Assembly (NCBI GenBank): GCA_014860225.1
Contig: JACZKE010000013.1
Coordinates: 1 to 64,000 of the forward strand
Reading direction: 5' to 3'
DNA: 64,000 nucleotides
Origin: Desulfuromonadales bacterium
GTDB lineage: Bacteria; Desulfobacterota; Desulfuromonadia; Desulfuromonadales; BM103
A model generated the notes under the pieces. That model searched no databases and was not told the DNA's origin. It saw nothing but the letters and a program-made list of their open reading frames with translations. The position numbers and the translations under genes are program-made. This document shows, in pieces, positions 1 through 64,000 of the stretch (within the stretch, counting starts at the first letter, position 1; each line of letters begins with the position of its first letter).

Positions 1-2
1 CC

Positions 3-320
3 AGTCGCAAACAAGTTCTGCGCCTGGCGGGGCTTGATCTGAGCGCGTCACGCAGCGGCAAGACCAGCAGCAGCGCGATTCCGGTCATCTCCAAACAAGG
101 CAAAGCGGGATTGCGCTATGCCCTGGTTCAGGCCGCGCAGATTGCCAGTTACAAGGATGAAGCCATTCGCAGCTACTTTACCAGCCTGATCAAGGACCGC
201 GAACAGGAACGCGGTATTAAGCTGAAAATGCGGGTCAAACTGGCGGCCAAAATGCTGGTGGTTGCCTGGACCCTGATGAAACGCAACGAATACTTTGATT
301 CTGGCTACTTTAGGACGTAA
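3..320 (+). CDS. IS110-family transposase, C-terminal part (truncated by window edge)
   Basis: The frame is open from the first complete codon at base 3 to the TAA at 318-320. The visible 105 residues contain the RLAGLDLS and KQGKAGLRYAL blocks typical of the C-terminal domain (transposase_20 / IS116-IS110-IS902) of IS110-family transposases, followed by a basic helical tail ending in VVAWTLMKRNEYFD. Enzymes of this family are DEDD-type recombinases guided by a structured (bridge) RNA from the element's own non-coding end. The N-terminal catalytic DEDD part lies outside the window, so intactness cannot be judged. Family assignment is fairly sure; element boundaries are not visible. Confidence 0.75.
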   Translation, partial: SRKQVLRLAGLDLSASRSGKTSSSAIPVISKQGKAGLRYALVQAAQIASYKDEAIRSYFTSLIKDREQERGIKLKMRVKLAAKMLVVAWTLMKRNEYFDSGYFRT

Positions 321-641
321 CACAAGATTCTGAAGCAGTCAGCGGCGAGACGAGCCCGATCAACAACGTTGAGGCAATGACCTCGGGCGGGACAAACCTG
401 GGCCTCTCACTGGAGTCTTGAAGATTGGATAAGGAATGCTGAGGCGGCCCTGTTCCCGTAGCGGGCAGAGGATGCCGGATACATGTAACGATCAAACTCA
501 AGATTCGCCAAGAAGTGAGACAACGCCGGAATGAAAACAGCGGGAGAAGTGTGCGAAAAAACAGCCCATATCGCTAACCTACTGATTTGGAATGGATATT
601 TTTTTTATTGACGGGGACAATATAGAATGTCCCCGGAAACC
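321..641. other. Gene-free stretch downstream of IS110 transposase
   Basis: I see no convincing coding sequence here. The first ~220 bases probably include the non-coding 3' flank of the IS110 element, but I could not place its end. The stretch closes with a T-run (about 599-606) and a short perfect palindrome at 612-635, just before the stop codon of the minus-strand lipoprotein gene. Confidence 0.4.
612..635. repeat. Short inverted repeat CGGGGACA/TGTCCCCG
   Basis: Arms 612-619 and 628-635 are perfect 8-bp complements around an 8-nt AT-rich loop. It lies 7 bases beyond the end of the minus-strand lipoprotein gene. It could act as a terminator hairpin for that gene, but on the minus strand it is followed by an A-run instead of a U-run, so it more likely is a dispersed palindromic (REP-like) unit. 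Confidence 0.4.
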
Positions 642-1589
642 TTACTGTGGATCGCCAAGGGTCAGTTTGTATTCCTGTGCCGCTTCAGCCCCTTCCGGAT
701 CTGCGACGATAATAGTGATCGTATAGTCTCCGGGCTTTACGTCCATCAGTGACCATAAGATCAGACCGCTGGCCTCGTTGATCGACATACCTTGCGGGGC
801 CTCAGCCAGACGAAAGTTAAACATACTGTCGTCCGGATCACTCACCTCAACCTGATAGCGATAATCCAGCGAGGTAATCCCTTGCGGAGGAAGAGACGTG
901 ATCTGCGGTGCAGCATTTGGGATCAGCATTGCATAGCTCTCGTAAGTAGGACCATCATCATAAAAATCGTTCGGCACGATCAGAACCTGCACGGTGTCAC
1001 CTTTGGTGAAGCTGCTCCCAGGCAGAGTCGCTTCTGTCAACAGCGGATCAGCATTACCATTAACCAGCCATTGGTATGAAAAATCGACTGTATCATCGTC
1101 GACATCCTCTGCAACCGGTACTACGGTCAATGGTTGACCGGAAACAACCTGATCGGGAGTTGCAGAGATGTCCGTCACCCTCGGTGGTGTGTTGCTGATG
1201 GTGACTGTCATGCTGGCCCTGGCATCATCTGTTCCAATTTCTGCTGTCACCAGATCGTCCCGCTTGAAAAAGTCTCCGCACAATTGATCACCCGTCTGCT
1301 CCGCCAGCAATTTTCCGTTAACTTGCCACCGGACACCAGGTCGATTGGGTTGCCCTTCGACCACCACCCTGAGACAATCCACAGCTTTTGGGTTATCCGG
1401 CAGGATGTGCAGTTTGACTCTGCCTGTCATCTTGTCCATCGAAGCCTGTCTTAACTCTGTGCTATCTTGCATTGCGATAGGCATCCGGTCCACATCAGGC
1501 TCTTTTATCTCTGACCTGGGATTGTCCCCGCAAGCCACCAAGGAAAGCAGACAGAAGATTGCAACTATCATCCTGAACGAATATCGCAT
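642..1589 (-). CDS. Putative lipoprotein with Ig/cadherin-like repeats, distal to pilY1
   Basis: This 315-residue protein starts with a short hydrophobic signal ending in the lipobox LVAC (Cys about residue 20), so it should be a lipid-anchored exported protein. A good ribosome site (GGGGAG, 8 nt spacing) precedes the ATG. After an acidic linker there are two or three beta-sandwich-like segments, including an Asp-rich stretch around residue 165 and a C-terminal domain with the SDPDDSMFNF and GLILWSL signatures of He_PIG/cadherin-like domains. It is the last gene on the minus strand after the minor pilins and PilY1, about 110 bp downstream of pilY1, so a role in pilus surface assembly or adhesion is plausible. 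This is inferred from context; no enzymatic motif is visible. Confidence 0.7.
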   Translation of the reverse strand: MRYSFRMIVAIFCLLSLVACGDNPRSEIKEPDVDRMPIAMQDSTELRQASMDKMTGRVKLHILPDNPKAVDCLRVVVEGQPNRPGVRWQVNGKLLAEQTGDQLCGDFFKRDDLVTAEIGTDDARASMTVTISNTPPRVTDISATPDQVVSGQPLTVVPVAEDVDDDTVDFSYQWLVNGNADPLLTEATLPGSSFTKGDTVQVLIVPNDFYDDGPTYESYAMLIPNAAPQITSLPPQGITSLDYRYQVEVSDPDDSMFNFRLAEAPQGMSINEASGLILWSLMDVKPGDYTITIIVADPEGAEAAQEYKLTLGDPQ

Positions 1590-1644
1590 TTAAAATTCTC
1601 CCCTCGGATACTGCTGTTCCTGTGATGTACGCGATGTAACATAG

Positions 1645-1680
1645 CAGACCCGGTCAATTTCTCTTAATCAACCGGGTCTG
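1645..1680 (-). terminator. Hairpin between pilY1 and the lipoprotein gene
   Basis: Arms 1645-1654 and 1671-1680 are perfect 10-bp complements (CAGACCCGGT and its partner). The hairpin lies directly downstream of the pilY1 stop on the minus strand. There is no U-run after it, so it may be a weak terminator or an mRNA-processing and stability stem that separates pilY1 from the lipoprotein gene. Confidence 0.4.
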
Positions 1681-1698
1681 ACAACAGCAAACTTTAAT

Positions 1699-4600
1699 CT
1701 AATCGTTCCATTGCATCCAGTAAACCGGAGTAATCAGCTTTGCATCTGGAGCCTGGTAGGTTCCGACCCGGTTACTGGCACTGATCATCATCGTAACCTG
1801 GCCACTGGCGTCGATCAGGGTCACGATACCGGACGGGATGCCTTCGCCAAGCGTGCGGACCCTGTCGGTTTTCTTCAGAACCTCGCCATTTTTACCAGCC
1901 GCTCTCTCATTAGTAGTGGTGTCATCTGAATTATTTGTTTTGTCATAGTCAAAGACCGCCTCACCTGTTCTGAAATCAAGGTGATAGAGGCGTGAAATAC
2001 CCAGGTTACCAACCTCACATCCGGCGACGGCACCGACCAGTGGCGCGTAGGTGGTATAAAATACCTCGCCGAAGAAGACCACGGGGGGGGCGAGCATCTT
2101 TTCACCGTTGTTTTCCAGACGGATGTACCAACCGAAGTTGTCAGGATCATACAACTTATTCAAAATACCGGTCACCTGATCTGTCGTCCCATTCTGAAGT
2201 TCATTGCCCGTCACGTCGACCAGGTTCCCCTCCGTTATAATTGATGTTTCATCGAATGCCGTATTTTCATCATCAACTGCAGCCCCCTGGTCACGATCGA
2301 AGAGCATATACATGCGGTCAGCGGAAGCCAGATTCAAAGGATGTTCACGGTCACCCGTACCGAAATAAAGGGTAGCGTGATTACCCACACGAGCCACAGC
2401 GGGTCGATAGAAAATCTTCTTGCCGTTGCTGCCATCCGCAGAGCTGCTGACTGTTCCGTCCGAAGCGACCGTCCCTGTGTAACCCTGATTGGCTTTGAAG
2501 ATAACCTTTGCCGACCAGGCTGCTTTATTTCCGTTCGGAACAGCAGGATCCGATACCCTGTCGATGGGTAGATCGAAGCGCCACATCTGGCCACCGGTAT
2601 CACCGGCATAGACACGATCAGCGAAGCCATCGCCATCCCAGTCAAGAACCGCTAGGTCCGAAGGAATAGAGTAAGTCATGTTAGTCGTATCATCGGCGTA
2701 GGTATATTTCCAAACGAAGGAACCAGAATTCGTAAAGTTTGGCGTTACGTCACCGTTGCCGTCCTTGGTAAGCGTTGCAACCTCAATGACATATAGACCA
2801 CGACCTTTGGGGTTAAGTTGAGCGCCCCCTGAACTGGATGTTACCCCGGCATCGGCAATCCCCGAGTTGCCATCGTCTGTCAGTATGGTCGTGTCGGTGT
2901 CGCTAACCGGGTCGACCGGGGAGGTCACAGTAGAGGTCGGGAACCCCTGCGTATTGCCCCAGCGCCGGTCTTCATTGTTGTCGTAGCCCGCACCGACAAA
3001 GAAGACCAGTTTTTCAGTTGTGCCATCCATGATCTTGTGCAGGCGCGGCTGGCTCCAGGTTTCCCCCAGTTCGCTGAAATCCGTTGAGGTGGTGTTCTCG
3101 ATTTCCCACAGGAATACGGGAGCGAGAGGAGAGGTGACATCCAGGGCGAGGTAAGAACCGCGAGGATCATTAGCGGTCAGATAAGCATTGCCGCCACCGC
3201 GGCGCAGACCAAAGATCAGGATGACCTTATCACCGCCTAAAGGCTCGATGATGCCGTCGTTGTCGAAATCGTGGACATAGGCGGAAGGCGGCGCATCGAC
3301 ATAATACTTATGACCATTCTGCGGTAGGTTCTTCAGGTCTTTAAGCAAGCTAGGAGGAATAAACGCCCAGAGCTCCTCGCCGTCACAATCCCGAAAGGCA
3401 TGTAACATGCCATCGTTGGCACCGACAAAAACGACTGTTGAATTAAACGCAGCGGTCATATCGGAAAAATCGGTACAAGTCGACTCAACGCTGTCGCTGT
3501 AATTTGTGTAGTTGAATACCAGCGGCTTGGAGTGCAGGATATCGCCAAAAATCCAATTACGTTTGGCTGTTGGGGTTGTCCCATATGCGTCATAGCCTTG
3601 CATGTATCTGAGCAACTTCTCTTCTTCCAGAGCACTACCTACCCCAAGCGTATATTCGTAAGAGATGTGGCCAGCATTCGCAGTTGACAAGGCATTCTGC
3701 GCTGCGGAAAGTACCGGATTAGCCGAAGAAACCAAAGGCACGCCGCCATTGAGATTTGGGCCGCCAGTGTTCGCTGGCGTCAGATAGGTGTAAATTTTTC
3801 GAGGATTGCTTGCCAGATCCCGCGCCTGCAAAGTCCCTCCAACACCACCCGCGTCAACGATGCCCCCATCGCCACCTGGCGCAAGTTCTGAGGTAACAGG
3901 TGGAACAGTGGGAATATAGTTATCTGGCACCAATGCTCGAAGACCGTCGGCACCGAAAATCATTTTGTTACCGCCCCCATCTAAACCCGTTCCCCAATAC
4001 GACTGCGAGTAGACAAAGTCGCCCTTCGCATCAGTGGCCGGGTTGCCATGCACATCCAGTAACTCATTGCTGGAACTGACCGTGTATTTTTTCAGGTTGC
4101 CGTGCCAGGGTGCATTAGTCTGCGGCTTGAAGAGACCGAGATAAACCTTATTACTGCTGATGGTACGGTTCGTTGAACTCGCCGGAACAACAGGCGCAAC
4201 AAAAGCGGTATCCGATTCACTGACAATATTCGCCAGGATCTCCTGCAACGCCTTGGTCAAGCCATTCGTATCCGCCACATTGTAAAAAAGACCTCCACCA
4301 TCTTCGGCCGTATTCTTGATCAACTCGTCTTCAGTTTGAAAAGCCAAGATGGTATGAATGGTAATATCACCGGGTTTCCCATCTCCGTTGATATCGACCA
4401 CGTTGTGCAAATAATATGCGACGTCATCGAGATAATGGGCGCCAGCGCCATAGACACTCTCGTCATCATAACCATCATTATCCCAATCACCCAGGTCGGG
4501 TGTACCCGTATCCTGGTTAGGAAGACCGTTGGTCAGTAAGATAATGTGGTTATAGCCGCAAATATTAATCATATCGTTAGGTATTTGATCTGAGACGGTC

Positions 4601-5805
4601 AGATTGATCGATTGCTTGTTGGGATCTGCCCCGTTGGTTTTTATATATTTCGGCGTAAAAAGACCATTGCTGGACATGTAATAGTATCCCGCGTCATACA
4701 TGGCCTCAGATTGTGGGCGGTTCGGGCCGGAGTTGATGACACCAGGAGCTTCATCCTCGAGATCTCCGTCGCCATCTTCATCCCCTCTCGGTAAGGCCGC
4801 GATCATGGCACTTGGGTCTTCGCCGAACGTGGTCATGTGGTAGCCTAGTACGGCACCCTGGTTGTTCGGATTATATGTCATAAAACCGAAATTGACCGAG
4901 GGGCTGGCACCATTGATTACCGGGACCAAGGCATTGTAAAAGGCTTCACGTTGTGTCAAAGCGACTGCAGAAGCAGGCAAGGAATAGCTGGTTCCGATGC
5001 TCCAACCATCAGTCCCGTCCCAAGCGGAGCTGGGATCACTCGGATCGACTTTCGGGACGGTAGGAGCGTCTGTTGTTGTGCTCCAGTAGAGCTCCCAGTC
5101 ACTACCAACTCCAGGCTCAGCTACCGCTGTTGCATTAGCTAGATCTGCTGTTAACAGAAAATTCTTAGTAGCTGGCTCGTTTGGGTGTCCCTGGTTTTTA
5201 AAGTATGTATACGAATGCTGGATAATCACTTCTCCACTGTCTGTCGCAGCCGTGGAATTGATGTAATTCAGATAATTCCCTGTAGCATAGACTGCACCCT
5301 TGGGCGCCGTAGTGCAGCTACCGTCTGTCGCAAGATTGGGGAACTTGGCAGATCCGGCACCCGAATAAGTTCCATTATCTGCTAGAATACTTTGTACATT
5401 AACCGTTTTGATAATCGTCGCGCCATCGATGTTCGGATCGGGAAGGGTATAGGTAGTCGTGCAGTTGACATAGGGGTCTGTGCCATTATCGGAAAGAGTC
5501 GCACCCAGATCCTTATTCAGAGCAAATTGCCCGGCATTATCACCGACATAAATCATGTTATTGTCAAAACCGATCGCGCTACTGTAGCTAATAGCAGGAT
5601 CATATCCTTGGCCTGGCGCGCGGTTCAGCGTGGAGCGACTAGTATCGATCAGCAGCAAGATATTCGGAGTAGGACGTTGGCTGGGCACACCGGTGTAAAT
5701 CGCCGAGTCCCCCAGGTAATCATCCGGATCCAAAGCGAAAACAGTCGTGACGGTGCCGAGCAGCAGCACAGTCACAAACAGAAAAACCCACTGAGAACGA
5801 AACAT
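1699..5805 (-). CDS. pilY1: PilY1-like type IV pilus tip/assembly protein
   Basis: PilY1 proteins cap type IV pili, prime pilus assembly with the minor pilins and mediate calcium-dependent adhesion and retraction control. The protein is about 1368 residues. A Sec signal peptide covers residues 1-25. A von Willebrand A-like region follows, with a DTSRS metal-site motif near residue 54. The C-terminal half is a PilY1 beta-propeller (NDGMLHAFRDCDG, GDTGGQMWRF) with acidic calcium-type loops (DFDNDG, DWDGDG). I placed the start at the ATG at 5805, not the TTG six bases upstream, because the AAGAGGAGG ribosome site sits 6 nt before it. The gene begins 2 bases from the pilX stop codon, so the two are probably translationally coupled. 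It closes a pilVWX-Y1 series. The length is within the family's broad range. Confidence 0.92.
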   Translation of the reverse strand: MFRSQWVFLFVTVLLLGTVTTVFALDPDDYLGDSAIYTGVPSQRPTPNILLLIDTSRSTLNRAPGQGYDPAISYSSAIGFDNNMIYVGDNAGQFALNKDLGATLSDNGTDPYVNCTTTYTLPDPNIDGATIIKTVNVQSILADNGTYSGAGSAKFPNLATDGSCTTAPKGAVYATGNYLNYINSTAATDSGEVIIQHSYTYFKNQGHPNEPATKNFLLTADLANATAVAEPGVGSDWELYWSTTTDAPTVPKVDPSDPSSAWDGTDGWSIGTSYSLPASAVALTQREAFYNALVPVINGASPSVNFGFMTYNPNNQGAVLGYHMTTFGEDPSAMIAALPRGDEDGDGDLEDEAPGVINSGPNRPQSEAMYDAGYYYMSSNGLFTPKYIKTNGADPNKQSINLTVSDQIPNDMINICGYNHIILLTNGLPNQDTGTPDLGDWDNDGYDDESVYGAGAHYLDDVAYYLHNVVDINGDGKPGDITIHTILAFQTEDELIKNTAEDGGGLFYNVADTNGLTKALQEILANIVSESDTAFVAPVVPASSTNRTISSNKVYLGLFKPQTNAPWHGNLKKYTVSSSNELLDVHGNPATDAKGDFVYSQSYWGTGLDGGGNKMIFGADGLRALVPDNYIPTVPPVTSELAPGGDGGIVDAGGVGGTLQARDLASNPRKIYTYLTPANTGGPNLNGGVPLVSSANPVLSAAQNALSTANAGHISYEYTLGVGSALEEEKLLRYMQGYDAYGTTPTAKRNWIFGDILHSKPLVFNYTNYSDSVESTCTDFSDMTAAFNSTVVFVGANDGMLHAFRDCDGEELWAFIPPSLLKDLKNLPQNGHKYYVDAPPSAYVHDFDNDGIIEPLGGDKVILIFGLRRGGGNAYLTANDPRGSYLALDVTSPLAPVFLWEIENTTSTDFSELGETWSQPRLHKIMDGTTEKLVFFVGAGYDNNEDRRWGNTQGFPTSTVTSPVDPVSDTDTTILTDDGNSGIADAGVTSSSGGAQLNPKGRGLYVIEVATLTKDGNGDVTPNFTNSGSFVWKYTYADDTTNMTYSIPSDLAVLDWDGDGFADRVYAGDTGGQMWRFDLPIDRVSDPAVPNGNKAAWSAKVIFKANQGYTGTVASDGTVSSSADGSNGKKIFYRPAVARVGNHATLYFGTGDREHPLNLASADRMYMLFDRDQGAAVDDENTAFDETSIITEGNLVDVTGNELQNGTTDQVTGILNKLYDPDNFGWYIRLENNGEKMLAPPVVFFGEVFYTTYAPLVGAVAGCEVGNLGISRLYHLDFRTGEAVFDYDKTNNSDDTTTNERAAGKNGEVLKKTDRVRTLGEGIPSGIVTLIDASGQVTMMISASNRVGTYQAPDAKLITPVYWMQWND

Positions 5806-5807
5806 GA

Positions 5808-6338
5808 TCAACCTCCTCTTGAGGTGCGGAAAATGGTATCGTCATCACGTTTGAAAAGACGCACGATACTTGCGTTGGCATTGGAGGTTGCGCGAGGCGT
5901 TCCCGTTGGGGGAGTGACCACCTTGGCCTCGACGTGATAATAGTTCGCACCGAAATCATCACCGAACAACTCAGCAGCGCTGGCGGGCATATCATTGGGA
6001 CCGATATCGTAAACCTTGCCGGCTGTTAGCGCACTATCCGCTGTGTCAATGACGTCAGCATGCGTGATTGTCCCAGTCACAATATCGGTCATCAAATCCA
6101 CTTCTCCACTTACCGGCATACTTAAAATCAAGCCACGAGTCATTGAGTATTCGATAGCACGGTCAACTGCATAAAAGGCCTGATTCTCTGGCCGCTTTGC
6201 CCCGGAGGCAGCAAGATCTCGCGTGGATGACTGCATTACAACGGCTCCGAGAATGCTCAATATCGCAAGAAAGCCAATAGCCATAATTAAGGCCATGCCA
6301 CTTTCACCATCACGGTCCCTCTTTACAAAATCAGGCAT
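5808..6338 (-). CDS. pilX: PilX-like minor pilin assembly protein
   Basis: This 176-residue protein has an N-terminal PilX-type segment: a charged leader, then GMALIMAIGFLAILSILGAVV as a single membrane helix, with the Glu/Ser pattern of pilus-assembly PilX instead of a full class III prepilin site. PilX sits in the minor-pilin tip complex with PilV, PilW and PilY1. A strong ribosome site (AAGGAGA) precedes its ATG. The stop codon lies inside the ribosome-binding region of pilY1. Neighbours on both sides support the assignment; sequence similarity alone would give only a general minor-pilin call. Confidence 0.8.
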   Translation of the reverse strand: MPDFVKRDRDGESGMALIMAIGFLAILSILGAVVMQSSTRDLAASGAKRPENQAFYAVDRAIEYSMTRGLILSMPVSGEVDLMTDIVTGTITHADVIDTADSALTAGKVYDIGPNDMPASAAELFGDDFGANYYHVEAKVVTPPTGTPRATSNANASIVRLFKRDDDTIFRTSRGG

Positions 6339-6349
6339 AACAAGTCTCC

Positions 6350-7249
6350 TTAATACACGTTGCGCAAAGCGACTGAAGTCTGCAGTTGACGGTCTTTTGC
6401 ACTGGACTCAATTCCGCCGCCAGTTAAACCTACCGGCTGTCCGGTCAGAGTGATGTCAACACGCTTCACTGCACCCGTCACAGAGTTTTGATAAGCGAAC
6501 AACACAGATTCCACGTTGCGGGCCAGAAACTGGGTCGTACCATTAACAATACGCTCCAGCGTCCCGTTGTTCACCCGATAACGAATAGTCTGCATGGGAC
6601 GTTGACCGGCCTTCAGAATAATGGCTTCCTTCAAGACCCCGGTCGGGAAGGTAAAGGGTGTGACCGTCAAGCTGGCGGGGCAAGAGACCCCATCAATCGT
6701 CACGGCGGCAGAGTCATTTACAGTAACGGTATATACATATTTATCGTAGTCAGACGGGGCGTCTTCGTCATAAACAGCACCGACCCCTTCTGCCTCCACA
6801 GCATTCATCGGCGCGAAGATACGAACCTTTGTGTTGACAGGAAAAGACGAGAGCATCTCCACATCACTCAGGCCAATTTTGCCGGCATTGTTGTTAGCAA
6901 TGATGCGCGCAAAAGAATTACCGACAGAGCGGGTGCGGATGGTAAGATCGGTTGTCGGGTCGCCACCTTCCCAGTATATTGGCCCGGCAGTGCCACCGGT
7001 ATCATATCCAGGGTTCACCAAAAACCCTGCCAGGACAAGATCCTGGGTCATCCGATTCATCGCCAATCGCAGGTTAGCCTGTACATCACTCACTTGCGTT
7101 TGCACAGATGTCGACCGAACAGCCGGGATAAACAGGCTCATGACCGCCATCATGACAACCCCCAACATGGCCATCACGATAATCATCTCAACCAGTGAAA
7201 AGCCACGTTGTTTGGCACAACCCCATTGTTTTCCAGTTAAATTTAACAT
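6350..7249 (-). CDS. pilW: PilW-like minor pilin
   Basis: The 299-residue product begins with a prepilin leader that ends in QRG followed by FSLVEMIIVMAMLG, the class III signal cut by PilD before Phe and carrying Glu at mature position 5. A long globular domain follows, as usual for PilW, which joins PilV, PilX and PilY1 in the pilus tip complex. AGGAG lies 6 nt before the ATG. The gene is 11 bp upstream of pilX and 9 bp downstream of pilV, consistent with one transcript. Confidence 0.87.
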   Translation of the reverse strand: MLNLTGKQWGCAKQRGFSLVEMIIVMAMLGVVMMAVMSLFIPAVRSTSVQTQVSDVQANLRLAMNRMTQDLVLAGFLVNPGYDTGGTAGPIYWEGGDPTTDLTIRTRSVGNSFARIIANNNAGKIGLSDVEMLSSFPVNTKVRIFAPMNAVEAEGVGAVYDEDAPSDYDKYVYTVTVNDSAAVTIDGVSCPASLTVTPFTFPTGVLKEAIILKAGQRPMQTIRYRVNNGTLERIVNGTTQFLARNVESVLFAYQNSVTGAVKRVDITLTGQPVGLTGGGIESSAKDRQLQTSVALRNVY

Positions 7250-7258
7250 TCCGCGCTC

Positions 7259-7687
7259 CTAGAACGATCGCTTGAAGGTGACCGCATCCACACTCCGCGT
7301 CCGGTTGCCAAGTACATTTGCAACCGCCGTTGCGCTACGCACGTGAATAGTGACTTGAGAGAGCCCAGTCACTGTCTGATAGTTCGGCACAACATCATAG
7401 GTCACATTATAGACACCGGCTCCAAGGATGGTAAAAGGGCTCCCATCCCAAGTTGCCCCGGTGACCGCTGAAGAAAAAATCGGATTATTGGCAGACATAG
7501 CTGCAACGTCTTCAGCGGCCTTTTGAGCAAGGGAATTGGCAACAGAAATTGAATCGCTCTGAGAGTTAGCCTTGATAGCTGTGATCTGCAGTTCAGCCAG
7601 ACCAAGCAGGCCGACAGCGAGAATCATCACAGCAACCAATAGTTCGATCAGCGAGAATCCGGATTGAGCATTTTTAGTGGTAGGCAT
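7259..7687 (-). CDS. pilV: PilV-like minor pilin
   Basis: The 142-residue product has the prepilin cleavage site SG/FSLIE followed by a hydrophobic helix (LLVAVMILAVGLLGLAELQ), then a short globular part containing the conserved AQKAAEDVAAM helix region. PilV proteins of this size are minor pilins of the type IV pilus tip. I chose the ATG at 7687 because a GGAGGA site sits 4-6 nt upstream; a TTG at 7699 would lie within that site. It is the first gene of the pilVWX-Y1 operon, and the 230 bp upstream should hold the promoter. Confidence 0.87.
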   Translation of the reverse strand: MPTTKNAQSGFSLIELLVAVMILAVGLLGLAELQITAIKANSQSDSISVANSLAQKAAEDVAAMSANNPIFSSAVTGATWDGSPFTILGAGVYNVTYDVVPNYQTVTGLSQVTIHVRSATAVANVLGNRTRSVDAVTFKRSF

Positions 7688-7828
7688 CACGTCCTCCAAA
7701 GATCACAATTAGCTTGAAACTTTATAGTGAGCAAAAGATGTACCAATAAAGTTTAGCTCTGAATAGCACCTTAACCAGCTGATATTATTATCCTTAGATG
7801 TTTTTATAGATTCTCTGACAGTGACATT

Positions 7829-7847
7829 CCATGCAACTTTTGCATGG
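7829..7847. promoter_or_regulatory. Palindrome upstream of the minor pilin operon
   Basis: A perfect palindrome CCATGCAA-CTT-TTGCATGG lies about 140 bp upstream of pilV and 70 bp from the end of the NtrC-type regulator gene. Its position suits an operator or enhancer site. I did not find a well-spaced -24/-12 element beside it: the best candidate has 7 instead of 5 bases between its two halves. The link to the neighbouring regulator is inference. Confidence 0.3.
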
Positions 7848-7918
7848 CATAACGCTGAAAAGCGGAGATTGGGGATTGGGAAGGAAACTGGCAGGGACAT
7901 GTTTGAAATAACCGGCCC

Positions 7919-9280
7919 CTAAAGACCGTAATCGCTAATCTTATAAATCAGTGACCGCAAGCTGATCTCGAGAATCTTCGCCGCCTGTGTGCGGTTGCCG
8001 TCTGTCACATCCAAGGCTTTCCGGATATAATCCCGCTCCAGATCAGCCATCGCCTTCTTCAACGAAAGAGTGGTCGGATCAATTGCAATCTGGGGACGAT
8101 CGTGCAGCACCAGGTCGCTCTCGCCGATGATCTCTTCGCGGCAGAGGACCAAGGTCTTTTCAAGGACGTTCAGCAACTCGCGGATATTGCCAGGCCATGG
8201 CTGTTGTTCCAGCAAGCGCAAGGCTTCGGGACTCATCATCGGAACAGGACGTTTCAGCCGGGCGGCGATTCTCGGCAGATAACTTTCGACCAGCGTTGCG
8301 ATATCCTCGCTGCGTTGATTCAATGCCGGCAGTTCAATAGTGATCACGGCAAGACGATAGAACAAATCCTCGCGAAACGTGCCGTTGTCGACAGCCTGCC
8401 GGAGGTCCTTGGCCGTGGCTGCGATCACACGGACATCAACCGGCGTCGGTTTGCTTTCGCCGACTCGACGCACTTCGCGCTCCTGCAACACGCGCAACAG
8501 CTTGGGCTGCAACGCCAGGGGGAAATCACCGATTTCATCGAGCAAAAGCGTGCCACCATCGGCCGCGCCGAAAAGGCCGGTGCGGGCACGATCGGCACCA
8601 GTAAAAGCGCCTCTGGCATGACCGAACAGTTCACTTTCAAGCAAGCCTTCCGGGATGGCACTGCAGTTGACTGCCAGAAAGGGTCTGTCGCTGCGTGAGC
8701 TCTCAGCGTGCAGCGCGCGGGCGACCAGTTCCTTGCCCGTTCCGGTCGGTCCGGTGATCAGCACAGAGGCCTTGGTTTTTGCAGCCTTCTGGATTGTTTC
8801 AAGCACACCCTTCATCAGCGCACTGCGATGCAAGATAGCGGCAACCCCCTGGGGACGGCTGGTACGACGCATATTGTTCTTGAGCTTTACATTCTCCTGG
8901 CGGAGTTGCAGGCGTTCCTCCGCCTTGCGCACCGTCAAGAGGATTTCATCGGGTCGAAATGGTTTGGAGATGTAGTCGTAGGCACCCTTTTTCATGCATT
9001 CGACTGCGGTATCAATGCTGCCGTAGGCGCTCATCATGATCACCGTGCCGCCAAGCTGCTGCTCCTGCTTCTCTTTAAGAAAGCTCAGCCCATCCATCTC
9101 CGGCATACGGATATCACAGAGGACCAGGATGTACTGACCTGCCTGCAGACATTCAAGGCCCTGTCGACCGCTGACCGCTTCGGCTACCGCATAGCCATCA
9201 CGTTCCAGCACCATGCGCAGCATGTGCCGCATCGGTGCTTCATCATCGACGATCAGGATTCGGCGCTCTGGAGCTGTCAT
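7919..9280 (-). CDS. Sigma-54-dependent response regulator (NtrC family)
   Basis: This 453-residue protein has the full NtrC plan. A receiver domain (1-120) has acidic residues D12/D13 and phospho-acceptor D56 in LVLCDIRMPEMDG. The AAA+ domain carries Walker A (GPTGTGKE, 177-184) and the sigma-54 contact loop GAFTGA (224-229). The C-terminal Fis-type helix-turn-helix covers about 430-450. Such proteins, once phosphorylated, open sigma-54 promoters from distant enhancers. A sensor kinase gene lies just upstream on the same strand and the minor pilin operon just downstream, so control of pilus genes is a reasonable inference. A GAGAGG ribosome site supports the ATG at 9280. Confidence 0.93.
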   Translation of the reverse strand: MTAPERRILIVDDEAPMRHMLRMVLERDGYAVAEAVSGRQGLECLQAGQYILVLCDIRMPEMDGLSFLKEKQEQQLGGTVIMMSAYGSIDTAVECMKKGAYDYISKPFRPDEILLTVRKAEERLQLRQENVKLKNNMRRTSRPQGVAAILHRSALMKGVLETIQKAAKTKASVLITGPTGTGKELVARALHAESSRSDRPFLAVNCSAIPEGLLESELFGHARGAFTGADRARTGLFGAADGGTLLLDEIGDFPLALQPKLLRVLQEREVRRVGESKPTPVDVRVIAATAKDLRQAVDNGTFREDLFYRLAVITIELPALNQRSEDIATLVESYLPRIAARLKRPVPMMSPEALRLLEQQPWPGNIRELLNVLEKTLVLCREEIIGESDLVLHDRPQIAIDPTTLSLKKAMADLERDYIRKALDVTDGNRTQAAKILEISLRSLIYKISDYGL

Positions 9281-9407
9281 TCAGCCTCTCGCATGAATAA
9301 TGTAATGAACAAATAGACACAAAAACGATCAAGATTCTGATTTTCTCAGTGATCCCTGAGTCTCAGTGGTGAACCGCTTTTCGGTTTACTTCTTTAAATC
9401 CTGCGTA

Positions 9408-9576
9408 CTAGCAGTCTGTCGGACTATACGGGCCGAAGCGAAAATTTGGATGTTTGAGAGCAGATTTTAGCTCATTTGCAGGTTCATAGCTGTAGCTATG
9501 GACCAAAAAGGAGCTGAAATATGGGCCAAACAGCCGGATTTGCAGCCGGCTCATGGATAGTCCGACAGACTGCTAG
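9408..9576. repeat. 169-bp palindromic (MITE-like) element, family A copy 1
   Basis: Perfect 20-bp terminal inverted repeats, CTAGCAGTCTGTCGGACTAT at 9408-9427 and its complement at 9557-9576, enclose a non-coding core with internal inverted repeats around TAGCTGTAGCTA. A shortened relative lies at 15013-15088, whose left half matches the right end of this copy. It is inserted between the sensor kinase and regulator genes and supplies the last codons of the kinase. No transposase is encoded, so it must be mobilised in trans if at all. Confidence 0.8.
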
Positions 9577-11065
9577 GCAAGACAACAGTAAAACAAGCAC
9601 CCCTGCCAACCGCAGAAGTCACTTCGATGCTGCCGCCACTCTCGTCGATGATGCGTTGACAGACTGCAAGCCCCAGACCATAGCCGCTGCCGGGAGCCTT
9701 GGTGGTAAAAAACGGTTCAAATATTTTCATTGCAACATCCGCATCGATTCCGCCGCCATCATCACTGATGGAAATGCTGACCGTCTGGTCCTCTTGTCTT
9801 GACGATAGTACGATGTGCCCCTTGCCTTGCATAGCGTCTTGCGCATTCAGGAGCAGATTGATCCAGACCTGCATCAGGCGTCCACGATCCATCCTGACCC
9901 GGCAGTCATCCCGCATACACCGGTCATCAATCTCGACGCCATCAAGCTGTCCCTGATGGCGCAACAGCGCGACGGTTTCGCGAAGCAGGGCGACCGGACA
10001 TAAAGACTCTATCTGATGATCAGCCGGAGCCGAATACTCGAGAAGTTCGCGGATCAGGCGGTCAATCCTCGCTGTTTCCGTCAGGGTGCGCTCCACCAGG
10101 TCAAGAGAGTCTTCCGACAGATCATCCTTGAGCAGATTCAGGTAGCCAACCACGGCACCCAAGGGGTTACCGATCTCATGGGCCATGCCGGCGGCAAGAT
10201 GACCGACGGTAGCGAGCTTTTCAGAGCGGACCAGATCGTCGCGCGCCCGCGCCAGCTCCTGGTTGATTTTTTCAAGGGAGGCGATGTGTTCTTCCGTTTC
10301 GGCGCGACTCTCGGCCAGAGCCGCCACCATCTGGTTGAAGCTGTCGGCCAGATCATGAATCTCACCGGGACCGGACGACACGGTGACAGCTGTCAGGGTC
10401 CCGCCGGCAACCGCTGTTGTCGCCTGGTGCAGCTGGCGTACCGGCTTGACCACATTGCGATTGAGAAGGTAGACACCGAAAGCGGCCAGGATCAGCCCAT
10501 AAACGATGACGTAGACAAGAGTCAGCCGTTGTGCCTGCCGAACTCTCTGGTGCAGGCCCTCCAGGCTGAAACGAATCTGCAGAAGGCCATGAGCCTCATT
10601 GCCGATCCAGAGTGAGGTTGCCAGATCGAGATAACTCTGCGGCTGGGTCTCGCTGAAAAAATGGTAGGATTCGTAGACGAGTTCCTCGTACAATGCCCCC
10701 CGCTCCAGAGTTGATGGCGACACAGAGGCAAACTCGCTGAAGGTTTCGGATCCGCTGCTGGTCAGTACCTGCAGTTTCGTATCGAGCAGGCGCCAGGCAA
10801 CGATATCAGCCTGCTGGCTCATTACAGACTGTAAACGATTGAGACTGGCAAGTGCAATTTTCAGGTCGTTAGCAGCATCAGCCGTTGGCGTCGGTTCATC
10901 TACCCCGGCAGCAATCAACCTGGTGATGCCGGCGGCGTGGGTACGCTGCTGATCAAGCAGATTGTGTTCCGTCAACTTGACCAGGAGAAAACCGGCAAAC
11001 AGCAGCGCCGCCGCCAGCAGTAGAGAGATACTCAGGATAATTTCAGTACGCAGGCCGGTTCGCAT
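9551..11065 (-). CDS. Membrane sensor histidine kinase (HAMP), partner of the adjacent NtrC-type regulator
   Basis: The 504-residue protein has a first membrane helix at about 9-29, an extracytoplasmic sensor region of about 150 residues, a second helix at about 182-201, a HAMP linker, a coiled segment, and a HisKA domain with phospho-acceptor His296 in [12 protein letters not shown]. The HATPase domain ends normally ([12 protein letters not shown], then FTVVLP). The last seven residues, SSLSDYP, and the TGA stop are read from the terminal repeat of the 9408-9576 element, so the original C-terminus was replaced at the very end; the catalytic domain is complete. It lies 270 bp upstream of the regulator gene and is its likely partner. 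Two transmembrane helices with a periplasmic domain differ from the multi-helix PilS. Confidence 0.9.
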
Positions 11066-11241
11066 GGACAGCCGATCTTCTCAAGCTCGGGGATTAAAAC
11101 TTGCCGGAAACTAACCTGTTTCCATCTGAAAACTCCGCATGAGTATACGTATTCACAATAGTTCAGGCAAACCGAAAGAACAACTGGTCAAATGGCTTTC
11201 CAGTTGCTAAGATATCGCCACATTTCAACAGGAGCATCATC

Positions 11242-11448
11242 ATGTCACGCATACCTGCAATTGACCGCGACTGCTGCATCGGTTGCGAAGCCTGTGCTCA
11301 GCTTTGCCCTGAGGTTTTCCGCATGGAAGACAATCATAACGGCCATGTTCATGAGAAAGCGGTGGTTTACAACCCCGGTGGGGCACCGGAAGCGAAGATT
11401 GAAGCGGCCATGGACAACTGCCCTTCAGCCTGTATTTACTGGGCATAA
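11242..11448 (+). CDS. Monocluster [4Fe-4S] ferredoxin
   Basis: This 68-residue acidic protein carries the cluster motif CIGCEACAQLCP near its N-terminus (Cys12, 15, 18 and 22) and a distal NCPSACI (Cys59, 63). This matches small ferredoxins with one [4Fe-4S] cluster bound by CxxCxxC plus a distal CP, with the two remaining cysteines able to form a disulfide. It would be a low-potential electron carrier in the cytoplasm, for example for the 2-oxoglutarate or pyruvate oxidoreductases. It has its own ribosome site (AGGAG) and is divergent from the kinase gene, so it is likely a single-gene transcript. Confidence 0.9.
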   Translation: MSRIPAIDRDCCIGCEACAQLCPEVFRMEDNHNGHVHEKAVVYNPGGAPEAKIEAAMDNCPSACIYWA

Positions 11449-11498
11449 TTAAACATCAAAAAGAAATTCCCGGTCATCATCAATAGCACCCCAGGACT

Positions 11499-12725
11499 TT
11501 GATTTTGCCCTTACCTCGCCCCGCGTTCCGCGTCATTCGTCCCGGTTTCCCAAACAACCTCCCCCTTCTCAACGTCTTTGCCGGCTTGAAGATGACCCTC
11601 TTTCCGATGGCCATCATCACCCTGTTCTGGAAAGACCAGATCGGCTTAAGCCTTGCTGACATCCTCCTGTTGCAGGCGATTTTTTCACTTTCAACCCTGC
11701 TCATGGAGTTCCCTTCCGGCTATCTGAGCGATCGATTGGGCTACCGTTTTGCCCTCAACCTGGCCTGTCTGTTCGGCATTACCGGCTGGACAACCTATAC
11801 CCTGGCCGGTTCTTTTACCGGTGTTCTCGCCGCCGAAATACAACTCGGTATTTCATATGCGTTCATCAGCGGTTCAGATAGCGCTCTCCTCTACGAAACC
11901 CTTCGCCACCAGGGACGGGAAGAGGACTATACTAAGCATGATGGCCGCATGACGGCATGGGCCCAGGCAGGCGAAGCGGCAGGTGCTATCGGAGCGGGAG
12001 CGCTTTACGCCTGGTTCCCTCTCCTGCCCTTCCTGCTGCAGATAGCGGTGTGGATTTCAGCACTGGCTGTCTGCCGCAACCTGAAAGATGTGCCCTGGAC
12101 ACCACGGCAGACGACCTCACACCTGCGAGAAGCCTGGGGAATCGCTCACAAGGCCTTTGTGCAAAGCGCCGGTTTGCGCTACAGCATTGTTCTTGCTGCC
12201 CTGCTCGGACTAGCGTCCTTCTATCCCGTCTGGCTGATTCAGCCGTACATGCAGTCGCTCAATGTGCCCCTGGCCTGGTTCGGGCCGATCTGGGCAGCGG
12301 CAAACCTGTGCGTCTCATTCGGCTCTCTGATCAGTCATCGCATCCAGTATCACCTTGGGACACGCGGGACAACTGTGCTCCTGTTGGTTTTGATTGTTGC
12401 CGGTTATTCCGGACTGGCGTTCAGCCAGGTGGTCTGGGGCTTTGTTTTCTACTTTCTGCTCACTATCATGCGCGGCATTCAGGGACCATTGCTGCGTCTT
12501 GCACTTCAGAAGCAGAGTGAACGTCATGAACGGGCCAGTATTCTGTCACTGAAATCACTGGTGTTCCGCCTCGGCTTTGTCATCACCGGCCCGCTGGTAG
12601 GTATTCTCGCTGATCGTGCCGGCTTGAGCTTTTGTTTTCTGGTCCTGTTGATCGTCCAGAGTCTGATTATCGCCTTTGCCATTCGCCCTTTTTTAAAGAA
12701 CACCGAATCTGTCTGGGAAATCTAG
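11499..12725 (+). CDS. MFS transporter
   Basis: The 408-residue protein has about 12 hydrophobic helices and the major facilitator motif A in the first cytoplasmic loop (GYLSDRLGYRFAL), followed by a repeat-like second half. The substrate cannot be told from sequence. The start is uncertain: TTG at 11499 or 11505, with a weak CAGGA upstream. The TAG stop is formed by the left arm of a palindromic element (12722-12786), so the native C-terminus may have been altered slightly. Confidence 0.8.
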   Translation: MILPLPRPAFRVIRPGFPNNLPLLNVFAGLKMTLFPMAIITLFWKDQIGLSLADILLLQAIFSLSTLLMEFPSGYLSDRLGYRFALNLACLFGITGWTTYTLAGSFTGVLAAEIQLGISYAFISGSDSALLYETLRHQGREEDYTKHDGRMTAWAQAGEAAGAIGAGALYAWFPLLPFLLQIAVWISALAVCRNLKDVPWTPRQTTSHLREAWGIAHKAFVQSAGLRYSIVLAALLGLASFYPVWLIQPYMQSLNVPLAWFGPIWAAANLCVSFGSLISHRIQYHLGTRGTTVLLLVLIVAGYSGLAFSQVVWGFVFYFLLTIMRGIQGPLLRLALQKQSERHERASILSLKSLVFRLGFVITGPLVGILADRAGLSFCFLVLLIVQSLIIAFAIRPFLKNTESVWEI

Positions 12726-12786
12726 CACCCTGTAGCCCATAATCTTTGCATATACATGCGAATTCCTGCCGGTTACAGGGTACCAG
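12722..12786. repeat. 65-bp palindromic element, family B copy 1
   Basis: Arms 12722-12737 (CTAGCACCCTGTAGCC) and 12771-12786 are inverted copies with three mismatches. The continuation CCATAATCTT matches, in inverse orientation, the right end of the larger family B copy at 13482-13647. It overlaps the stop codon of the MFS gene. It has no coding capacity. Confidence 0.65.
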
Positions 12787-12908
12787 GAATCTGTCAGATA
12801 ATTCTTTTTGTTTGCGACAGGAAGACTGTCATGCCAGAAGCAGAGGCTATCCATATCTTGCCTGTGGAGTGTATAATTAATGCTAACTTCAAGACTATTG
12901 GTAAGGTT

Positions 12909-13445
12909 ATGATTCGTCTACTATCAACATGCCGGTTGGTTATATGTTTATTGTTCTCTTTCTGCTTCATAATGCAGGGCTGCGCCTCCAAGGGCGAACC
13001 CGAAGTGAAAGTAAAAATCGGCATGCACGTCGATGCGGTGCTGGAATTTATCGTGGAGTACCCGTTATCATGGAACAAGGATAGACGCGTGGTTTTTGAC
13101 AGTAAAGAAGGCGAGGTCCGCTGGACGCATCCAGATCATACGCAGACACTCTTGCGAATCAGGTCTTTCGTGCCGGAACGAGAAGCTCCTGGCATAGAAC
13201 AGCAAATCGATCAGGCATTGCATGAATTCGTCGGGCTGGACATATCGACCAGAGAGGCTGTTACACTTCCTGCCGGTGAGGCCTGGCACATTACGGGACA
13301 TACAGCACAAGTGGATGCCGATATCTACCTGCTGTTGCGCACAGATCGCGGTTATTCGATCGAGCTTACAGCTCCGTTGGACAACATCGAGGCCTACGAG
13401 GACGTCATGGACAGGGTCACACACTCTTTTCGGACCATACCGTAG
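12909..13445 (+). CDS. Small putative lipoprotein of unknown function
   Basis: About 178 residues. A signal peptide with lipobox-like FIMQGC (Cys about residue 25) predicts a lipid-anchored exported protein. The remainder has alternating beta-strand patterns and the segment EYPLSWNKDRRVVF followed by WTHPDHTQTLLRI, reminiscent of PsbP/DUF1795-type fold proteins, but I do not recognise a family with confidence. I chose the ATG at 12909 over an upstream start at 12756 because the extension would run through a palindromic element and would place the signal peptide internally. It is flanked on both sides by family B elements. Confidence 0.6.
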   Translation: MIRLLSTCRLVICLLFSFCFIMQGCASKGEPEVKVKIGMHVDAVLEFIVEYPLSWNKDRRVVFDSKEGEVRWTHPDHTQTLLRIRSFVPEREAPGIEQQIDQALHEFVGLDISTREAVTLPAGEAWHITGHTAQVDADIYLLLRTDRGYSIELTAPLDNIEAYEDVMDRVTHSFRTIP

Positions 13446-13481
13446 GAGCCTGTCGATCCATAGCATATGCGAAATGCTGAC

Positions 13482-13647
13482 CTAGTACCCTGTAACCTAT
13501 AGGATTTCGAGGGATTGCGTAGGGATTTGCCGTGTCAGCAAGGCGCGATTTCTGGTGCCTAGCCGTAGCTACACAGCTGAAATCGGAACGTAGCTGACGC
13601 GGCAAAGAACAAGCAAGGTGCGAAAGATTATGGGTTACAGAGTACTA
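13482..13647. repeat. 166-bp palindromic element, family B copy 2
   Basis: Terminal arms CTAGTACCCTGTAACCTATA (13482-13501) and its inverted partner (13629-13647) differ at two positions. A second nested inverted repeat (13526-13539 with 13593-13606, one mismatch) gives the core a long hairpin. Together with the copy at 12722-12786 it brackets the lipoprotein gene. It ends 15 bases before the HD-domain gene start and creates a false N-terminal extension for that gene. Confidence 0.75.
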
Positions 13648-13662
13648 CACAATGGACAATTA

Positions 13663-14202
13663 ATGCATCCGATTGAGCTCATTGATAAATATTATAGCGA
13701 CTATCCGGAAGCCAGACGCATTCTGATCGCACACAGCCACCAGGTCGCCAGTCTGGCTGTTGCCGTGGCTGAACATGTTATGCAAAGTGAGACCGTTGAC
13801 AAAGATTTTGTTGAGCAGGCCGCCATGCTCCATGATATCGGCATGATTTACACCGACACGCCAAAACTCGGGTGTTATGGTGATCAGCCATATATCAGCC
13901 ACGGGATTATCGGCGCAGAATTGCTGGCTAAAGAAAACCTGCCGATACACGCCCTGGTCTGCGAACGTCACATCGGCGTCGGCTTGACCATAGAAGACAT
14001 TACATTGCAGGGTTTGCCACTGCCATTACGCGACATGCGGCCACAAACCCTGGAGGAGAAGATTGTCGCTTACGCCGATCTCTTCTTTTCCAAAACACAG
14101 AAAGGGATGCGCACGGTCGAGATGGTCCGGAAATTATTGGCCCGTCATGGAGAGTACAAGGTCGCCATATTCGACAAATGGCACTATCAATTCAAGCTTT
14201 AA
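13663..14202 (+). CDS. HD domain protein (putative metal-dependent phosphohydrolase)
   Basis: The protein is about 179 residues. An HD fold is visible: the first His in LIAHSHQVA, the central LHDIG doublet, a further His in ERHIGVG, and the Asp in VAYADLFFS. HD domains bind divalent metal and hydrolyse phosphomonoesters or nucleotides; the small HDIG type here (similar to the archaeal/bacterial TIGR00295-like group) has no assigned substrate. I placed the start at ATG 13663 because upstream in-frame codons lie in a palindromic element; no strong ribosome site is visible. A hairpin repeat follows directly after the stop. Confidence 0.78.
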   Translation: MHPIELIDKYYSDYPEARRILIAHSHQVASLAVAVAEHVMQSETVDKDFVEQAAMLHDIGMIYTDTPKLGCYGDQPYISHGIIGAELLAKENLPIHALVCERHIGVGLTIEDITLQGLPLPLRDMRPQTLEEKIVAYADLFFSKTQKGMRTVEMVRKLLARHGEYKVAIFDKWHYQFKL

Positions 14203-14207
14203 CAAAA

Positions 14208-14275
14208 GGGTCAGGTCTACACATTCCACAATTTTTGCGAAAATACATTTTTTGTGGAATGTGTAGACCTGACCC
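14208..14275. repeat. Perfect 24-bp inverted repeat hairpin, family C copy 1
   Basis: Arms 14208-14231 and 14252-14275 (GGGTCAGGTCTACACATTCC... and complement) are perfect complements around a 20-nt AT-rich loop. It fills the gap between the HD and DedA genes. A degenerate half copy occurs at 63672-63706. It resembles REP-type units mobilised by Y1 (RAYT) transposases in related genomes and could also block read-through, but it lacks a clean U-run. Confidence 0.7.
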
Positions 14276-14289
14276 TGAAGAAAAGGGTG

Positions 14290-14940
14290 ATGGAACTGTG
14301 GCTGCAGGATATATTCAACCTTTTACCGGGCGGAATACTTTTCGCTACTGCGATCTTCGTGATCGCGTTTATTGAAGCGCTGGTCGGAATTGGGTTGATC
14401 ATGCCCGGCAGCGTGTTGACGGTTTTTAGCGGTTGGCTGGCTTTCCAGGGGAAAGCGCCAATCACAGCCGTCATGACTGCGGCAGGTTTTGGAGCTGTAC
14501 TCGGTGACCTGCTCAGTTATTGGTTGGGCGCACGATTTGGTGCCCGTCTCTGGCGCTGGAGCTTCTTGAAAAAACGCCGGAACTTATTACGCCTGACAGA
14601 AGTTTTTTTCTTTGAACACGGTGGTAAAAGCGTTTTTTTCGGCCGATTTCTTGGACCGATCCGTGGACTTGTGCCGTTCGTCGCCGGAGCAAGCAAAATG
14701 CGCCCTGTTGCTTTCAGCTGCTACGCCATTGTGAGCGGAATTCTCTGGGGAATCAGCTATCCTGGGCTCGGCTATCTCGGCGGGACCAGCTGGCAAAAGG
14801 CGGAAACCCTGACCGGTCGGCTTGGTCTGCTGGTAGCTCTTGGACTCATCGCTATACTGCTGGTGGCCTGGCTGCGGCACAAGTTTTTACCGAGGCGGGA
14901 AGTGCGTGACGCAAAGCGTGACAAGACATCTTCGCTCTGA
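14290..14940 (+). CDS. DedA-family (VTT domain) membrane protein
   Basis: The protein is about 216 residues. It carries DedA signatures: the acidic re-entrant helix with Glu before GIGLIMPGSVL, GDLLSYWLGARFG, the conserved FGRFLGPIRGLVPFVAGASKM with its essential Arg, and GYLGG. DedA/VTT proteins act as scramblases or flippases in the inner membrane, for example for undecaprenyl phosphate or phosphatidylethanolamine. The start was placed at the ATG at 14290; the upstream open frame is contributed by the palindromic repeat 14208-14275. A second VTT domain is found fused to a PLD protein at 53835-55952. Confidence 0.88.
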   Translation: MELWLQDIFNLLPGGILFATAIFVIAFIEALVGIGLIMPGSVLTVFSGWLAFQGKAPITAVMTAAGFGAVLGDLLSYWLGARFGARLWRWSFLKKRRNLLRLTEVFFFEHGGKSVFFGRFLGPIRGLVPFVAGASKMRPVAFSCYAIVSGILWGISYPGLGYLGGTSWQKAETLTGRLGLLVALGLIAILLVAWLRHKFLPRREVRDAKRDKTSSL

Positions 14941-15012
14941 AAGCCTTCTGCACGATTTAACCTTCCTTGCTCAAGCCTCCCATTTCAGCTAGGATACGGA
15001 AAATTTACAGCA

Positions 15013-15088
15013 CTAGCAGCCTTTCGGACTATCCATGAGCCGGCTGCAAATCTGGCTGTTTGGCCCGTATAGTCCGACCGACTGCTAG
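15013..15088. repeat. 76-bp palindromic element, family A copy 2 (deleted form)
   Basis: Arms 15013-15032 and 15069-15088 are 20-bp inverted repeats with three mismatches. The segment from GGACTATCCATGAGCC to TTTGGCCC is nearly the reverse complement of the right end of the element at 9408-9576, so this copy is an internally deleted derivative. It sits in the promoter region of bioA, about 40 bp before the start codon. Confidence 0.75.
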
Positions 15089-15130
15089 CCCGTATCAATT
15101 CGACAAAAACAGCTTCAGGAATTGCTCATT

Positions 15131-16432
15131 ATGCCCAATCTCTTGCACGACAGCAGCTGGCTTGATTTTGAAAGAACCCATGTCTGGCACCCTTATGCTC
15201 CGCTCGAAGGAGCACTTCCCTGCTACCCCGTCAAACATGCGCAAGGCGTTCACCTGACACTGGAAGATGACCGCAAGCTGATTGACGGCATGTCTTCCTG
15301 GTGGTCAGCTATTCACGGTTACAATCATCCGGTTCTTAACAGCGCGGCCAGACAACAACTCGACAGGATGGCGCATGTCATGTTCGGTGGGTTGACTCAC
15401 CGCCCGGCTGCGGAGCTGGCGGCACGCCTGGTGAAGTTGACCCCGGAACCTCTCGAACGTGTTTTCTTCTGCGATTCCGGCTCGGTGAGTGTCGAAGTCG
15501 CAATCAAAATGGCGATCCAGTACTGGCACGCCAAAAAGCAACCTGAGAAACAACGTATGCTGACGATTCGCCGCGGCTATCATGGTGACACCTGCGGTGC
15601 CATGGCAGTCTGCGATCCTGAGACCGGCATGCATCATCTCTTTACCCAGGTTCTTTCAGAGCATTTGTTTGCCGACGCACCGACGGTTGTAAACGATGCC
15701 GACTGGCAGGACGCAGATATCGCCGGTTTCCGCGCCCTGATTGAAACCCACCATGAGCAGATTGCCGCTGTCATCCTCGAACCGATCGTGCAGGGCGCGG
15801 GAGGCATGCGCTTCTATGCCCCTGAATATCTGCGTCAGGTTCGTGCTTTATGCAATACTCACAATGTTCTGTTGATCGCCGACGAGATAGCTACAGGCTT
15901 TGGCCGTACCGGTACACTGTTCGCTTGCGAACAGGCCGAGATCGTTCCGGACATCATGTGTCTTGGCAAAGCCATCACCGGCGGCTACATGACCCTGGCT
16001 GCGGTTCTGACAACAGCAGAGATCAGCGGGACAATTTCGACAAATGCTCCCAATGCATTTATGCATGGCCCGACGTTTATGGCCAACCCACTGGCCTGTG
16101 CAGTCGCCAACGCCAGCATCGATCTGTTGATTGAAAGCCCCTGGCAGGATCGCATAGCTGCGATCTCCAAAGCGTTCTCTCAGCACCTGTTGCCCTGCCA
16201 GGTCTGGGACGGTATCGCCGAAGTGCGCATCAAGGGCGGCATCGGCGTTCTGGAGCTGGATAATCCAGTCGACATGGCCGCAATCACCAGGCGCTTCGTC
16301 GACAAAGGCGTCTGGATTCGCCCTTTCGGCAAACTGGTCTATGTCATGCCTCCTTATATCATCAGTGATGAAGAGATGGACCAGTTGTTGACGGCCATGA
16401 CCTCTGCCGTGGCTGAGGAGCTAAGGGGCTGA
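15131..16432 (+). CDS. bioA: Adenosylmethionine-8-amino-7-oxononanoate aminotransferase
   Basis: BioA moves the amino group of S-adenosylmethionine to 7-keto-8-aminopelargonic acid, the third-from-last step of biotin synthesis, with pyridoxal phosphate. The 433-residue product shows HVWHPYAPLEG near the N-terminus, DGMSSWWSAIHGYNHP, GGLTHRPA, RRGYHGDT, the cofactor-binding DEIATGFGRTG and the Schiff-base Lys in CLGKAITGG. Length is normal (about 430). I used the ATG at 15131, with AGGA about 10 nt upstream. No other bio genes lie in the window. A family A palindrome occupies its promoter region. Confidence 0.95.
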   Translation: MPNLLHDSSWLDFERTHVWHPYAPLEGALPCYPVKHAQGVHLTLEDDRKLIDGMSSWWSAIHGYNHPVLNSAARQQLDRMAHVMFGGLTHRPAAELAARLVKLTPEPLERVFFCDSGSVSVEVAIKMAIQYWHAKKQPEKQRMLTIRRGYHGDTCGAMAVCDPETGMHHLFTQVLSEHLFADAPTVVNDADWQDADIAGFRALIETHHEQIAAVILEPIVQGAGGMRFYAPEYLRQVRALCNTHNVLLIADEIATGFGRTGTLFACEQAEIVPDIMCLGKAITGGYMTLAAVLTTAEISGTISTNAPNAFMHGPTFMANPLACAVANASIDLLIESPWQDRIAAISKAFSQHLLPCQVWDGIAEVRIKGGIGVLELDNPVDMAAITRRFVDKGVWIRPFGKLVYVMPPYIISDEEMDQLLTAMTSAVAEELRG

Positions 16433-16778
16433 GAGCTGGAGGCTGAGAGCTGGAGGCTGGAGGCTTGGAGCTGAGGGGCGTAAGGGGTGAGGGGTAAAAC
16501 TTGAAGTCATCCACCAAGGCTTCATGGCCGTTAAGATAGGCCCCAGCGTTAATGACTGCGTCACAAACTTCTCGGCCAACACAGGTATTAAATGCCATAA
16601 TACCTGGCGCAAGAAATGCCCTCCGCAGGAGCAAGCCTTTTTGCTTACTTTTTTGGCGTTGAAAAAAGTAAGGCGTCTGGCGGGACGCGACCCGCCGGTG
16701 TTGCTGTTGATCTCAGAACGAAACGTAAAAACAACCGCTCAAATTTTCAACATTCCCAAAACACAAAGGATCCCTGCC
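16433..16778. other. Intergenic region with purine-rich tandem repeats and an inverted repeat
   Basis: No gene start is convincing here. About 16434-16480 is an imperfect tandem array of GAGAGCTGGAGGCT-type units. A perfect 11-bp inverted repeat (CTTACTTTTTT and complement, about 16643-16671) follows, resembling widespread dispersed REP-like sequences. The intervening part is open on both strands for short distances but I recognise nothing in it. Confidence 0.45.
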
Positions 16779-17702
16779 ATGCCTGAACCCCTGCAATTCC
16801 TCGCCATGCCCAACGCAGCAGTCGATGAAGCCGATGTCCTGATTTTGCCGATCCCCCTGGAGAGGACGATCTCTTTCAAACCGGGAACCGCCGATGCGCC
16901 CGCAGCCATCCTGGAGACAACCGGGCAACTCGAATTTTACGAGGAGGACGCCGGGTGGTCGCCGTTCAAGCATATGAAACTGAGTGTTTTGCCCGGGTTC
17001 GCAGACGACTCATCCCTGACTGACGCCGAACTGCATGCCAGTCTGACCAGGCATGTCGCCTCATTTCCAGCCGAAAACCTGTTTATAGGCATCGGCGGCG
17101 AACATTCCCTGACCCCGTCCCTGGTCGAAGCACGCATGCCGGAACCCGGCACCGTACTTTTTCTCGACGCCCACGGCGACATGCGCACCAGTTACGAAGG
17201 GAGCAGCTACAGCCATGCCTGCCCTGTCACGCGCCTGCTGTCCCAAGGGCATAAGATTATCATGGCCGGCATCCGCTCCGTTTATGAAAGCGAAGTGGAG
17301 TTAGTTGAGAAGGAACCCTGCATCACCTTGTTCCTCGATTGGGATCTGCAGGGAAAGGGCCAGTGGGAGTCTTTCCTGCAGAAGGTCAATTCTCTGCAAG
17401 GGCCAGTCTACCTGTCGATCGACATGGACGTCTTCAACCCTGCCGTTGTTCCCGGAGTCGGCACGCCACAACCGGGAGGTTTCTCCTGGTACCAGGTCAT
17501 TGAAGTGCTCGAGTCCCTCTTTTCAAAAAAACAGATAGACTTGCGCGGCGTTGACGTAGTCGAACTCGTTCCGGAGCAAAGCAGGGTTTCCGAGATGACC
17601 GCCGCCAAGCTTCTCTTAAAAATCATTTCCTTCTGGGGCTGTGCCAACGGATTCAACCAGAAACCTGAGACCGGCAGCCAGATGCAGGTTGAGTATGAAT
17701 AA
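16779..17702 (+). CDS. speB: Agmatinase/arginase-family ureohydrolase
   Basis: The 307-residue product contains the binuclear manganese ligands of the ureohydrolase family: GGEHS, DAHGDMR followed by YSHAC, and SIDMDVFNP. These enzymes hydrolyse guanidino groups; the size and the DAHGDMRTSYEG...SHAC pattern fit agmatinase (agmatine to putrescine and urea), but substrate cannot be fixed from sequence. The ATG at 16779 has AAAGGA upstream; the long upstream frame extension runs through repeat-rich non-coding DNA and is rejected. The gene stands alone downstream of bioA. Confidence 0.82.
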   Translation: MPEPLQFLAMPNAAVDEADVLILPIPLERTISFKPGTADAPAAILETTGQLEFYEEDAGWSPFKHMKLSVLPGFADDSSLTDAELHASLTRHVASFPAENLFIGIGGEHSLTPSLVEARMPEPGTVLFLDAHGDMRTSYEGSSYSHACPVTRLLSQGHKIIMAGIRSVYESEVELVEKEPCITLFLDWDLQGKGQWESFLQKVNSLQGPVYLSIDMDVFNPAVVPGVGTPQPGGFSWYQVIEVLESLFSKKQIDLRGVDVVELVPEQSRVSEMTAAKLLLKIISFWGCANGFNQKPETGSQMQVEYE

Positions 17703-17807
17703 CGCTGGCAATAATCCGACAGCCTTCTTGTCTTGTAACTATTCAGCACATAAGCGAGTGCATGTAGGCTGCAGCTGTTGCTTGTTGGAAGTTAAGTGAC
17801 AGCCATT

Positions 17808-18575
17808 TTATATACCCATCGGCAGGAAAACGACCTTCTTCAGCACGCTGTTGACACCCCTCTCCCACTTGCCGACCACCGTGAAAGCCATCATGTCCTG
17901 GATGGCGATCACCTTGCCGAATATACGCTCATAGCTCAGATTCTCCTCTTCACCAGACCGGCTGTTGGTTAGCAGAAGCAGCTTTCCTGAAGCATCCCTG
18001 GCATTGCTCAGCCGCCAGGCGAGCACCTCAACATTACGGGCTGAATTGAACAGTTTCTGTCCATCAAGTGAATCAAGCATGAATTGTTCACTCTGCCAGT
18101 TGTAGGCGCTGCGAACCATTCCCACCATGCCTGTCATCAGGGCGAAAACCCGGTCGCCCTGGTAATCGGGGTTGAAGGCCAGGTCCAGAGCTGCCGTACC
18201 CTGCTGATTGTTCAGCTCTTTGAAAATCAGGCGGCCAGGAGTATCGAAAATCTGACTCTGTCGTTGACCGATAGACATGCCACTCTTCTTGTCCAGCTCA
18301 CGGGGATTGCGTTTGTAGAGCTTCACCAGCAACTCCTCCATGAGATGATTCAATTCATGCAGGCTGGTATCAGCAATCCTGTCGATATCGGTTTTGGCAA
18401 ATGAACTGAGAGCCGAGGTGTCAATGGGATTGCGGCACCCGGTCAGTGAGGATAGGACAGAGAAACAGACAAGAAGCAACAAGAACCTGGACACCAGGGA
18501 GAAGACAGGCTCAGACAATTTCTTAACGAAGCAGATGGACACGGAAATGCACCGTAAGGAACTCTTGGAAATCAT
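17808..18575 (-). CDS. Putative lipoprotein of unknown function
   Basis: 255 residues. A basic N-terminus and hydrophobic helix end in LTGC (Cys about residue 47), predicting a lipoprotein with a rather long leader. The mature part is mostly helical with Glu/Arg-rich segments and a C-terminal AFTVVGKWERGVNSV; I do not recognise the family. The start overlaps the end of the upstream CBS/DUF294 gene by about 50 bp, so the two are probably co-transcribed and coupled. A later GTG (about 18496) would give a shorter leader but lacks a ribosome site. Confidence 0.6.
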   Translation of the reverse strand: MISKSSLRCISVSICFVKKLSEPVFSLVSRFLLLLVCFSVLSSLTGCRNPIDTSALSSFAKTDIDRIADTSLHELNHLMEELLVKLYKRNPRELDKKSGMSIGQRQSQIFDTPGRLIFKELNNQQGTAALDLAFNPDYQGDRVFALMTGMVGMVRSAYNWQSEQFMLDSLDGQKLFNSARNVEVLAWRLSNARDASGKLLLLTNSRSGEEENLSYERIFGKVIAIQDMMAFTVVGKWERGVNSVLKKVVFLPMGI

Positions 18576-19962
18576 TGACTTCTTTAAACGCCAATTTTAA
18601 GCGGCCTTTTTCCATATGATTGAGTTTGGACAGAGTGATGAAATTGCTCGGTTCATTGCCGGCTCGAATATTATCGACCTGGCAGCGCAGGCGCAGAAAA
18701 ACGAGGAAATTATAACTTGCTTCGAGGTCATCGGCCATCTTCTGCTTCAGTACGTCTTTTTCAACCAGGGACTCGATGCGCTCACGTGTGCCGCCGTCCA
18801 TGATTCCCGCTTCCATGGCCAGGGCCTTCACACCTTCGGTGATGGCAAAGATACCTGCTTTTTTGATGTCCAGTTGTCCGCGACGCTCTTCACTATGCTC
18901 CACCTTGATGCCGCCGAAGAAGCCCAGCGGAGGTTTGAAACGATTGATATTAGCCGCTGATCGCGTCAGAAACATTTTCTCCTCGCTAAAATGTCCGGCA
19001 AGCATTTTTTTCAGACCTTTTTCAAGACTCGGGTCACCGTAGATTGTGCGCAGATCAAAGAACATGCTGCCGTTGAGAATATTTTCAGGCAGTGGGGTGG
19101 TCAGCCAATGGTTCAGGATTTCCTGCCACTCGCTGAGGCTGCGTCTCCAGAACTTATTTTTTGCCATGATGCCGCCAGGACAGGGAGGAACGCCAATTTC
19201 AATGAGAGCGTCAATCAACTTCGCTGAGAAAGCTTCTATCATGGCAATTTCAGCATTCGAGAGGTCATCCGAATAAATAATGGCATTGTCCTGATCAGTG
19301 GTCAGGGTCTGCTCACGGCGACCTTCACTGCCCAGGACAACAAAAGCAAATTTATCAGGAAGGTCGCTGAATTGCCTGGTACGCAACAGCTCGATCAAAC
19401 GCAGCAGCAACTGATCGTTGAGCAATGCTATCATTCGCACCAGTTCACGAGGTGGGACACCGGTTCCTACAAGATGAATAACCAGACCCTGAATCTGCTT
19501 ATGATGCGACTTCAGATCTTCCAGGGTTGCGGCATGATCGATATCCCGCACCAGCTTCTGCGGTGAATGGGTCTGAAGACGCATGATATCAGTGACGGTA
19601 ATAATTCCGGACAGTCGATTTTCCTGATCTACAACACAAATTCGATGAATGCTGTTCTTTGAAATCCGATATAAAGCCTCAAAAATAAAATCATTTTCGC
19701 TGACCGTGATCAGCGGTGCATTCATGATTTTTCGGGCAACAACTGCGGCAGGATCAACACCTTGGGCAACAATTTTGCTGCGTAAATCGCGATCCGTCAC
19801 TATCCCGACCGGATTGTCCTTTTCACAGACGATCACACTGGAGATCTGTAAATCCCGCATGATGCCGGCAATCTTCAGGACGCTGTCTTCAGGATCACAG
19901 GTCGCCACATTGCGCCGGCAATATTTCTTGACAGGCTGGAAGAGGATGTTTTCTTCTGACAT
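18523..19962 (-). CDS. CBS-pair and DUF294 putative nucleotidyltransferase
   Basis: The 479-residue protein has two CBS motifs (about 15-130; GIVTDRDLR and GIITVTDIMR), which usually bind adenine nucleotides. A nucleotidyltransferase-like DUF294 domain follows with GSEGRREQTLTTDQDNAI (the GS...DxD pattern, about residues 207-224), and a helical DUF294_C domain closes it (KKAGIFAITEGVKALA). Relatives often also carry an N-terminal cyclic-nucleotide-binding domain; it is absent here. Some members resemble GlnD/GlnE-like signalling transferases, but no substrate is established. AAGGA lies 7 nt before the ATG. The downstream lipoprotein gene overlaps its 3' end. Confidence 0.85.
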   Translation of the reverse strand: MSEENILFQPVKKYCRRNVATCDPEDSVLKIAGIMRDLQISSVIVCEKDNPVGIVTDRDLRSKIVAQGVDPAAVVARKIMNAPLITVSENDFIFEALYRISKNSIHRICVVDQENRLSGIITVTDIMRLQTHSPQKLVRDIDHAATLEDLKSHHKQIQGLVIHLVGTGVPPRELVRMIALLNDQLLLRLIELLRTRQFSDLPDKFAFVVLGSEGRREQTLTTDQDNAIIYSDDLSNAEIAMIEAFSAKLIDALIEIGVPPCPGGIMAKNKFWRRSLSEWQEILNHWLTTPLPENILNGSMFFDLRTIYGDPSLEKGLKKMLAGHFSEEKMFLTRSAANINRFKPPLGFFGGIKVEHSEERRGQLDIKKAGIFAITEGVKALAMEAGIMDGGTRERIESLVEKDVLKQKMADDLEASYNFLVFLRLRCQVDNIRAGNEPSNFITLSKLNHMEKGRLKLAFKEVNDFQEFLTVHFRVHLLR

Positions 19963-20130
19963 CTGGAAATCCTTGCGACGGTTTGATACAGAGGATTTCA
20001 GGCTACGGTGATCACGGAGGAAACACCATTAATCTAGCTTTGAAGTGTCAGAGGTGCAAGAGAATTAATGGTAGAGGATTAATGGCTGGGAGCTGAAAGA
20101 TTCGCCAGCCTCCCAACTCCAGGCACCAAT

Positions 20131-20164
20131 ATGAAGGGCCGCTCCTTGCAGAGCGGCCCTTCAT
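20131..20164. terminator. Hairpin downstream of acnB
   Basis: Perfect 14-bp arms (20131-20144 and 20151-20164) enclose a 6-nt loop, 26 bases after the acnB stop. It is GC-rich and positioned as a terminator for the minus-strand acnB transcript, though the U-run is poor. Confidence 0.65.
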
Positions 20165-20189
20165 GTTTCACTTATCAGACTGATTCAGG

Positions 20190-22730
20190 TTACGCCGACA
20201 GCTTGAACTCCTCCATCTCATCAAACTGCAGGTACTGGTAAATTTGATCTTTCTTCGGTGCGACCTTCTCCTTGTAGACCGCAAAGTACTCGGCTGGAGT
20301 CGGCAGTTTGCCCATGTTCGTGGTAATCGCACCCAGCTCAGCGCTACCGAGATAAACCTTGGCGCCGGTGCCGATGCGGTCGTCAAAGTTTCTGGTTGAG
20401 GTGGAGAACATGTTTACACCGTCAGGCACGCGGGCCTGATTACCCATGCAGAGAGAGCAACCGGCGATCTCGATACGGGCGCCGATGGCGCTGTAGATCG
20501 AGAATATCGCCTCTTCCTTCAGCTTGGCCTGATCCATGCGGGTTGGCGGGCAGATCCAGGTGCGCACATTCGGGTTAAACTTCTGTCCGCGCCAGATTTC
20601 GGCAGCGGCCCGGAAGTGACCGATGTTGGTCATGCAGGAACCGAGAAAAACATCCTGGATCGGCGTGCCGGCGACAGCACTGAGCAGCTTGACATCATCG
20701 GGATCGTTCGGACAGGCCAGAATTGGTTCTGTGATCTCAGCCAGGTCAATTTCGATGACCGCAGCGTACTCGGCATTGGCATCGGCTTCAAGCAGCTTGG
20801 GATCCTTGAGCCACTCCTGAACAGCCTCAATACGCTTGCGCAGAGTATCCGGATGCTGGTAGCCCTCTTCAATCATCTTTTCCATCAGGGCGATATTGGA
20901 GCGCAGGTAAGTACAGACGGACGCCTCGGAAAGCTTGATGCAGCCGGCAGCAGCGGAACGTTCGGCAGCAGCGTCAGTCAACTCGAAAGCCTGCTCGACC
21001 GAGAGGTCCGGCAAACCTTCCATCTCAAGGATGCGGCCGTTGAAGATATTGACCTTGTTCTTCTTCGGTACGGTCAAAAGACCCTGCTTGATCGCCCAGT
21101 AGGGAATCGCGTTAACTGCATCGCGCAGAGTGATGCCTTCGTTGAACTCGCCCTTGAAGCGAACCAGCACTGACTCGGGCATATCTAGCGGCATAAAACC
21201 GAGAGCGCCGCCAAAAGCGACCAGTCCGGAACCGGCCGGGAAGCTGATGCCGATCGGGAAACGGGTGTGCGAATCACCGCCGGTACCGACGGTGTCGGGA
21301 ATAAGCAGGCGATTCAACCAACTGTGGATGACGCCATCGCCAGGACGCAAAGCAACGCCTTCGCGGTCGGCAATGAACTTTGGCAGGTTAGCGTGCATCT
21401 TCACGTCTGCCGGCTTGGGATAGGCCGCTGTGTGACAGAACGATTGCATGAACATCGGCGACAGGAACTTGAGGCAGGCCAGCTCCTTCAATTCGTCGGC
21501 GGTCATCGGGCCGGTGGTATCCTGGGAACCGACTGTAGTCATGACCGGCTCGCAGGCGGTTCCGGGCAGGATGCCGTCAACACCGCAGGCCTTGCCTACC
21601 ATTTTCTGCGCCTGGGTGTAACCCTGGCCAGGTTTCGGGGTCGGATTGTCCGGTTTGGCGAAGAGGTCGGCTTCACCCTTGCCGAGGGTTTTACAGGCTT
21701 TGCTGGTTACTGCACGACCGATGATAAGTGGAATACGACCACCAGCGCGATACTCGTCGGGCACCGTGTTCGGCTTGATGTCGAAAGTTGAGACGACTTC
21801 ACCGGCTTCGTTGGTGACTTCACCCTTGGCGGTGTTGATGGTGATCACATCGCCCATGTTCAGGTTGGCAACGTCCATGCGCAGCGGCAGGGCACCGGAA
21901 TCCTGTGCGGTGTTGAAAAAGATCGGAGCGATCACGCCGCCGATGATCACGCCGCCACGGCGTTTGTTCGGTACACAGGGGATGTCGTCGCCGATGTACC
22001 AGAGTACGCTGTTGCAGGCCGACTTGCGCGACGAACCGGTTCCGACCACGTCGCCGACAAAAGCGACCTGGTGACCTGCAGCGCGCCACTTGATGATTTC
22101 TTCAATACCACCAGGGAAGCGGGTTTTGCCCATAGCCAGGGCGTGCAGAGGGATGTCAGGGCGACTCCAGGCATCACCGGCCGGCGAGAAATCGTCAGTG
22201 TTGATTTCACCTTCGACCTTGAATACTTTGACAGTGATGATCTCGGGCATTGCAGGCTTGTTTGTAAACCACTCGGCGTTGGCCCAGGATTCTGCGACCT
22301 TCATAGCAGCGGCGTTGCTCTTGGCCAGCTCAAGGATCTGCGCAGCTGCATCGTAGACATAAGTCATGCCGGACAGGGCACAAGCAGCTTCGTCTGCCAG
22401 TTCGGCGTTACCCAAAGCGCTGATCAGCGGCTGGACATTGTAACCACCGATCATGGTGCCGAGGATCTGTACAGCCTTTTTCCTGTTGATCAGCGGAGAG
22501 CTTTTGGCCCCGGTCAGGATTTCGGCCAAAAAACCTGCCTTGACTTCAGCGGCAGGGTCGACTCCGGGCGACACACGCTCGGTAAAGAGCTTCATCAGGA
22601 AATCTTCCTTGCCGGCAGGCGGATCCTGTAACAGTTCACAAAGGGCAGTGGTCTGCTCGGGGCTGAGCGGCAAGGCCGGAATCCCCTGAGCATTACGCTC
22701 TTTTTCATGCATCAGATAAGCTTCGATCAT
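20190..22730 (-). CDS. acnB: Aconitate hydratase B
   Basis: AcnB isomerises citrate to isocitrate via cis-aconitate using a [4Fe-4S] cluster. The product is 846 residues. It starts MIEAYLMHEKERNAQGIPAL, the typical AcnB HEAT-like domain; the swivel domain (DDFSPAGDAWSRPDIPLHA) precedes the catalytic core. Cluster cysteines are visible in GSCMTNIGHF and CSLCMGNQ. I moved the start to the ATG at 22730, which has a strong GGAGGAGAG site; the longer frame has no support. It is a single-gene unit with its own promoter (see 22831-22863) and works with icd, mdh and kor in this window. Confidence 0.96.
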   Translation of the reverse strand: MIEAYLMHEKERNAQGIPALPLSPEQTTALCELLQDPPAGKEDFLMKLFTERVSPGVDPAAEVKAGFLAEILTGAKSSPLINRKKAVQILGTMIGGYNVQPLISALGNAELADEAACALSGMTYVYDAAAQILELAKSNAAAMKVAESWANAEWFTNKPAMPEIITVKVFKVEGEINTDDFSPAGDAWSRPDIPLHALAMGKTRFPGGIEEIIKWRAAGHQVAFVGDVVGTGSSRKSACNSVLWYIGDDIPCVPNKRRGGVIIGGVIAPIFFNTAQDSGALPLRMDVANLNMGDVITINTAKGEVTNEAGEVVSTFDIKPNTVPDEYRAGGRIPLIIGRAVTSKACKTLGKGEADLFAKPDNPTPKPGQGYTQAQKMVGKACGVDGILPGTACEPVMTTVGSQDTTGPMTADELKELACLKFLSPMFMQSFCHTAAYPKPADVKMHANLPKFIADREGVALRPGDGVIHSWLNRLLIPDTVGTGGDSHTRFPIGISFPAGSGLVAFGGALGFMPLDMPESVLVRFKGEFNEGITLRDAVNAIPYWAIKQGLLTVPKKNKVNIFNGRILEMEGLPDLSVEQAFELTDAAAERSAAAGCIKLSEASVCTYLRSNIALMEKMIEEGYQHPDTLRKRIEAVQEWLKDPKLLEADANAEYAAVIEIDLAEITEPILACPNDPDDVKLLSAVAGTPIQDVFLGSCMTNIGHFRAAAEIWRGQKFNPNVRTWICPPTRMDQAKLKEEAIFSIYSAIGARIEIAGCSLCMGNQARVPDGVNMFSTSTRNFDDRIGTGAKVYLGSAELGAITTNMGKLPTPAEYFAVYKEKVAPKKDQIYQYLQFDEMEEFKLSA

Positions 22731-22830
22731 CTCTCTCCTCCATCGTGTTGTTGGTGAACGAAATGGTTTCGCCACCTATTTATAGTCTGTTTGTTTTCAT
22801 GAATTGTGGTTTAAGGTCAAGCTGAAACTT

Positions 22831-22863
22831 GCATACTGTATACGATTTTGCAGACTCCGTCAA
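22831..22863 (-). promoter_or_regulatory. acnB promoter with palindromic operator
   Basis: On the minus strand TTGACG (22863-22858) is followed by a -10-like region that overlaps GTATACAGTATGC (22843-22831). The 13-mer differs by one base from the perfect palindrome that overlaps the icd promoter at 31428-31440. Location about 100 bp upstream of acnB suits a repressor operator. The shared motif is directly visible; the regulator is unknown. Confidence 0.5.
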
Positions 22864-23026
22864 CGCACAAACCGGCATAATTTGACGTCATATTTCAGTA
22901 CTTTGATCTCAGTATTTCCACCTTTCCGACGGCCATAAAAACATGGGATATGTCGGTTCTGATGCCTGTGACATATTTTGACACACAGCAGCAGTTTACT
23001 CACAGGCGAACAGCAAGGAGGAGAAG

Positions 23027-23110
23027 ATGTTTGAGATTATTATGTTGTTTGCTTTTTTATATGCAGCTACCAGTCAACTCCTTCCCTGGAGATTGGCCAC
23101 GAGGGCATAG
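23027..23110 (+). CDS. Possible 27-residue hydrophobic microprotein
   Basis: A very strong ribosome site (AAGGAGGAG) sits 3-4 nt before an ATG that opens a 27-codon frame, beginning MFEIIMLFAFLYAATSQLLP and ending WRLATRA before a TAG. The product would be one membrane-spanning helix with a basic C-terminal tail, the plan of many small regulatory membrane peptides or leader peptides. No relative is known to me. It lies alone between acnB and comEC. The call depends on the ribosome site and the helix only. Confidence 0.4.
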   Translation: MFEIIMLFAFLYAATSQLLPWRLATRA

Positions 23111-23220
23111 CGGATGTGCAATGGACAGTCTGCATCGGACAGTCTTTGCATGGGCGATATGTTGTGATACTCTGAATTTCATTTTATGGAATCTATTGAC
23201 ACTTTGGAGGGTCGCTCATC

Positions 23221-23358
23221 ATGCAACAAAAACGAACCTGGAAAAAAGCCATTCATTTTAGTCCGATCCTTACGCTTCTTTTCTTCTCGGCACTTGCCGG
23301 GAACCGGAATTCCGTCACTCCAGCCTCACTTTTGGCAAGATTTGGCGTCAAGCGATAA
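23221..23358 (+). CDS. Possible 45-residue small protein preceding comEC
   Basis: A GGAGGG site lies 10 nt before this ATG. The frame encodes a basic start (MQQKRTWKKAIHF), a hydrophobic stretch (PILTLLFFSALAG) and a basic end (ARFGVKR), and stops 3 bases before the comEC start codon, so translation could be coupled. It could be a small exported or membrane peptide, or chance. I recognise no family. Confidence 0.35.
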   Translation: MQQKRTWKKAIHFSPILTLLFFSALAGNRNSVTPASLLARFGVKR

Positions 23359-23361
23359 TCC

Positions 23362-25719
23362 TTGACACCCTTTATGCTGCTGGCCGCATATGCGACCGGC
23401 ATCGCCATGGTGTGCTTCGTTGCGCCATGGGATATCACCGGCTTTGGCATGGCGACAGGCTTCCTGCTGTTGCTATGGGCAGGTCTCTACCGCTCAACTC
23501 TGGCTTGGCTTCCATTCCTCGGTCTCCTGGTTGTTGCCGGCTTCCTGCGTGCGTCTCTGGAGCTTGAACCGCCCTCCACTGCAAACCATATCAGTCGATT
23601 TGCCGAGACTTCTCCACTGATCCTCGAAGGGACCATCCTTACCATTGAGAAGAGGGCCGCCGGAGGATACCGTCTGCGTGCAAAGATGCGCCAGGTCATA
23701 AAAAGCCACGCGACGGCCAAAGCTTCGGGTGACGTTCTGGTCTACGTTAAAGAAGGAGAATTGACGGTTCGACCGGGGCAACTGGTCCGATGGCGTTCAG
23801 CCTTGCGCAAGCCGTCAAGTTTCGGCAACCCGGGTGGGTTTGACTATCCGCTTTATCTTGCAGCGAACGGGATCTATGTAACTGCTTTTATTGCGCATGC
23901 CGAAGATTTGGTGGTTCTGGTCAATCATCCGGAGCAGCAAGGCAAACCGCTTGAGAATTTGCGCCTCTCTCTCGCCGCGCATATTGAACAGACCGTCCCC
24001 GAGCATGCCGTGGGACTTGTTCAGTCATTATTGCTCGGCATACGCGGCGGTGTCAGCGATGAGCAGCGGCAACTCCTCTCCGATAGCGGCGTAGCACATC
24101 TCTTCGCGATTTCCGGACTGCATTTCGGCCTGCTGGCACTGCTGCTTTACCAGCTCAGCAAGTGGCTCTACATGCGCAGCCAACGCTTGATCCTCTGGTG
24201 CCCACCGCAGCGTATTCTGCCGGTACTGCTGATCTTTCCCCTGGCTGCGTACCTTTTATTAACCGGCAACGCCTGGGCCACGCGGCGTGCCTTTCTGATG
24301 ATCTCTGTGGTAGCTATGCTCTTCGCAAGGAGCCGTCGCACGCCATCCTTCTCACTGCTGGCTACAATAGCCATCTGCCTGTTGATCATGAATCCGCTAG
24401 CCCTTTTTCAGCCCGGCTTTCAGCTCTCTTTTGCCGGTGTCGCAGGGATCCTGGCCTGGTTGCCTTGCTGGCAACGACCACTTAACAGACTTCCTGGCCA
24501 GATCCGCTGGCCGCTGACCCTGATTCTGACCACGACCGCAGCAACCCTGGCAACGGCACCGGCAACGCTTTGGCACTTTCACCAGTTTGCTCCTGCAGGG
24601 CTACTGACCAACCTGATTGCCATTCCGCTAATTGCCTGGGGTGCAGTACCGCTGGGCCTGGTCAGCATGGCGGCCCTGCCCTTTTCAAGTCTGATTGCCG
24701 ATTGGGGCCTGCTGTTTTCTGCCGAGCTGGTGACTTTTGCGCTCAGTATGGTCTCAATCATCTGCAAGTGGCCGGGACTGGCAGCGGTCCCGTTCTACCT
24801 GACAGCCTCCGGCTTGATCCTTCTAATCGGAGCTTTGATTTTATTGCTGCCCTTCGGCAACAAGAAATGCCACTGGCAGTGCCGTCTGGCCATTCTGCTG
24901 ATTACCCTGGGGACAGCCTGGCTGGCAAAACCACATATTGCCGATTTTCAGGTGACAGCCTTAAGTGTCGGTCAAGGTGACGCAACCCTGGTGTCCCTGG
25001 CTGACGATGTTCACTATCTGGTTGACGGCGGTGGCCTGACCGGTTCCAGTATCGACACGGGAGAGCAACTCATCGCACCTGCACTTGGCCGCATGGGCAT
25101 AAATCATCTGCAGGGGGTAATCCTCACTCACAATCATCCTGACCACAGCTCAGGTTTGACCTATATTCTGCGACGCCTGCCGGTTGAGCATTTTTACTTT
25201 GCAGACGAGGCTGTCATGCTCGCACCACAGCTGCAGGAGGTTCTGCAGCAACAGCATGTAACGGTGCATCAGATTGATGAGGGCTGGTCTCAGATTCACA
25301 AGAGTGCCAGCCAAACATTCAGTCTGTTTGCTCCGTCGCAAAACGCGCGGGACATAAATGATCGTTCAATTGTTGTATTTGCCGGGCAGCAGGGAGATGG
25401 TGTCCTGTTGACAGCTGATCTCGGCAAGGCAGGTCTGCAGCAACTGTTCACAGCAGGGATCCCTGAGCCGGTTACGCTTTTAAAATTACCGCATCACGGC
25501 AGTCGTCACAACCAGCCGGAATTCTATCTTGACTGGTTAAAGCCAACAGCAACCTTCGTCTCGTCCGGGCACGGCAATACGTACGGGTTTCCACATCAAC
25601 AAGTCATCGAGGCATGCAGCGAACGACAGGTCCCGCTTTTCAGAACAGACCAGCAGGGTATGTTGATTTTTTACACCGACAACGGACGGTGGCAGTCACA
25701 GACAGGCAAGGCTTTATAA
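23362..25719 (+). CDS. comEC: DNA internalization protein ComEC/Rec2
   Basis: ComEC forms the inner-membrane channel for single-stranded DNA uptake. The 785-residue product has N-terminal membrane helices followed by an OB-fold DUF4131 region (about 30-190), the multi-helix Competence domain (GISGLHFGLLALLLY-like HLFAISGLHFG, about 220-500) and a C-terminal metallo-beta-lactamase-like domain with LSVGQGDATLV, LTHNHPDHSSG and LPHHGSRHN. All expected domains are present. The start is a TTG at 23362 or the ATG at 23374; no clear ribosome site precedes either. With the type IV pilus genes elsewhere in the window it suggests potential for natural transformation. Confidence 0.92.
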   Translation: MTPFMLLAAYATGIAMVCFVAPWDITGFGMATGFLLLLWAGLYRSTLAWLPFLGLLVVAGFLRASLELEPPSTANHISRFAETSPLILEGTILTIEKRAAGGYRLRAKMRQVIKSHATAKASGDVLVYVKEGELTVRPGQLVRWRSALRKPSSFGNPGGFDYPLYLAANGIYVTAFIAHAEDLVVLVNHPEQQGKPLENLRLSLAAHIEQTVPEHAVGLVQSLLLGIRGGVSDEQRQLLSDSGVAHLFAISGLHFGLLALLLYQLSKWLYMRSQRLILWCPPQRILPVLLIFPLAAYLLLTGNAWATRRAFLMISVVAMLFARSRRTPSFSLLATIAICLLIMNPLALFQPGFQLSFAGVAGILAWLPCWQRPLNRLPGQIRWPLTLILTTTAATLATAPATLWHFHQFAPAGLLTNLIAIPLIAWGAVPLGLVSMAALPFSSLIADWGLLFSAELVTFALSMVSIICKWPGLAAVPFYLTASGLILLIGALILLLPFGNKKCHWQCRLAILLITLGTAWLAKPHIADFQVTALSVGQGDATLVSLADDVHYLVDGGGLTGSSIDTGEQLIAPALGRMGINHLQGVILTHNHPDHSSGLTYILRRLPVEHFYFADEAVMLAPQLQEVLQQQHVTVHQIDEGWSQIHKSASQTFSLFAPSQNARDINDRSIVVFAGQQGDGVLLTADLGKAGLQQLFTAGIPEPVTLLKLPHHGSRHNQPEFYLDWLKPTATFVSSGHGNTYGFPHQQVIEACSERQVPLFRTDQQGMLIFYTDNGRWQSQTGKAL

Positions 25720-25775
25720 TTGACTCATTTCAAGGAGTTTGTTAGCTTGAAGGCCTCTTGAACCAGAGGCAAACC

Positions 25776-27149
25776 ATGCCAAAACCAAAAGTCCTGATTG
25801 TTGATGATGAAGTTTTTTTTCGCCGGCTCTTTACCGATATTCTATCGGATGGCGATCTGTATGACATTGAGTCTGTCAGTTCCGGCAAGGAAGCCCTTGA
25901 ATACCTGACCCGCATGCGTGTCGATGTTATCCTGGCCGACATGGTCATGCCGGAGATCTGCGGCCTGGAACTGATCCGCCGCACCCGCTCTTTGGATTCA
26001 GCCCCGGACATTATCCTCGCCACCGGCAATGCCACAGTAGAATCAGCCATACAAGCCCTTAAAAGCGGGGCACGCGACTACCTGATCAAACCATGCAACC
26101 CTGAGCAACTCCGTCATACAATCAAGGTCTGCCTTGAACAACGCCACCTGATTGCAGAGAACAGCCTGCTGCACAGCCAGATACGCCTTTATCAGAAAGG
26201 GCAGCACCTGTCCGGTCAGCTAAGTGTCGACTTGCTGTTCCAGGAATCTTTAAGCACTCTGCTGAACGAACTCGGTCTTGGCCGCGGCCTGGCATATCTG
26301 TCAAATCAGAACGGCATCACCCATATCGAAGCAAATGGCTTTGACAATGAAATGGCCAGGAAGTTCGCCGAACTGCTGCTTGAGCGCACCATGAAAATGG
26401 GACACGCCGAGTTGCTGAAGGCTGTAGACTGTCCGGAGATAAGCAGCTTAAATGAAGACCTTACTTCTCTCTGGATTTTTCCAATGAACACGGACAACCA
26501 GGAACACGGTAGCCTGATACTCTGCAATCCGAAAGGCGCCGAGTTTCCGGAAACGCCTCCCAAAGAGAACCTCACTTTTCTTGCCGAACAAGTCGCACTC
26601 AGCTTCCGAAATACCTGCCAGTACCAGGGGGCCCGCGAACTGATTTACACTGATGACCTGACAGGACTTTACAACCATCGTTATCTGAATATCGCAATCG
26701 AGCAAGAGATCCGCCGCTCCGAGCGTTATGGCCTCGAGTTTTCACTGGTTTTCATTGACCTCGACTTTTTCAAGCACATTAATGATGAGAACGGACACCT
26801 CGTTGGCAGCGGCGTGCTTCGCCAGGTTGGCAAACTGTTGCATGATTTTGTCCGTGAAGCCGACATGCTCTTCCGCTATGGCGGCGACGAATTTACTGCT
26901 CTGCTGGTTGAAACCGACACCATCGGGGCCGAGATCGTTGCAGAACGCATACGCTCAGGCATCGAGAGCTTCGACTTTGCCACAGGTCAGAACAAAATCC
27001 ACCGCCTCACTGCGACCGTAGGCCATGCCACATACCCTGTTCATGCGACAACCACGGAAGAGATGATTGATATGGCCGACCGGGCAATGTATCTGGGTAA
27101 AAACAACCGCAATGTGTCCCGTAGCGCTTCGGAGATCCTTAAAACTTGA
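25776..27149 (+). CDS. Response regulator with GGDEF output (diguanylate cyclase)
   Basis: The product is 457 residues. A receiver domain (1-120) has acidic VDDE and phospho-acceptor Asp in VILADMVMPE. A middle region of about 150 residues looks GAF-like. The C-terminal GGDEF domain has the intact active-site RYGGDEF and, five residues before it, the READ inhibitory-site motif (RxxD), so it should make cyclic di-GMP under product feedback. The ATG at 25776 was chosen over a TTG six codons upstream. It follows comEC by 56 bp. No kinase is adjacent. Confidence 0.92.
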   Translation: MPKPKVLIVDDEVFFRRLFTDILSDGDLYDIESVSSGKEALEYLTRMRVDVILADMVMPEICGLELIRRTRSLDSAPDIILATGNATVESAIQALKSGARDYLIKPCNPEQLRHTIKVCLEQRHLIAENSLLHSQIRLYQKGQHLSGQLSVDLLFQESLSTLLNELGLGRGLAYLSNQNGITHIEANGFDNEMARKFAELLLERTMKMGHAELLKAVDCPEISSLNEDLTSLWIFPMNTDNQEHGSLILCNPKGAEFPETPPKENLTFLAEQVALSFRNTCQYQGARELIYTDDLTGLYNHRYLNIAIEQEIRRSERYGLEFSLVFIDLDFFKHINDENGHLVGSGVLRQVGKLLHDFVREADMLFRYGGDEFTALLVETDTIGAEIVAERIRSGIESFDFATGQNKIHRLTATVGHATYPVHATTTEEMIDMADRAMYLGKNNRNVSRSASEILKT

Positions 27150-27275
27150 TCCCAGCGAGGCTCACTCCTCATCACCCTACCGGTTTTTTCGGACTCTCAG
27201 TATCAAAGAACTGGCATTACATCTGTTAACACTGACAATGGCGTTTTACGTCAAAAAATCCGGAGCATTTATTCC

Positions 27276-28553
27276 ATGAGTATTACAGGCATTAAAGGCA
27301 TGAACGACATTCTGCCCGGCGACGTTGAAACCTGGCAGCATCTTGAAGAACAGGCACGTCGGGTTTTCGGCGCCTTCGGCTATCGGGAGATTCGTGTTCC
27401 GGTCGTCGAGAAAACCGAGCTGTTCTGCCGTTCTATCGGTGAGACCACGGATATCGTTGAAAAGGAGATGTACACCTTCAGTGATAAGGGCGGCACATCA
27501 ATGACCTTACGTCCTGAAGGGACGGCCCCGGTTATACGCGCCTTCATCCAGCACAAAATGTACGCTCAGGATCCCGTCTCAAAGCTTTACTACATCGGGC
27601 CGATGTTCCGTCACGAACGCCCGCAAAAAGGCCGTTATCGGCAATTCCACCAGATCGGGGCTGAAGTGATTGGCGTTGACGATCCGAAAATAGACGCCCA
27701 GGTTCTGGCGATGCTCAGCCATTACTTTATAACAACAAACATTCCCGATGTGACCCTGCAAATCAATTCACTCGGTTGTCCGGAGTGCCGGCCCGGCTAC
27801 CGCGAGTCACTGATCACGTTCCTCGAACAGTACCTTTCAGCACTCTGTGCCGATTGCCAGCGCCGATACACCAGCAACCCACTGCGCGTCCTCGACTGCA
27901 AGGTCCCAGGCTGCAAGGAAGCTACCCAGGCAGCGCCTGCCATGCTCGACAGTCTCTGCATGGGCTGCGACACGCATTTCAATCAGGTCAAAGAGCATTT
28001 AAATACATTGTTGATTGACTATACGGTCAATCCGCGCATGGTGAGAGGTCTCGACTACTACACCAAGACAACCTTTGAGATGGTCACCGGCAGTCTCGGT
28101 GCACAGAATGCAGTAGCAGCCGGCGGCCGCTACGACGGTTTGATCAGCGATCTGGGCGGTCCCGAACTTTCTGGAATCGGCTTTGCCATCGGATTGGAGC
28201 GCCTGGCCCTGATGCTTGGTGAGCAAAGCATCGATCCACCGCGTCCAGAACTCTTCATCGCAACGCTTGGGGAGGCAGCAACCAAAGCCGGTTTTGCCAT
28301 GCTGACACACCTGCAGCGCCAGGGCATCCTGGTTGAGATGGAATACACCGGCAAGAGCCTGAAAGCCCAACTGCGCCGTGCCGACAAGTTAAAAACACGC
28401 AGGGTTTTGATACTTGGCGAAGACGAACTGGCACGTGGCGTTGCGCAACTGCGTCATATGGATGAAAGCCTTCAGGAGGAAGTCAACCTGGAGGGGTTGG
28501 AAGTCCGCCTGCTCAGCAAAATTCATGGCGAAAACGAAATTCTTGGTGCTTGA
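27276..28553 (+). CDS. hisS: Histidyl-tRNA synthetase
   Basis: A class II synthetase charging tRNA-His. The 425-residue product shows the N-terminal GIKGMNDILP, motif 2-type LRPEGTAPVIRAF and MFRHERPQKGRYRQFHQIG, the histidine-specific VRGLDYYTKTTFE and a C-terminal anticodon-binding domain. It contains a four-cysteine insertion (CPEC, CADC region, then CKVPGC) seen in a subset of HisRS, possibly binding zinc. Length is normal. It is followed by aspS 99 bp downstream on the same strand, a common pairing. Confidence 0.97.
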   Translation: MSITGIKGMNDILPGDVETWQHLEEQARRVFGAFGYREIRVPVVEKTELFCRSIGETTDIVEKEMYTFSDKGGTSMTLRPEGTAPVIRAFIQHKMYAQDPVSKLYYIGPMFRHERPQKGRYRQFHQIGAEVIGVDDPKIDAQVLAMLSHYFITTNIPDVTLQINSLGCPECRPGYRESLITFLEQYLSALCADCQRRYTSNPLRVLDCKVPGCKEATQAAPAMLDSLCMGCDTHFNQVKEHLNTLLIDYTVNPRMVRGLDYYTKTTFEMVTGSLGAQNAVAAGGRYDGLISDLGGPELSGIGFAIGLERLALMLGEQSIDPPRPELFIATLGEAATKAGFAMLTHLQRQGILVEMEYTGKSLKAQLRRADKLKTRRVLILGEDELARGVAQLRHMDESLQEEVNLEGLEVRLLSKIHGENEILGA

Positions 28554-28652
28554 CGCTCCCCCCGAGCACCGCTATAATGCCCGCTTGCCTAATTCGAGAA
28601 ACCTCGGCAAGGCATATAAAATACAATTCAACAAATTTAAGGAGCAAGCCCC

Positions 28653-30449
28653 TTGAGCGACATACTCGGAGACTGGAAAAGAACTCATTTCTGCGGTGAA
28701 CTGCGTAAACAAGATATCGGCAAACAAGTCTGCATTATGGGTTGGGTCCACCGTCGTCGTGATCATGGCGGGCTGATCTTTATCGACCTGCGCGACCGGA
28801 CCGGCATCAGTCAACTGGCCCTCGACCCGGACCGTGACCCGGAAGCTCACGCCAAGGCAGAAGCGATTCGCAACGAGTTTGTCATTGCTGCCATTGGTAC
28901 GGTTTCCCCACGTCCGGAAGGAACCGTCAATCCGAAGATGCCGACCGGTGAAGTCGAAGTCGAAATCAGTGAATTACGCATTCTCAACGTAGCCAAGACT
29001 CCCCCCTTCATGCTTGATGAATTCACCGAAGTCGCCGAGAACCTGCGCCTCAAGTATCGTTATCTGGATCTGCGCCGCGAGGGAATCCAAAAGAATCTGA
29101 TCTTGCGTCATCAGGTGGCTCAGACGGTCCGCAATTACCTGACCGAAAAAGGTTTCCTGGAAATCGAAACACCGATGCTGACCAAAAGCACCCCCGAGGG
29201 CGCCCGCGACTACCTGGTCCCGAGCCGGGTCAACCTCGGCAATTTTTACGCGCTGCCGCAATCGCCGCAGCTCTTCAAGCAGTTGCTCATGGTTTCCGGT
29301 TTCGACCGTTATTTCCAGATCGTCAGATGCTTCCGCGATGAAGACCTGCGTGCTGACCGCCAGCCGGAGTTTACCCAGATCGATTGCGAACTTTCTTTTG
29401 TTGATCGTGATGACGTCATGTCTATCATGGAAGGCATGATTGCGAACGTTTTCAAATCTGCCATTAATGCCGACGTCACTCTGCCGATACCACGCATGAC
29501 CTATGCTGAAGCCGTAGATCGTTACGGCGTCGACAACCCCGATCTGCGGTTCGAAATGGAGCTGGTCAACCTCACAGATCTTGTCAAAGGCTGCGGTTTC
29601 AAGGTTTTTGCCTCTGTCGTCGATGATGGCGGTCTGGTTAAAGCGATCAATGCCAAGGGATGTGCGAGCTTTTCCCGCAAGGAACTCGATGGCCTGACTG
29701 ATTTTGTCGCTATCTACGGGGCCAAGGGGATGGCCTGGGTCAAAATTCAGGAAGACGGCAGCTGGCAATCGCCAATCGCCAAGTTCTTTACCGAACAGCA
29801 GCTGGCGGACATCGGATCGGCCCTGCACGCTGAACCCGGTGATCTACTGCTCTTTGGTGCGGACAAGCCCGCTGTCACCAATGAAGCTCTTGGCCGCCTT
29901 CGTGGCCACCTAGGCAACAAACTGGGGCTGACCGACCCGGACAGCTACAAATTTCTCTGGGTAACCGACTTCCCGCTGCTGGAATGGGACGGCGAACAAC
30001 GCCGCCACCTGGCTGTGCATCACCCTTTTACAGCTCCACTCGATGAAGACATCCAGCTGCTCGACACCGACCCAGGTAAAGCCCGGGCAAAGGCCTATGA
30101 CCTGGTTCTTAACGGTTCGGAAATCGGCGGCGGCAGTATTCGTATTCATGATCAGGCCATACAGAGCCGGATGTTCAAACTACTCGGCATAGGTGAAGAG
30201 GAAGCCCGTCAGAAGTTCGGTTTTCTGCTTGACGCTTTGGAGTTCGGCGCTCCGCCTCACGGCGGCATCGCTTTCGGTCTCGATCGGGTCATGATGATTC
30301 TTACCGGTGCCGGTTCCATTCGTGATGTCATTGCTTTCCCGAAAACCCAGAAAGCGACCTGTTTGATGTCTGAGGCTCCGGGAACCGTCGACGAGAAGCA
30401 ACTGCGTGAGCTGGGCATACGCCTGGCGGCACGCCCCCAGCAGAAGTAG
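28653..30449 (+). CDS. aspS: Aspartyl-tRNA synthetase (bacterial type)
   Basis: The 598-residue length and layout match the bacterial AspRS: an OB-fold anticodon domain ([20 protein letters not shown]), a class II core ([48 protein letters not shown]), the GAD insertion, and motif 3 ([13 protein letters not shown]). It uses a TTG start preceded by AAGGAG at 7 nt. Whether it also charges tRNA-Asn was not resolved from sequence. Confidence 0.96.
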
Positions 30450-30485
30450 TTATTACCCGCTAGTTGAGAAGGATGACTCGCCTTA

Positions 30486-31172
30486 ATGGGCCGCTGCCTG
30501 ATTTTCTTCATAATCACCGCTCTTTTGAGCGCCTGTGCCAAGCCACCTTACCAGGAGCTGGACGCGGCCGAATACATGGTGGGCAGAGCCTACGCCATGC
30601 AGGCGATGGAGTTTGCCCCGACTGAATTTCAGTCAGCCAAGGACGCCTTGGCTGATGCACGCAAAGCCTTGCAGAAAGCAGACTACGGTGAAGCGCTTGA
30701 CTCTCTCGAGTTTTCCTTGAAACACTCGCGTCGTGCGCTTGTGCTCACCGAGGAAAGCAAAGCTAAACGTGCCCGGGAAGAAGCACAGCGTGCTCTGGAG
30801 GAAGAGAAGGCCCGTCAGGCTGCCCTGGAAGAAACTCCTCCTCAAGAGGTTAAGCCTCAGGTACAGCCCCCTCCACCACCACCCAAGCCTGCGCCGAAGC
30901 AGAAAGCCGCACCGTTAACCAGTTATACCGTCAGCGAAGAGGAAACCCTCTGGACCATCTCAGCACAACCGCAAGTCTACAATGAAGGGTTGTTGTGGCC
31001 CCTGCTCTATCAGGCGAACCGTGACCAGATAAAAGATCCTCGCCAGATATTTCCAGGGCAGACTCTCAGCATTCGCCGTGACATGACTGAAAAAGATCTT
31101 GATGACGCCCGGCAGAGAGCTCGCGAATCAGACATTTTTCCCGTTCCCAACGACGTAGCTCCCGTACAGTAG
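30486..31172 (+). CDS. LysM-domain lipoprotein
   Basis: A 228-residue exported protein with lipobox LLSAC at about residue 17. A helical heptad-rich region (about 30-125, EESKAKRAREEAQRALEEEKAR) resembles DUF4398-type repeats, then a Pro/Lys linker, then a C-terminal LysM domain (YTVSEEETLWTIS to FPGQTLSI, about 145-195) that binds peptidoglycan. It likely tethers the outer membrane or an envelope complex to the wall. It lies 36 bp after aspS and may share its transcript. Confidence 0.85.
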   Translation: MGRCLIFFIITALLSACAKPPYQELDAAEYMVGRAYAMQAMEFAPTEFQSAKDALADARKALQKADYGEALDSLEFSLKHSRRALVLTEESKAKRAREEAQRALEEEKARQAALEETPPQEVKPQVQPPPPPPKPAPKQKAAPLTSYTVSEEETLWTISAQPQVYNEGLLWPLLYQANRDQIKDPRQIFPGQTLSIRRDMTEKDLDDARQRARESDIFPVPNDVAPVQ

Positions 31173-31529
31173 AAAACTGTTTCCATCCTTTCCCTCCGCC
31201 CAGAGACAAAACACTTGTCACCAGGCCAGCGTCCTGGCTGCAACGATCCTGATACAGACCTGTCAACTCAGTCAAAATCGGACTTAACAAGAGTTTTTGC
31301 AGCATACATAATCTGGTACTTACCTGTTTCTTAGTAACTATAAATTTGTTATCTTTTGATTAAAATCACAGCCGGTTTTTGTCCCGTGATACACCACACT
31401 TTTTCCTTGACAGCTATAAAACCATTTGTATACTGTATACACCTTTACGCAAGGCTTCCTTGCGCATTTTTTTGTCTTTCTATTAAGCCTCTGGCAATAC
31501 TGAGATAAAACCATCAAGGAGAGAAAAAC
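31173..31529. other. Intergenic region holding the icd-mdh promoter
   Basis: No gene is apparent in this 357-bp stretch. Its distal part contains the promoter described at 31407-31440 and a leader of about 90 nt before icd. The proximal half shows nothing I recognise. Confidence 0.5.
31407..31440 (+). promoter_or_regulatory. Sigma-70 promoter of icd-mdh overlapped by a palindromic operator
   Basis: TTGACA (31407-31412), a 16-bp spacer and TATACT (31429-31434) form a near-consensus promoter. The perfect palindrome GTATACTGTATAC (31428-31440) covers the -10 box. The same 13-mer with one change covers the -10 region of acnB at 22831-22843, which suggests a common repressor of the oxidative TCA genes. 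Confidence 0.6.
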
Positions 31530-33752
31530 ATGGCGTCTAAGATTATCTGGTCTGAAATTGATGAAGCACCCGCATTAGCAACCTACGCCTTCCTGCCGAT
31601 CGTTCGGGCATTTACCAAAGGAACCGGCGTTGAAGTTGAGACACGAGACATTTCCCTTTCCGGTCGCATCATCGCAAATTTCCCCGACAACCTGACCGAA
31701 GAACAGAAGATCCCCGACTTCCTGGCTGAACTGGGCGAATTGGTAAAGAAGCCCGAAGCCAATATTATCAAATTGCCGAATATCAGTGCTTCGGTTCCGC
31801 AATTGCAGGAGGCTATCAAGGAACTGCAGGCAAAGGGTTACGATATCCCCAGCTATCCTGAAGAAGCCACAACGGATGCAGAGAAACAGCTGCAGGCGCG
31901 TTTTGCCAAATGCCTCGGCTCTGCGGTCAACCCGGTTCTGCGTGAAGGCAACTCAGATCGTCGCGCAGCGGTTTCGGTCAAGAAATTCGCCCAGAAGAAT
32001 CCTCACCGCATGATGCAGGACTGGCCAAAAGTTTCCCAATGCCGTGTCGCTCACATGGACAATGGCGACTTCTACGAAACCGAGAAATCGGTCACCCTGG
32101 ACAAGGCTGACACGGTCAAGATTGAGTTCGTTGGCGTTGATGGCAACACCAAGATCCTGAAAGAGGGCCTGGACCTGCTGCAAGGGGAAGTTCTCGACAG
32201 CTCCGTCATGAATGTTGCGGCACTGCGCAATTTCTACGCTGCGACCGCAGTAGAGGCCAAAGAGAAAGGCGTTCTGCTCTCCCTGCATCTCAAAGCGACC
32301 ATGATGAAGATTTCCGACCCGATCATGTTCGGTCATTGCGTCAAGGTTTACTTCAAAGATGCCCTCGAGAAGCACGCCGACACCCTCAAATCGATCGGCG
32401 CCAACCCGAACCAGGGTCTCGGTGATATCCTGGCCAAACTCGGCAAACTCCCTGCTGACAAGCAAGCTGAAATCGAAGCCGACATCAACGCCTGTTACGC
32501 GAAACAGCCGGCATTAGCCATTGTCGATTCCCGCAAGAACATCACGAACCTGCACGTTCCCAACGATGTCATCGTCGATGCTTCCATGCCGAACGTTGTC
32601 CGCGACGGCGGCCGGATGTGGAATCTTCAGGATGAACTGCAGGACACCATCGCCATGGTTCCCGACCGCTGTTATGCAACCATGTACCGCGAGATCATCG
32701 AAGACTGCAAGCGCAACGGCCAATTCAATCCGGCCACCATGGGCAGTGTTGCCAACGTTGGTTTGATGGCTCAGAAAGCCGAAGAATACGGGTCTCACGA
32801 CAAGACCTTCGAAGCCCCTGCTGACGGCAGCATCCGCATAGTGAATGCAGCCGGCCAGACGCTGCTCGAGCAGAACGTTGAAGCCGGTGACATTTTCCGT
32901 GCCTGCCAGGCGAAAGATGTGCCGATCAAGGATTGGGTCAAGTTGGCCGTCAACCGTGCCAGGGCTACAGGTGAACCGACCATCTTCTGGCTCGACGATA
33001 AGCGCGGCCATGACGCTGAAATCATCAAGAAGGTCAACAAGTACCTTCCTGAGTTCGACACCACGGGTTTGGACATTCGCATCATGAACGCAGTTGACGC
33101 GATGAATTTTTCTCTTGAACGCGTTCGCAAGGGGTTAAACACCATCTCTGTCACCGGCAACGTGCTGAGAGATTATCTGACCGACCTCTTCCCGATCCTT
33201 GAACTGGGAACCAGCGCCCGCATGCTTTCCATCGTGCCGTTGCTGGCTGGTGGTGGCCTGTTTGAAACCGGCGCCGGCGGTTCTGCTCCTAAGCATGTGC
33301 AGCAATTCCTTAAGGAAGGTCATATTCGCTGGGATTCGCTGGGTGAGTATTGTGCACTGGTGCCGTCACTGGAGCTCTGCTCTACCAATGACAACAACCC
33401 CAAGGCGCTCATCCTCGCAGAAACATTGGATACGGCGATTGGCACGTACCTCGAGAATCAGAAACTGCCCTCGCGAAAAGTCAAAGAGATCGATAACCGC
33501 GGCAGCAGTTTCTATCTCAGCCTGTACTGGGCACAAGCCATCGCCGCCCAGGATAAGGATGCCGAAATGAAGGCGCGCTTCACCAAGGTTGCTAAAGAAC
33601 TCGAAGAGAACGTCGCCAAGATCGACGCAGAGCTGCTGGCTGCGCAGGGTAGCCGTGTTGATATTGGCGGCTACTTCCGTCCGGACCCGGTCAAGACGAG
33701 CCAGGCGATGCGTCCCAGCGCAACCTTGAATGCAATTATCGACAGCATGTAA
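31530..33752 (+). CDS. icd: Isocitrate dehydrogenase, monomeric NADP type
   Basis: The 740-residue product is the large monomeric IDH (IDH-II), unrelated in length to the 420-residue dimeric form. It oxidises isocitrate to 2-oxoglutarate with NADP. Family blocks are clear: [11 protein letters not shown] near the N-terminus, [61 protein letters not shown] and a C-terminal GGYFRPD. AAGGAGAG precedes the ATG. It is followed by mdh 66 bp downstream, and its promoter carries the shared palindrome. Confidence 0.97.
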
Positions 33753-34775
<1,023 letters not shown>

Positions 34776-34798
34776 GTTAGCAACGTTGTTAAGTCCAG

Positions 34799-34831
34799 AG
34801 AAGGGCAATGGCAACATTGCCCTTCTTTCTT
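34799..34831 (+). terminator. Intrinsic terminator after mdh
   Basis: Perfect 12-bp arms (34799-34810 and 34815-34826) with a GCAA tetraloop, followed by a T-rich tract TTCTTG. It separates icd-mdh from the korDABC operon. Confidence 0.85.
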
Positions 34832-35008
34832 GTTCAGGTCGTAATTTAGTATGATTTGCCTGCTTTTTTTAAAGCCTCGCTAAATATATACAAAAAAGCA
34901 TACTGCTTTCAAAATTTATAGTGGCAAGAGAGAATCAATCATGCTATCTTTCGCCGCAAAATTCGCCGGTTTCAAGCGATAAACCAAGCACAAAGGAGAC
35001 GAAACAGA

Positions 35009-35200
35009 ATGAGTGGTGCCAGACTCGAAATTATCGAGCGTAACTGCAAAGGATGCAGTATCTGCGTCGAATTCTGCCCGAAGAATGTCCTGGAGATGGA
35101 CGTCTTTTTGGTCACAGTCCCAAGACCTGAAGACTGCATCAAATGCATGCAGTGCGAGCTGCTCTGCCCGGACTTCGCCATCAAAGTCCATGACGAGTAA
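35009..35200 (+). CDS. korD: 2-oxoglutarate:ferredoxin oxidoreductase, ferredoxin (delta) subunit
   Basis: A 63-residue protein with two [4Fe-4S] motifs, CKGCSICVEFCP and CIKCMQCELLCP. As the first gene of korDABC it would pass electrons from the thiamine centre of KorB to soluble ferredoxin. AAAGGAG precedes the ATG. The following gene starts 29 bp later. Confidence 0.93.
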   Translation: MSGARLEIIERNCKGCSICVEFCPKNVLEMDVFLVTVPRPEDCIKCMQCELLCPDFAIKVHDE

Positions 35201-35229
35201 ACAATCCATTTCTATACAAGGAGAGAAAC

Positions 35230-36363
35230 GTGGCTAAGAAAGTTGCTCTGCTACAGGGGAACGAAGCCTGCGCACAAGGTGCTCTTTATGCCGGGTGCAA
35301 TTTCTTCGGTGGTTACCCCATCACACCCTCGACCGAGGTCGCCGAAGTCCTTTCAGGTGAGCTGCCGAAAATCGGCGGCAAATTTATTCAGATGGAAGAC
35401 GAGATCGGTGCTATGGCATCGATCATTGGTGCTTCCCTTACTGGTGCCAAAGCGTTAACCGCGACTTCCGGTCCTGGTGTTTCGCTTAAACAGGAGCTGA
35501 TCGGCTACGCATGTATAGCTGAAATCCCCTGCGTGATCATCAACGTCATGCGTGGAGGTCCTTCGACAGGCATGCCGACCGGCCCCGGCCAGTCCGATGT
35601 CATGCAAGCCAAGTGGGGCACACATGGCGACCACGCAGCTATTGCATTGGTTCCTGCATCCTGCCAGGAGATCTTTTCCGAGACAGTTCGGGCGTTTAAT
35701 CTGGCGGAGAAATACCGCATGCCGGTACAGGTCCTCTACGATGAGATCGTCGGTCATATGCGCGAGCGCATCGTTTTTCCCGAACCGGGCGAACTTGAAG
35801 TCATCAATCGCGAAGCTCCAACCGATGGCCCCGAAACCTATAAGCCTTACGATTCGACCAAAGGTCAGGTCCCGCCGCTGGCCGCTTTTGGTTCCGGTTA
35901 CAAATTTCACGTCACCGGACTGAATAAAGCAGACGACGGTTTTCCAACCACCAAAGCCAGCCTGGTTGATGCCGAAGAACGTCGCCAGATCGACAAGGTC
36001 ACGGACAACATCGCTGATATCGAGTCGTATGAAGAGTACCTGACCGAAGATGCCGATGTTATTGTATGGGCCTACGGTTCAACCTCCCGTTCCGCCCGTT
36101 ATGCCGTCAATGAACTGCGCAAGGAAGGCATCAAGGCCGGGCTTTTTCGCCCCATCACCCTCTGGCCCTTCCCGGAGAAGCGTACTGCAGAGCTGGCCGC
36201 CAAAGCCAAGGCAATCGTCGTCGCCGAGATGAATCTCGGTCAGATGATCTACGAAGTCGAGCGCGTCGCCAAAGGCGCCTGTGTTGTTGTAGGGGAATTC
36301 CGGGTCGATGGCGATCCACTCAACCCCGGCCAGATTATGACCAAAGTCAAGGAGGTCCTCTAA
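35230..36363 (+). CDS. korA: 2-oxoglutarate:ferredoxin oxidoreductase, alpha subunit
   Basis: The 377-residue product contains the pyrimidine-binding domain of the 2-oxoacid oxidoreductase family (GNEACAQGALYAGCNFFGGYPITPSTE, here cited as GGYPITPSTE; MEDEIGAMASIIGAS; TSGPGVSLKQE; GGPSTGMPTGPGQ) and a C-terminal transketolase-C-like domain. It makes succinyl-CoA from 2-oxoglutarate with KorB, KorC and KorD, reducing ferredoxin. It starts with GTG behind AGGAGAG. Its stop overlaps the korB start (TAATG), giving tight coupling. Confidence 0.94.
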   Translation: MAKKVALLQGNEACAQGALYAGCNFFGGYPITPSTEVAEVLSGELPKIGGKFIQMEDEIGAMASIIGASLTGAKALTATSGPGVSLKQELIGYACIAEIPCVIINVMRGGPSTGMPTGPGQSDVMQAKWGTHGDHAAIALVPASCQEIFSETVRAFNLAEKYRMPVQVLYDEIVGHMRERIVFPEPGELEVINREAPTDGPETYKPYDSTKGQVPPLAAFGSGYKFHVTGLNKADDGFPTTKASLVDAEERRQIDKVTDNIADIESYEEYLTEDADVIVWAYGSTSRSARYAVNELRKEGIKAGLFRPITLWPFPEKRTAELAAKAKAIVVAEMNLGQMIYEVERVAKGACVVVGEFRVDGDPLNPGQIMTKVKEVL

Positions 36364-37181
36364 TGGCTTACGATTACGAAAAGTCGATCCGCCCCGGTAA
36401 ATTGCCGCACATCTGGTGTCCCGGTTGCGGTCACGGCATTGTCATGAAGGGCCTTATCCGGGCTATGGATACCTGTGGTCTGGATCGCAAAAACACTGCA
36501 GTTGTCTCCGGTATCGGCTGCGCAAGTCGCCTCCCCGGTTACCTCGACGCCTGCACCCTGCACACAGCCCATGGCCGCGCGGCAGCATTTGCGACCGGTG
36601 TCAAGATGGCCAAACCGGAAATGAACGTTATCTGCTGTGGCGGTGACGGTGACGGAACCGCTATCGGCGGCAATCACTTCATTCATGCCTGCCGCCGTAA
36701 CATTGACATGACCTACGTGCTGATGAACAACTTCATCTACGGCATGACCGGCGGCCAGTTCTCACCTTGCACCCCGACCGGTGCCAAGGCGTCGACAACA
36801 CCTTACGGCAACCCGGATCCGATCTTCGATATTTCCAAACTGGCCATCGGCGCTGGAGCCACTTTCGTGGCGCGCACGACCGCAGCCCATCCCCGCGAAA
36901 TTGACAAGTTGATCGTTCAGGGGATCCAGCATAAGGGTATGGCGATCATTGAGGTTCTGGACGACTGTCCGACCACTTACGGCCGCCGCAACAAGTTTCG
37001 CTCCGTCATCGACATGATGAAATATCTTAAAGCCAGTGCCGTTCCCGTAAAGGCTGCATCCAAAATGACCGCAGAGCAGCTCGAAGGCAAATTTCTTACC
37101 GGCGTGCTGTTTCATGATACCGACAAACCCGAGTACTGCGCACAGTATGCAGATATCATCAAAAAGGCGCAGGGCGCCTGA
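36363..37181 (+). CDS. korB: 2-oxoglutarate:ferredoxin oxidoreductase, beta (thiamine) subunit
   Basis: The 272-residue product shows the thiamine diphosphate-binding part: PHIWCPGCGHGIV with cluster/substrate cysteines, GIGCASRLPGYLD, the metal-TPP motif GGDGDGTAIGGNH, and NNFIYGMTGGQ. The set of motifs fits the KorB branch better than pyruvate oxidoreductase. It overlaps korA by one base. Confidence 0.94.
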   Translation: MAYDYEKSIRPGKLPHIWCPGCGHGIVMKGLIRAMDTCGLDRKNTAVVSGIGCASRLPGYLDACTLHTAHGRAAAFATGVKMAKPEMNVICCGGDGDGTAIGGNHFIHACRRNIDMTYVLMNNFIYGMTGGQFSPCTPTGAKASTTPYGNPDPIFDISKLAIGAGATFVARTTAAHPREIDKLIVQGIQHKGMAIIEVLDDCPTTYGRRNKFRSVIDMMKYLKASAVPVKAASKMTAEQLEGKFLTGVLFHDTDKPEYCAQYADIIKKAQGA

Positions 37182-37205
37182 TCACCACGAAAAGGAGAAA
37201 GAACC

Positions 37206-37754
37206 ATGGCTGAACGTTATGAGCTTCGCTTTTCCGGTGCGGGTGGTCAAGGCCTGATCACCGCCGGAATCATCCTCGCAGAGGCTGCCTCGATTATTGA
37301 AGGCAAAAGTGCTGTACAATCGCAGAGCTACGGCCCTGAGGCGCGTGGCGGCGCTTCCAAGTCCGAGGTTATCATCTCTGATGCACCGATCGACTATCCT
37401 AAAGCAACGATCGTCGATGCCTGTCTGGCTATGACCCAGGAAGCAGCCGACAAGTACGCAAATGGCATCAAGGAAGGTGGCATCCTGTTGCTCGACGCCG
37501 ACTTCGTACAGCGTGCACCAGAAGGCAATTTCACTGTTTACCGCCTGCCGATCACTCGCATGGCCAAGGAAGACATCGGTCGCGAGATTGTCGCCAACGT
37601 CGTTGCCCTTGGTGCTGTTATCGGTTTGACCGGCGTCGTCTCCAAGGATGCCGGTGAAGAAGCAGTACTACGTAAAGTGCCAGAAGCTTTCAAGGACCTG
37701 AACAAGAAAGCCTACAACCTGGGTTACACAAAAGGTAAGGAACTGGCAAGCTGA
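37206..37754 (+). CDS. korC: 2-oxoglutarate:ferredoxin oxidoreductase, gamma subunit
   Basis: 182 residues with the gamma-domain signature FSGAGGQGLITAG and SYGPEARGGASKSEV. This subunit completes the four-subunit enzyme and probably helps bind CoA. A good ribosome site (AAAGGAGA) lies in the 24-bp gap after korB. A strong terminator follows. Confidence 0.94.
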   Translation: MAERYELRFSGAGGQGLITAGIILAEAASIIEGKSAVQSQSYGPEARGGASKSEVIISDAPIDYPKATIVDACLAMTQEAADKYANGIKEGGILLLDADFVQRAPEGNFTVYRLPITRMAKEDIGREIVANVVALGAVIGLTGVVSKDAGEEAVLRKVPEAFKDLNKKAYNLGYTKGKELAS

Positions 37755-37777
37755 TCGTCAGTCCATTCTCGTAATAC

Positions 37778-37807
37778 AAAGCCCGGCAGATTTTCCTGCC
37801 GGGCTTT
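37778..37807 (+). terminator. Intrinsic terminator of the kor operon
   Basis: Perfect 12-bp arms 37778-37789 and 37796-37807 (AAAGCCCGGCAG and complement) with an ATTTTC loop. The A/T ends make it usable on both strands, which suits the convergent fbp gene. Confidence 0.85.
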
Positions 37808-37855
37808 GATGTTTGTTAATGTGATAAGAGTAAGAGCTATGCCTTTTAAGGGATA

Positions 37856-38800
37856 TCAACCCTCTTCTTCACGAAGGCACTGCTCAGCCATGGTTACTGT
37901 TTCCTGTGTGCCGATAAACACTGGCGCACACAAGTCGACGCAGTCCGGCTCGATATCAAGGATCCTCCGCCGACCGTCCGAAGCCGCACCGCCGGCCTGC
38001 TCAATCAGATAAGCCATTGGATTCAGTTCAAAGAGCAGGCGTAATTTTCCATTAGGTGCATCGGCAAGATGCGGGTACATAAAAATTCCACCCCGTTTAA
38101 TCAGCACCTGATTAATGTCAGGAACAAAACCACCTGAATAACGCAGCTTGGTGCCGTTCACTTCAAGATTACGGACAAACTTTTCCGTTCCCGGAGTGTA
38201 TTTGCTGCGCAAGCCACCGGGAGAATAGATCCGGGCCGGGCCGGCCAGGCGCATATTCTCATAGTTAAGGGTATATTCCATCAGGCTGTTCATGCCGAAC
38301 TCATGAACGCCTTTACCCGTGGAATATACCAGAGTGGTTCGCGGTCCGTACAATATGTACATTGCAGCCACCTGGTTGCGGCCAGCCTGCAACAGGTTTC
38401 TGCCTTTGTAGATGGAAACAATTGTTCCTACTGCCAGGTTAACGTCAACCAGCGATGAGCCGTCAAGAGGGTCAAAGGCCACTGAAAACTTGTCATCGTT
38501 CTCTGGATCAATAGGGACAATCTCGCTGGTTTCTTCCGAGACCAGATTAGCGACCACCCCGGAATGGCGTAGACGCTTGATTATGATGCGGTCGGAAAGG
38601 ACATCGAGGGCCAACTGCTGTTCACCGTAGAGGTTCGAGGTTCCGGCCATCCCGAGTTCCCCGGTGCGGATTGCGTGAATGATGTATTTGGACGCATCAG
38701 CAATTTCGCAGATCAAACGGGTTAGATCCCTGTCCTCATCACACTCACGAAGATGGCGGCGCAAATCTATTTGCAACGGTGTAGAGTCAACAACTGTCAT
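37856..38800 (-). CDS. fbp: Fructose-1,6-bisphosphatase class I
   Basis: The gluconeogenic phosphatase converting fructose 1,6-bisphosphate to fructose 6-phosphate. The 314-residue product has the metal-binding SEET and the FDPLDGSSLVDVN active-site motif, substrate-binding SGGFVPDINQ, and a C-terminal EQAGGAASDG. Length is slightly short of the usual 330. AGGAGCGAGAG precedes the ATG at 38800. It converges on the kor operon. Confidence 0.95.
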   Translation of the reverse strand: MTVVDSTPLQIDLRRHLRECDEDRDLTRLICEIADASKYIIHAIRTGELGMAGTSNLYGEQQLALDVLSDRIIIKRLRHSGVVANLVSEETSEIVPIDPENDDKFSVAFDPLDGSSLVDVNLAVGTIVSIYKGRNLLQAGRNQVAAMYILYGPRTTLVYSTGKGVHEFGMNSLMEYTLNYENMRLAGPARIYSPGGLRSKYTPGTEKFVRNLEVNGTKLRYSGGFVPDINQVLIKRGGIFMYPHLADAPNGKLRLLFELNPMAYLIEQAGGAASDGRRRILDIEPDCVDLCAPVFIGTQETVTMAEQCLREEEG

Positions 38801-39137
38801 CTCTCGCTCCTTTTATCTCATCTGTATTTTTTAAAAACGCTTAAGCTTAGACCAAATCCACTGAATGGGCAACCTGTGCATGCACCAGAGTATGCATTAT
38901 AATAATTTTTTATCCGGGAAACGGGTCTTTTCAGTAATCTCTGTGTCAGTCAGTGCAATGATTTTTACCCTGACTCCCTTAACCTCAAGAGAACTTGCTC
39001 GTTTTCACATTAATGACAGCTTCGTGTCGACACAGAATTGCCAGATAGAGACTAAATGCCGACTTCTTGACGGCCTATTTAAAAATGATAGTATAAAACA
39101 GTAAGGATAATATTAATTTACCGAACGGGAGTGAGCC
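38801..39137. other. Gene-free stretch between fbp and a coiled-coil protein gene
   Basis: A 79-codon plus-strand frame (38865-39104) exists but has no ribosome site, unusual composition and no recognisable motif, so I do not call it. The region is AT-rich and should contain the divergent promoters of fbp and the downstream gene. Confidence 0.4.
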
Positions 39138-39593
39138 ATGACTGATCAGAAAAAAACACAGAACCAACCAGTCTCTGATATCGAAACTCCGGAAGAAAGC
39201 CATGAAGAACAGCAGCCTGAACAGCACGAACAGCACGATCGCTTGAAAGAGACCACCGAAAAGATCTGGGGAGGCACTAAGCACGTCTGGAGTGCAGCAA
39301 CGTTTAAAGCGAACCAGTACAAAAAACTGGTTCAAAAGAAAATTGACCAATCCGCATTACATAAAAAAATTCATGTGGCTCATGCCGATCTTGGAAAATT
39401 GATCGATGATCTACGTGAAGCCGGGGAAAAGGACATTCTTAATCTGCTTGAAGTTAAGGAGATCTTGAAGAGGATTGATGAACTGAAAGCCGAAGCAGCA
39501 ACCATTGAAGCAGAAGTAGAACAAATCAGAGCCGAGGAACCTTCACAAGTACAGCCTCATGAAGAAACTCAGGAACAGGATAAATCCAATTAG
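39138..39593 (+). CDS. Charged coiled-coil protein of unknown function
   Basis: 151 residues, no signal peptide or membrane helix. The N-terminal 40 residues are Glu/Gln/His-rich and probably disordered; the middle and C-terminal parts form heptad-like helices (KEILKRIDELKAEAATIEAEV), then another acidic tail. GGGAG lies before the ATG. I do not recognise a family. It is followed by a palindromic repeat and faces suhB. Confidence 0.6.
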   Translation: MTDQKKTQNQPVSDIETPEESHEEQQPEQHEQHDRLKETTEKIWGGTKHVWSAATFKANQYKKLVQKKIDQSALHKKIHVAHADLGKLIDDLREAGEKDILNLLEVKEILKRIDELKAEAATIEAEVEQIRAEEPSQVQPHEETQEQDKSN

Positions 39594-39633
39594 TTGAGTC
39601 TCTTGCAAAAGATTGTCATCTCCGTATGCCTAT

Positions 39634-39679
39634 ATCGGGGATCCAGTTTTTCAAATAACGAAGAGCCTGGATCCCCGAT
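39634..39679. repeat. Inverted repeat between convergent genes
   Basis: Perfect 13-bp arms (ATCGGGGATCCAG at 39634-39646 and complement at 39667-39679) enclose a 20-nt loop. The GTCATCTCCG...GGGGATCCAG style is that of widespread REP-like units. Between convergent genes it may also end transcription. Confidence 0.6.
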
Positions 39680-39718
39680 CAAAACCTCTTCGGGAATATC
39701 ATGGAAGGCTTCTTCAGC

Positions 39719-40510
39719 TCAGACAGAAGAATCTTTTTGAGGCCGACATCCCTGCTGTAAGATCATCTGCATATCGGCGTGTATTAGGCGATTGCTGGCC
39801 AGACACTCTAGGGAGTCAAGAGTCATCGGCTTGCCATCGAAATCACTCACCTGACCACCGGCCTCTTCGATCAGCAGAATCCCGGCTGCGAGATCCCAGG
39901 GCTTAAGAAACATCTCCCAGAAGCCATCAAAACGTCCGGCAGCCACGCAGGCCAGATCAAGGCTGGCAGCACCTGGTCGGCGACACGCCTGAGCTTCTTT
40001 CTGGAATCGTGTAAAATAGTCGTAGTTGTTCGCCTCGCATTTCTTATGATTGTAAGCAAATCCTGTCGCCAGCAACGAATGCTCCAGGGTACTTATTGTC
40101 GAGACCTTCAAACAACGATCATTCAGAAACGCGCCAACGCCACGTTCTGCAAAAAAGAGTTCATCCACATACGGATTATAGACTGCGCCAAGTTCCAACC
40201 TACCGTTAATTGCCAACGCAATAGACACAGCAAACCATGGAAAACCATGGGCATAATTCGTCGTGCCGTCGAGAGGGTCAATGATCCAGCGATGATCGGA
40301 GTCCGAGCGGCCATAGTCATCTTCTTCTGCCAGGATATCGTGATCAGGAAACTTTTCACGTATCCGTTTGACAATGAGAGTTTCCGATTGACGGTCTGCC
40401 TCTGTCACCAGGTCATATTTTCCTTTGAACTCGACGCGGATACCAGTTTCGAATTTTTCCATGAGCAGTGTCCCGGCTTCGAGAACTGCCCGGAGGAGTA
40501 GATCTTTCAT
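39719..40510 (-). CDS. suhB: Inositol monophosphatase family protein
   Basis: The 263-residue product has the lithium-sensitive phosphatase motifs EEDDYG, WIIDPLDGTTNYAHGFP (metal-binding DPLDGT) and WDLAAGILLIEEAGG. It dephosphorylates inositol 1-phosphate or a related sugar phosphate; bacterial SuhB can also act in rRNA transcription. I chose the ATG at 40510; a GTG directly before it is an alternative. It lies 12 bp downstream of the EI24-like gene and is probably co-transcribed. Confidence 0.9.
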   Translation of the reverse strand: MKDLLLRAVLEAGTLLMEKFETGIRVEFKGKYDLVTEADRQSETLIVKRIREKFPDHDILAEEDDYGRSDSDHRWIIDPLDGTTNYAHGFPWFAVSIALAINGRLELGAVYNPYVDELFFAERGVGAFLNDRCLKVSTISTLEHSLLATGFAYNHKKCEANNYDYFTRFQKEAQACRRPGAASLDLACVAAGRFDGFWEMFLKPWDLAAGILLIEEAGGQVSDFDGKPMTLDSLECLASNRLIHADMQMILQQGCRPQKDSSV

Positions 40511-40522
40511 CACCAGAGTCCC

Positions 40523-41338
40523 TTATTCGTTTTTCTCATAATTCATCACCAGGGCTGCACTGCGATCATGCTCGATCAGGCCTTCTTCCTCGCACCAGAG
40601 ACGGGTTGCCCCGATCACTGCAAGGGGAATGCAGAACAGTTGAAAGAAGGGGATGGCCAGAAGGGCCATAACACCGCAGGAAAAACCAAGCATGAGGAAT
40701 TTTCGTGCGAAAATGTAGCTCTTCTGTTCGTGAAAGAACTTGTGTTTACGTACCATTACAAAACTCAGGTATTCGAAGCAGAGAAAAAAGAGCGTCAGGC
40801 TGACCGCCAGAAGCGTATAGATGCTGTTGCCGATACCGGGGAACAGGTTGAGCGGCAGGATAAACACCATGACCACAACAAACACCCACATCTTTTTGGC
40901 TTCCATCAAGATTGTCTGCAAAGCATCGTGGAGAAACCTGCCTAGAGAAAAAGTTTCATCGCTGACATCGCCGCTCAAAACCTCTTCAGTACGTTCTGAC
41001 AACAGATCATTGAACGGTGATGCCAGGAGATTACCCACCACCGTAAAGCTAAAAAAAACCAGGACTGCGGTCAGAAGTACTGCGATAACCCAGACAAACC
41101 AGTAAATCACAGACCAGTACCAGGTTTCTCCCTGGGGTATGTGTTCAACGACGGTGCTGCCGAAAAAATCCAGCCCCAGATACACGGCTCCTGAAAACAC
41201 GAGAGCGTTGATCAAAAAAGGAATCAGGATGTATTGGATGAGTCGGGGATTGTTGCGCAACATCCTGACACTGCGGAACGGTGCAAAAAAACCTCTGGAA
41301 AAGTTGACTATAAAATTTCTTTTTGCCGGCACAGGCAT
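40523..41338 (-). CDS. EI24/CysZ-family membrane protein
   Basis: The 271-residue product has about four to six hydrophobic helices and the EI24 (PF07264-like) arrangement: RGFFAPFRSVRMLRNNPRL, YILIPFLINAL, the NLLASPFNDLLSERTEE loop and a basic C-terminal helical pair. CysZ members import sulfate, but other members have unknown roles, and no cys genes are near. I used the ATG at 41338 behind GAGGTGA. Confidence 0.75.
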   Translation of the reverse strand: MPVPAKRNFIVNFSRGFFAPFRSVRMLRNNPRLIQYILIPFLINALVFSGAVYLGLDFFGSTVVEHIPQGETWYWSVIYWFVWVIAVLLTAVLVFFSFTVVGNLLASPFNDLLSERTEEVLSGDVSDETFSLGRFLHDALQTILMEAKKMWVFVVVMVFILPLNLFPGIGNSIYTLLAVSLTLFFLCFEYLSFVMVRKHKFFHEQKSYIFARKFLMLGFSCGVMALLAIPFFQLFCIPLAVIGATRLWCEEEGLIEHDRSAALVMNYEKNE

Positions 41339-41520
41339 AAACTCACCTCTCACCTAGAGTTTCCGGATGGACACTAACTCTAACTTTTTCGGGACTTGCC
41401 GTCGGGAAAAGACAGAGCCTCTGCCTATTTATCAGGCCACACCTGCCTGACAAATAGGCACAAATTGTTTCTGCGACTCGAAGATAACATCTAAGTACCT
41501 ATAATAACAGGCAATAAATA

Positions 41521-41535
41521 CGGCACAAGTATTGA
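41521..41535 (+). promoter_or_regulatory. Candidate sigma-54 promoter of amtB (first copy)
   Basis: CGGCAC-AAGTA-TTGA resembles the -24/-12 consensus TGGCAC-N5-TTGC with correct spacing, 70 bp before the amtB start codon. The -12 GC is GA, a costly mismatch, so confidence is low. Nitrogen control of amtB makes it plausible. Confidence 0.3.
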
Positions 41536-41604
41536 AGAGTGAATTGACAGCGCTCGGACAATGTTGTCTGCAGCTAGTGACATAAGACGAGGAGGTCTTC
41601 ATCC

Positions 41605-42819
41605 ATGGATCCTGCAGTTCACTCTCTTACCAATTCCGGCGACGTCCTGTTCCTGATGCTTGGAGCTGTCATGGTATTTGCCATGCACGCTGGCTTTGCC
41701 TTCCTGGAAGTCGGTACCGTCCGTAAAAAAAACCAGACAAATGCTTTGGTAAAAATCCTCACCGACTGGTCAGTCTCGACTGTCGTCTACTTCCTGGTTG
41801 GCTATCCGATCGCTTACGGTATCCACTTTTTTGTTTCAGCTGAAGGACTGCTTGGCGGAAATCAGGGCTATGAGCTGGTGCGATTCTTTTTCCTCCTCTG
41901 CTTCGCTGCCTGCATTCCGGCGATCATCTCCGGCGGCATTGCGGAACGGACCCGCTTCTGGCCACAAGTCCTGGCCGGTGCAATTTTTGCCGGCCTTACC
42001 TACCCGTTCTTCGAATCCTTGATCTGGGGGCAAAACAATACCGGCCTGCAGGCCTGGTTTGAAGGGACTTTCGGGGCGCCGTTCCATGATTTTGCCGGCA
42101 GCGTTGTTGTCCACTCCATGGGTGGCTGGATCGCCCTCCCCGCCGTTATCCTGCTCGGCCCCCGCATGGGCCGTTGGGTGCGCGGCAAAAGCCACGCTAT
42201 TCCAGTCAGCAACATTCCTTTTCTGGCTCTCGGCAGTTGGATTCTGGCGATAGGCTGGTTCGGCTTCAACGTCATGAGCGCCCAGAGTCTCAACGGCATC
42301 TCAGGCCTGGTGGCCGTCAATTCCTTGATGGCAATGGTTGGCGGCGTCATCTTTGCCGTAGTTGCCACAAAATCTGATCCTGGCTTTGCTCACAACGGTG
42401 CCTTGGCCGGCCTGATCGCTATCTGTGCCGGCTCTGACCTGGTACACCCCTTGGCCGCCTTTCTGATCGGTGGGTTCGGAGCGCTGATTTTTGTCTATGG
42501 CTTCAAGTGGGAGCAGGAAAAACTCAAGATCGACGATGTGCTCGGTGTCTGGCCGCTACATGGCATGATCGGCACCTGGGGAGGTATCTCTACCGGCATC
42601 TTCGGTTACAATAGCCTCGGCGGCCTCGGTGGTGTCAGTTTTATGTCACAGCTGGCCGGCAGCCTGTTCGCCATTATTTATGCTCTGGTTACCGGCTTTG
42701 TTGTCTACAGCGTAATCATCAAGGTATTCGGCTTCCGCCTTAGCGAAGAGGACGAATTCCGTGGCTCTGACCTTTCGATCCATCACATCACCGCCTATCC
42801 GGAAGAGAAAGTCACCTGA
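41605..42819 (+). CDS. amtB: Ammonium transporter, single-gene copy
   Basis: The 404-residue protein has 11 membrane helices and the Amt pore features: GFAFLEVGTVRKKN, the twin pore histidines in VVVHSMGG and WPLHGMIG, the FGFN segment and a C-terminal tail (FRLSEEDEFRGSDLSIH) of the kind that contacts GlnK. It conducts ammonium/ammonia into the cell. Unlike the copy at 58062-59450 it has no cleavable signal peptide extension and no adjacent PII gene. GAGGAGG precedes the ATG. Confidence 0.93.
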   Translation: MDPAVHSLTNSGDVLFLMLGAVMVFAMHAGFAFLEVGTVRKKNQTNALVKILTDWSVSTVVYFLVGYPIAYGIHFFVSAEGLLGGNQGYELVRFFFLLCFAACIPAIISGGIAERTRFWPQVLAGAIFAGLTYPFFESLIWGQNNTGLQAWFEGTFGAPFHDFAGSVVVHSMGGWIALPAVILLGPRMGRWVRGKSHAIPVSNIPFLALGSWILAIGWFGFNVMSAQSLNGISGLVAVNSLMAMVGGVIFAVVATKSDPGFAHNGALAGLIAICAGSDLVHPLAAFLIGGFGALIFVYGFKWEQEKLKIDDVLGVWPLHGMIGTWGGISTGIFGYNSLGGLGGVSFMSQLAGSLFAIIYALVTGFVVYSVIIKVFGFRLSEEDEFRGSDLSIHHITAYPEEKVT

Positions 42820-42840
42820 CAAACCTTGCGGACCTCCAAA

Positions 42841-42885
42841 CCTCAAAGGGCCACCGAGTTATATATAATCGGTGGCCTTTTGAGG
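42841..42885. terminator. Hairpin terminator after amtB
   Basis: Arms 42841-42857 and 42869-42885 are 17-bp complements with one G-U type mismatch (CCTCAAAGGGCCACCGA). It sits between amtB and the convergent GGDEF gene and can serve both. Confidence 0.75.
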
Positions 42886-42914
42886 ATGAAGATCAATGGA
42901 TTTCTTCAACAGCG

Positions 42915-44111
42915 TCAAGATGTACACACTTGGTTCCGGCCGCCCTTCTTGGCTTCATAAAGTGCCTGATCAGCGGCTTTAATCAATTGCTGCGGAGTGG
43001 TGTTTTTATCATCCCGGGTGGCCACACCGATACTGACCGTAACCTGTAGTGTCGCTTTCCCGGAATTTTTCTTTTGTGTTTGCTCCGACTTCTGCTTCGA
43101 CCTTTTGCGTCCCCTGACAATAAATCCAGCATGGCTAATGGTTTCACGCAGTTCCTCAAGATGTGGCAGAGCCTTTTCGAGATCCTTGCTTGGGAAAATC
43201 ACGGTAAACTCTTCGCCTCCATAACGATAAGCACGTCCTCCCCCGCTCACCCGTCGCAGACAGGTTGCAACCATGCGCAGAACCTGGTCGCCGACATCAT
43301 GTCCATAGGTATCATTAACTTTTTTGAAGTGGTCCACATCGACCATGGCAAGCGTATAACGCCGGCCTACCTTGAGCAGGAACTCATTCATGGCCCGGCG
43401 TGCTGGAAGACCGGTCAGTTCATCATGAAAGGCCATGTTGAAACTGCTCTCAATAAGGGCTATTGTCAGCAGAAAGGCAGCAACTCCACCCCAGAAAGCA
43501 AAATGTTCCGGCCACCAGAATCCGGAAACAATGGCAACCAGGGTCCAACAGAAACTACCTTCCAGGGCTTCCGGTCTCTTGTAGAAACGAAACAGCATCG
43601 CAATCAGACTGAGGATCATTATGAGCAAGGTGATTTGCGGAAATGGAAGATCCTCAATGAAAGCGCCGGGAAGCAGTTGATGGTTTAACCAGGCCATCAC
43701 ATCTCCGGGCCGGGTATAATAAAGCACGGCGACACAACCCGACTGGAACAGAAAGGCCAGCAAGCGCAGCAGGCCATGCAAAGTGAACAACCCGCGCTCT
43801 GACCGCCAGCTGTAAAACACCAGGTTCAATGGAACCAGGAGGGGCGCAATCAACAGCAGGTACTCACGACCAAAGGGCGTTGCCAGAGTCAGAGCACGTT
43901 CAACAACGATCAGCAGGGCTATAACCCAAAACACGCGGGTACGATTGAAACGCCAACCCAGGAACAAACCGGAGATAGCGGCCAGATACGGAAACAATGT
44001 CAGCAGTGGCTGCCAGGTTACGGGGATTGCAACCTTGAGACGCAGATACAGGGCTGCACAAAAGATCATACCGGGGATAATCAACAAAAGTAACGATCTT
44101 AACAATTTCAT
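42915..44111 (-). CDS. Membrane-bound diguanylate cyclase (GGDEF)
   Basis: About 398 residues from the chosen ATG at 44111. Six or so hydrophobic helices (about 1-200) are followed by a GGDEF domain with RYGGEEF, so it should be catalytically active in making cyclic di-GMP. The inhibitory RxxD position five residues before GGEEF reads SGGG, so product feedback through the I-site is probably lost, in contrast to the protein at 25776-27149. A Lys/Arg/Gln-rich insertion lies before the final strands. A longer frame starting at 44285 would add 58 residues with no ribosome site. Confidence 0.88.
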   Translation of the reverse strand: MKLLRSLLLLIIPGMIFCAALYLRLKVAIPVTWQPLLTLFPYLAAISGLFLGWRFNRTRVFWVIALLIVVERALTLATPFGREYLLLIAPLLVPLNLVFYSWRSERGLFTLHGLLRLLAFLFQSGCVAVLYYTRPGDVMAWLNHQLLPGAFIEDLPFPQITLLIMILSLIAMLFRFYKRPEALEGSFCWTLVAIVSGFWWPEHFAFWGGVAAFLLTIALIESSFNMAFHDELTGLPARRAMNEFLLKVGRRYTLAMVDVDHFKKVNDTYGHDVGDQVLRMVATCLRRVSGGGRAYRYGGEEFTVIFPSKDLEKALPHLEELRETISHAGFIVRGRKRSKQKSEQTQKKNSGKATLQVTVSIGVATRDDKNTTPQQLIKAADQALYEAKKGGRNQVCTS

Positions 44112-44327
44112 GATATGAGACAATGACTCCAGAGAAAAGAGGAAGGTCAACTTATCATGGCAGGGGTCGATTTTGCCAGTGCAAGCCACAACACAGTGAC
44201 CGGCAACATACATTAAAACGTCACTTTCAACGCGCATGATGTTGACATATGCCCTTGAGTCGCGGTAGAAGCCTGAAAGCTTCAATCATGCAATTGGAGA
44301 AAAACGGATTCATTCCGGAGATAAATT

Positions 44328-44837
44328 ATGAACGCTACATCAGAAAAGATGATCCTAGATTTTAGCGAAGCACAGGCTGTTGGCAGCTGGCAAGCCGTCG
44401 ATGACCGTATCATGGGCGGCTGTTCGCAGAGTCAGGCCATATACATCGACAACATCGGTTTACGTTTCACAGGCACAGTCTCTCTTAAGAACAACGGCGG
44501 CTTCGCCTCGATCAGATCCAGCTCTGACAACTTCGACTTGGGACAGTACTCAGGTCTCGCGCTGCGACTGCGCGGTGATGGCAAAGCATTCAAACTCAGC
44601 CTGCGGACAGATCTGTATTTCGATGGCGTCAGCTACCAGACGACTTTTAACACCCGGAAGGATACCTGGCAGGAGATCGCTCTGCCGTTTGAAACCTTTA
44701 CTCCTACCCATCACGGCGTCAAGCTTTCTACTGTCGCCCCCTTGGACACGACCAGTATCAAGAGTTTCGGCCTCTTCATCGCCGATCGCCAGGAGGGCCC
44801 TTTCCAGCTGGATGTAGCCTGGATTAAAGGCATCTGA
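44328..44837 (+). CDS. CIA30-family protein
   Basis: 169 residues without a signal peptide. It matches the complex I intermediate-associated protein 30 fold (galactose-binding-like beta sandwich): VDDRIMGGCSQS at the start, NNGGFASIRS, GLALRLRGDGKAFKLSLRTD, and LFIADRQEGPFQLDVAWI at the end. In eukaryotes CIA30 helps assemble respiratory complex I; the bacterial function is not established. GGAGATAA precedes the ATG. An NDUFA9-like gene is found 1.2 kb away. Confidence 0.85.
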   Translation: MNATSEKMILDFSEAQAVGSWQAVDDRIMGGCSQSQAIYIDNIGLRFTGTVSLKNNGGFASIRSSSDNFDLGQYSGLALRLRGDGKAFKLSLRTDLYFDGVSYQTTFNTRKDTWQEIALPFETFTPTHHGVKLSTVAPLDTTSIKSFGLFIADRQEGPFQLDVAWIKGI

Positions 44838-44873
44838 TTACTGAAGTTGCTTCATCAGATGTCTGTTAAATAT

Positions 44874-45129
44874 TCATAAGCCGGCCCAGCGTTGGCTCAA
44901 TTCCCGGAGTCGGCGTCTCGCCTCCTCGTCGTAAGCCTGATCTGCCGCTCTGGCCAAATGCTGCCCGTCAAAGTAAGCTCCTGTCGTCCCTTGCAGCTCC
45001 TCTGTCAACACCAGACGTTCCAATGCGCCGGCCCCCTGCTCGACAGTGGTTCTCGGAGTACCGAACCATTCGCGGACCATTTTCGTGTCCATCAGCGATG
45101 CCGGACGTGGAGATGCACCCCAAATATTA
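44874..45129 (-). pseudogene. C-terminal remnant of a short-chain dehydrogenase
   Basis: About 80 codons on the minus strand encode PRPASLMDTKMVREWFG, GAGALERLVLTEEL, GAYFDGQ and AYDEEARRRLRELS, the C-terminal segment typical of retinol-dehydrogenase-like SDR proteins. The Rossmann glycine motif and the YxxxK catalytic site are missing: upstream the frame runs into the end of the ferritin-like gene. I read this as a gene fragment left after deletion, not a functional gene. Confidence 0.7.
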
Positions 45130-45738
45130 CTATTCGCTCCGTTCCTCATCAGGAGATTTATTGGAAATGTCGGGTTGAATTTCAGGCGTCTCTTTGCCCT
45201 CCATGATGTCGACGTCCCGACCGAAATTACGGAATTCGTCGAGGTTGCTGAATTCGCCCCAGGCCAGATACTGGTTCGGCGCATTGACGAAATGATAAAC
45301 ATTTTCAAGAATGTTGAAATGTTCGTGCTCCTCCTCGGCGATGCGCAGCAAGACCTGACGAACAACTTCGTCATTCTCTTTTTCGGCGGCATCCTCATAA
45401 AGTCGGAAACTTTCAGCTTCGACTTTCATGGCGTAGCGGTAACCTTCGAGATCATCGGAGAGACTCTCCGGGGTTTTACCGGACTCGCGTAGTTGCTGGA
45501 AAACATTTTTGGTGTCTTCGAGCACGGTTGATGTTGCCATGTTCAAAGGCCCAGAGCGCTTTTTCAGCCTCTGAATCGCATCGTGATGTTTCTGTTCGTC
45601 TTCGGCCAGACGTGAAAATATCGTGCGCAGGCCGGGGATGTCGGTTGCTTTGGCCTGCCTGGCGTAGAAAGACTTGCCATCGAGTTCCATCTTCAAGGCA
45701 AAATCATAGATATTCACATCCTTCTTTTCTTCACTCAT
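45130..45738 (-). CDS. Rubrerythrin-type ferritin-like di-iron protein
   Basis: The 202-residue protein forms a four-helix di-iron bundle, with Glu and His ligand motifs in ELDGKSFYARQA, LAEDEQKHHDAI, KVEAESFRLYEDA and IAEEEHEHFNIL. It lacks the C-terminal rubredoxin domain of classic rubrerythrin and ends in an acidic tail. In anaerobes such proteins act in peroxide defence or iron handling. The ATG at 45738 has GAGGAG upstream; the longer frame is rejected. Confidence 0.87.
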   Translation of the reverse strand: MSEEKKDVNIYDFALKMELDGKSFYARQAKATDIPGLRTIFSRLAEDEQKHHDAIQRLKKRSGPLNMATSTVLEDTKNVFQQLRESGKTPESLSDDLEGYRYAMKVEAESFRLYEDAAEKENDEVVRQVLLRIAEEEHEHFNILENVYHFVNAPNQYLAWGEFSNLDEFRNFGRDVDIMEGKETPEIQPDISNKSPDEERSE

Positions 45739-45900
45739 AATATTCTCCTCATATCTTCGGCAGGAATGCGTTTCCAGATTCTTCCGGGTGTTTTTCCATG
45801 ATACCTGAAAATAGTTACAGTGGCTCACCACCATTTCTCATAAGCCTGACAATAATCATATCGCACGATAACCAGCGAGCAATGGGCAAACATCTACCAT

Positions 45901-46047
45901 TCAGGCATTTTTACCTGCCGGGTTACATTTTTTCAGCCATACATCTGCATCGCATTTCTGACAGTTGAAAATTTTCGCAAATCCATCAATCACCTCCGTC
46001 CTGGCGGACTTGGTTCTGGCAAAGCAACGTGGTCTTGTTTCACGCAT
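45901..46047 (-). CDS. Small cysteine-rich (zinc-ribbon-like) protein
   Basis: A 48-codon frame begins one base after the stop of the NDUFA9-like gene (TAAGATG), implying translational coupling. It encodes a basic N-terminus (MRETRPRCFARTKSART) and FNCQKCDADVWLKKC, with cysteines 8, 29, 32 and 41 that could bind one zinc. The spacing and close coupling favour a real gene. Function unknown to me. Confidence 0.55.
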   Translation of the reverse strand: MRETRPRCFARTKSARTEVIDGFAKIFNCQKCDADVWLKKCNPAGKNA

Positions 46048-46048
46048 C

Positions 46049-46951
46049 TTATTTCTCTTCACTGATGACATCTTCGATGCCGTCAGCAAAGGAATTTGGC
46101 TCGATATCGAATATCTCCGCCCAGGGCTGCTGGTTGCATTCATTTCCTTCCAGCAACATGGCCAGCTGGTCGGTTGTCATGGGAAACTTCTCAGAGCCTT
46201 GCAGCACCTTGACAAACGGCTTGGTCAGAGCGACCGGCTGATGGATTTTTGTCACATCACCTTTGCCAAGAGCCATTCCAATCAGATCTATGATCGTATT
46301 AAAGGAATAGCTGTTTGCACCCCCCAAGTGATAGGTCTGGCCTATGGTTTCCGTCATGGCAATGCCTTTCAGGAAGGTTTCGGCCACCTGTTCCACCGCA
46401 ACCGGCTGCAATCGATACTGGCCGTCCCCGATCACCGGCACGACCGGTAATTTTTTAACCATTGTAATCAGCGTCTCGATAAACTCGCCGTCTTTGCCGA
46501 ATATCGGCGTAGGCCTGAAGATCGTCCAGTCAAGGTCTGCACCCCGAACGACTTCTTCGGCTTGCCATTTGGACCTGAAATAATCGATCTCACTATTCGC
46601 CCGGGCACCGTTGGCACTCATGTGCAGAAACCGTCTGACTCCCTGAGCCATAGCCGCATCGGTTACGTGACGGGTTGCTTCAACATGTAGTCGCTCGAAA
46701 GTGATCGCCTTGCCCGGGAATTCCCGGATGATGCCAATCAGATGGATGACGGCATCGCAATCCTGCATGCCGCCCTTCAGACTGTGTGGGTCTGTGACGT
46801 CTCCGAGATGCACAGCAATGTTATCAGCGTGGATCAGCTTGTCTTCCGATCCACGACGCACCAGCGCCACAACCTGATGTCCCGCTGTCGAAAGTTGTTT
46901 CAGCACATGACTGCCGACAAATCCCGTTCCGCCTGTTACAAATACCTGCAT
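46049..46951 (-). CDS. NDUFA9-like NAD(P)-binding protein (atypical SDR)
   Basis: The 300-residue protein has the Rossmann motif VTGGTGFVGSHV at residues 5-16, then GDVTDPHSL, AVIHLIGIIRE, and FLHMSANGA, with the extended-SDR YxxxK replaced by YFRSKW. This matches the complex I NDUFA9 subunit family (NAD-binding, non-catalytic or reductase-like). The start was set at the second of two adjacent ATGs (46951), which has GGAGG at proper spacing. A small Cys-rich gene follows directly. Confidence 0.85.
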   Translation of the reverse strand: MQVFVTGGTGFVGSHVLKQLSTAGHQVVALVRRGSEDKLIHADNIAVHLGDVTDPHSLKGGMQDCDAVIHLIGIIREFPGKAITFERLHVEATRHVTDAAMAQGVRRFLHMSANGARANSEIDYFRSKWQAEEVVRGADLDWTIFRPTPIFGKDGEFIETLITMVKKLPVVPVIGDGQYRLQPVAVEQVAETFLKGIAMTETIGQTYHLGGANSYSFNTIIDLIGMALGKGDVTKIHQPVALTKPFVKVLQGSEKFPMTTDQLAMLLEGNECNQQPWAEIFDIEPNSFADGIEDVISEEK

Positions 46952-47173
46952 CATTACCTCCATTCTGGAAAATGTCTGACGCTCAGGAAGACAACCACAA
47001 CCACTGAATCGGATATCCACGACAAAGCGAAGAGATTGCCGGATAGGGGATTGCGGCTGGCGAAGATCACAGGCTTCATCCAGCCTTTGCCGGACAGGGC
47101 TGGCATGGGACGGCAAGCGACAATTTACTTTTACTTGTCGATCGATCTTCGGCAGTCAAGGCCTTTTTAAACT

Positions 47174-47605
47174 TCACTCCCTGAGCGAAGCATCCAGAGT
47201 AATCTTCGTAACCAGGAGTTTGCTGATCGGACAACCCTCTTTGGCCTTGTCCGCGATCTGCTTGAACTTGGCATCATCCACACCCGGGATTTTTGCCGTC
47301 ATTATCAGATGGCTTCCACTCACCGCGAAACCTCCCTCCACTTCTTCCAGGGTAATCTCTGCCTTGGTCTTGATGTAATCCGCAGTAAAGCCTTCTTTTT
47401 CCAGCATCAAAGAGAACGCCATCGAAAAACAGCTAGCATGCGCCGCGCCTATCAATTCTTCAGGATTACTGCCTTTTACGCCCTCAAATCGCTGTTTGAA
47501 TCCATAAGGATATGAATCGAGTGCGCCGCTTTGTGTCGAGATCGTCCCTTTACCGTCCTTCAAACCACCTTGCCATTCAGCTGAACCATATTTTTTAATA
47601 GCCAT
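47174..47605 (-). CDS. OsmC-family peroxiredoxin
   Basis: The 143-residue product has the family layout with reactive cysteines in AAHASCFSMAFS and EGCPISKLL. OsmC-type enzymes reduce organic hydroperoxides with thiol donors. AAAGGAGGA precedes the ATG. It is a single-gene unit on the minus strand, in a stretch rich in stress genes. Confidence 0.92.
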   Translation of the reverse strand: MAIKKYGSAEWQGGLKDGKGTISTQSGALDSYPYGFKQRFEGVKGSNPEELIGAAHASCFSMAFSLMLEKEGFTADYIKTKAEITLEEVEGGFAVSGSHLIMTAKIPGVDDAKFKQIADKAKEGCPISKLLVTKITLDASLRE

Positions 47606-47996
47606 TTGTTCCTCCTTTCATCGCTCTGAATACCTCGATCAGCCTGGAAAACCGTACACTCAAGTTCGCGGCACTTAGATAGTTATCTTCCGGAAATGGC
47701 GGTCGTGCACCCCGGAGTTTCCAAGTGGACACTAAATATAGTATCAAATCAAGGAAGAGGGGCAATGAGATGATTGCTACTTTTGATGGCAGTAAAAGCC
47801 TCGGTACGCTTAGTTTGCCTGTAGGTATGGCCGTAGTGATGTTTTTGCAAAAGAAATCCACCATGCTGTATCAGCTCGAATAATCAGTTTCGTAGCATGT
47901 TCACAAACAATCCTTGTGACCAGTGTAATCCTGCAACAGCAACTTGGCAGGCTCCGTTCTTCGTCTATACTTGGTTTAGATTTCAAGGAGGATGAC
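47606..47996. other. Intergenic region between divergent osmC-like and DUF2254 genes
   Basis: No gene is convincing. It contains a 21-bp motif at 47715-47735 (GAGTTTCCAAGTGGACACTAA) that matches 41357-41377 at 18 of 21 positions, perhaps ends of lost insertion sequences. The last bases hold the strong AAGGAGG site of the DUF2254 gene. Confidence 0.4.
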
Positions 47997-49361
47997 ATGC
48001 GCACCAAGATTGCAAATCTTTACGAGAGAATGCAGTCAAGTTACTGGTTCATCCCTTCCATCATGGCGTTTCAGGCGGCGGCACTTTCTACAATACTTCT
48101 GTTTATCGATTTGCTGAATGCTGAACAGGAGTTTTTCGATCTTTCCTGGATTAAATTGACCGGCGCCGCCGGTGCACGGAGCTTACTCTCCACCGTGGCA
48201 AATTCCATGATCACGGTAACCGGCATGGTTTTCTCCATCACCATTGTCTCCCTTTCCCTCACAGCCCAGCAGTACGGTCCGCGATTGTTGAAGAATTTCC
48301 TGCGAAATCGGGGGAATCAAATCGTATTAGGTACTGTGACCGCCACTTACCTGTATTGCCTGTTAGTGCTTCGGACCGTCAATGAGAGGAATGGCCAAAG
48401 CTTTATCCCCCACCTTTCAATCCTCTGCGCCCTCGTCCTGGCCGTGGTCTGTGTCGGTATGCTGATCTACTTCATCCACAACATCACCATCTCGATCCAG
48501 GTCTCCAATGTGATCGCCAACGTCAGTAGAGATCTGGCCAAAACGGTTGAAAAATTATTCCCTGAGAAGAACCCCCAGAGCACAAGCCCAAGGGAGAATG
48601 AAATGGCGATGACCGACATCCTCCCGGAAGGGTTTGCAGAACAGGCCGTGCCGATCACTTACGACAGAGCCGGCTATCTGCAGGCTATCGATCACAACGG
48701 CCTACTCGAACTGGCTTCCAGGCACGACCTGGTATTGCAAATTCTACATCGCATCGGGTACTTTCTGATGCCCGATTCCACCCTGGTGAAAGTCTTCCCA
48801 GCCGAAGCTGCAGACGACGAAGATCTCTGTAAACAGATCAATCGACATTTCATCACCGGACGACAGAGATCCCAGAATCAGGACCTTGAACTGCTCATCA
48901 ACGAGTTGGTCGAAATTGCCAGTCGCGCCCTGTCGCCTGGCATCAACGACCCGTTCACGGCCATGTCCTGCATCGACCACCTGGTCCTGGCGCTTTGCGA
49001 TTTCGCCCAACGTGCCTTCCCCGCACCCGGTCACGAGGATCAGGACAATCGGATCAGGATTATCGACACACCACCCTCTTTCCGCAGGATTCTCGATCTG
49101 GCATTTAACCAGATACGGCAGTATAGCCGTTCCCATATAGCCGTGACGCTCCATTTGCTGGAAGGCATCAAGCGCATCATCCCTTTCACCCGCTTTGCTG
49201 AGCAGCGCGATGCTCTGTTGCGCCAGGCGGCCATGATTGACCACAGCAACCAGAGCAGCAAGCCTGAAGAGGAAGACCGCCACGAAGTCCACGCCAAATA
49301 CCTGGAGATCTTCCAGGTGCTCGAAGAAAATTTCGGTCTGACCGGGAGTGAGGTGGCTTGA
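47997..49361 (+). CDS. DUF2254 family membrane protein
   Basis: The 454-residue protein has four hydrophobic helices in its first 200 residues (for example ALSTILLFIDLL, FSITIVSLSLTAQQYGPRLL) and a cytoplasmic remainder containing the family block ALSPGINDPFTAMSCIDHL. DUF2254 function is unknown; the TAQQYGPRLL and SPGINDPFTA segments are its most conserved parts. The ATG at 47997 with AAGGAGG is strongly preferred over an upstream start. Confidence 0.87.
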   Translation: MRTKIANLYERMQSSYWFIPSIMAFQAAALSTILLFIDLLNAEQEFFDLSWIKLTGAAGARSLLSTVANSMITVTGMVFSITIVSLSLTAQQYGPRLLKNFLRNRGNQIVLGTVTATYLYCLLVLRTVNERNGQSFIPHLSILCALVLAVVCVGMLIYFIHNITISIQVSNVIANVSRDLAKTVEKLFPEKNPQSTSPRENEMAMTDILPEGFAEQAVPITYDRAGYLQAIDHNGLLELASRHDLVLQILHRIGYFLMPDSTLVKVFPAEAADDEDLCKQINRHFITGRQRSQNQDLELLINELVEIASRALSPGINDPFTAMSCIDHLVLALCDFAQRAFPAPGHEDQDNRIRIIDTPPSFRRILDLAFNQIRQYSRSHIAVTLHLLEGIKRIIPFTRFAEQRDALLRQAAMIDHSNQSSKPEEEDRHEVHAKYLEIFQVLEENFGLTGSEVA

Positions 49362-49852
49362 TTAGGGCCAAGTGATAAAACGATGCATCAGGAGCGCCAT
49401 CTGGAAAATCCAGACAGGCAATAACGGGCTAAAAGTTCGAAACTTTAGCAACTTGATTGTCCTTTCGAAAGTAACGGAATATGGGATATGCAATTTTTTT
49501 CTGCCATCAACAGAAGCAAACAGCCCCTTGCCTAATGGCCGTCAACTGCTAAACTTGTTGTATATTCAATAAGCAGACCTATAACCCAAACAATAGTCAT
49601 ATTTGTTGTCAATGGCATCAGGTGCAAAGAGAAAAATTAACGCAGAGAATAGGAGCAAGACGCAAAGTAAAAGCATAAATAACATAATTGCTGAGAAAGG
49701 TTGTCTTAGCGTCTTTCTTTATACTTAGCGCCTTTGCGTTGGTTGTACATAGCCTTTGATTAGGTTATAGGTTCGTTTATTTTGAAACATTATTTTTGGA
49801 GAGCATGTCAAGGGCTGTTTCTGTCACAAGAGAACCAGGAAAGGAGATAATT
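49362..49852. other. Intergenic region with a palindromic repeat remnant
   Basis: No gene is apparent. At about 49640-49745 segments of the TTAACGCAGAGA...GACGCAAAG and CGCCTTTGCGTT type form an imperfect large palindrome like dispersed non-coding repeats seen in many bacteria. The last 15 bases hold the AAGGAGATAATT ribosome site of the small protein gene. Confidence 0.4.
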
Positions 49853-50029
49853 ATGGCAACCAAATACACAGACCGATTTACTGATGCAGAAAAAGAACTA
49901 CAGGAAAAGTCGGCTTTTGCGTGTGAAACCTGCAAAAAGACTTACAATAAGCAGGATGCTGAAAAACAGGACATGTCCTGTTGTGGAAGAACCTTGAAAG
50001 AATTGCTTAGAGAAAGTTTCGGCCCTTAA
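49853..50029 (+). CDS. Small cysteine-rich protein, 58 residues
   Basis: A strong AAGGAG site lies 6 nt before this ATG. The product is charged, with ACETCKKTYN and a distal MSCCGRTL, giving CxxC plus CC that could bind a metal ion. No membrane helix or signal peptide. I recognise the pattern as zinc-knuckle-like only; function unknown. Confidence 0.65.
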   Translation: MATKYTDRFTDAEKELQEKSAFACETCKKTYNKQDAEKQDMSCCGRTLKELLRESFGP

Positions 50030-50166
50030 TTTTGTCCGTTTGGGGAAAGACACTTATTGTCTGGTGGTATTGTCAAGAATAATCAGACTGACAGTAGCTG
50101 CATCCCGGTTCAATGGGGAATGACGGTGTTTGCCGTCATTTTTATTTATTAAAATGGAGAAACGTC

Positions 50167-50637
50167 ATGCCAAACAAACCGGACAAAGCGACGGCAATCG
50201 GCATCAATCATGTTGCCCTTGAGGTCAGTGACATCGACGAAGCCCTGGCTTTTTACTGTGAAATCCTGACGTTCAAACTGCGTGGCCGCAAAGAAAAGAT
50301 GGCATTTATAGACCTTGGAGACCAGTTTCTGAATCTGAGTGAAGGGCGGAGTCAGTCACCAGACACCAAACGTCATTTCGGACTGGTCGTCGATGACCGA
50401 GAGATTATGCGTCAAAAGGTCAAGCAACTTGATTGCAAAATTTTGCCCAGCCCTTCAGAGACAGGCCTCGATTTTCTCGACCCCTGGGGAAACCACATCC
50501 AGGTGGTCGAATACGCATCCATTCAATTCAGCAAGACGCAGGAGGTGTTGCGTGGGATGGGATTGGAAGGATTGAATAAGAACCGGCAAGCACTTGAAGA
50601 GTTGAAAAGCAAAGGGATGAGCCCGGTATCCGGATAA
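50167..50637 (+). CDS. VOC-superfamily (glyoxalase/bleomycin-resistance fold) protein
   Basis: 156 residues with the paired beta-alpha-beta-beta-beta units of the VOC fold: GINHVALEVSDIDEALAFY with metal-type His, FIDLGDQFLNLSEG, HFGLVVDD and DPWGNHIQVVEY with Glu at the end. It could be a lyase or dioxygenase-like enzyme or a binding protein; substrate unknown. The ATG at 50167 has GGAG upstream. It is 19 bp from the following flavoprotein gene, so the two are probably co-transcribed. Confidence 0.82.
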   Translation: MPNKPDKATAIGINHVALEVSDIDEALAFYCEILTFKLRGRKEKMAFIDLGDQFLNLSEGRSQSPDTKRHFGLVVDDREIMRQKVKQLDCKILPSPSETGLDFLDPWGNHIQVVEYASIQFSKTQEVLRGMGLEGLNKNRQALEELKSKGMSPVSG

Positions 50638-50656
50638 GCACAAGGAGTCTGCATAA

Positions 50657-52009
50657 ATGTCCAAAGACCGCATTGTCATCATAGGCGGAGATGCCGCCGG
50701 AATGAGTGCAGCATCGAAGATCCGCCGTGTCAACCCAGACCGGGACATACTGGTATTGGAGAAGACAGCTCACACTTCTTATTCAGCCTGTGGCATGCCT
50801 TACTATATCGGTGGACTGATCGACGATATTGACAGCCTGGTTGCCAGATCCCCTGCTACTTTTCGCGATAAATATGCGATCGATGTCCGGACCGGTCACG
50901 AAGTTGTCGCGATTGATCCGATAGCACAGCGCGTCATGATCAGACACAATGGCCGTGCTGACATTTCCGAAGCCTTTGATCAACTCCTGATTGCCACCGG
51001 AGCCTGCCCATACTGTCCTGATGTTCCAGGGGCCGGAGCCGATGGTATTTTCGGGTTATCCACTTTGGCGTCGGGGATCAGGATCAAGGAGTTTATTGAA
51101 CAGAATAAGCCAAAGAATGCAGTCGTGGTCGGCGGCGGATACATCGGGCTGGAGATGGCCGAGGCACTGGTGCGGCAGAATCTCAAGGTATCATTGATTC
51201 AGCTCGGCCGGGAGGTGATGGACACACTCGATCCGGACATGGGGGCCCTGGTTTCCCAAGCGTTAAGAGATATTGGGGTCAACCTCTACCTGTCAGAAGA
51301 ATTCGAAGCATTCGAGTCAACCAACGGCAAGGTTCAGGCGGTCGTTACCAATCAGCGGACTTTGCCGGCTGACATTGTGATCCTCGGTATGGGTGTACGA
51401 CCCAATTCGAAACTGGCTGAAGCCGCCGGTATTGAACTGAGCGTCAAGAATGCAATCAAGGTTGATGACCGCATGCGCACTGCCACAGCTAATATATGGG
51501 CCGCAGGGGATTGCGTCGCTACCGTGCACCGCCTGACCGGCCAACCGTTTTATGTCGCCCTGGGTACGGTCGCTAACAAGCAGGGCCTGATTGCGGGCAC
51601 CAACCTCTCAGGCGGGGATGCCTGCTTTCCGGGTGTTGTCGGGACAGCGGTCAGCAAGATCTGCAAAGTCGAGGTTGCGCGGACCGGCCTTCAGGAAAAG
51701 GAGTTGCAAAATCTCGATTTCGATTATGCTGCAGAGACCGTCAAAACCAGGACCCGCGCTGGATATTACCCGGGAGCCGGGCGAATCACAGTGAAACTGA
51801 TCGGTGAGAAAGGCAGCGGTCGCCTGCTAGGTGCGCAGATTGTCGGTATGGAAGGAGCAGCCAAACGCATCGACATCATTGCTACCGCACTGACAGCCAG
51901 GATGACCGTCACAGATCTGATCGATCTCGACCTGAGCTACGCTCCGCCTTTTTCGCCGGTCTGGGACCCTGTACAGACGGCAGCCCGCCAATTGCTCAAG
52001 AAACTCTAA
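50657..52009 (+). CDS. CoA-disulfide reductase / NADH oxidase-like flavoprotein
   Basis: A 450-residue pyridine nucleotide-disulfide oxidoreductase. It has FAD-binding GGDAAGMSAASK, the single redox Cys in SYSACGMPYYIGG, NAD-binding GGGYIGLEMAEAL, WAAGDC, and a C-terminal dimerisation domain. The single-Cys pattern fits CoA-disulfide or persulfide reductases; there is no C-terminal rhodanese domain as found in NADH-dependent persulfide reductases. Electron acceptor is uncertain. Confidence 0.88.
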   Translation: MSKDRIVIIGGDAAGMSAASKIRRVNPDRDILVLEKTAHTSYSACGMPYYIGGLIDDIDSLVARSPATFRDKYAIDVRTGHEVVAIDPIAQRVMIRHNGRADISEAFDQLLIATGACPYCPDVPGAGADGIFGLSTLASGIRIKEFIEQNKPKNAVVVGGGYIGLEMAEALVRQNLKVSLIQLGREVMDTLDPDMGALVSQALRDIGVNLYLSEEFEAFESTNGKVQAVVTNQRTLPADIVILGMGVRPNSKLAEAAGIELSVKNAIKVDDRMRTATANIWAAGDCVATVHRLTGQPFYVALGTVANKQGLIAGTNLSGGDACFPGVVGTAVSKICKVEVARTGLQEKELQNLDFDYAAETVKTRTRAGYYPGAGRITVKLIGEKGSGRLLGAQIVGMEGAAKRIDIIATALTARMTVTDLIDLDLSYAPPFSPVWDPVQTAARQLLKKL

Positions 52010-52081
52010 GAGTCTTCCGGACTCCAGGAAGGTTCGGACCAAACACGTCAAAACAAGTATACGTTTTGATGTTCCATACGG

Positions 52082-53011
52082 CTATTCCGGTGTCGTCTTC
52101 TGGGTCTCACGAATGTGGCCGTAGTTCAGCAGTGCAACGAAGATACTGCCTCCTGCCAGGTTGCCGCAGATGGCCAAGCCGATAAAGCGAATGACTTGAG
52201 ACACGTTGAAATCATCACTTATCAGATAAGCTGTGAAAATCTCTACTGAACCGGCTATGGAGTGGTGCAGCCCGCCCATGCCAATGATAAAGGTGACGAT
52301 GTAGATTGAAACCATCTGACTGAGTGTGGACTGGGCCGCCATCACCAGCCAGGCGCCAAGCGCCATCAGCCAACCGGCGAGAAGCGCGCTGATGAACAGG
52401 GAGCCGCCACCGAATTTGACCAGATGATGGCCGATTGCCACATACCCCGGCTCTGCCCGGACGACATCGTCGGCTGCGTACAGAAACACGGCAATGATCA
52501 TGGCACCACACAGGTTGCCGACGATAACGATCAGCCACAATCGAATGAGGTCCTTGAGCTGACCAAGACGATCCAGGATCGGGTAGACTGCGGTGGCAGT
52601 GTGTTCGGTGAAGAGCTGCGTGCCGCTGATGATGCAGAGTACAAAGCCGAGAGGATAGACCAGTGCGGTCGGCAACCGTGAGGCATTGGATAAATTCGCA
52701 GCCAAAGTCTGGCTTTCGACGACGGCTACGGACATGGCGGTGAAACCGAGGATCAGTCCGGCGGCCATTGCCGAGAGGAACAGGGACAGTGATGGTCGTT
52801 CCAATTGCTCAAGCCCCTCGACAATTGCAATCTCGAGGATATCATCCGGGTGCCGCTTGGCCTCATCCGTGCGTTTCACAATAACCGGAACAAATTCCCG
52901 ATCTTCCTCTTCGCGTTCGATCTCTCGTTCTGTTTTCGACGCATCAAGAGCTTTTTCTTCATCATGAAGTGTTTTTTTTGCATCTTGTTTCTTTCTGGGT
53001 TTCTCAGGCAT
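52082..53011 (-). CDS. Formate/nitrite transporter family protein
   Basis: The 309-residue protein has a highly charged N-terminal tail of about 60 residues followed by six membrane helices of the FNT fold (SLSLFLSAMAAGLILGF, GFVLCIISGTQLFTEHTATAV, GNLCGAMIIAV, IGMGGLHHSIAGS, CGNLAGGSIFVALLNYG). FNT channels carry formate, nitrite, hydrosulfide or acetate; the long charged N-terminus resembles the YfdC subgroup, whose substrate is unclear. The ATG at 53011 fits the start of the charged tail. Confidence 0.87.
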   Translation of the reverse strand: MPEKPRKKQDAKKTLHDEEKALDASKTEREIEREEEDREFVPVIVKRTDEAKRHPDDILEIAIVEGLEQLERPSLSLFLSAMAAGLILGFTAMSVAVVESQTLAANLSNASRLPTALVYPLGFVLCIISGTQLFTEHTATAVYPILDRLGQLKDLIRLWLIVIVGNLCGAMIIAVFLYAADDVVRAEPGYVAIGHHLVKFGGGSLFISALLAGWLMALGAWLVMAAQSTLSQMVSIYIVTFIIGMGGLHHSIAGSVEIFTAYLISDDFNVSQVIRFIGLAICGNLAGGSIFVALLNYGHIRETQKTTPE

Positions 53012-53146
53012 CGTATCAGCCCTTTCGATGGTAAAGTAATGGTTACCTTGCCGGCTGTCCTCTAAGCGGCACTCTTGTCCAGCAAAAAGATTCAATCATC
53101 AAGACCCGGCAGAAACCAGAGTACAAAGAATGACCTTAGCCGCGTG

Positions 53147-53845
53147 TCAATTGGAATAATGTGCGATCAATGGCAGATGGTCGGATGCGACACGTGACAG
53201 CGGACTCTTGAAAATCTCCTTCTCATGTAAACACCCCGGTGGGTCGACCAGGATGTGATCGAGGCGGAACAGAGGCCAACGTGTCGGGTAAGTCTTTGGC
53301 GAATGGATAGAACCAAAGTGTTGATGAAGCCAACGCATCGGGCGCCCCCAAAAGAGCCATTCATTAAAATCACCCATCAAGATCAGCGGTTTTCGTTCTT
53401 CCGGGGAGAGACATTCAATCAACCGGCGGACTTGCCAGCGTCGTTCCCCGGGGCGCAGACCGAGATGGGTCACCGCTACCTGTAATTGTTCACCCAGCCA
53501 GTCCTGGTGAACAATCAGGAGACCGCGTGGTTCGCGTTGCCTCACGCTCAGGTCGTGCCTTTCGATGCCCGAGATCGGCAGCCTTGTCAAGAGTGCGTTG
53601 CCATAGTCACCTGTCCTGCGCTGCATGGTCGGTCCTGCAATCGCTGACATGCCAGTCAGGTTTCCCAATAACTCAAGGTTGTCTCCGTACTCTTCGATGT
53701 GATTGTCGACTTCCTGCAGGCCGATCAGGTCCGGAGCCATCTGTTGGATGACCTGGGCGGTCCGTGCAAGATCCCGTTTTCCGTCCAGACCTATGCCCCG
53801 GTGTATGTTCCAGGTCGCCAGACGCAGTTTGCGTTTACCGGTCAT
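53147..53845 (-). CDS. Endonuclease/exonuclease/phosphatase-family hydrolase
   Basis: The 232-residue product has the EEP-fold motifs TWNIHRG, GLQEVD, TRLPI, LMGDFNEW and SDHLPLIA, with the metal-binding Asn, Glu, Asp and His. No signal peptide is visible. Substrates range from DNA to phospholipids. The start overlaps the end of the PLD-VTT gene by 11 bp; fixed pairing of EEP proteins with PLD-like cardiolipin synthases suggests a role in membrane lipid metabolism. Confidence 0.88.
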   Translation of the reverse strand: MTGKRKLRLATWNIHRGIGLDGKRDLARTAQVIQQMAPDLIGLQEVDNHIEEYGDNLELLGNLTGMSAIAGPTMQRRTGDYGNALLTRLPISGIERHDLSVRQREPRGLLIVHQDWLGEQLQVAVTHLGLRPGERRWQVRRLIECLSPEERKPLILMGDFNEWLFWGRPMRWLHQHFGSIHSPKTYPTRWPLFRLDHILVDPPGCLHEKEIFKSPLSRVASDHLPLIAHYSN

Positions 53846-55952
53846 GGTTCACATCCCGATTCAACAGCCAGCGCTTGAAGAAGATCAGCACCAGTACGGC
53901 ACAGATCACGGCAACAATGGACACGGCCACGCTCAACCATCCAGGCTCACGAATGGCACGTTCCAGCCCCCCTTCGAAAAGCATGATCGCCAGAATGCCG
54001 GGCCCCATGCCAATGGATGTGCCGATCAGAAATGAGCGGGTCGAGATATGCGTCGAGCCGGCGACCATGTTGACGATCGTATACGGGGCAATCGGGACGA
54101 TGCGAACCAGCGCAATGGCCAGCCAGCCACGTCGTGCGAGCTTGCGACTCAAACGATTGATATTCTCTCCGGCCAACTTGCGTACGACGTCACGACCGAG
54201 CCAGCGGCCCAGCAGGTAGCTGGCAAGCCCCCCCATCAGGCTGCCACAGAAAGCCAGGGCAAATCCCATGAAAGGTCCGAAACTAAGCGCCGTGACCAGG
54301 ATCATCAAGGTCACCGGAAACATCAGACAGCTACCAACGACATAAACGGACAGAACGATCGGCACGAGCATAGAACTCTCACGGATGGAGTCTACAGTGG
54401 CCAAAAGGTTGTCCATAGTCAACCAGTGGCTGATCGGTGACCAGCGCCAGAGGATCGCCAGCAGCAACGCTGACGTGATCACCATGGCAAACCGCCATGC
54501 CTTCCGTCTAACACCGGCCTCGCTGTCAGAGGTGTCTGTGCCAACGCCGAGATAATCAAGCAGGCGTTCTATGCTGATTGGTCGCTCAGGATCAACGATT
54601 TCTCTTGCCGAAAGAGTCTCGGTCAGGGAATCATTTTCTACATGCGGTAGATCACGCAGTGAACGCTCACTTTTGTTCAAGGCCCTTACAGTCGCCAACA
54701 ACGACCCGGTTTCCTTAATGCAAGAGGCGACGTTATCCGGAGATGCCCCCAGATGCTCGGCGAGCAAGCGGTTGCGAAATCCGGCGATTGCTTTCTGCAC
54801 GCGCGTTTGACCTTCCGCAGACATGGCGAGATTGCATTCGGTATCGAATCCCATGGAACGGTTGCTGAGATTCGCGGAACCGATCGTCAGCAGTGCATCA
54901 TCAATAATCATAACTTTACTGTGCACATTGATGATATTTGAATTAAGCCCCTTTCGATCGGGATAACAGACCTTCAATCTCTGGTGTTGATCTGCCTGGA
55001 TGAGCTTCTTGAGCAATAGCTGGCGCAGCGCGCCCATGGTTTCCTCTTCCAGCCAACCTGAACTCTTGCGTGGAAGCACGAGCAAAACCTCCGGTCCGTC
55101 CGGCTTGCAGAGAGACTTCTCAAGGGCCGTGCCGATGACATGCGACGTCAGGTACTGGTTCTCGATGTAGATCGAGGATTTAGCCCGGTCGATCGCATCG
55201 AGATAAAATCCTTCAATCTCCCGGACTTCCGGATTACCGTTATGCTCAGGGATTGTCCTGAGGATCGCGACCCGGGCCCGTTCGAGGTCAGGCTGGGTGC
55301 TTTCAGGCCAGGGGTCATGCTCTACACCTTCTACGGCGGGGAGCTCATCACCGGTCATCTGCTCCCAGCGGGCGCGGGCCAGACATCCCAGCGCAGCAGC
55401 AGCCTCACCATCGACCATAATTTGCACATCATGAAATGGCCCATAGGTTTCTCCGCTGTCGCAACGTTCCGGTTGTTCTGGCGCATGCTCCTGGGTATCC
55501 CAGCGACCGCTGGCCAGATCAAAACCGCCGACAAACGCCAATCGGTCATCGATCACAACAATCTTCTGATGATGCGAGGCGCCGACCGGATGATCATCGT
55601 CGAGCTCGAAATGGATCCGTTGATTGGTCTTCCACCCGAAATTCAACAATGGCATGGCTTCACGCTCCAATGAATAGAGCATGGCAAAATCCCACTCGAG
55701 AATGTAAATTCGCAGGTCAGGTTTATCGTGAGCCAACCGATTGATGAATTGGGAGAAGGTTTCCTGTTGGTCACCATTGTCGCGACGCAGACGAATCCTG
55801 CTGTCGATATCCCAGCCAATGATGTAGATCGCCTGCCGGGCTGCGTCGAAGGCCTCCGCAACAGTCCGGAAGTAGACTTCGCCGTCGATCAGAAAAGATA
55901 TCCGCCCTGTGTCAACGACTTTCCAGCAGTTCTGTCCTGTGTTAAAGAACAT
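53835..55952 (-). CDS. PLD-type phospholipase/cardiolipin-synthase-like protein fused to a VTT (DedA-like) domain
   Basis: 705 residues. Residues 1-450 form a phospholipase D unit with two HKD motifs, HHQKIVVIDD and VHSKVMIIDD followed by GSANLSNRSM. After a linker, about residues 495-700 hold a VTT membrane domain: several helices, ALSFGPFMGFALAFCGSLMGGLASYLLG, and RIVPIAPYTIVNMVAG. PLD enzymes of this layout transfer phosphatidyl groups, while VTT domains scramble lipids, so the fusion would couple lipid head-group exchange to movement across the membrane (inference). It overlaps the EEP gene. Confidence 0.9.
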   Translation of the reverse strand: MFFNTGQNCWKVVDTGRISFLIDGEVYFRTVAEAFDAARQAIYIIGWDIDSRIRLRRDNGDQQETFSQFINRLAHDKPDLRIYILEWDFAMLYSLEREAMPLLNFGWKTNQRIHFELDDDHPVGASHHQKIVVIDDRLAFVGGFDLASGRWDTQEHAPEQPERCDSGETYGPFHDVQIMVDGEAAAALGCLARARWEQMTGDELPAVEGVEHDPWPESTQPDLERARVAILRTIPEHNGNPEVREIEGFYLDAIDRAKSSIYIENQYLTSHVIGTALEKSLCKPDGPEVLLVLPRKSSGWLEEETMGALRQLLLKKLIQADQHQRLKVCYPDRKGLNSNIINVHSKVMIIDDALLTIGSANLSNRSMGFDTECNLAMSAEGQTRVQKAIAGFRNRLLAEHLGASPDNVASCIKETGSLLATVRALNKSERSLRDLPHVENDSLTETLSAREIVDPERPISIERLLDYLGVGTDTSDSEAGVRRKAWRFAMVITSALLLAILWRWSPISHWLTMDNLLATVDSIRESSMLVPIVLSVYVVGSCLMFPVTLMILVTALSFGPFMGFALAFCGSLMGGLASYLLGRWLGRDVVRKLAGENINRLSRKLARRGWLAIALVRIVPIAPYTIVNMVAGSTHISTRSFLIGTSIGMGPGILAIMLFEGGLERAIREPGWLSVAVSIVAVICAVLVLIFFKRWLLNRDVNHDR

Positions 55953-56462
55953 GCGACGTGCTTACTCCTCACAATCACTTGTTGCGACTCCGGTTTTTCC
56001 CTATCGAATCCTTTGGTCAAAGCTGTCAGATGCTTACTGCTGTTCAACATGATTGATTCATCAGGTGCATCCAGGCAAGCATGGATGCAAGCTTAACCTC
56101 AACCGGAATGACAGTTCTGCGGCTTTTTTTAAAAGTTAGATTTATTATTTATTTGGCACACTTAGAGATTAGCAGGAGGGTCAGATCTGTCAAGATCACC
56201 CCCTCTTCCGGAAGAGTTGATTGATCACAACAACAGAAAAGAAGACGTCACAAAACGCCAGGGAACGTGTATGATCGATCAAGTCCGATAATCTATAGAT
56301 TCGAGGGTATGAAGGTCGAAGTACAACACGCACTGCATCCGCTATAAGATGGATAAGCACCCATCTCCCGGCAATATTGGTAAACTTGAGATTGTTGTCG
56401 ACATCAACATAAGATGGCCACGATCGTTAATGGCTTCAGATGACTGGATCAATTCAGCCACA
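55953..56462. other. 510-bp gene-free stretch
   Basis: No coding sequence is supported on either strand. It contains a CTCTTCCGGAAGAG palindrome (about 56207-56220) and AT-rich DNA upstream of the PLD gene, where its promoter should lie. Nothing else recognised. Confidence 0.4.
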
Positions 56463-57035
56463 TCAGTAATTCAGGTTGTCATCTCTCCAGTATTTGGTTC
56501 CGGCCAGGTTGATTTTGGCCATCAGGCCCGATTCCGTCATAGTGTACATGCTCGTTTCGGCATCAATAGAGACCTCACCGGTGATCGCGGCGCCCTTTTC
56601 CCTAGCCTTGGCAGCGGCGTCGGCCTGAGCGCCGAATTCCCAGCCGTTGTATACAAAATTATTAAGAGCCCGTTCACTATGGAAAACGAACACAACACGA
56701 ATATCCTGAACACCAAGCCCGAAGCCAAGATCAATCTGGGCCATCTTCATAAAGGTCTTCTGTCCTGAAGACCGGTTGACGGCTACTCCATAACCACCAC
56801 CACCGCCTAACATAAAAAACTGCGCATTAACATTACTGAACACTGCATAGCCGGCTGCTTTGCTAACCACGGTTTCCGCAGTGGGGCGCTGGTTGTAAAG
56901 CTGGCTCAAGGTCTCTCGTTCCATGCGTTCGATTGCCTCACGCCTCTGCTCGAGAGTATTACCGCTCGGCGCCAGGCATGCACTTAACGAGAACAGAACT
57001 GCAGCGAACAGGATCAACAGGAGAAGCCTTTTCAT
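56463..57035 (-). CDS. SYLF/YSC84-domain lipoprotein
   Basis: About 190 residues. The signal ends in LFSLSAC (lipobox Cys about residue 20). The mature part shows the YSC84/SYLF lipid-binding domain: KAAGYAVFSNVNAQFFMLGGGGGYGVAVN, then a WEFGAQADAAAKA block. The Gly-rich loop is typical. Bacterial members are periplasmic or outer-membrane lipoproteins of unclear function. I used the ATG at 57035 with GAGGTGA upstream. Confidence 0.85.
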   Translation of the reverse strand: MKRLLLLILFAAVLFSLSACLAPSGNTLEQRREAIERMERETLSQLYNQRPTAETVVSKAAGYAVFSNVNAQFFMLGGGGGYGVAVNRSSGQKTFMKMAQIDLGFGLGVQDIRVVFVFHSERALNNFVYNGWEFGAQADAAAKAREKGAAITGEVSIDAETSMYTMTESGLMAKINLAGTKYWRDDNLNY

Positions 57036-57177
57036 TATCGTCACCTCTGTATGAGAGTCCATTGGTTACAAAACTTTTCAAGAATAGTACCATTTTCTTG
57101 AAATTATGCACCGGCTAAATGAACGAAACTGCTTCGGACAATTCGTTGATTTTGATTCAGGATTCACAGCATAAGTT

Positions 57178-57208
57178 AGGCCGCCATGTCTCAGAGACAT
57201 GGCGGCCT
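57178..57208 (-). terminator. Hairpin downstream of the glnB-amtB-porin operon
   Basis: Arms 57178-57191 and 57195-57208 are perfect 14-bp complements (AGGCCGCCATGTCT), 40 bases after the porin stop on the minus strand. The U-run is weak. Confidence 0.6.
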
Positions 57209-57250
57209 TGTGTCAGGAGGCAACCTGACTTTAAAATATGCCTTTAAAAT

Positions 57251-57985
57251 TTAGAAGGTCAGGGTCACCGACACGCCAGAGACCATTTCACTGTCGATCG
57301 ATTGCTTGGCATCATCGCTGATCCCGGAAGAGAACAGGAAAGAAGGGGTGACCGAGATTTGGTCGGTTATTGCGTAGTCGATGCTGGCGCTTAATTCATA
57401 GTTGTGCCAGTCAGAGTAATCGCCGACGGCGTAGTCACTCTCCTGATTATAGCCAACCAGGGCGCCGATGCTCAGACCCAGAGCATCACTCAATTCGTAG
57501 GAATGTCCAATGGAAGCGGTGAAGTAGAGGCCGTCTCCCTGTGCCTCATCCCAGTCGTAGTAAACCTTCACGGCAGGCTCGAGGATGGTCGACAGCGCGG
57601 CCGAAAAATACAGCTCATTGGTATCATCCAGGCCGTCGAGCATGTAGTAAATGTTGCCGACGCTGATGGAGACCAGGTCGTTTATATCGCGTGAATAGTC
57701 TAGTACAATATCGTTCTCTGTGGCTTCACCACTCTTGTAACCTTCACCTGCGTCAGTGCTGAGTTGCAGGTTCGTCCAGTAGCTCAGGGTGAAGTTGCCG
57801 GCGGTCAGGTCAACACCAGCTTGCGCGACGGGCTTGCCACCGCTCAGGTCGAAACCGCGCCACAGGTATTTGTCATAGACGCCGACATAAGCGTCACCTT
57901 CGACTTCGATGGTAGCCAGCGCCGGAGTGCTCACGGCAACCAGGGCCAGGGTCAGGGCGAATGCAATCACAATCAACTTCTTCAT
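57251..57985 (-). CDS. TorF-like outer membrane porin family protein
   Basis: 244 residues with a Sec signal peptide (residues 1-24, ending TPALA) and alternating beta strands ending in a terminal Phe (SVTLTF), typical of an outer-membrane beta barrel. The start EGDAYVGVYDKYLWRGFDLS matches the family annotated as TorF-like putative porin (TIGR02001/Gcw_chp). It follows amtB by 76 bp on the same strand, with a GC hairpin (58023-58045) in the gap that could reduce its expression. Position suggests it helps ammonium or another nitrogen source cross the outer membrane (inference). Confidence 0.8.
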   Translation of the reverse strand: MKKLIVIAFALTLALVAVSTPALATIEVEGDAYVGVYDKYLWRGFDLSGGKPVAQAGVDLTAGNFTLSYWTNLQLSTDAGEGYKSGEATENDIVLDYSRDINDLVSISVGNIYYMLDGLDDTNELYFSAALSTILEPAVKVYYDWDEAQGDGLYFTASIGHSYELSDALGLSIGALVGYNQESDYAVGDYSDWHNYELSASIDYAITDQISVTPSFLFSSGISDDAKQSIDSEMVSGVSVTLTF

Positions 57986-58061
57986 CTCTTTGTTCTCCTT
58001 GGAAAAATTAGGACTTTAAATTCCGCGGGACACATTGCCCCGCGGAGTACGTAAGCCATTG

Positions 58062-59450
58062 TCAGTTCTGACGAACCGGTGACGTTGCGGCACGTGCTGC
58101 GGCAGGAGCGCCAGCATAGCTGGATGCAGGGGATCCCATGCCGCCGAGATGCACAGTCTGGAAGTCGGGGTATGCTTCCATACCGATCTCGGACAGGTCG
58201 AGGCCGCGATATTCATCTTCTTCACTGCAGCGGAGGCCGACGGTGTATTTGATGGCCAGCCAAACAACCGCAGAGGTTGCCAGGACAAAGAGTGCCGTGG
58301 CGGCAACACCGATGAACTGGGTCAGGAAACTGGCTTCGCCGTTGGTAAACGGCACTGCCATGGTGCCCCAGATTCCGCAGACCAGGTGAACCGAGAGAGC
58401 ACCGACCACATCGTCGATCTTGAGCTTGTCGAAGAAAGGGACAGCGAGGACGACCAGCACGCCACCCACGGCACCGATCAACACTGCTGCACCAAGAGAC
58501 GGACTATCAGGACCGGCGGTGATCGATACCAGTCCGGCCAGAGCACCGTTGAGTGCCATAGTGACATCAACCTTTTTGTAGAGGATCTGCACCATGGCCA
58601 TGGCGGCGATCATCCCGCCGCATGCCGCCATATTGGTGTTGACCATGACATTTGACATCGAAATGGCGCTGGCAGCGTCACCCAGGGCGAGTACTGAACC
58701 ACCGTTAAAACCGTACCAACCCATCCAGAGGATGAAGGTACCGAGTGTTGCCATGGGGATATTGGAACCGGGCATCGGGTTGACACGACCGCCCTTGCCG
58801 TACTTGCCTTTCCGGGCGCCAAGGATGATGGCACCGGTCAGAGCTGCCCAGCCACCCACCGAGTGAACGATGGTCGATCCGGCGAAATCGACAAAGCCCA
58901 TTTCCGAAAGCCAGCCGCCACCCCAGCCCCAGGAACCCTGGATCGGGTAGATGATGCCGCACAGGATGGCGCAGAAGAGCAGGAAGGACCAAAGCTTGAT
59001 GCGCTCGGCAACGCACCCGGAGACGATGGAGCAGGCCGCGCCGCAGAAAACCATCTGGAAGAACCAGTCGGAAGCAGCAGCGTAGCCGCTGGAGTAATCG
59101 CCAGCCAGGGCAGCTGCATCATCAGCCGCCCAAAGACCGAAAGAACCGACGAAGCCGCCATCAACACCCGCATACATCAAGTTGTATCCGGTCAAGTAGA
59201 AGAGGATGCCGGCGATGCCGAACAGTGAGATATTTTTCAGGCAGATGGTGGCGACATTCTTGGAACGCACCAGACCGGACTCGAGCATACCGAAACCGGC
59301 GGCCATCCACATAACCAGGACACCCATGATCAGGAAAGAGAAGGTATTCAGGATATAGCTCATCTCGGAGACGGGCACATCTTCGGCCATGGCGAGGGCC
59401 GGAAGAGTCATCATCAAAGTGGCGAGCATGGCAATACGTGACTTTTTCAT
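58062..59450 (-). CDS. amtB: Ammonium transporter with signal peptide and C-terminal extension
   Basis: About 462 residues. A cleavable signal peptide (MKKSRIAMLATLMMTLPALA) precedes the 11-helix Amt core, with pore histidines in STIVHSVGG and LSVHLVCG and the FWYGFN-like WMGWYGFNGG. The tail DEYRGLDLSEIGMEAYPDF contacts PII proteins in relatives. It continues with a Gly/Ala-rich extension of about 30 residues not seen in the copy at 41605. I used the ATG at 59450 behind AAGGAG. It follows glnB by about 35 bp, the classical glnK-amtB pairing. Confidence 0.94.
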   Translation of the reverse strand: MKKSRIAMLATLMMTLPALAMAEDVPVSEMSYILNTFSFLIMGVLVMWMAAGFGMLESGLVRSKNVATICLKNISLFGIAGILFYLTGYNLMYAGVDGGFVGSFGLWAADDAAALAGDYSSGYAAASDWFFQMVFCGAACSIVSGCVAERIKLWSFLLFCAILCGIIYPIQGSWGWGGGWLSEMGFVDFAGSTIVHSVGGWAALTGAIILGARKGKYGKGGRVNPMPGSNIPMATLGTFILWMGWYGFNGGSVLALGDAASAISMSNVMVNTNMAACGGMIAAMAMVQILYKKVDVTMALNGALAGLVSITAGPDSPSLGAAVLIGAVGGVLVVLAVPFFDKLKIDDVVGALSVHLVCGIWGTMAVPFTNGEASFLTQFIGVAATALFVLATSAVVWLAIKYTVGLRCSEEDEYRGLDLSEIGMEAYPDFQTVHLGGMGSPASSYAGAPAAARAATSPVRQN

Positions 59451-59485
59451 TTTTTTCTCCTTAATCTTTGCGATCAATATTTAGT

Positions 59486-59854
<369 letters not shown>

Positions 59855-59856
59855 TT

Positions 59857-59896
59857 AAAAAAGCGCCTTAGCCTCCGCATGCGGAAGTTAAGGCGC
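59857..59896 (-). terminator. Intrinsic terminator in the glnB leader
   Basis: On the minus strand arms 59896-59889 and 59870-59863 form an 8-bp GCGCCTTA stem, extended inside by a palindromic CCGCATGCGG, directly followed by six U residues (59862-59857). It lies between the sigma-54 promoter and the glnB start, so it should stop most transcripts before glnB unless another structure prevents it. Its 5' arm is shared with hairpin P2 of the ANTAR-type motif at 59886-59933. Confidence 0.85.
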
Positions 59897-59933
59897 CATT
59901 GCCTGTCAACTCTATCAAGACGTCGTTGTCTCG
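59886..59933 (-). promoter_or_regulatory. ANTAR-type two-hairpin antiterminator motif in the glnB leader
   Basis: Two successive stems each expose a six-base loop with A at position 1 and G at position 4. P1 (59933-59916) is CGAGAC-AACGAC-GTCTTG, with one G-U pair. P2 is AGGC-AATGGC-GCCT (59904-59891), extended outward by AGTT/AACT (59911-59886). This is the published consensus for RNA targets of ANTAR-domain antiterminators. P2 uses the 5' arm of the terminator at 59857-59896, so P2 and terminator cannot form together. Read by eye, not folded by program. Confidence 0.7.
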
Positions 59934-60005
59934 TTAGTTTATGCTGATATGTTCCCCGGGATCAGGATTACATTGCAGTTTGTCCCGGGTCTGAACTTTC
60001 TATTA

Positions 60006-60020
60006 GCATCAGCCGTGCCA
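60006..60020 (-). promoter_or_regulatory. Sigma-54 promoter of glnB-amtB
   Basis: On the minus strand TGGCAC-GGCTG-ATGC reads from 60020 to 60006: a perfect -24 box, exact 5-base spacing and a -12 box with GC intact (ATGC for TTGC). Transcription should start near 59994, giving a leader of about 165 nt before glnB that contains the antiterminator and terminator. Another hairpin (CCCGGGA arms, 59983-59989 with 59955-59961) lies near the 5' end. Confidence 0.8.
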
Positions 60021-60119
60021 AAAAGTAATAAGCTTTTATTCCAGCATGTTAGCTCACTGATCACCGACAACAAGCGTTGACATGCCTAAAATTTACACAG
60101 TGTTGCCAAGATTAAGAGC

Positions 60120-61733
60120 TCATACCACAGGCAACCGTACCCGAAAGGTTGTTCCCTCCCCTGGCTGACTCTCCAATGAGATGGATCCACCATGTCCATT
60201 AATAATATTCTGGCAGATGTAAAGGCCGAGTCCGGTCCCTTCACCTTCCGTTTTGGTCGTGAAGAACGGAGCAAATACCTGTTTCTGCAGTTCCGGAGAA
60301 ATCCCCGGCCCGTTATCCTTAACGTGCAGCTCAAGCATCCCATCAGGACTGAGCAAAGTTCGCAGCACGATTCTTCCCTGCCCCTGCATTGCATGTACGG
60401 CGTTCATCACCAGATTGATGATCACTTGTTTAATCTTGTTAGGGTCGGCAGTGATCACGGGTATTGCAGAGAATTCTGTATCAAGTTGTACTGATTTTCG
60501 CTGCAGTTCAAAGCGCAGCAGTCTAAGAACGTCAGATATCAGATTATTCAGGTTGACAACCCGGTTCTTCGTCTCCCGATTGCTCGAAAAAGAGAGCAGA
60601 CCGCCCGTGAGAGTTTTCAGACGCTCTACTTCCATCTCGATTTTCTCAAGCATTTCCTCCTGAAAGTTGGAGAGTGGCTTTTCACGTTTCAGCAATTCTG
60701 TTGCATATGCCACCGTGCTAAGAGGATTGTTGATCTCGTGAGCAATGCCTGCGGTAAGTCGACCAACTTCTGCCAGCTTTTCGTTCTGGATCGTTTGGTC
60801 CAGTAGACGCTTGAATTCGGTAATATCTTCGACTATGACGACGACACCTGTGGTTTCTTCACCATCTTTCAGAGGAGTCAACCTTCGCTTCTGAAAGCGG
60901 TTGGTTCCGTCTGACTGTCTGTGCAGCAGACGTAACTTCGCTTTGGTTCCACTCTGCAGGACCTGGTTAATCATCTCGATAACCCCTTCCCTAAACAGGT
61001 TGGGGAAAAGATCCTGAAGCCGGGAACCGATTGCCCGCTCAGCCGGGACGCCACTCATCTCAACCATTCGGCTGTTCCATGAGGTGATGACTATTTCACT
61101 GTCAACCGTATAAATACCGAGACTGACGCTCTTCAGAATCCGATTGTTGAATTCATGCAGATGCCGATAGCCTTCGGTCATGCTTCTGAGGCGATCATAG
61201 AGTTTTGCATTATTGATAGCGATCGCAGCCTGACGGCCAAGAATCATGAGTGGTTCAATATCCCCGGCCGAAAAAGCCCCCGGCCGGGGACTCTCAACAT
61301 TGAGGACACCGACCAGTTTCTTCTTACTGATCAAGGGCACAGCCAGTTCGCACTGTGCTCCGGGAATGCCTGGGACATAATCAGGCAGTTCGCGTACATC
61401 TTCGACCAGGATCGGTTTTTGAATTTCAGCAGTACGTCCCATGACGCCCTGGCCAATCTGGATAGGACCCATGGCATCCTCGGTATAACCATAGGACGCG
61501 GCTGCAACGAGATGCAATCCGTCATCATCGAGCAGGCGAATAATCGCATTCTCAAAACGGAAAATATCGCGGGCAACTCGAAGCACCGAATCAAGCAGTT
61601 CCTCAAGATCAGTCGTCGATGCAAGCTCTTGCCCAATCTCAATCAGAGCGTTTAATAAGCGCTCCGATTTCTGTTCTGATAGGTTCGATAAATTGGTAGT
61701 AATCATCACATGATCTACTAACGCATAAGCCAT
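60120..61733 (-). CDS. Soluble GAF-PAS sensor histidine kinase
   Basis: 537 residues with no membrane helix or signal peptide. A GAF domain covers about 35-175 (GQGVMGRTAEIQKPILVEDV, ELAVPLISKKKLVGVLNVES), a PAS domain about 195-310, HisKA follows with phospho-acceptor His332 in AGIAHEINNPLS, and HATPase ends at GTGLGLYICQNIINGHGG. It senses an intracellular signal. It lies just upstream of the glnB operon on the same strand. In Geobacter a cytosolic kinase drives an ANTAR-type regulator of nitrogen genes; this kinase is a candidate counterpart, but no response regulator is in the window. The start could also be the ATG at 61706. Confidence 0.88.
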   Translation of the reverse strand: MAYALVDHVMITTNLSNLSEQKSERLLNALIEIGQELASTTDLEELLDSVLRVARDIFRFENAIIRLLDDDGLHLVAAASYGYTEDAMGPIQIGQGVMGRTAEIQKPILVEDVRELPDYVPGIPGAQCELAVPLISKKKLVGVLNVESPRPGAFSAGDIEPLMILGRQAAIAINNAKLYDRLRSMTEGYRHLHEFNNRILKSVSLGIYTVDSEIVITSWNSRMVEMSGVPAERAIGSRLQDLFPNLFREGVIEMINQVLQSGTKAKLRLLHRQSDGTNRFQKRRLTPLKDGEETTGVVVIVEDITEFKRLLDQTIQNEKLAEVGRLTAGIAHEINNPLSTVAYATELLKREKPLSNFQEEMLEKIEMEVERLKTLTGGLLSFSSNRETKNRVVNLNNLISDVLRLLRFELQRKSVQLDTEFSAIPVITADPNKIKQVIINLVMNAVHAMQGQGRIVLRTLLSPDGMLELHVKDNGPGISPELQKQVFAPFFTTKTEGEGTGLGLYICQNIINGHGGSISLESQPGEGTTFRVRLPVV

Positions 61734-61873
61734 GCCATCTTACAAAACATAAAAAGAGCAACAATATCGGCATGTTCTGGCAAAACATTATCGGCAGGAA
61801 AAACAGACTGACTTTATTTGTGCAGCACTTGCCAGCTTTTTAAGCAGATAAAGTTTTAAGGCTGGGTTTCTCC

Positions 61874-61902
61874 TTGAGTTGCCTGGCCATTTTCCATATA
61901 CT
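61874..61902 (+). promoter_or_regulatory. Sigma-70 promoter of a structured ncRNA
   Basis: TTGAGT (61874-61879), a 17-bp spacer and TATACT (61897-61902) form a strong promoter with the expected start near 61909-61911. No open reading frame with a ribosome site follows for about 350 bp; instead a highly structured region ends in a terminator. Confidence 0.65.
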
Positions 61903-61909
61903 GATACTG

Positions 61910-62143
61910 CATTGGCTAATCAGCTAAGCTCTCTGCCCTGTAGGTGAGGTCGCTATGTCCACGCGGAATATTTCTTCATCGGGAAGGTTTCTTATGAACG
62001 TGGTGTGCAAGCCCGCCGAGTAGCGGGACGCCTGAAGCGTTCATAGACCCACCCACTTAGTTGGTCGTCGTCGTGAGACCACGGACCCACGGCAGGCGTG
62101 GAGAGCTGCAGAAAAGACGTCGGGAGATCCGGCGTCTTTTTAT
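61910..62143 (+). ncRNA. Structured non-coding RNA, 6S-like
   Basis: A stretch of about 230 nt begins at a sigma-70 promoter and ends at an intrinsic terminator. A closing stem pairs GCTCTC-TGCC (61928-61937) with GGCA...GAGAGC (62091-62106). Inner stems include TATGAACG with CGTTCATA, and an apical CCCGC/GCGGG within GGTGT/ACGCC. The single long irregular hairpin with a central open region and size near 180 nt inside the closing stem fits 6S RNA (ssrS), which binds RNA polymerase. The 6S assignment is tentative; that it is a non-coding RNA is better supported. Confidence 0.5.
62112..62143 (+). terminator. Intrinsic terminator of the ncRNA
   Basis: AAAAGACGTC (62112-62121) pairs with GGCGTCTTTT (62131-62140) with one G-U pair around a 9-nt loop, followed by more T residues. 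It lies about 130 bp before the TraB-family gene, so it ends the upstream RNA. Confidence 0.85.
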
Positions 62144-62268
62144 TTCCAATGTATGTTCCGTATTCGGCTGTTCCTCTATCTCTGACCAACAGGATACAGG
62201 AGCAGTCAATAACCTTCTTCTTCAACCTGTCTTGTGCTATCTTTGCCCGGATTTTTCGGAAGGCCCTT

Positions 62269-63444
62269 ATGAGTACCCTTGAGAATACCGACATACATCG
62301 CATAACCATCGACGATCGGGACTTTGTTCTGGTCGGCACTGCACATATCTCCCAAGACTCTGTCGAAACTGTAAGGGCAGTGATTCAGGACGAAAACCCG
62401 GATACTGTCTGCATTGAACTGGATGAACTGCGTCATCGTGCATTGCGCAACCCCCGCCATTGGGAGTCACTCAATCTGGTCCAGGTTCTTAAACAGGGGC
62501 AGACTCCCTTTCTGTTGGCAAACCTGGCTCTGGCCTCATTTCAGAAGCGCATGGGTTTGCAGACGGGCGTCAAGCCAGGTGCTGAGCTGGCTGCGGCAGC
62601 AGAAATTGCCGAAGAGCTCGGAAAAGACATCAGGCTGGTCGACCGTGAGATCCGCACAACCCTCCTGCGCGCCTGGCGCAGGGCCAGTTTCTGGAAAAAG
62701 ATGACTTTGTTTTCTACACTGCTGGCCAGTATGTTTGATTCGCAGAAGCTTAATGAAGAGGAACTCGCCAAACTTCGCCAGACCGACACCCTCTCGGCCA
62801 TGCTGGACGAAATGGCGGATGTTCTGCCGACAGTCAAAATGATTCTGGTTGATGAGCGTGACACTTACATGGCGCATCACATTAGTCAGGCACCTGGCAA
62901 GAAGATTATCGCAATTGTCGGCGCAGCTCACATACCGGGTATTCTCAAAAAATTGAACCAGACTTTTTCCGATGAAGAAATCAATGAGCTTTTAGTCATT
63001 CCTGAGAAGACCGCGCTCTCAAAAATGTTGCCATGGCTGATACCGGCCATTGTTGTGGGCCTGTTTATCGCAGGATTTATGGCTGGAGATACTCAACAGC
63101 TGGCGGATGCTGCTGTGGCATGGATTCTCGCCAACGGAATTCTCTCCGCTCTGGGGGCATTGATTGCTCTGGGCCATCCCCTGACAATCCTGGCAGCCTT
63201 CGTGGCCGCTCCGATCACCTCACTCAACCCGACCATTGGCGCAGGATTCGTCACTGGCCTGGTCCAGGCTTTTATCGCCCCGCCACAAGTCAAAGATATG
63301 GAACATGTCACGGAGGACATCGCCAGATTTAGCGGCTGGTGGCGCAACCGAATGACCAGAGTCCTTTTGGTCTTCGTCCTCTCCTCAATCGGCTCTGCCA
63401 TCGGCACCCTGGTCGCCTTCAGCTGGCTCAAAGATCTCTTCTGA
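62269..63444 (+). CDS. TraB/PrgY family membrane protein
   Basis: The 391-residue product begins with a soluble TraB domain: FVLVGTAHISQDSVETV with the conserved GTAH, VCIELDELRHRAL, LVDREIRTTLLRAW, VDERDTYMA and IVGAAHIPGI. Three to four membrane helices fill the C-terminal third. PrgY-type members block pheromone-like peptides in enterococci and a TIKI-like metalloprotease activity has been proposed; the role in this organism is unknown. I chose the ATG at 62269 (GGAAGG upstream), discarding a 57-residue extension through the ncRNA terminator. Confidence 0.85.
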   Translation: MSTLENTDIHRITIDDRDFVLVGTAHISQDSVETVRAVIQDENPDTVCIELDELRHRALRNPRHWESLNLVQVLKQGQTPFLLANLALASFQKRMGLQTGVKPGAELAAAAEIAEELGKDIRLVDREIRTTLLRAWRRASFWKKMTLFSTLLASMFDSQKLNEEELAKLRQTDTLSAMLDEMADVLPTVKMILVDERDTYMAHHISQAPGKKIIAIVGAAHIPGILKKLNQTFSDEEINELLVIPEKTALSKMLPWLIPAIVVGLFIAGFMAGDTQQLADAAVAWILANGILSALGALIALGHPLTILAAFVAAPITSLNPTIGAGFVTGLVQAFIAPPQVKDMEHVTEDIARFSGWWRNRMTRVLLVFVLSSIGSAIGTLVAFSWLKDLF

Positions 63445-63717
63445 TCGTTGGTTACCATCCGGAAACTCCGGATAACACATGCACAGTTTTCGATCTGGAA
63501 ACGAGAAATTTTTCGCAAGGTTAAGGAAATCAAGGATTTGAGCTGAGGCGTAGCCCTTTACGCCGCACAATCAAATCCGCCGATTGACGCAGAGATTGCG
63601 GAAAAGGGCCGTTTCCGGACGAAAACTAGTTGGATAAGGCTCACGTCTGCCTATTGCATATTTTCTGTGGAAAGTGCATTTTTTGTGAAATGTGTAACCT
63701 GGCCCCAAATCCTTACT
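63445..63717. other. Intergenic region with repeat remnants
   Basis: No gene is apparent in this 273-bp gap. 63672-63706 (GTGCATTTTTTGTGAAATGT and onward to GGCCCC) is a degenerate half of the family C hairpin at 14208-14275. A copy of the GAGTTTCCGGATGG motif lies inverted at about 63457-63470, close to the stop of the TraB-family gene. Confidence 0.5.
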
Positions 63718-64000
63718 TTACTCCTTGATTACCAAACGCGTTCTTGCATCGAGTTTTAATTGATCCATGACCCGATAGGCGGGTTCATTCAGGGCGATGT
63801 CAAGATCGAGATCCCGGAAGTAGACATCCTCTCGAAAGTGAACCATATCATTCTGGTCGACCCATGCAGTCCAGTATTGGATATGCACTGGCAATGGATC
63901 AATTGAGATTTTTTTCGGGGCAGTGGCCTCGAAAAGCGCCCTGAGTTTACCCGGACCAAGCTTCTTTTCGAGTAGATAGTGGGCCAGCTCTCCTGGTCGC
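63718..64000 (-). CDS. L,D-transpeptidase (YcbB/LdtD-like), C-terminal part, cut by window edge
   Basis: The minus-strand frame is open from the window end to a TAA at 63720-63718 and encodes about 93 residues. PVHIQYWTAWVDQND, then FREDVYFRDLDLDIAL and a basic end are the C-terminal block of the large YcbB-type L,D-transpeptidases, which form 3-3 crosslinks in peptidoglycan. The catalytic SHGCxR region lies outside the window, so activity cannot be judged. Confidence 0.8.
   Translation of the reverse strand, partial: RPGELAHYLLEKKLGPGKLRALFEATAPKKISIDPLPVHIQYWTAWVDQNDMVHFREDVYFRDLDLDIALNEPAYRVMDQLKLDARTRLVIKE

Follow-up and report, generated by a model that had tools for sequence, protein, structure and literature searches.

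Among the described systems closest to the leader considered here is that of Geobacter sulfurreducens, in which GnfR is reportedly an ANTAR antiterminator whose gene adjoins nifHDK. The genes GSU2822 (gnfR) and GSU0941 (gnfK) are annotated as a response regulator and a sensor histidine kinase, respectively, for nitrogen fixation (PMC7962754). Primer extension has revealed sigma-54 promoters for glnB GSU1836 and for nifEN, and the PII gene GSU0939 has an RpoD-type start under the conditions used there (PMC2725144). The ANTAR-target motif was defined in 2012 by Ramesh et al., whose covariance search located such leaders before PII, ammonium-transporter, and nitrogenase genes and a three-unit nitrogenase regulon in Pelobacter carbinolicus (PMC3369931). 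The type of switch is thus already known before PII and ammonium-transporter genes (PMC3369931), and the glnB leader described here adds to it; what goes beyond the known type are tandem units before nifHDK and a G in place of A at the first position of some loops. In the crystal structure of the ANTAR protein EutV, 11 residues contact the RNA and, according to the parts of the report drawn on here, the A at loop position 1 (A1) makes no specific contact, its suggested role being to prevent pairing across the loop (PMC8934654). Among the literature matches listed, in which subscription journals are mostly not represented, no other publication was seen to treat the glnB leader in this group; this leaves aside the content of a sigma-54 regulon paper, PMC12316311, that is among the matches.

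The window analyzed here is a stretch of 64,000 nucleotides from a Desulfuromonadales bacterium (contig JACZKE010000013.1), and on its minus strand a sigma-54-type promoter is followed by two hairpins (P1 and P2), an intrinsic terminator, an SD-like AAAGGAG, glnB, and amtB. The consensus core recognized by sigma-54 is TTGGCAC-N5-TTGC, with -24/-12 elements of the TGGCAC-N5-TTGC type, and the predicted promoter TTGGCACGGCTGATGC (60021-60006, minus) deviates from this core by a single mismatch (ATGC for TTGC). P1 (CGAGAC-AACGAC-GTCTTG, 59933-59916, minus; hexaloop AACGAC at 59927-59922) and the antiterminator hairpin P2 (AGGC-AATGGC-GCCT, 59904-59891, minus; hexaloop AATGGC at 59900-59895) display the features of ANTAR-target RNAs: stems of at least 3 bp (6 bp in P1, 4 bp in P2) with six-base loops, A1 and G4 in both loops, and a short linker joining P1 to P2 (11 nt here, 10-18 nt across the family, and up to 21 nt among correctly parsed leaders of the order). 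P1 can be extended via CTA/TAG over an A.A mismatch, and P2 can be extended to 59911-59886. The terminator (59896-59857, minus; stem 59896-59863, U-tract 59862-59857) overlaps P2 in the manner of ANTAR-target RNAs, and because its 5' arm includes the 3' arm and the last loop bases of P2, the two structures are mutually exclusive. An earlier note on this DNA had described a -24/-12 promoter, two A1/G4 hexaloop hairpins, and a terminator sharing an arm with P2, and sequence and folding find all of these in place. The predicted terminated RNA between promoter and terminator is ~135 nt long. Close to its presumed start, a tentative 5' hairpin (P0, 59955-59989, minus) folds alone to -14.1 kcal/mol; over 15 family leaders its mean z is -1.25, with z < -1.5 in 7 of them. 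Directly 5' of P1, an ATCAGCA element (~59950-59940, minus) is kept in 8 of 15 family leaders.

The first gene after the leader, glnB/glnK (59486-59827, minus), encodes a PII protein of 113 aa (PF00543, 1.9e-32) and starts with ATG at 59827, behind the AAAGGAG at 59842-59836. It is followed by the ammonium transporter gene amtB (58062-59477, minus; TIGR03644 603.7 bits and TIGR00836 349.5 bits, both above cut-off), whose true start is probably a little downstream of the mechanical ORF start. A TorF-family porin-like gene 3' of amtB (57251-57985, minus; TIGR02001 35.4 bits, under the cut-off of 47.15) is possibly the third gene of the unit. Since porin-like genes also stand behind two leaders elsewhere (L222, where the protein looks similar by eye, and L270, where it is 46% identical), an outer-membrane porin may belong to the ammonium regulon. 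Upstream of the leader, a sensor kinase gene (60120-61706, minus; Pfam GAF, PAS_4, HisKA, and HATPase_c) has a mechanical ORF start at 61733, and the ATG at 61706 appears likelier by eye in comparison with locus L095. Divergent from this gene is a 6S RNA (61927-62108, plus; 103.8 bits, gathering score 46.4), the sole Rfam match above gathering score in the window and away from the leader.

Folding energies suggest which of the two exclusive structures prevails. The terminator hairpin is predicted at -21.9 kcal/mol, P2 alone at -4.4 kcal/mol, and extended P2 at -6.8 kcal/mol; because the leader folds freely to -54.5 kcal/mol and to -45.8 kcal/mol with P1 and P2 forced, the terminator would be the default. 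The fold of positions 59800-60000 has z = -2.95. When the leader is shuffled with its dinucleotides preserved, 14 of 5000 versions contain any two A1/G4 hexaloop hairpins (>=4 bp, gap 0-15), a count for which overlap with a terminator was not required. A search with the pattern ACAANGNNGTN{8,38}CAANGNNG across the whole genome gives 23 matches, compared with 21 for a reversed control, and only the glnB leader among the 23 was folded. A sigma-54 scan with TTGGCACRNNNNWTGCNNT gives eight places, none with a close hexaloop pair; this pattern is so strict that even the glnB promoter escapes it.

A search of 22 family genomes with the PII protein gave matches in 20, so that the best-match loci (L002-L021) were found by gene and not by motif. 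Both hexaloop hairpins are present in 16 of these 20 loci, with A1/G4 in both loops in 13 of the 16 and a P2 loop that begins with G in the other three (L016-L018; the glnB leaders of genomes G019, G020, and G021). A close A1/G4 pair is found in none of ten paralogous glnB leaders (L022-L031) under a filter that did not cover G1 loops. Judged from these sequences, the arrangement of hexaloop hairpins before glnB is not due to chance (16/20 family loci versus 0/10 paralogues). Two further loci (L014 and L015, in G013 and G011) keep P2 without a hexaloop P1 and are possible single-hexaloop variants, two have neither hairpin (L013 and L020, in G018 and G008), and an additional family leader, in G009, is found through a model (R1) built from 15 family leaders. 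A sigma-54-type -24/-12 element precedes every one of the 16 two-hairpin leaders, and the kinase gene is directly upstream of glnB in all 16 and also in L014 and L015. Sequence searches for the ANTAR domain succeed in 19 of the 22 genomes and fail in G008, G017, and G018, and whole or partial leader and ANTAR domain are concordant in 22/22. The absences are soft, since completeness is 87% for G017 and 82% for G018 and the G008 glnB is just 64% identical; the G008 locus may be a paralogue. At G018 a promoter-like site is kept, with no hairpins and no kinase gene upstream. The ANTAR gene of G011 and G013 is more divergent and lies 2.4-3.1 kb from the leader.

Covariation supports both exclusive structures. 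Among the 15 family leaders, P1/P2 pairs form in 99.3% of cells with both sides changing in 5 of 10 pairs, and terminator pairs form in 92.2% of cells with both sides changing in 7 of 13 pairs. A larger alignment of 62 leaders combines these 15 with L095 and 46 of 47 glnB leaders from outside the family, leaving out L007 (with the core of L006), L236 (a near copy of L233), L014, L015, five non-glnB leaders, and four chance places; L095 equals L225 there, which leaves 61 distinct rows. The P1/P2 stems of this alignment hold 104 double-change cells against 24.0 +/- 6.8 in shuffles, and their covariation score is 0.480, compared with a maximum of 0.182 for slid versions, figures to be read with the fitting to R1, which favors P1/P2 pairing. 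The covariance of P1 and P2 in relatives, by which the earlier note had proposed to judge the hairpins, is thus present in both sets. The terminator, with 37 double-change cells (14.4 +/- 3.1 in shuffles) and a score of 0.311 (at most 0.193 when slid), covaries more weakly in the larger set; it has four pairs with double changes, and at least as many are seen in 200 of 500 shuffles and in three of the six slid versions. At the base common to P2 and the terminator, the three partners read G-C-G in 28 of 62 rows, A-T-A in 15, and T-A-T in 1, and at least one partner is unpaired in 13. Conservation is concentrated in the two six-base loops and their closing pairs, and the linkers and the terminator apex vary. 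Position 4 is G in 61/61 P1 loops and 62/62 P2 loops, and position 1 is A in 60/61 and 59/62, respectively, in rows that were found with a motif model favoring such conservation and of which one (L246, genome G052) has no aligned P1. These counts use the 62-row alignment, the automatic parse having failed or mis-picked in L221, L224, L229, L231, L233, L236, L246, L247, L248, L250, and L251.

Beyond the family, R1 matches 65 of 136 genomes of the order. Among 56 places inspected outside the family, 47 sit 25-59 nt before glnB, with amtB next as a rule, and five are non-glnB leaders. The L222 leader lies 3' of an ANTAR gene and 5' of a porin-like gene (named by eye), and L248 is assigned to no gene. 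By-eye naming also puts the L242 leader (G074) before a draT-like and draG-like pair, and the L255 and L256 leaders (G107 and G108) before a NifB-like radical-SAM gene. The remaining four (L243, L249, L254, and L257) were judged to be chance matches with no query gene nearby, L243 and L257 being inside ORFs and L249 and L254 being judged from sequence only. Sigma-54-type sites precede 41 of the 47 glnB leaders (missing: L221, L224, L233, L236, L237, and L250) under a loose pattern for which a hand estimate expects about one chance match per twenty such stretches. The kinase gene is directly upstream in 31 of the 47 and not in the other 16. The L095 locus has the gene row kinase, leader, glnB, and ANTAR gene, and its kinase is the only close one (56%) among the best 80 matches listed in a kinase-profile scan of named genomes.

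A broader model (R2) from the 62 leaders matches 84 of the 136 genomes, and ANTAR domains are found in 106. Both occur in 79 genomes, the leader only in 5, ANTAR only in 27, and neither in 25, so that an ANTAR domain is found in 79 of the 84 leader-bearing genomes versus 27 of the 52 others (Fisher p = 1.3e-8, shared descent ignored); with R1 the corresponding numbers are 60, 5, 46, and 25 (p = 1.3e-4). The five genomes with a leader and no PF03861 match are G063, G075, G082, G084, and G134, of which G075 and G134 are estimated to be 99% and 100% complete. The 27 genomes with ANTAR and no R2 match have to be read knowing that R1 and R2 were fitted to leaders of the glnB type. Physical linkage, with an ANTAR gene at most 11 kb from a leader, is seen in 27 genomes. 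The earlier note had also proposed an ANTAR-type switch and a double gate, and this proposal is strengthened by the tracking of the leader by ANTAR genes and by the sigma-54 sites (16/16 in the family, 41/47 elsewhere); the loops and the P2-terminator overlap, on whose conservation the note had staked its reading, are both conserved in orthologous leaders.

At class level, 152 of 277 genomes and 63 of 82 genera have an R2 match (E 0.001). Twenty-one of the listed class places outside the order were read: five are before nifH (L261, L265, L272, L274, and L275), two before glnB (L260 and L263), ten before the gene of a secreted-looking protein (start ..ATPSTQIWIPSTD.. or alike) with glnB ~1 kb further on in five cases, one (L270) before a porin-like gene that glnB follows, and three before other genes, L260b and L276 having a weak amtB match. 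Sigma-54-type sites precede 18 of the 21. Within the genome of the window, a single R1 match is strong (3.2e-19). Three others have E 2.2-3.8; two of them, L055 and L057, have the look of chance matches, and the remaining one overlaps the leader from the opposite strand. Because both models miss the nifH leader of this same genome, they are unfit for mapping the regulon.

The genome encodes one ANTAR response regulator, a receiver-ANTAR protein scoring 83.3 bits against a cut-off of 27.3. Its gene lies in the nif cluster (L085), 5.7 kb from nifH and divergent from draG (called by TIGR02662) and from a gene that we take to be draT-like from its position, no NCBIfam model having matched its protein. 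The closest solved proteins by sequence are the putative antiterminator 1s8n and the response regulator 6wsh, which we take to be EutV. In our reading of an alignment with chain numbers shifted by two, six of the 11 EutV residues that contact RNA are identical in the regulator (Arg142, Lys143, Lys149, Glu160, Met172, and Arg175), two are conservatively changed (Lys147 to Arg, Tyr164 to Phe), and three differ (Gln for Arg168, Asp for Asn173, and Ser for Arg177). As its partner we propose, from gene neighborhood, the kinase encoded upstream of glnB. A sigma-54-type site, TGGCATGGCTTATGC (61737-61723, minus), precedes the kinase gene, with a counterpart, TGGCACATATTATGC, before the L095 kinase gene. 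Such sites are also seen before the ANTAR gene and the draT-like gene (L085, 13240-13400); a strict sigma-54 pattern occurs within 200 nt before the ANTAR gene for only 6 of 19 family genes. Since sites of this type precede the kinase, ANTAR, and draT-like genes, sigma-54 may govern the sensor and the regulator as well as their targets.

We conclude, with a probability of roughly nine in ten, that the leader is an ANTAR-target transcription attenuator behind a sigma-54 promoter, at which an activated ANTAR regulator prevents termination, so that glnB-amtB is gated twice. In nitrogen-poor cells, a sigma-54 activator protein would start transcription at the -24/-12 promoter. The nascent RNA would then fold either into the terminator, by default, or into P1 and P2, which exclude it, the covarying pairs defining both structures. 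The upstream-encoded GAF-PAS kinase, whose gene is inherited together with the leader and the ANTAR gene, would phosphorylate the single ANTAR response regulator, presumably on a nitrogen-starvation signal; a dimer of the regulator would bind the hexaloops through G4 and hold P2, and the polymerase would continue into glnB. Such a mechanism puts the central ammonium-sensing pair, PII and AmtB, behind an RNA gate after initiation in a large class that includes Geobacter relatives, and it names one kinase and one ANTAR regulator as the probable partners.

An alternative is that the ANTAR protein does bind the leader but that an important part of its effect is exerted in trans: each time sigma-54 is active, the terminated leader would be produced and would act as a small RNA that titrates the protein. 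EutX and Rli55 are small RNAs that titrate an ANTAR protein. A defined promoter and a defined terminator would yield a discrete RNA of the length given above, and P0 would give it a 5' hairpin; however, the position of 47 of the 56 non-family places just before glnB argues for control in cis, and we regard the trans reading as unlikely. That some other ligand, such as a metabolite (as in a riboswitch), PII, or another RNA-binding protein, operates the switch is still harder to credit. The leader does control a nitrogen gene, and ligand-controlled terminators share its mutually exclusive pairing, but Rfam (release 15) has no family that matches the leader at gathering score (the best sub-threshold match, narK, reaches 18.2 of the 43.2 bits needed), what is conserved in the 62 leaders is two six-base loops with their closing pairs, and ANTAR genes track the leader. 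Least probable is that the terminator simply ends transcripts of the kinase gene, without regulation, and that the hairpins are accidental: the kinase gene does end 224 nt upstream on the same strand, but the promoter lies between it and the terminator, which glnB transcripts from that promoter must therefore cross, the loops and the P2 stem are conserved while linkers and terminator apex vary, 16 of 47 non-family leaders have the switch with no kinase gene directly upstream, and the leader is absent from G018 and from the possibly paralogous G008 locus, both in genomes with no ANTAR match.

The attenuator reading preferred here extends to nitrogenase. The nifHDK leader of the genome of the window consists of two successive attenuator-like units (L085 on contig C46, ~8020-7680, minus), with G1 in the first hairpin. 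Twelve of the 22 family genomes have nifH, and 11 leaders were read, the twelfth (G012) being a truncated match. In all 11, a sigma-54-like site is present, the first unit comprises P1, P2, and a terminator-like fold, and there is a second hairpin of the P2 type, GGGC-loop-GCCC; the -12 element is TGA instead of TGC in the genome of the window and in G002. The second hairpin overlaps a second terminator-like hairpin, folded for the genome of the window only, and the U-tract is poor there. Most likely, the same ANTAR protein also opens these tandem attenuators. Position 1 of the P1 loop is A in 5/11 nifH leaders and G in 6/11, and that of the P2 loop is A in 7/11 and G in 4/11; G4 proves nothing here because it was a search condition. 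The G-for-A variants are natural tests of the view that G4 is the base that is read (PMC8934654), and easy tolerance of G1 is disfavored because GATGGC loops could pair G1 with C6. Two genomes estimated to be 99% and 100% complete (G005 and G007) have the leader and an ANTAR gene with no nifH match, so the link of the leader to nitrogen fixation is not obligatory, and leader genomes of this kind hint at a gate that works for ammonium supply as well as for nitrogen fixation. A wider reading, which we hold to be slightly more doubtful than probable, is that the requirement for both sigma-54 and ANTAR is the core nitrogen switch of the whole class, acting on ammonium uptake first and nitrogenase second, persisting where nifH is not found, and recognizing hexaloops by G4 while accepting either purine at position 1, in place of the textbook A1/G4 pair.

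Compared with GnfK/GnfR, the likeness lies in an ANTAR regulator encoded by the nif genes and in class genomes outside the order that have leaders before nifH and before units containing glnB, and the anatomy of the nifH leaders would fit the nif antitermination reportedly associated with that pair. The present system differs in having the kinase gene directly before glnB-amtB and in occurring also where nifH is not detected. The leaders of the 2012 report share with the glnB leader two A1/G4 hexaloop hairpins, a P2 that overlaps an intrinsic terminator, and an association with nitrogen genes, whereas sigma-54 promoters, an adjoining kinase gene, and the variation between purines at loop position 1 do not appear in the main-text parts of that report considered here (PMC3369931). 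With EutV/EutW and eutP of Enterococcus faecalis, as far as the parts of the two reports drawn on here describe them (PMC3369931, PMC8934654), the system shares the RNA anatomy and a receiver-ANTAR protein with six of 11 contacts identical and two conservative, but it serves nitrogen assimilation instead of ethanolamine utilization, has a sigma-54 promoter, and separates its hairpins by family linkers of 10-18 nt, compared with 5-12 nt in eut.
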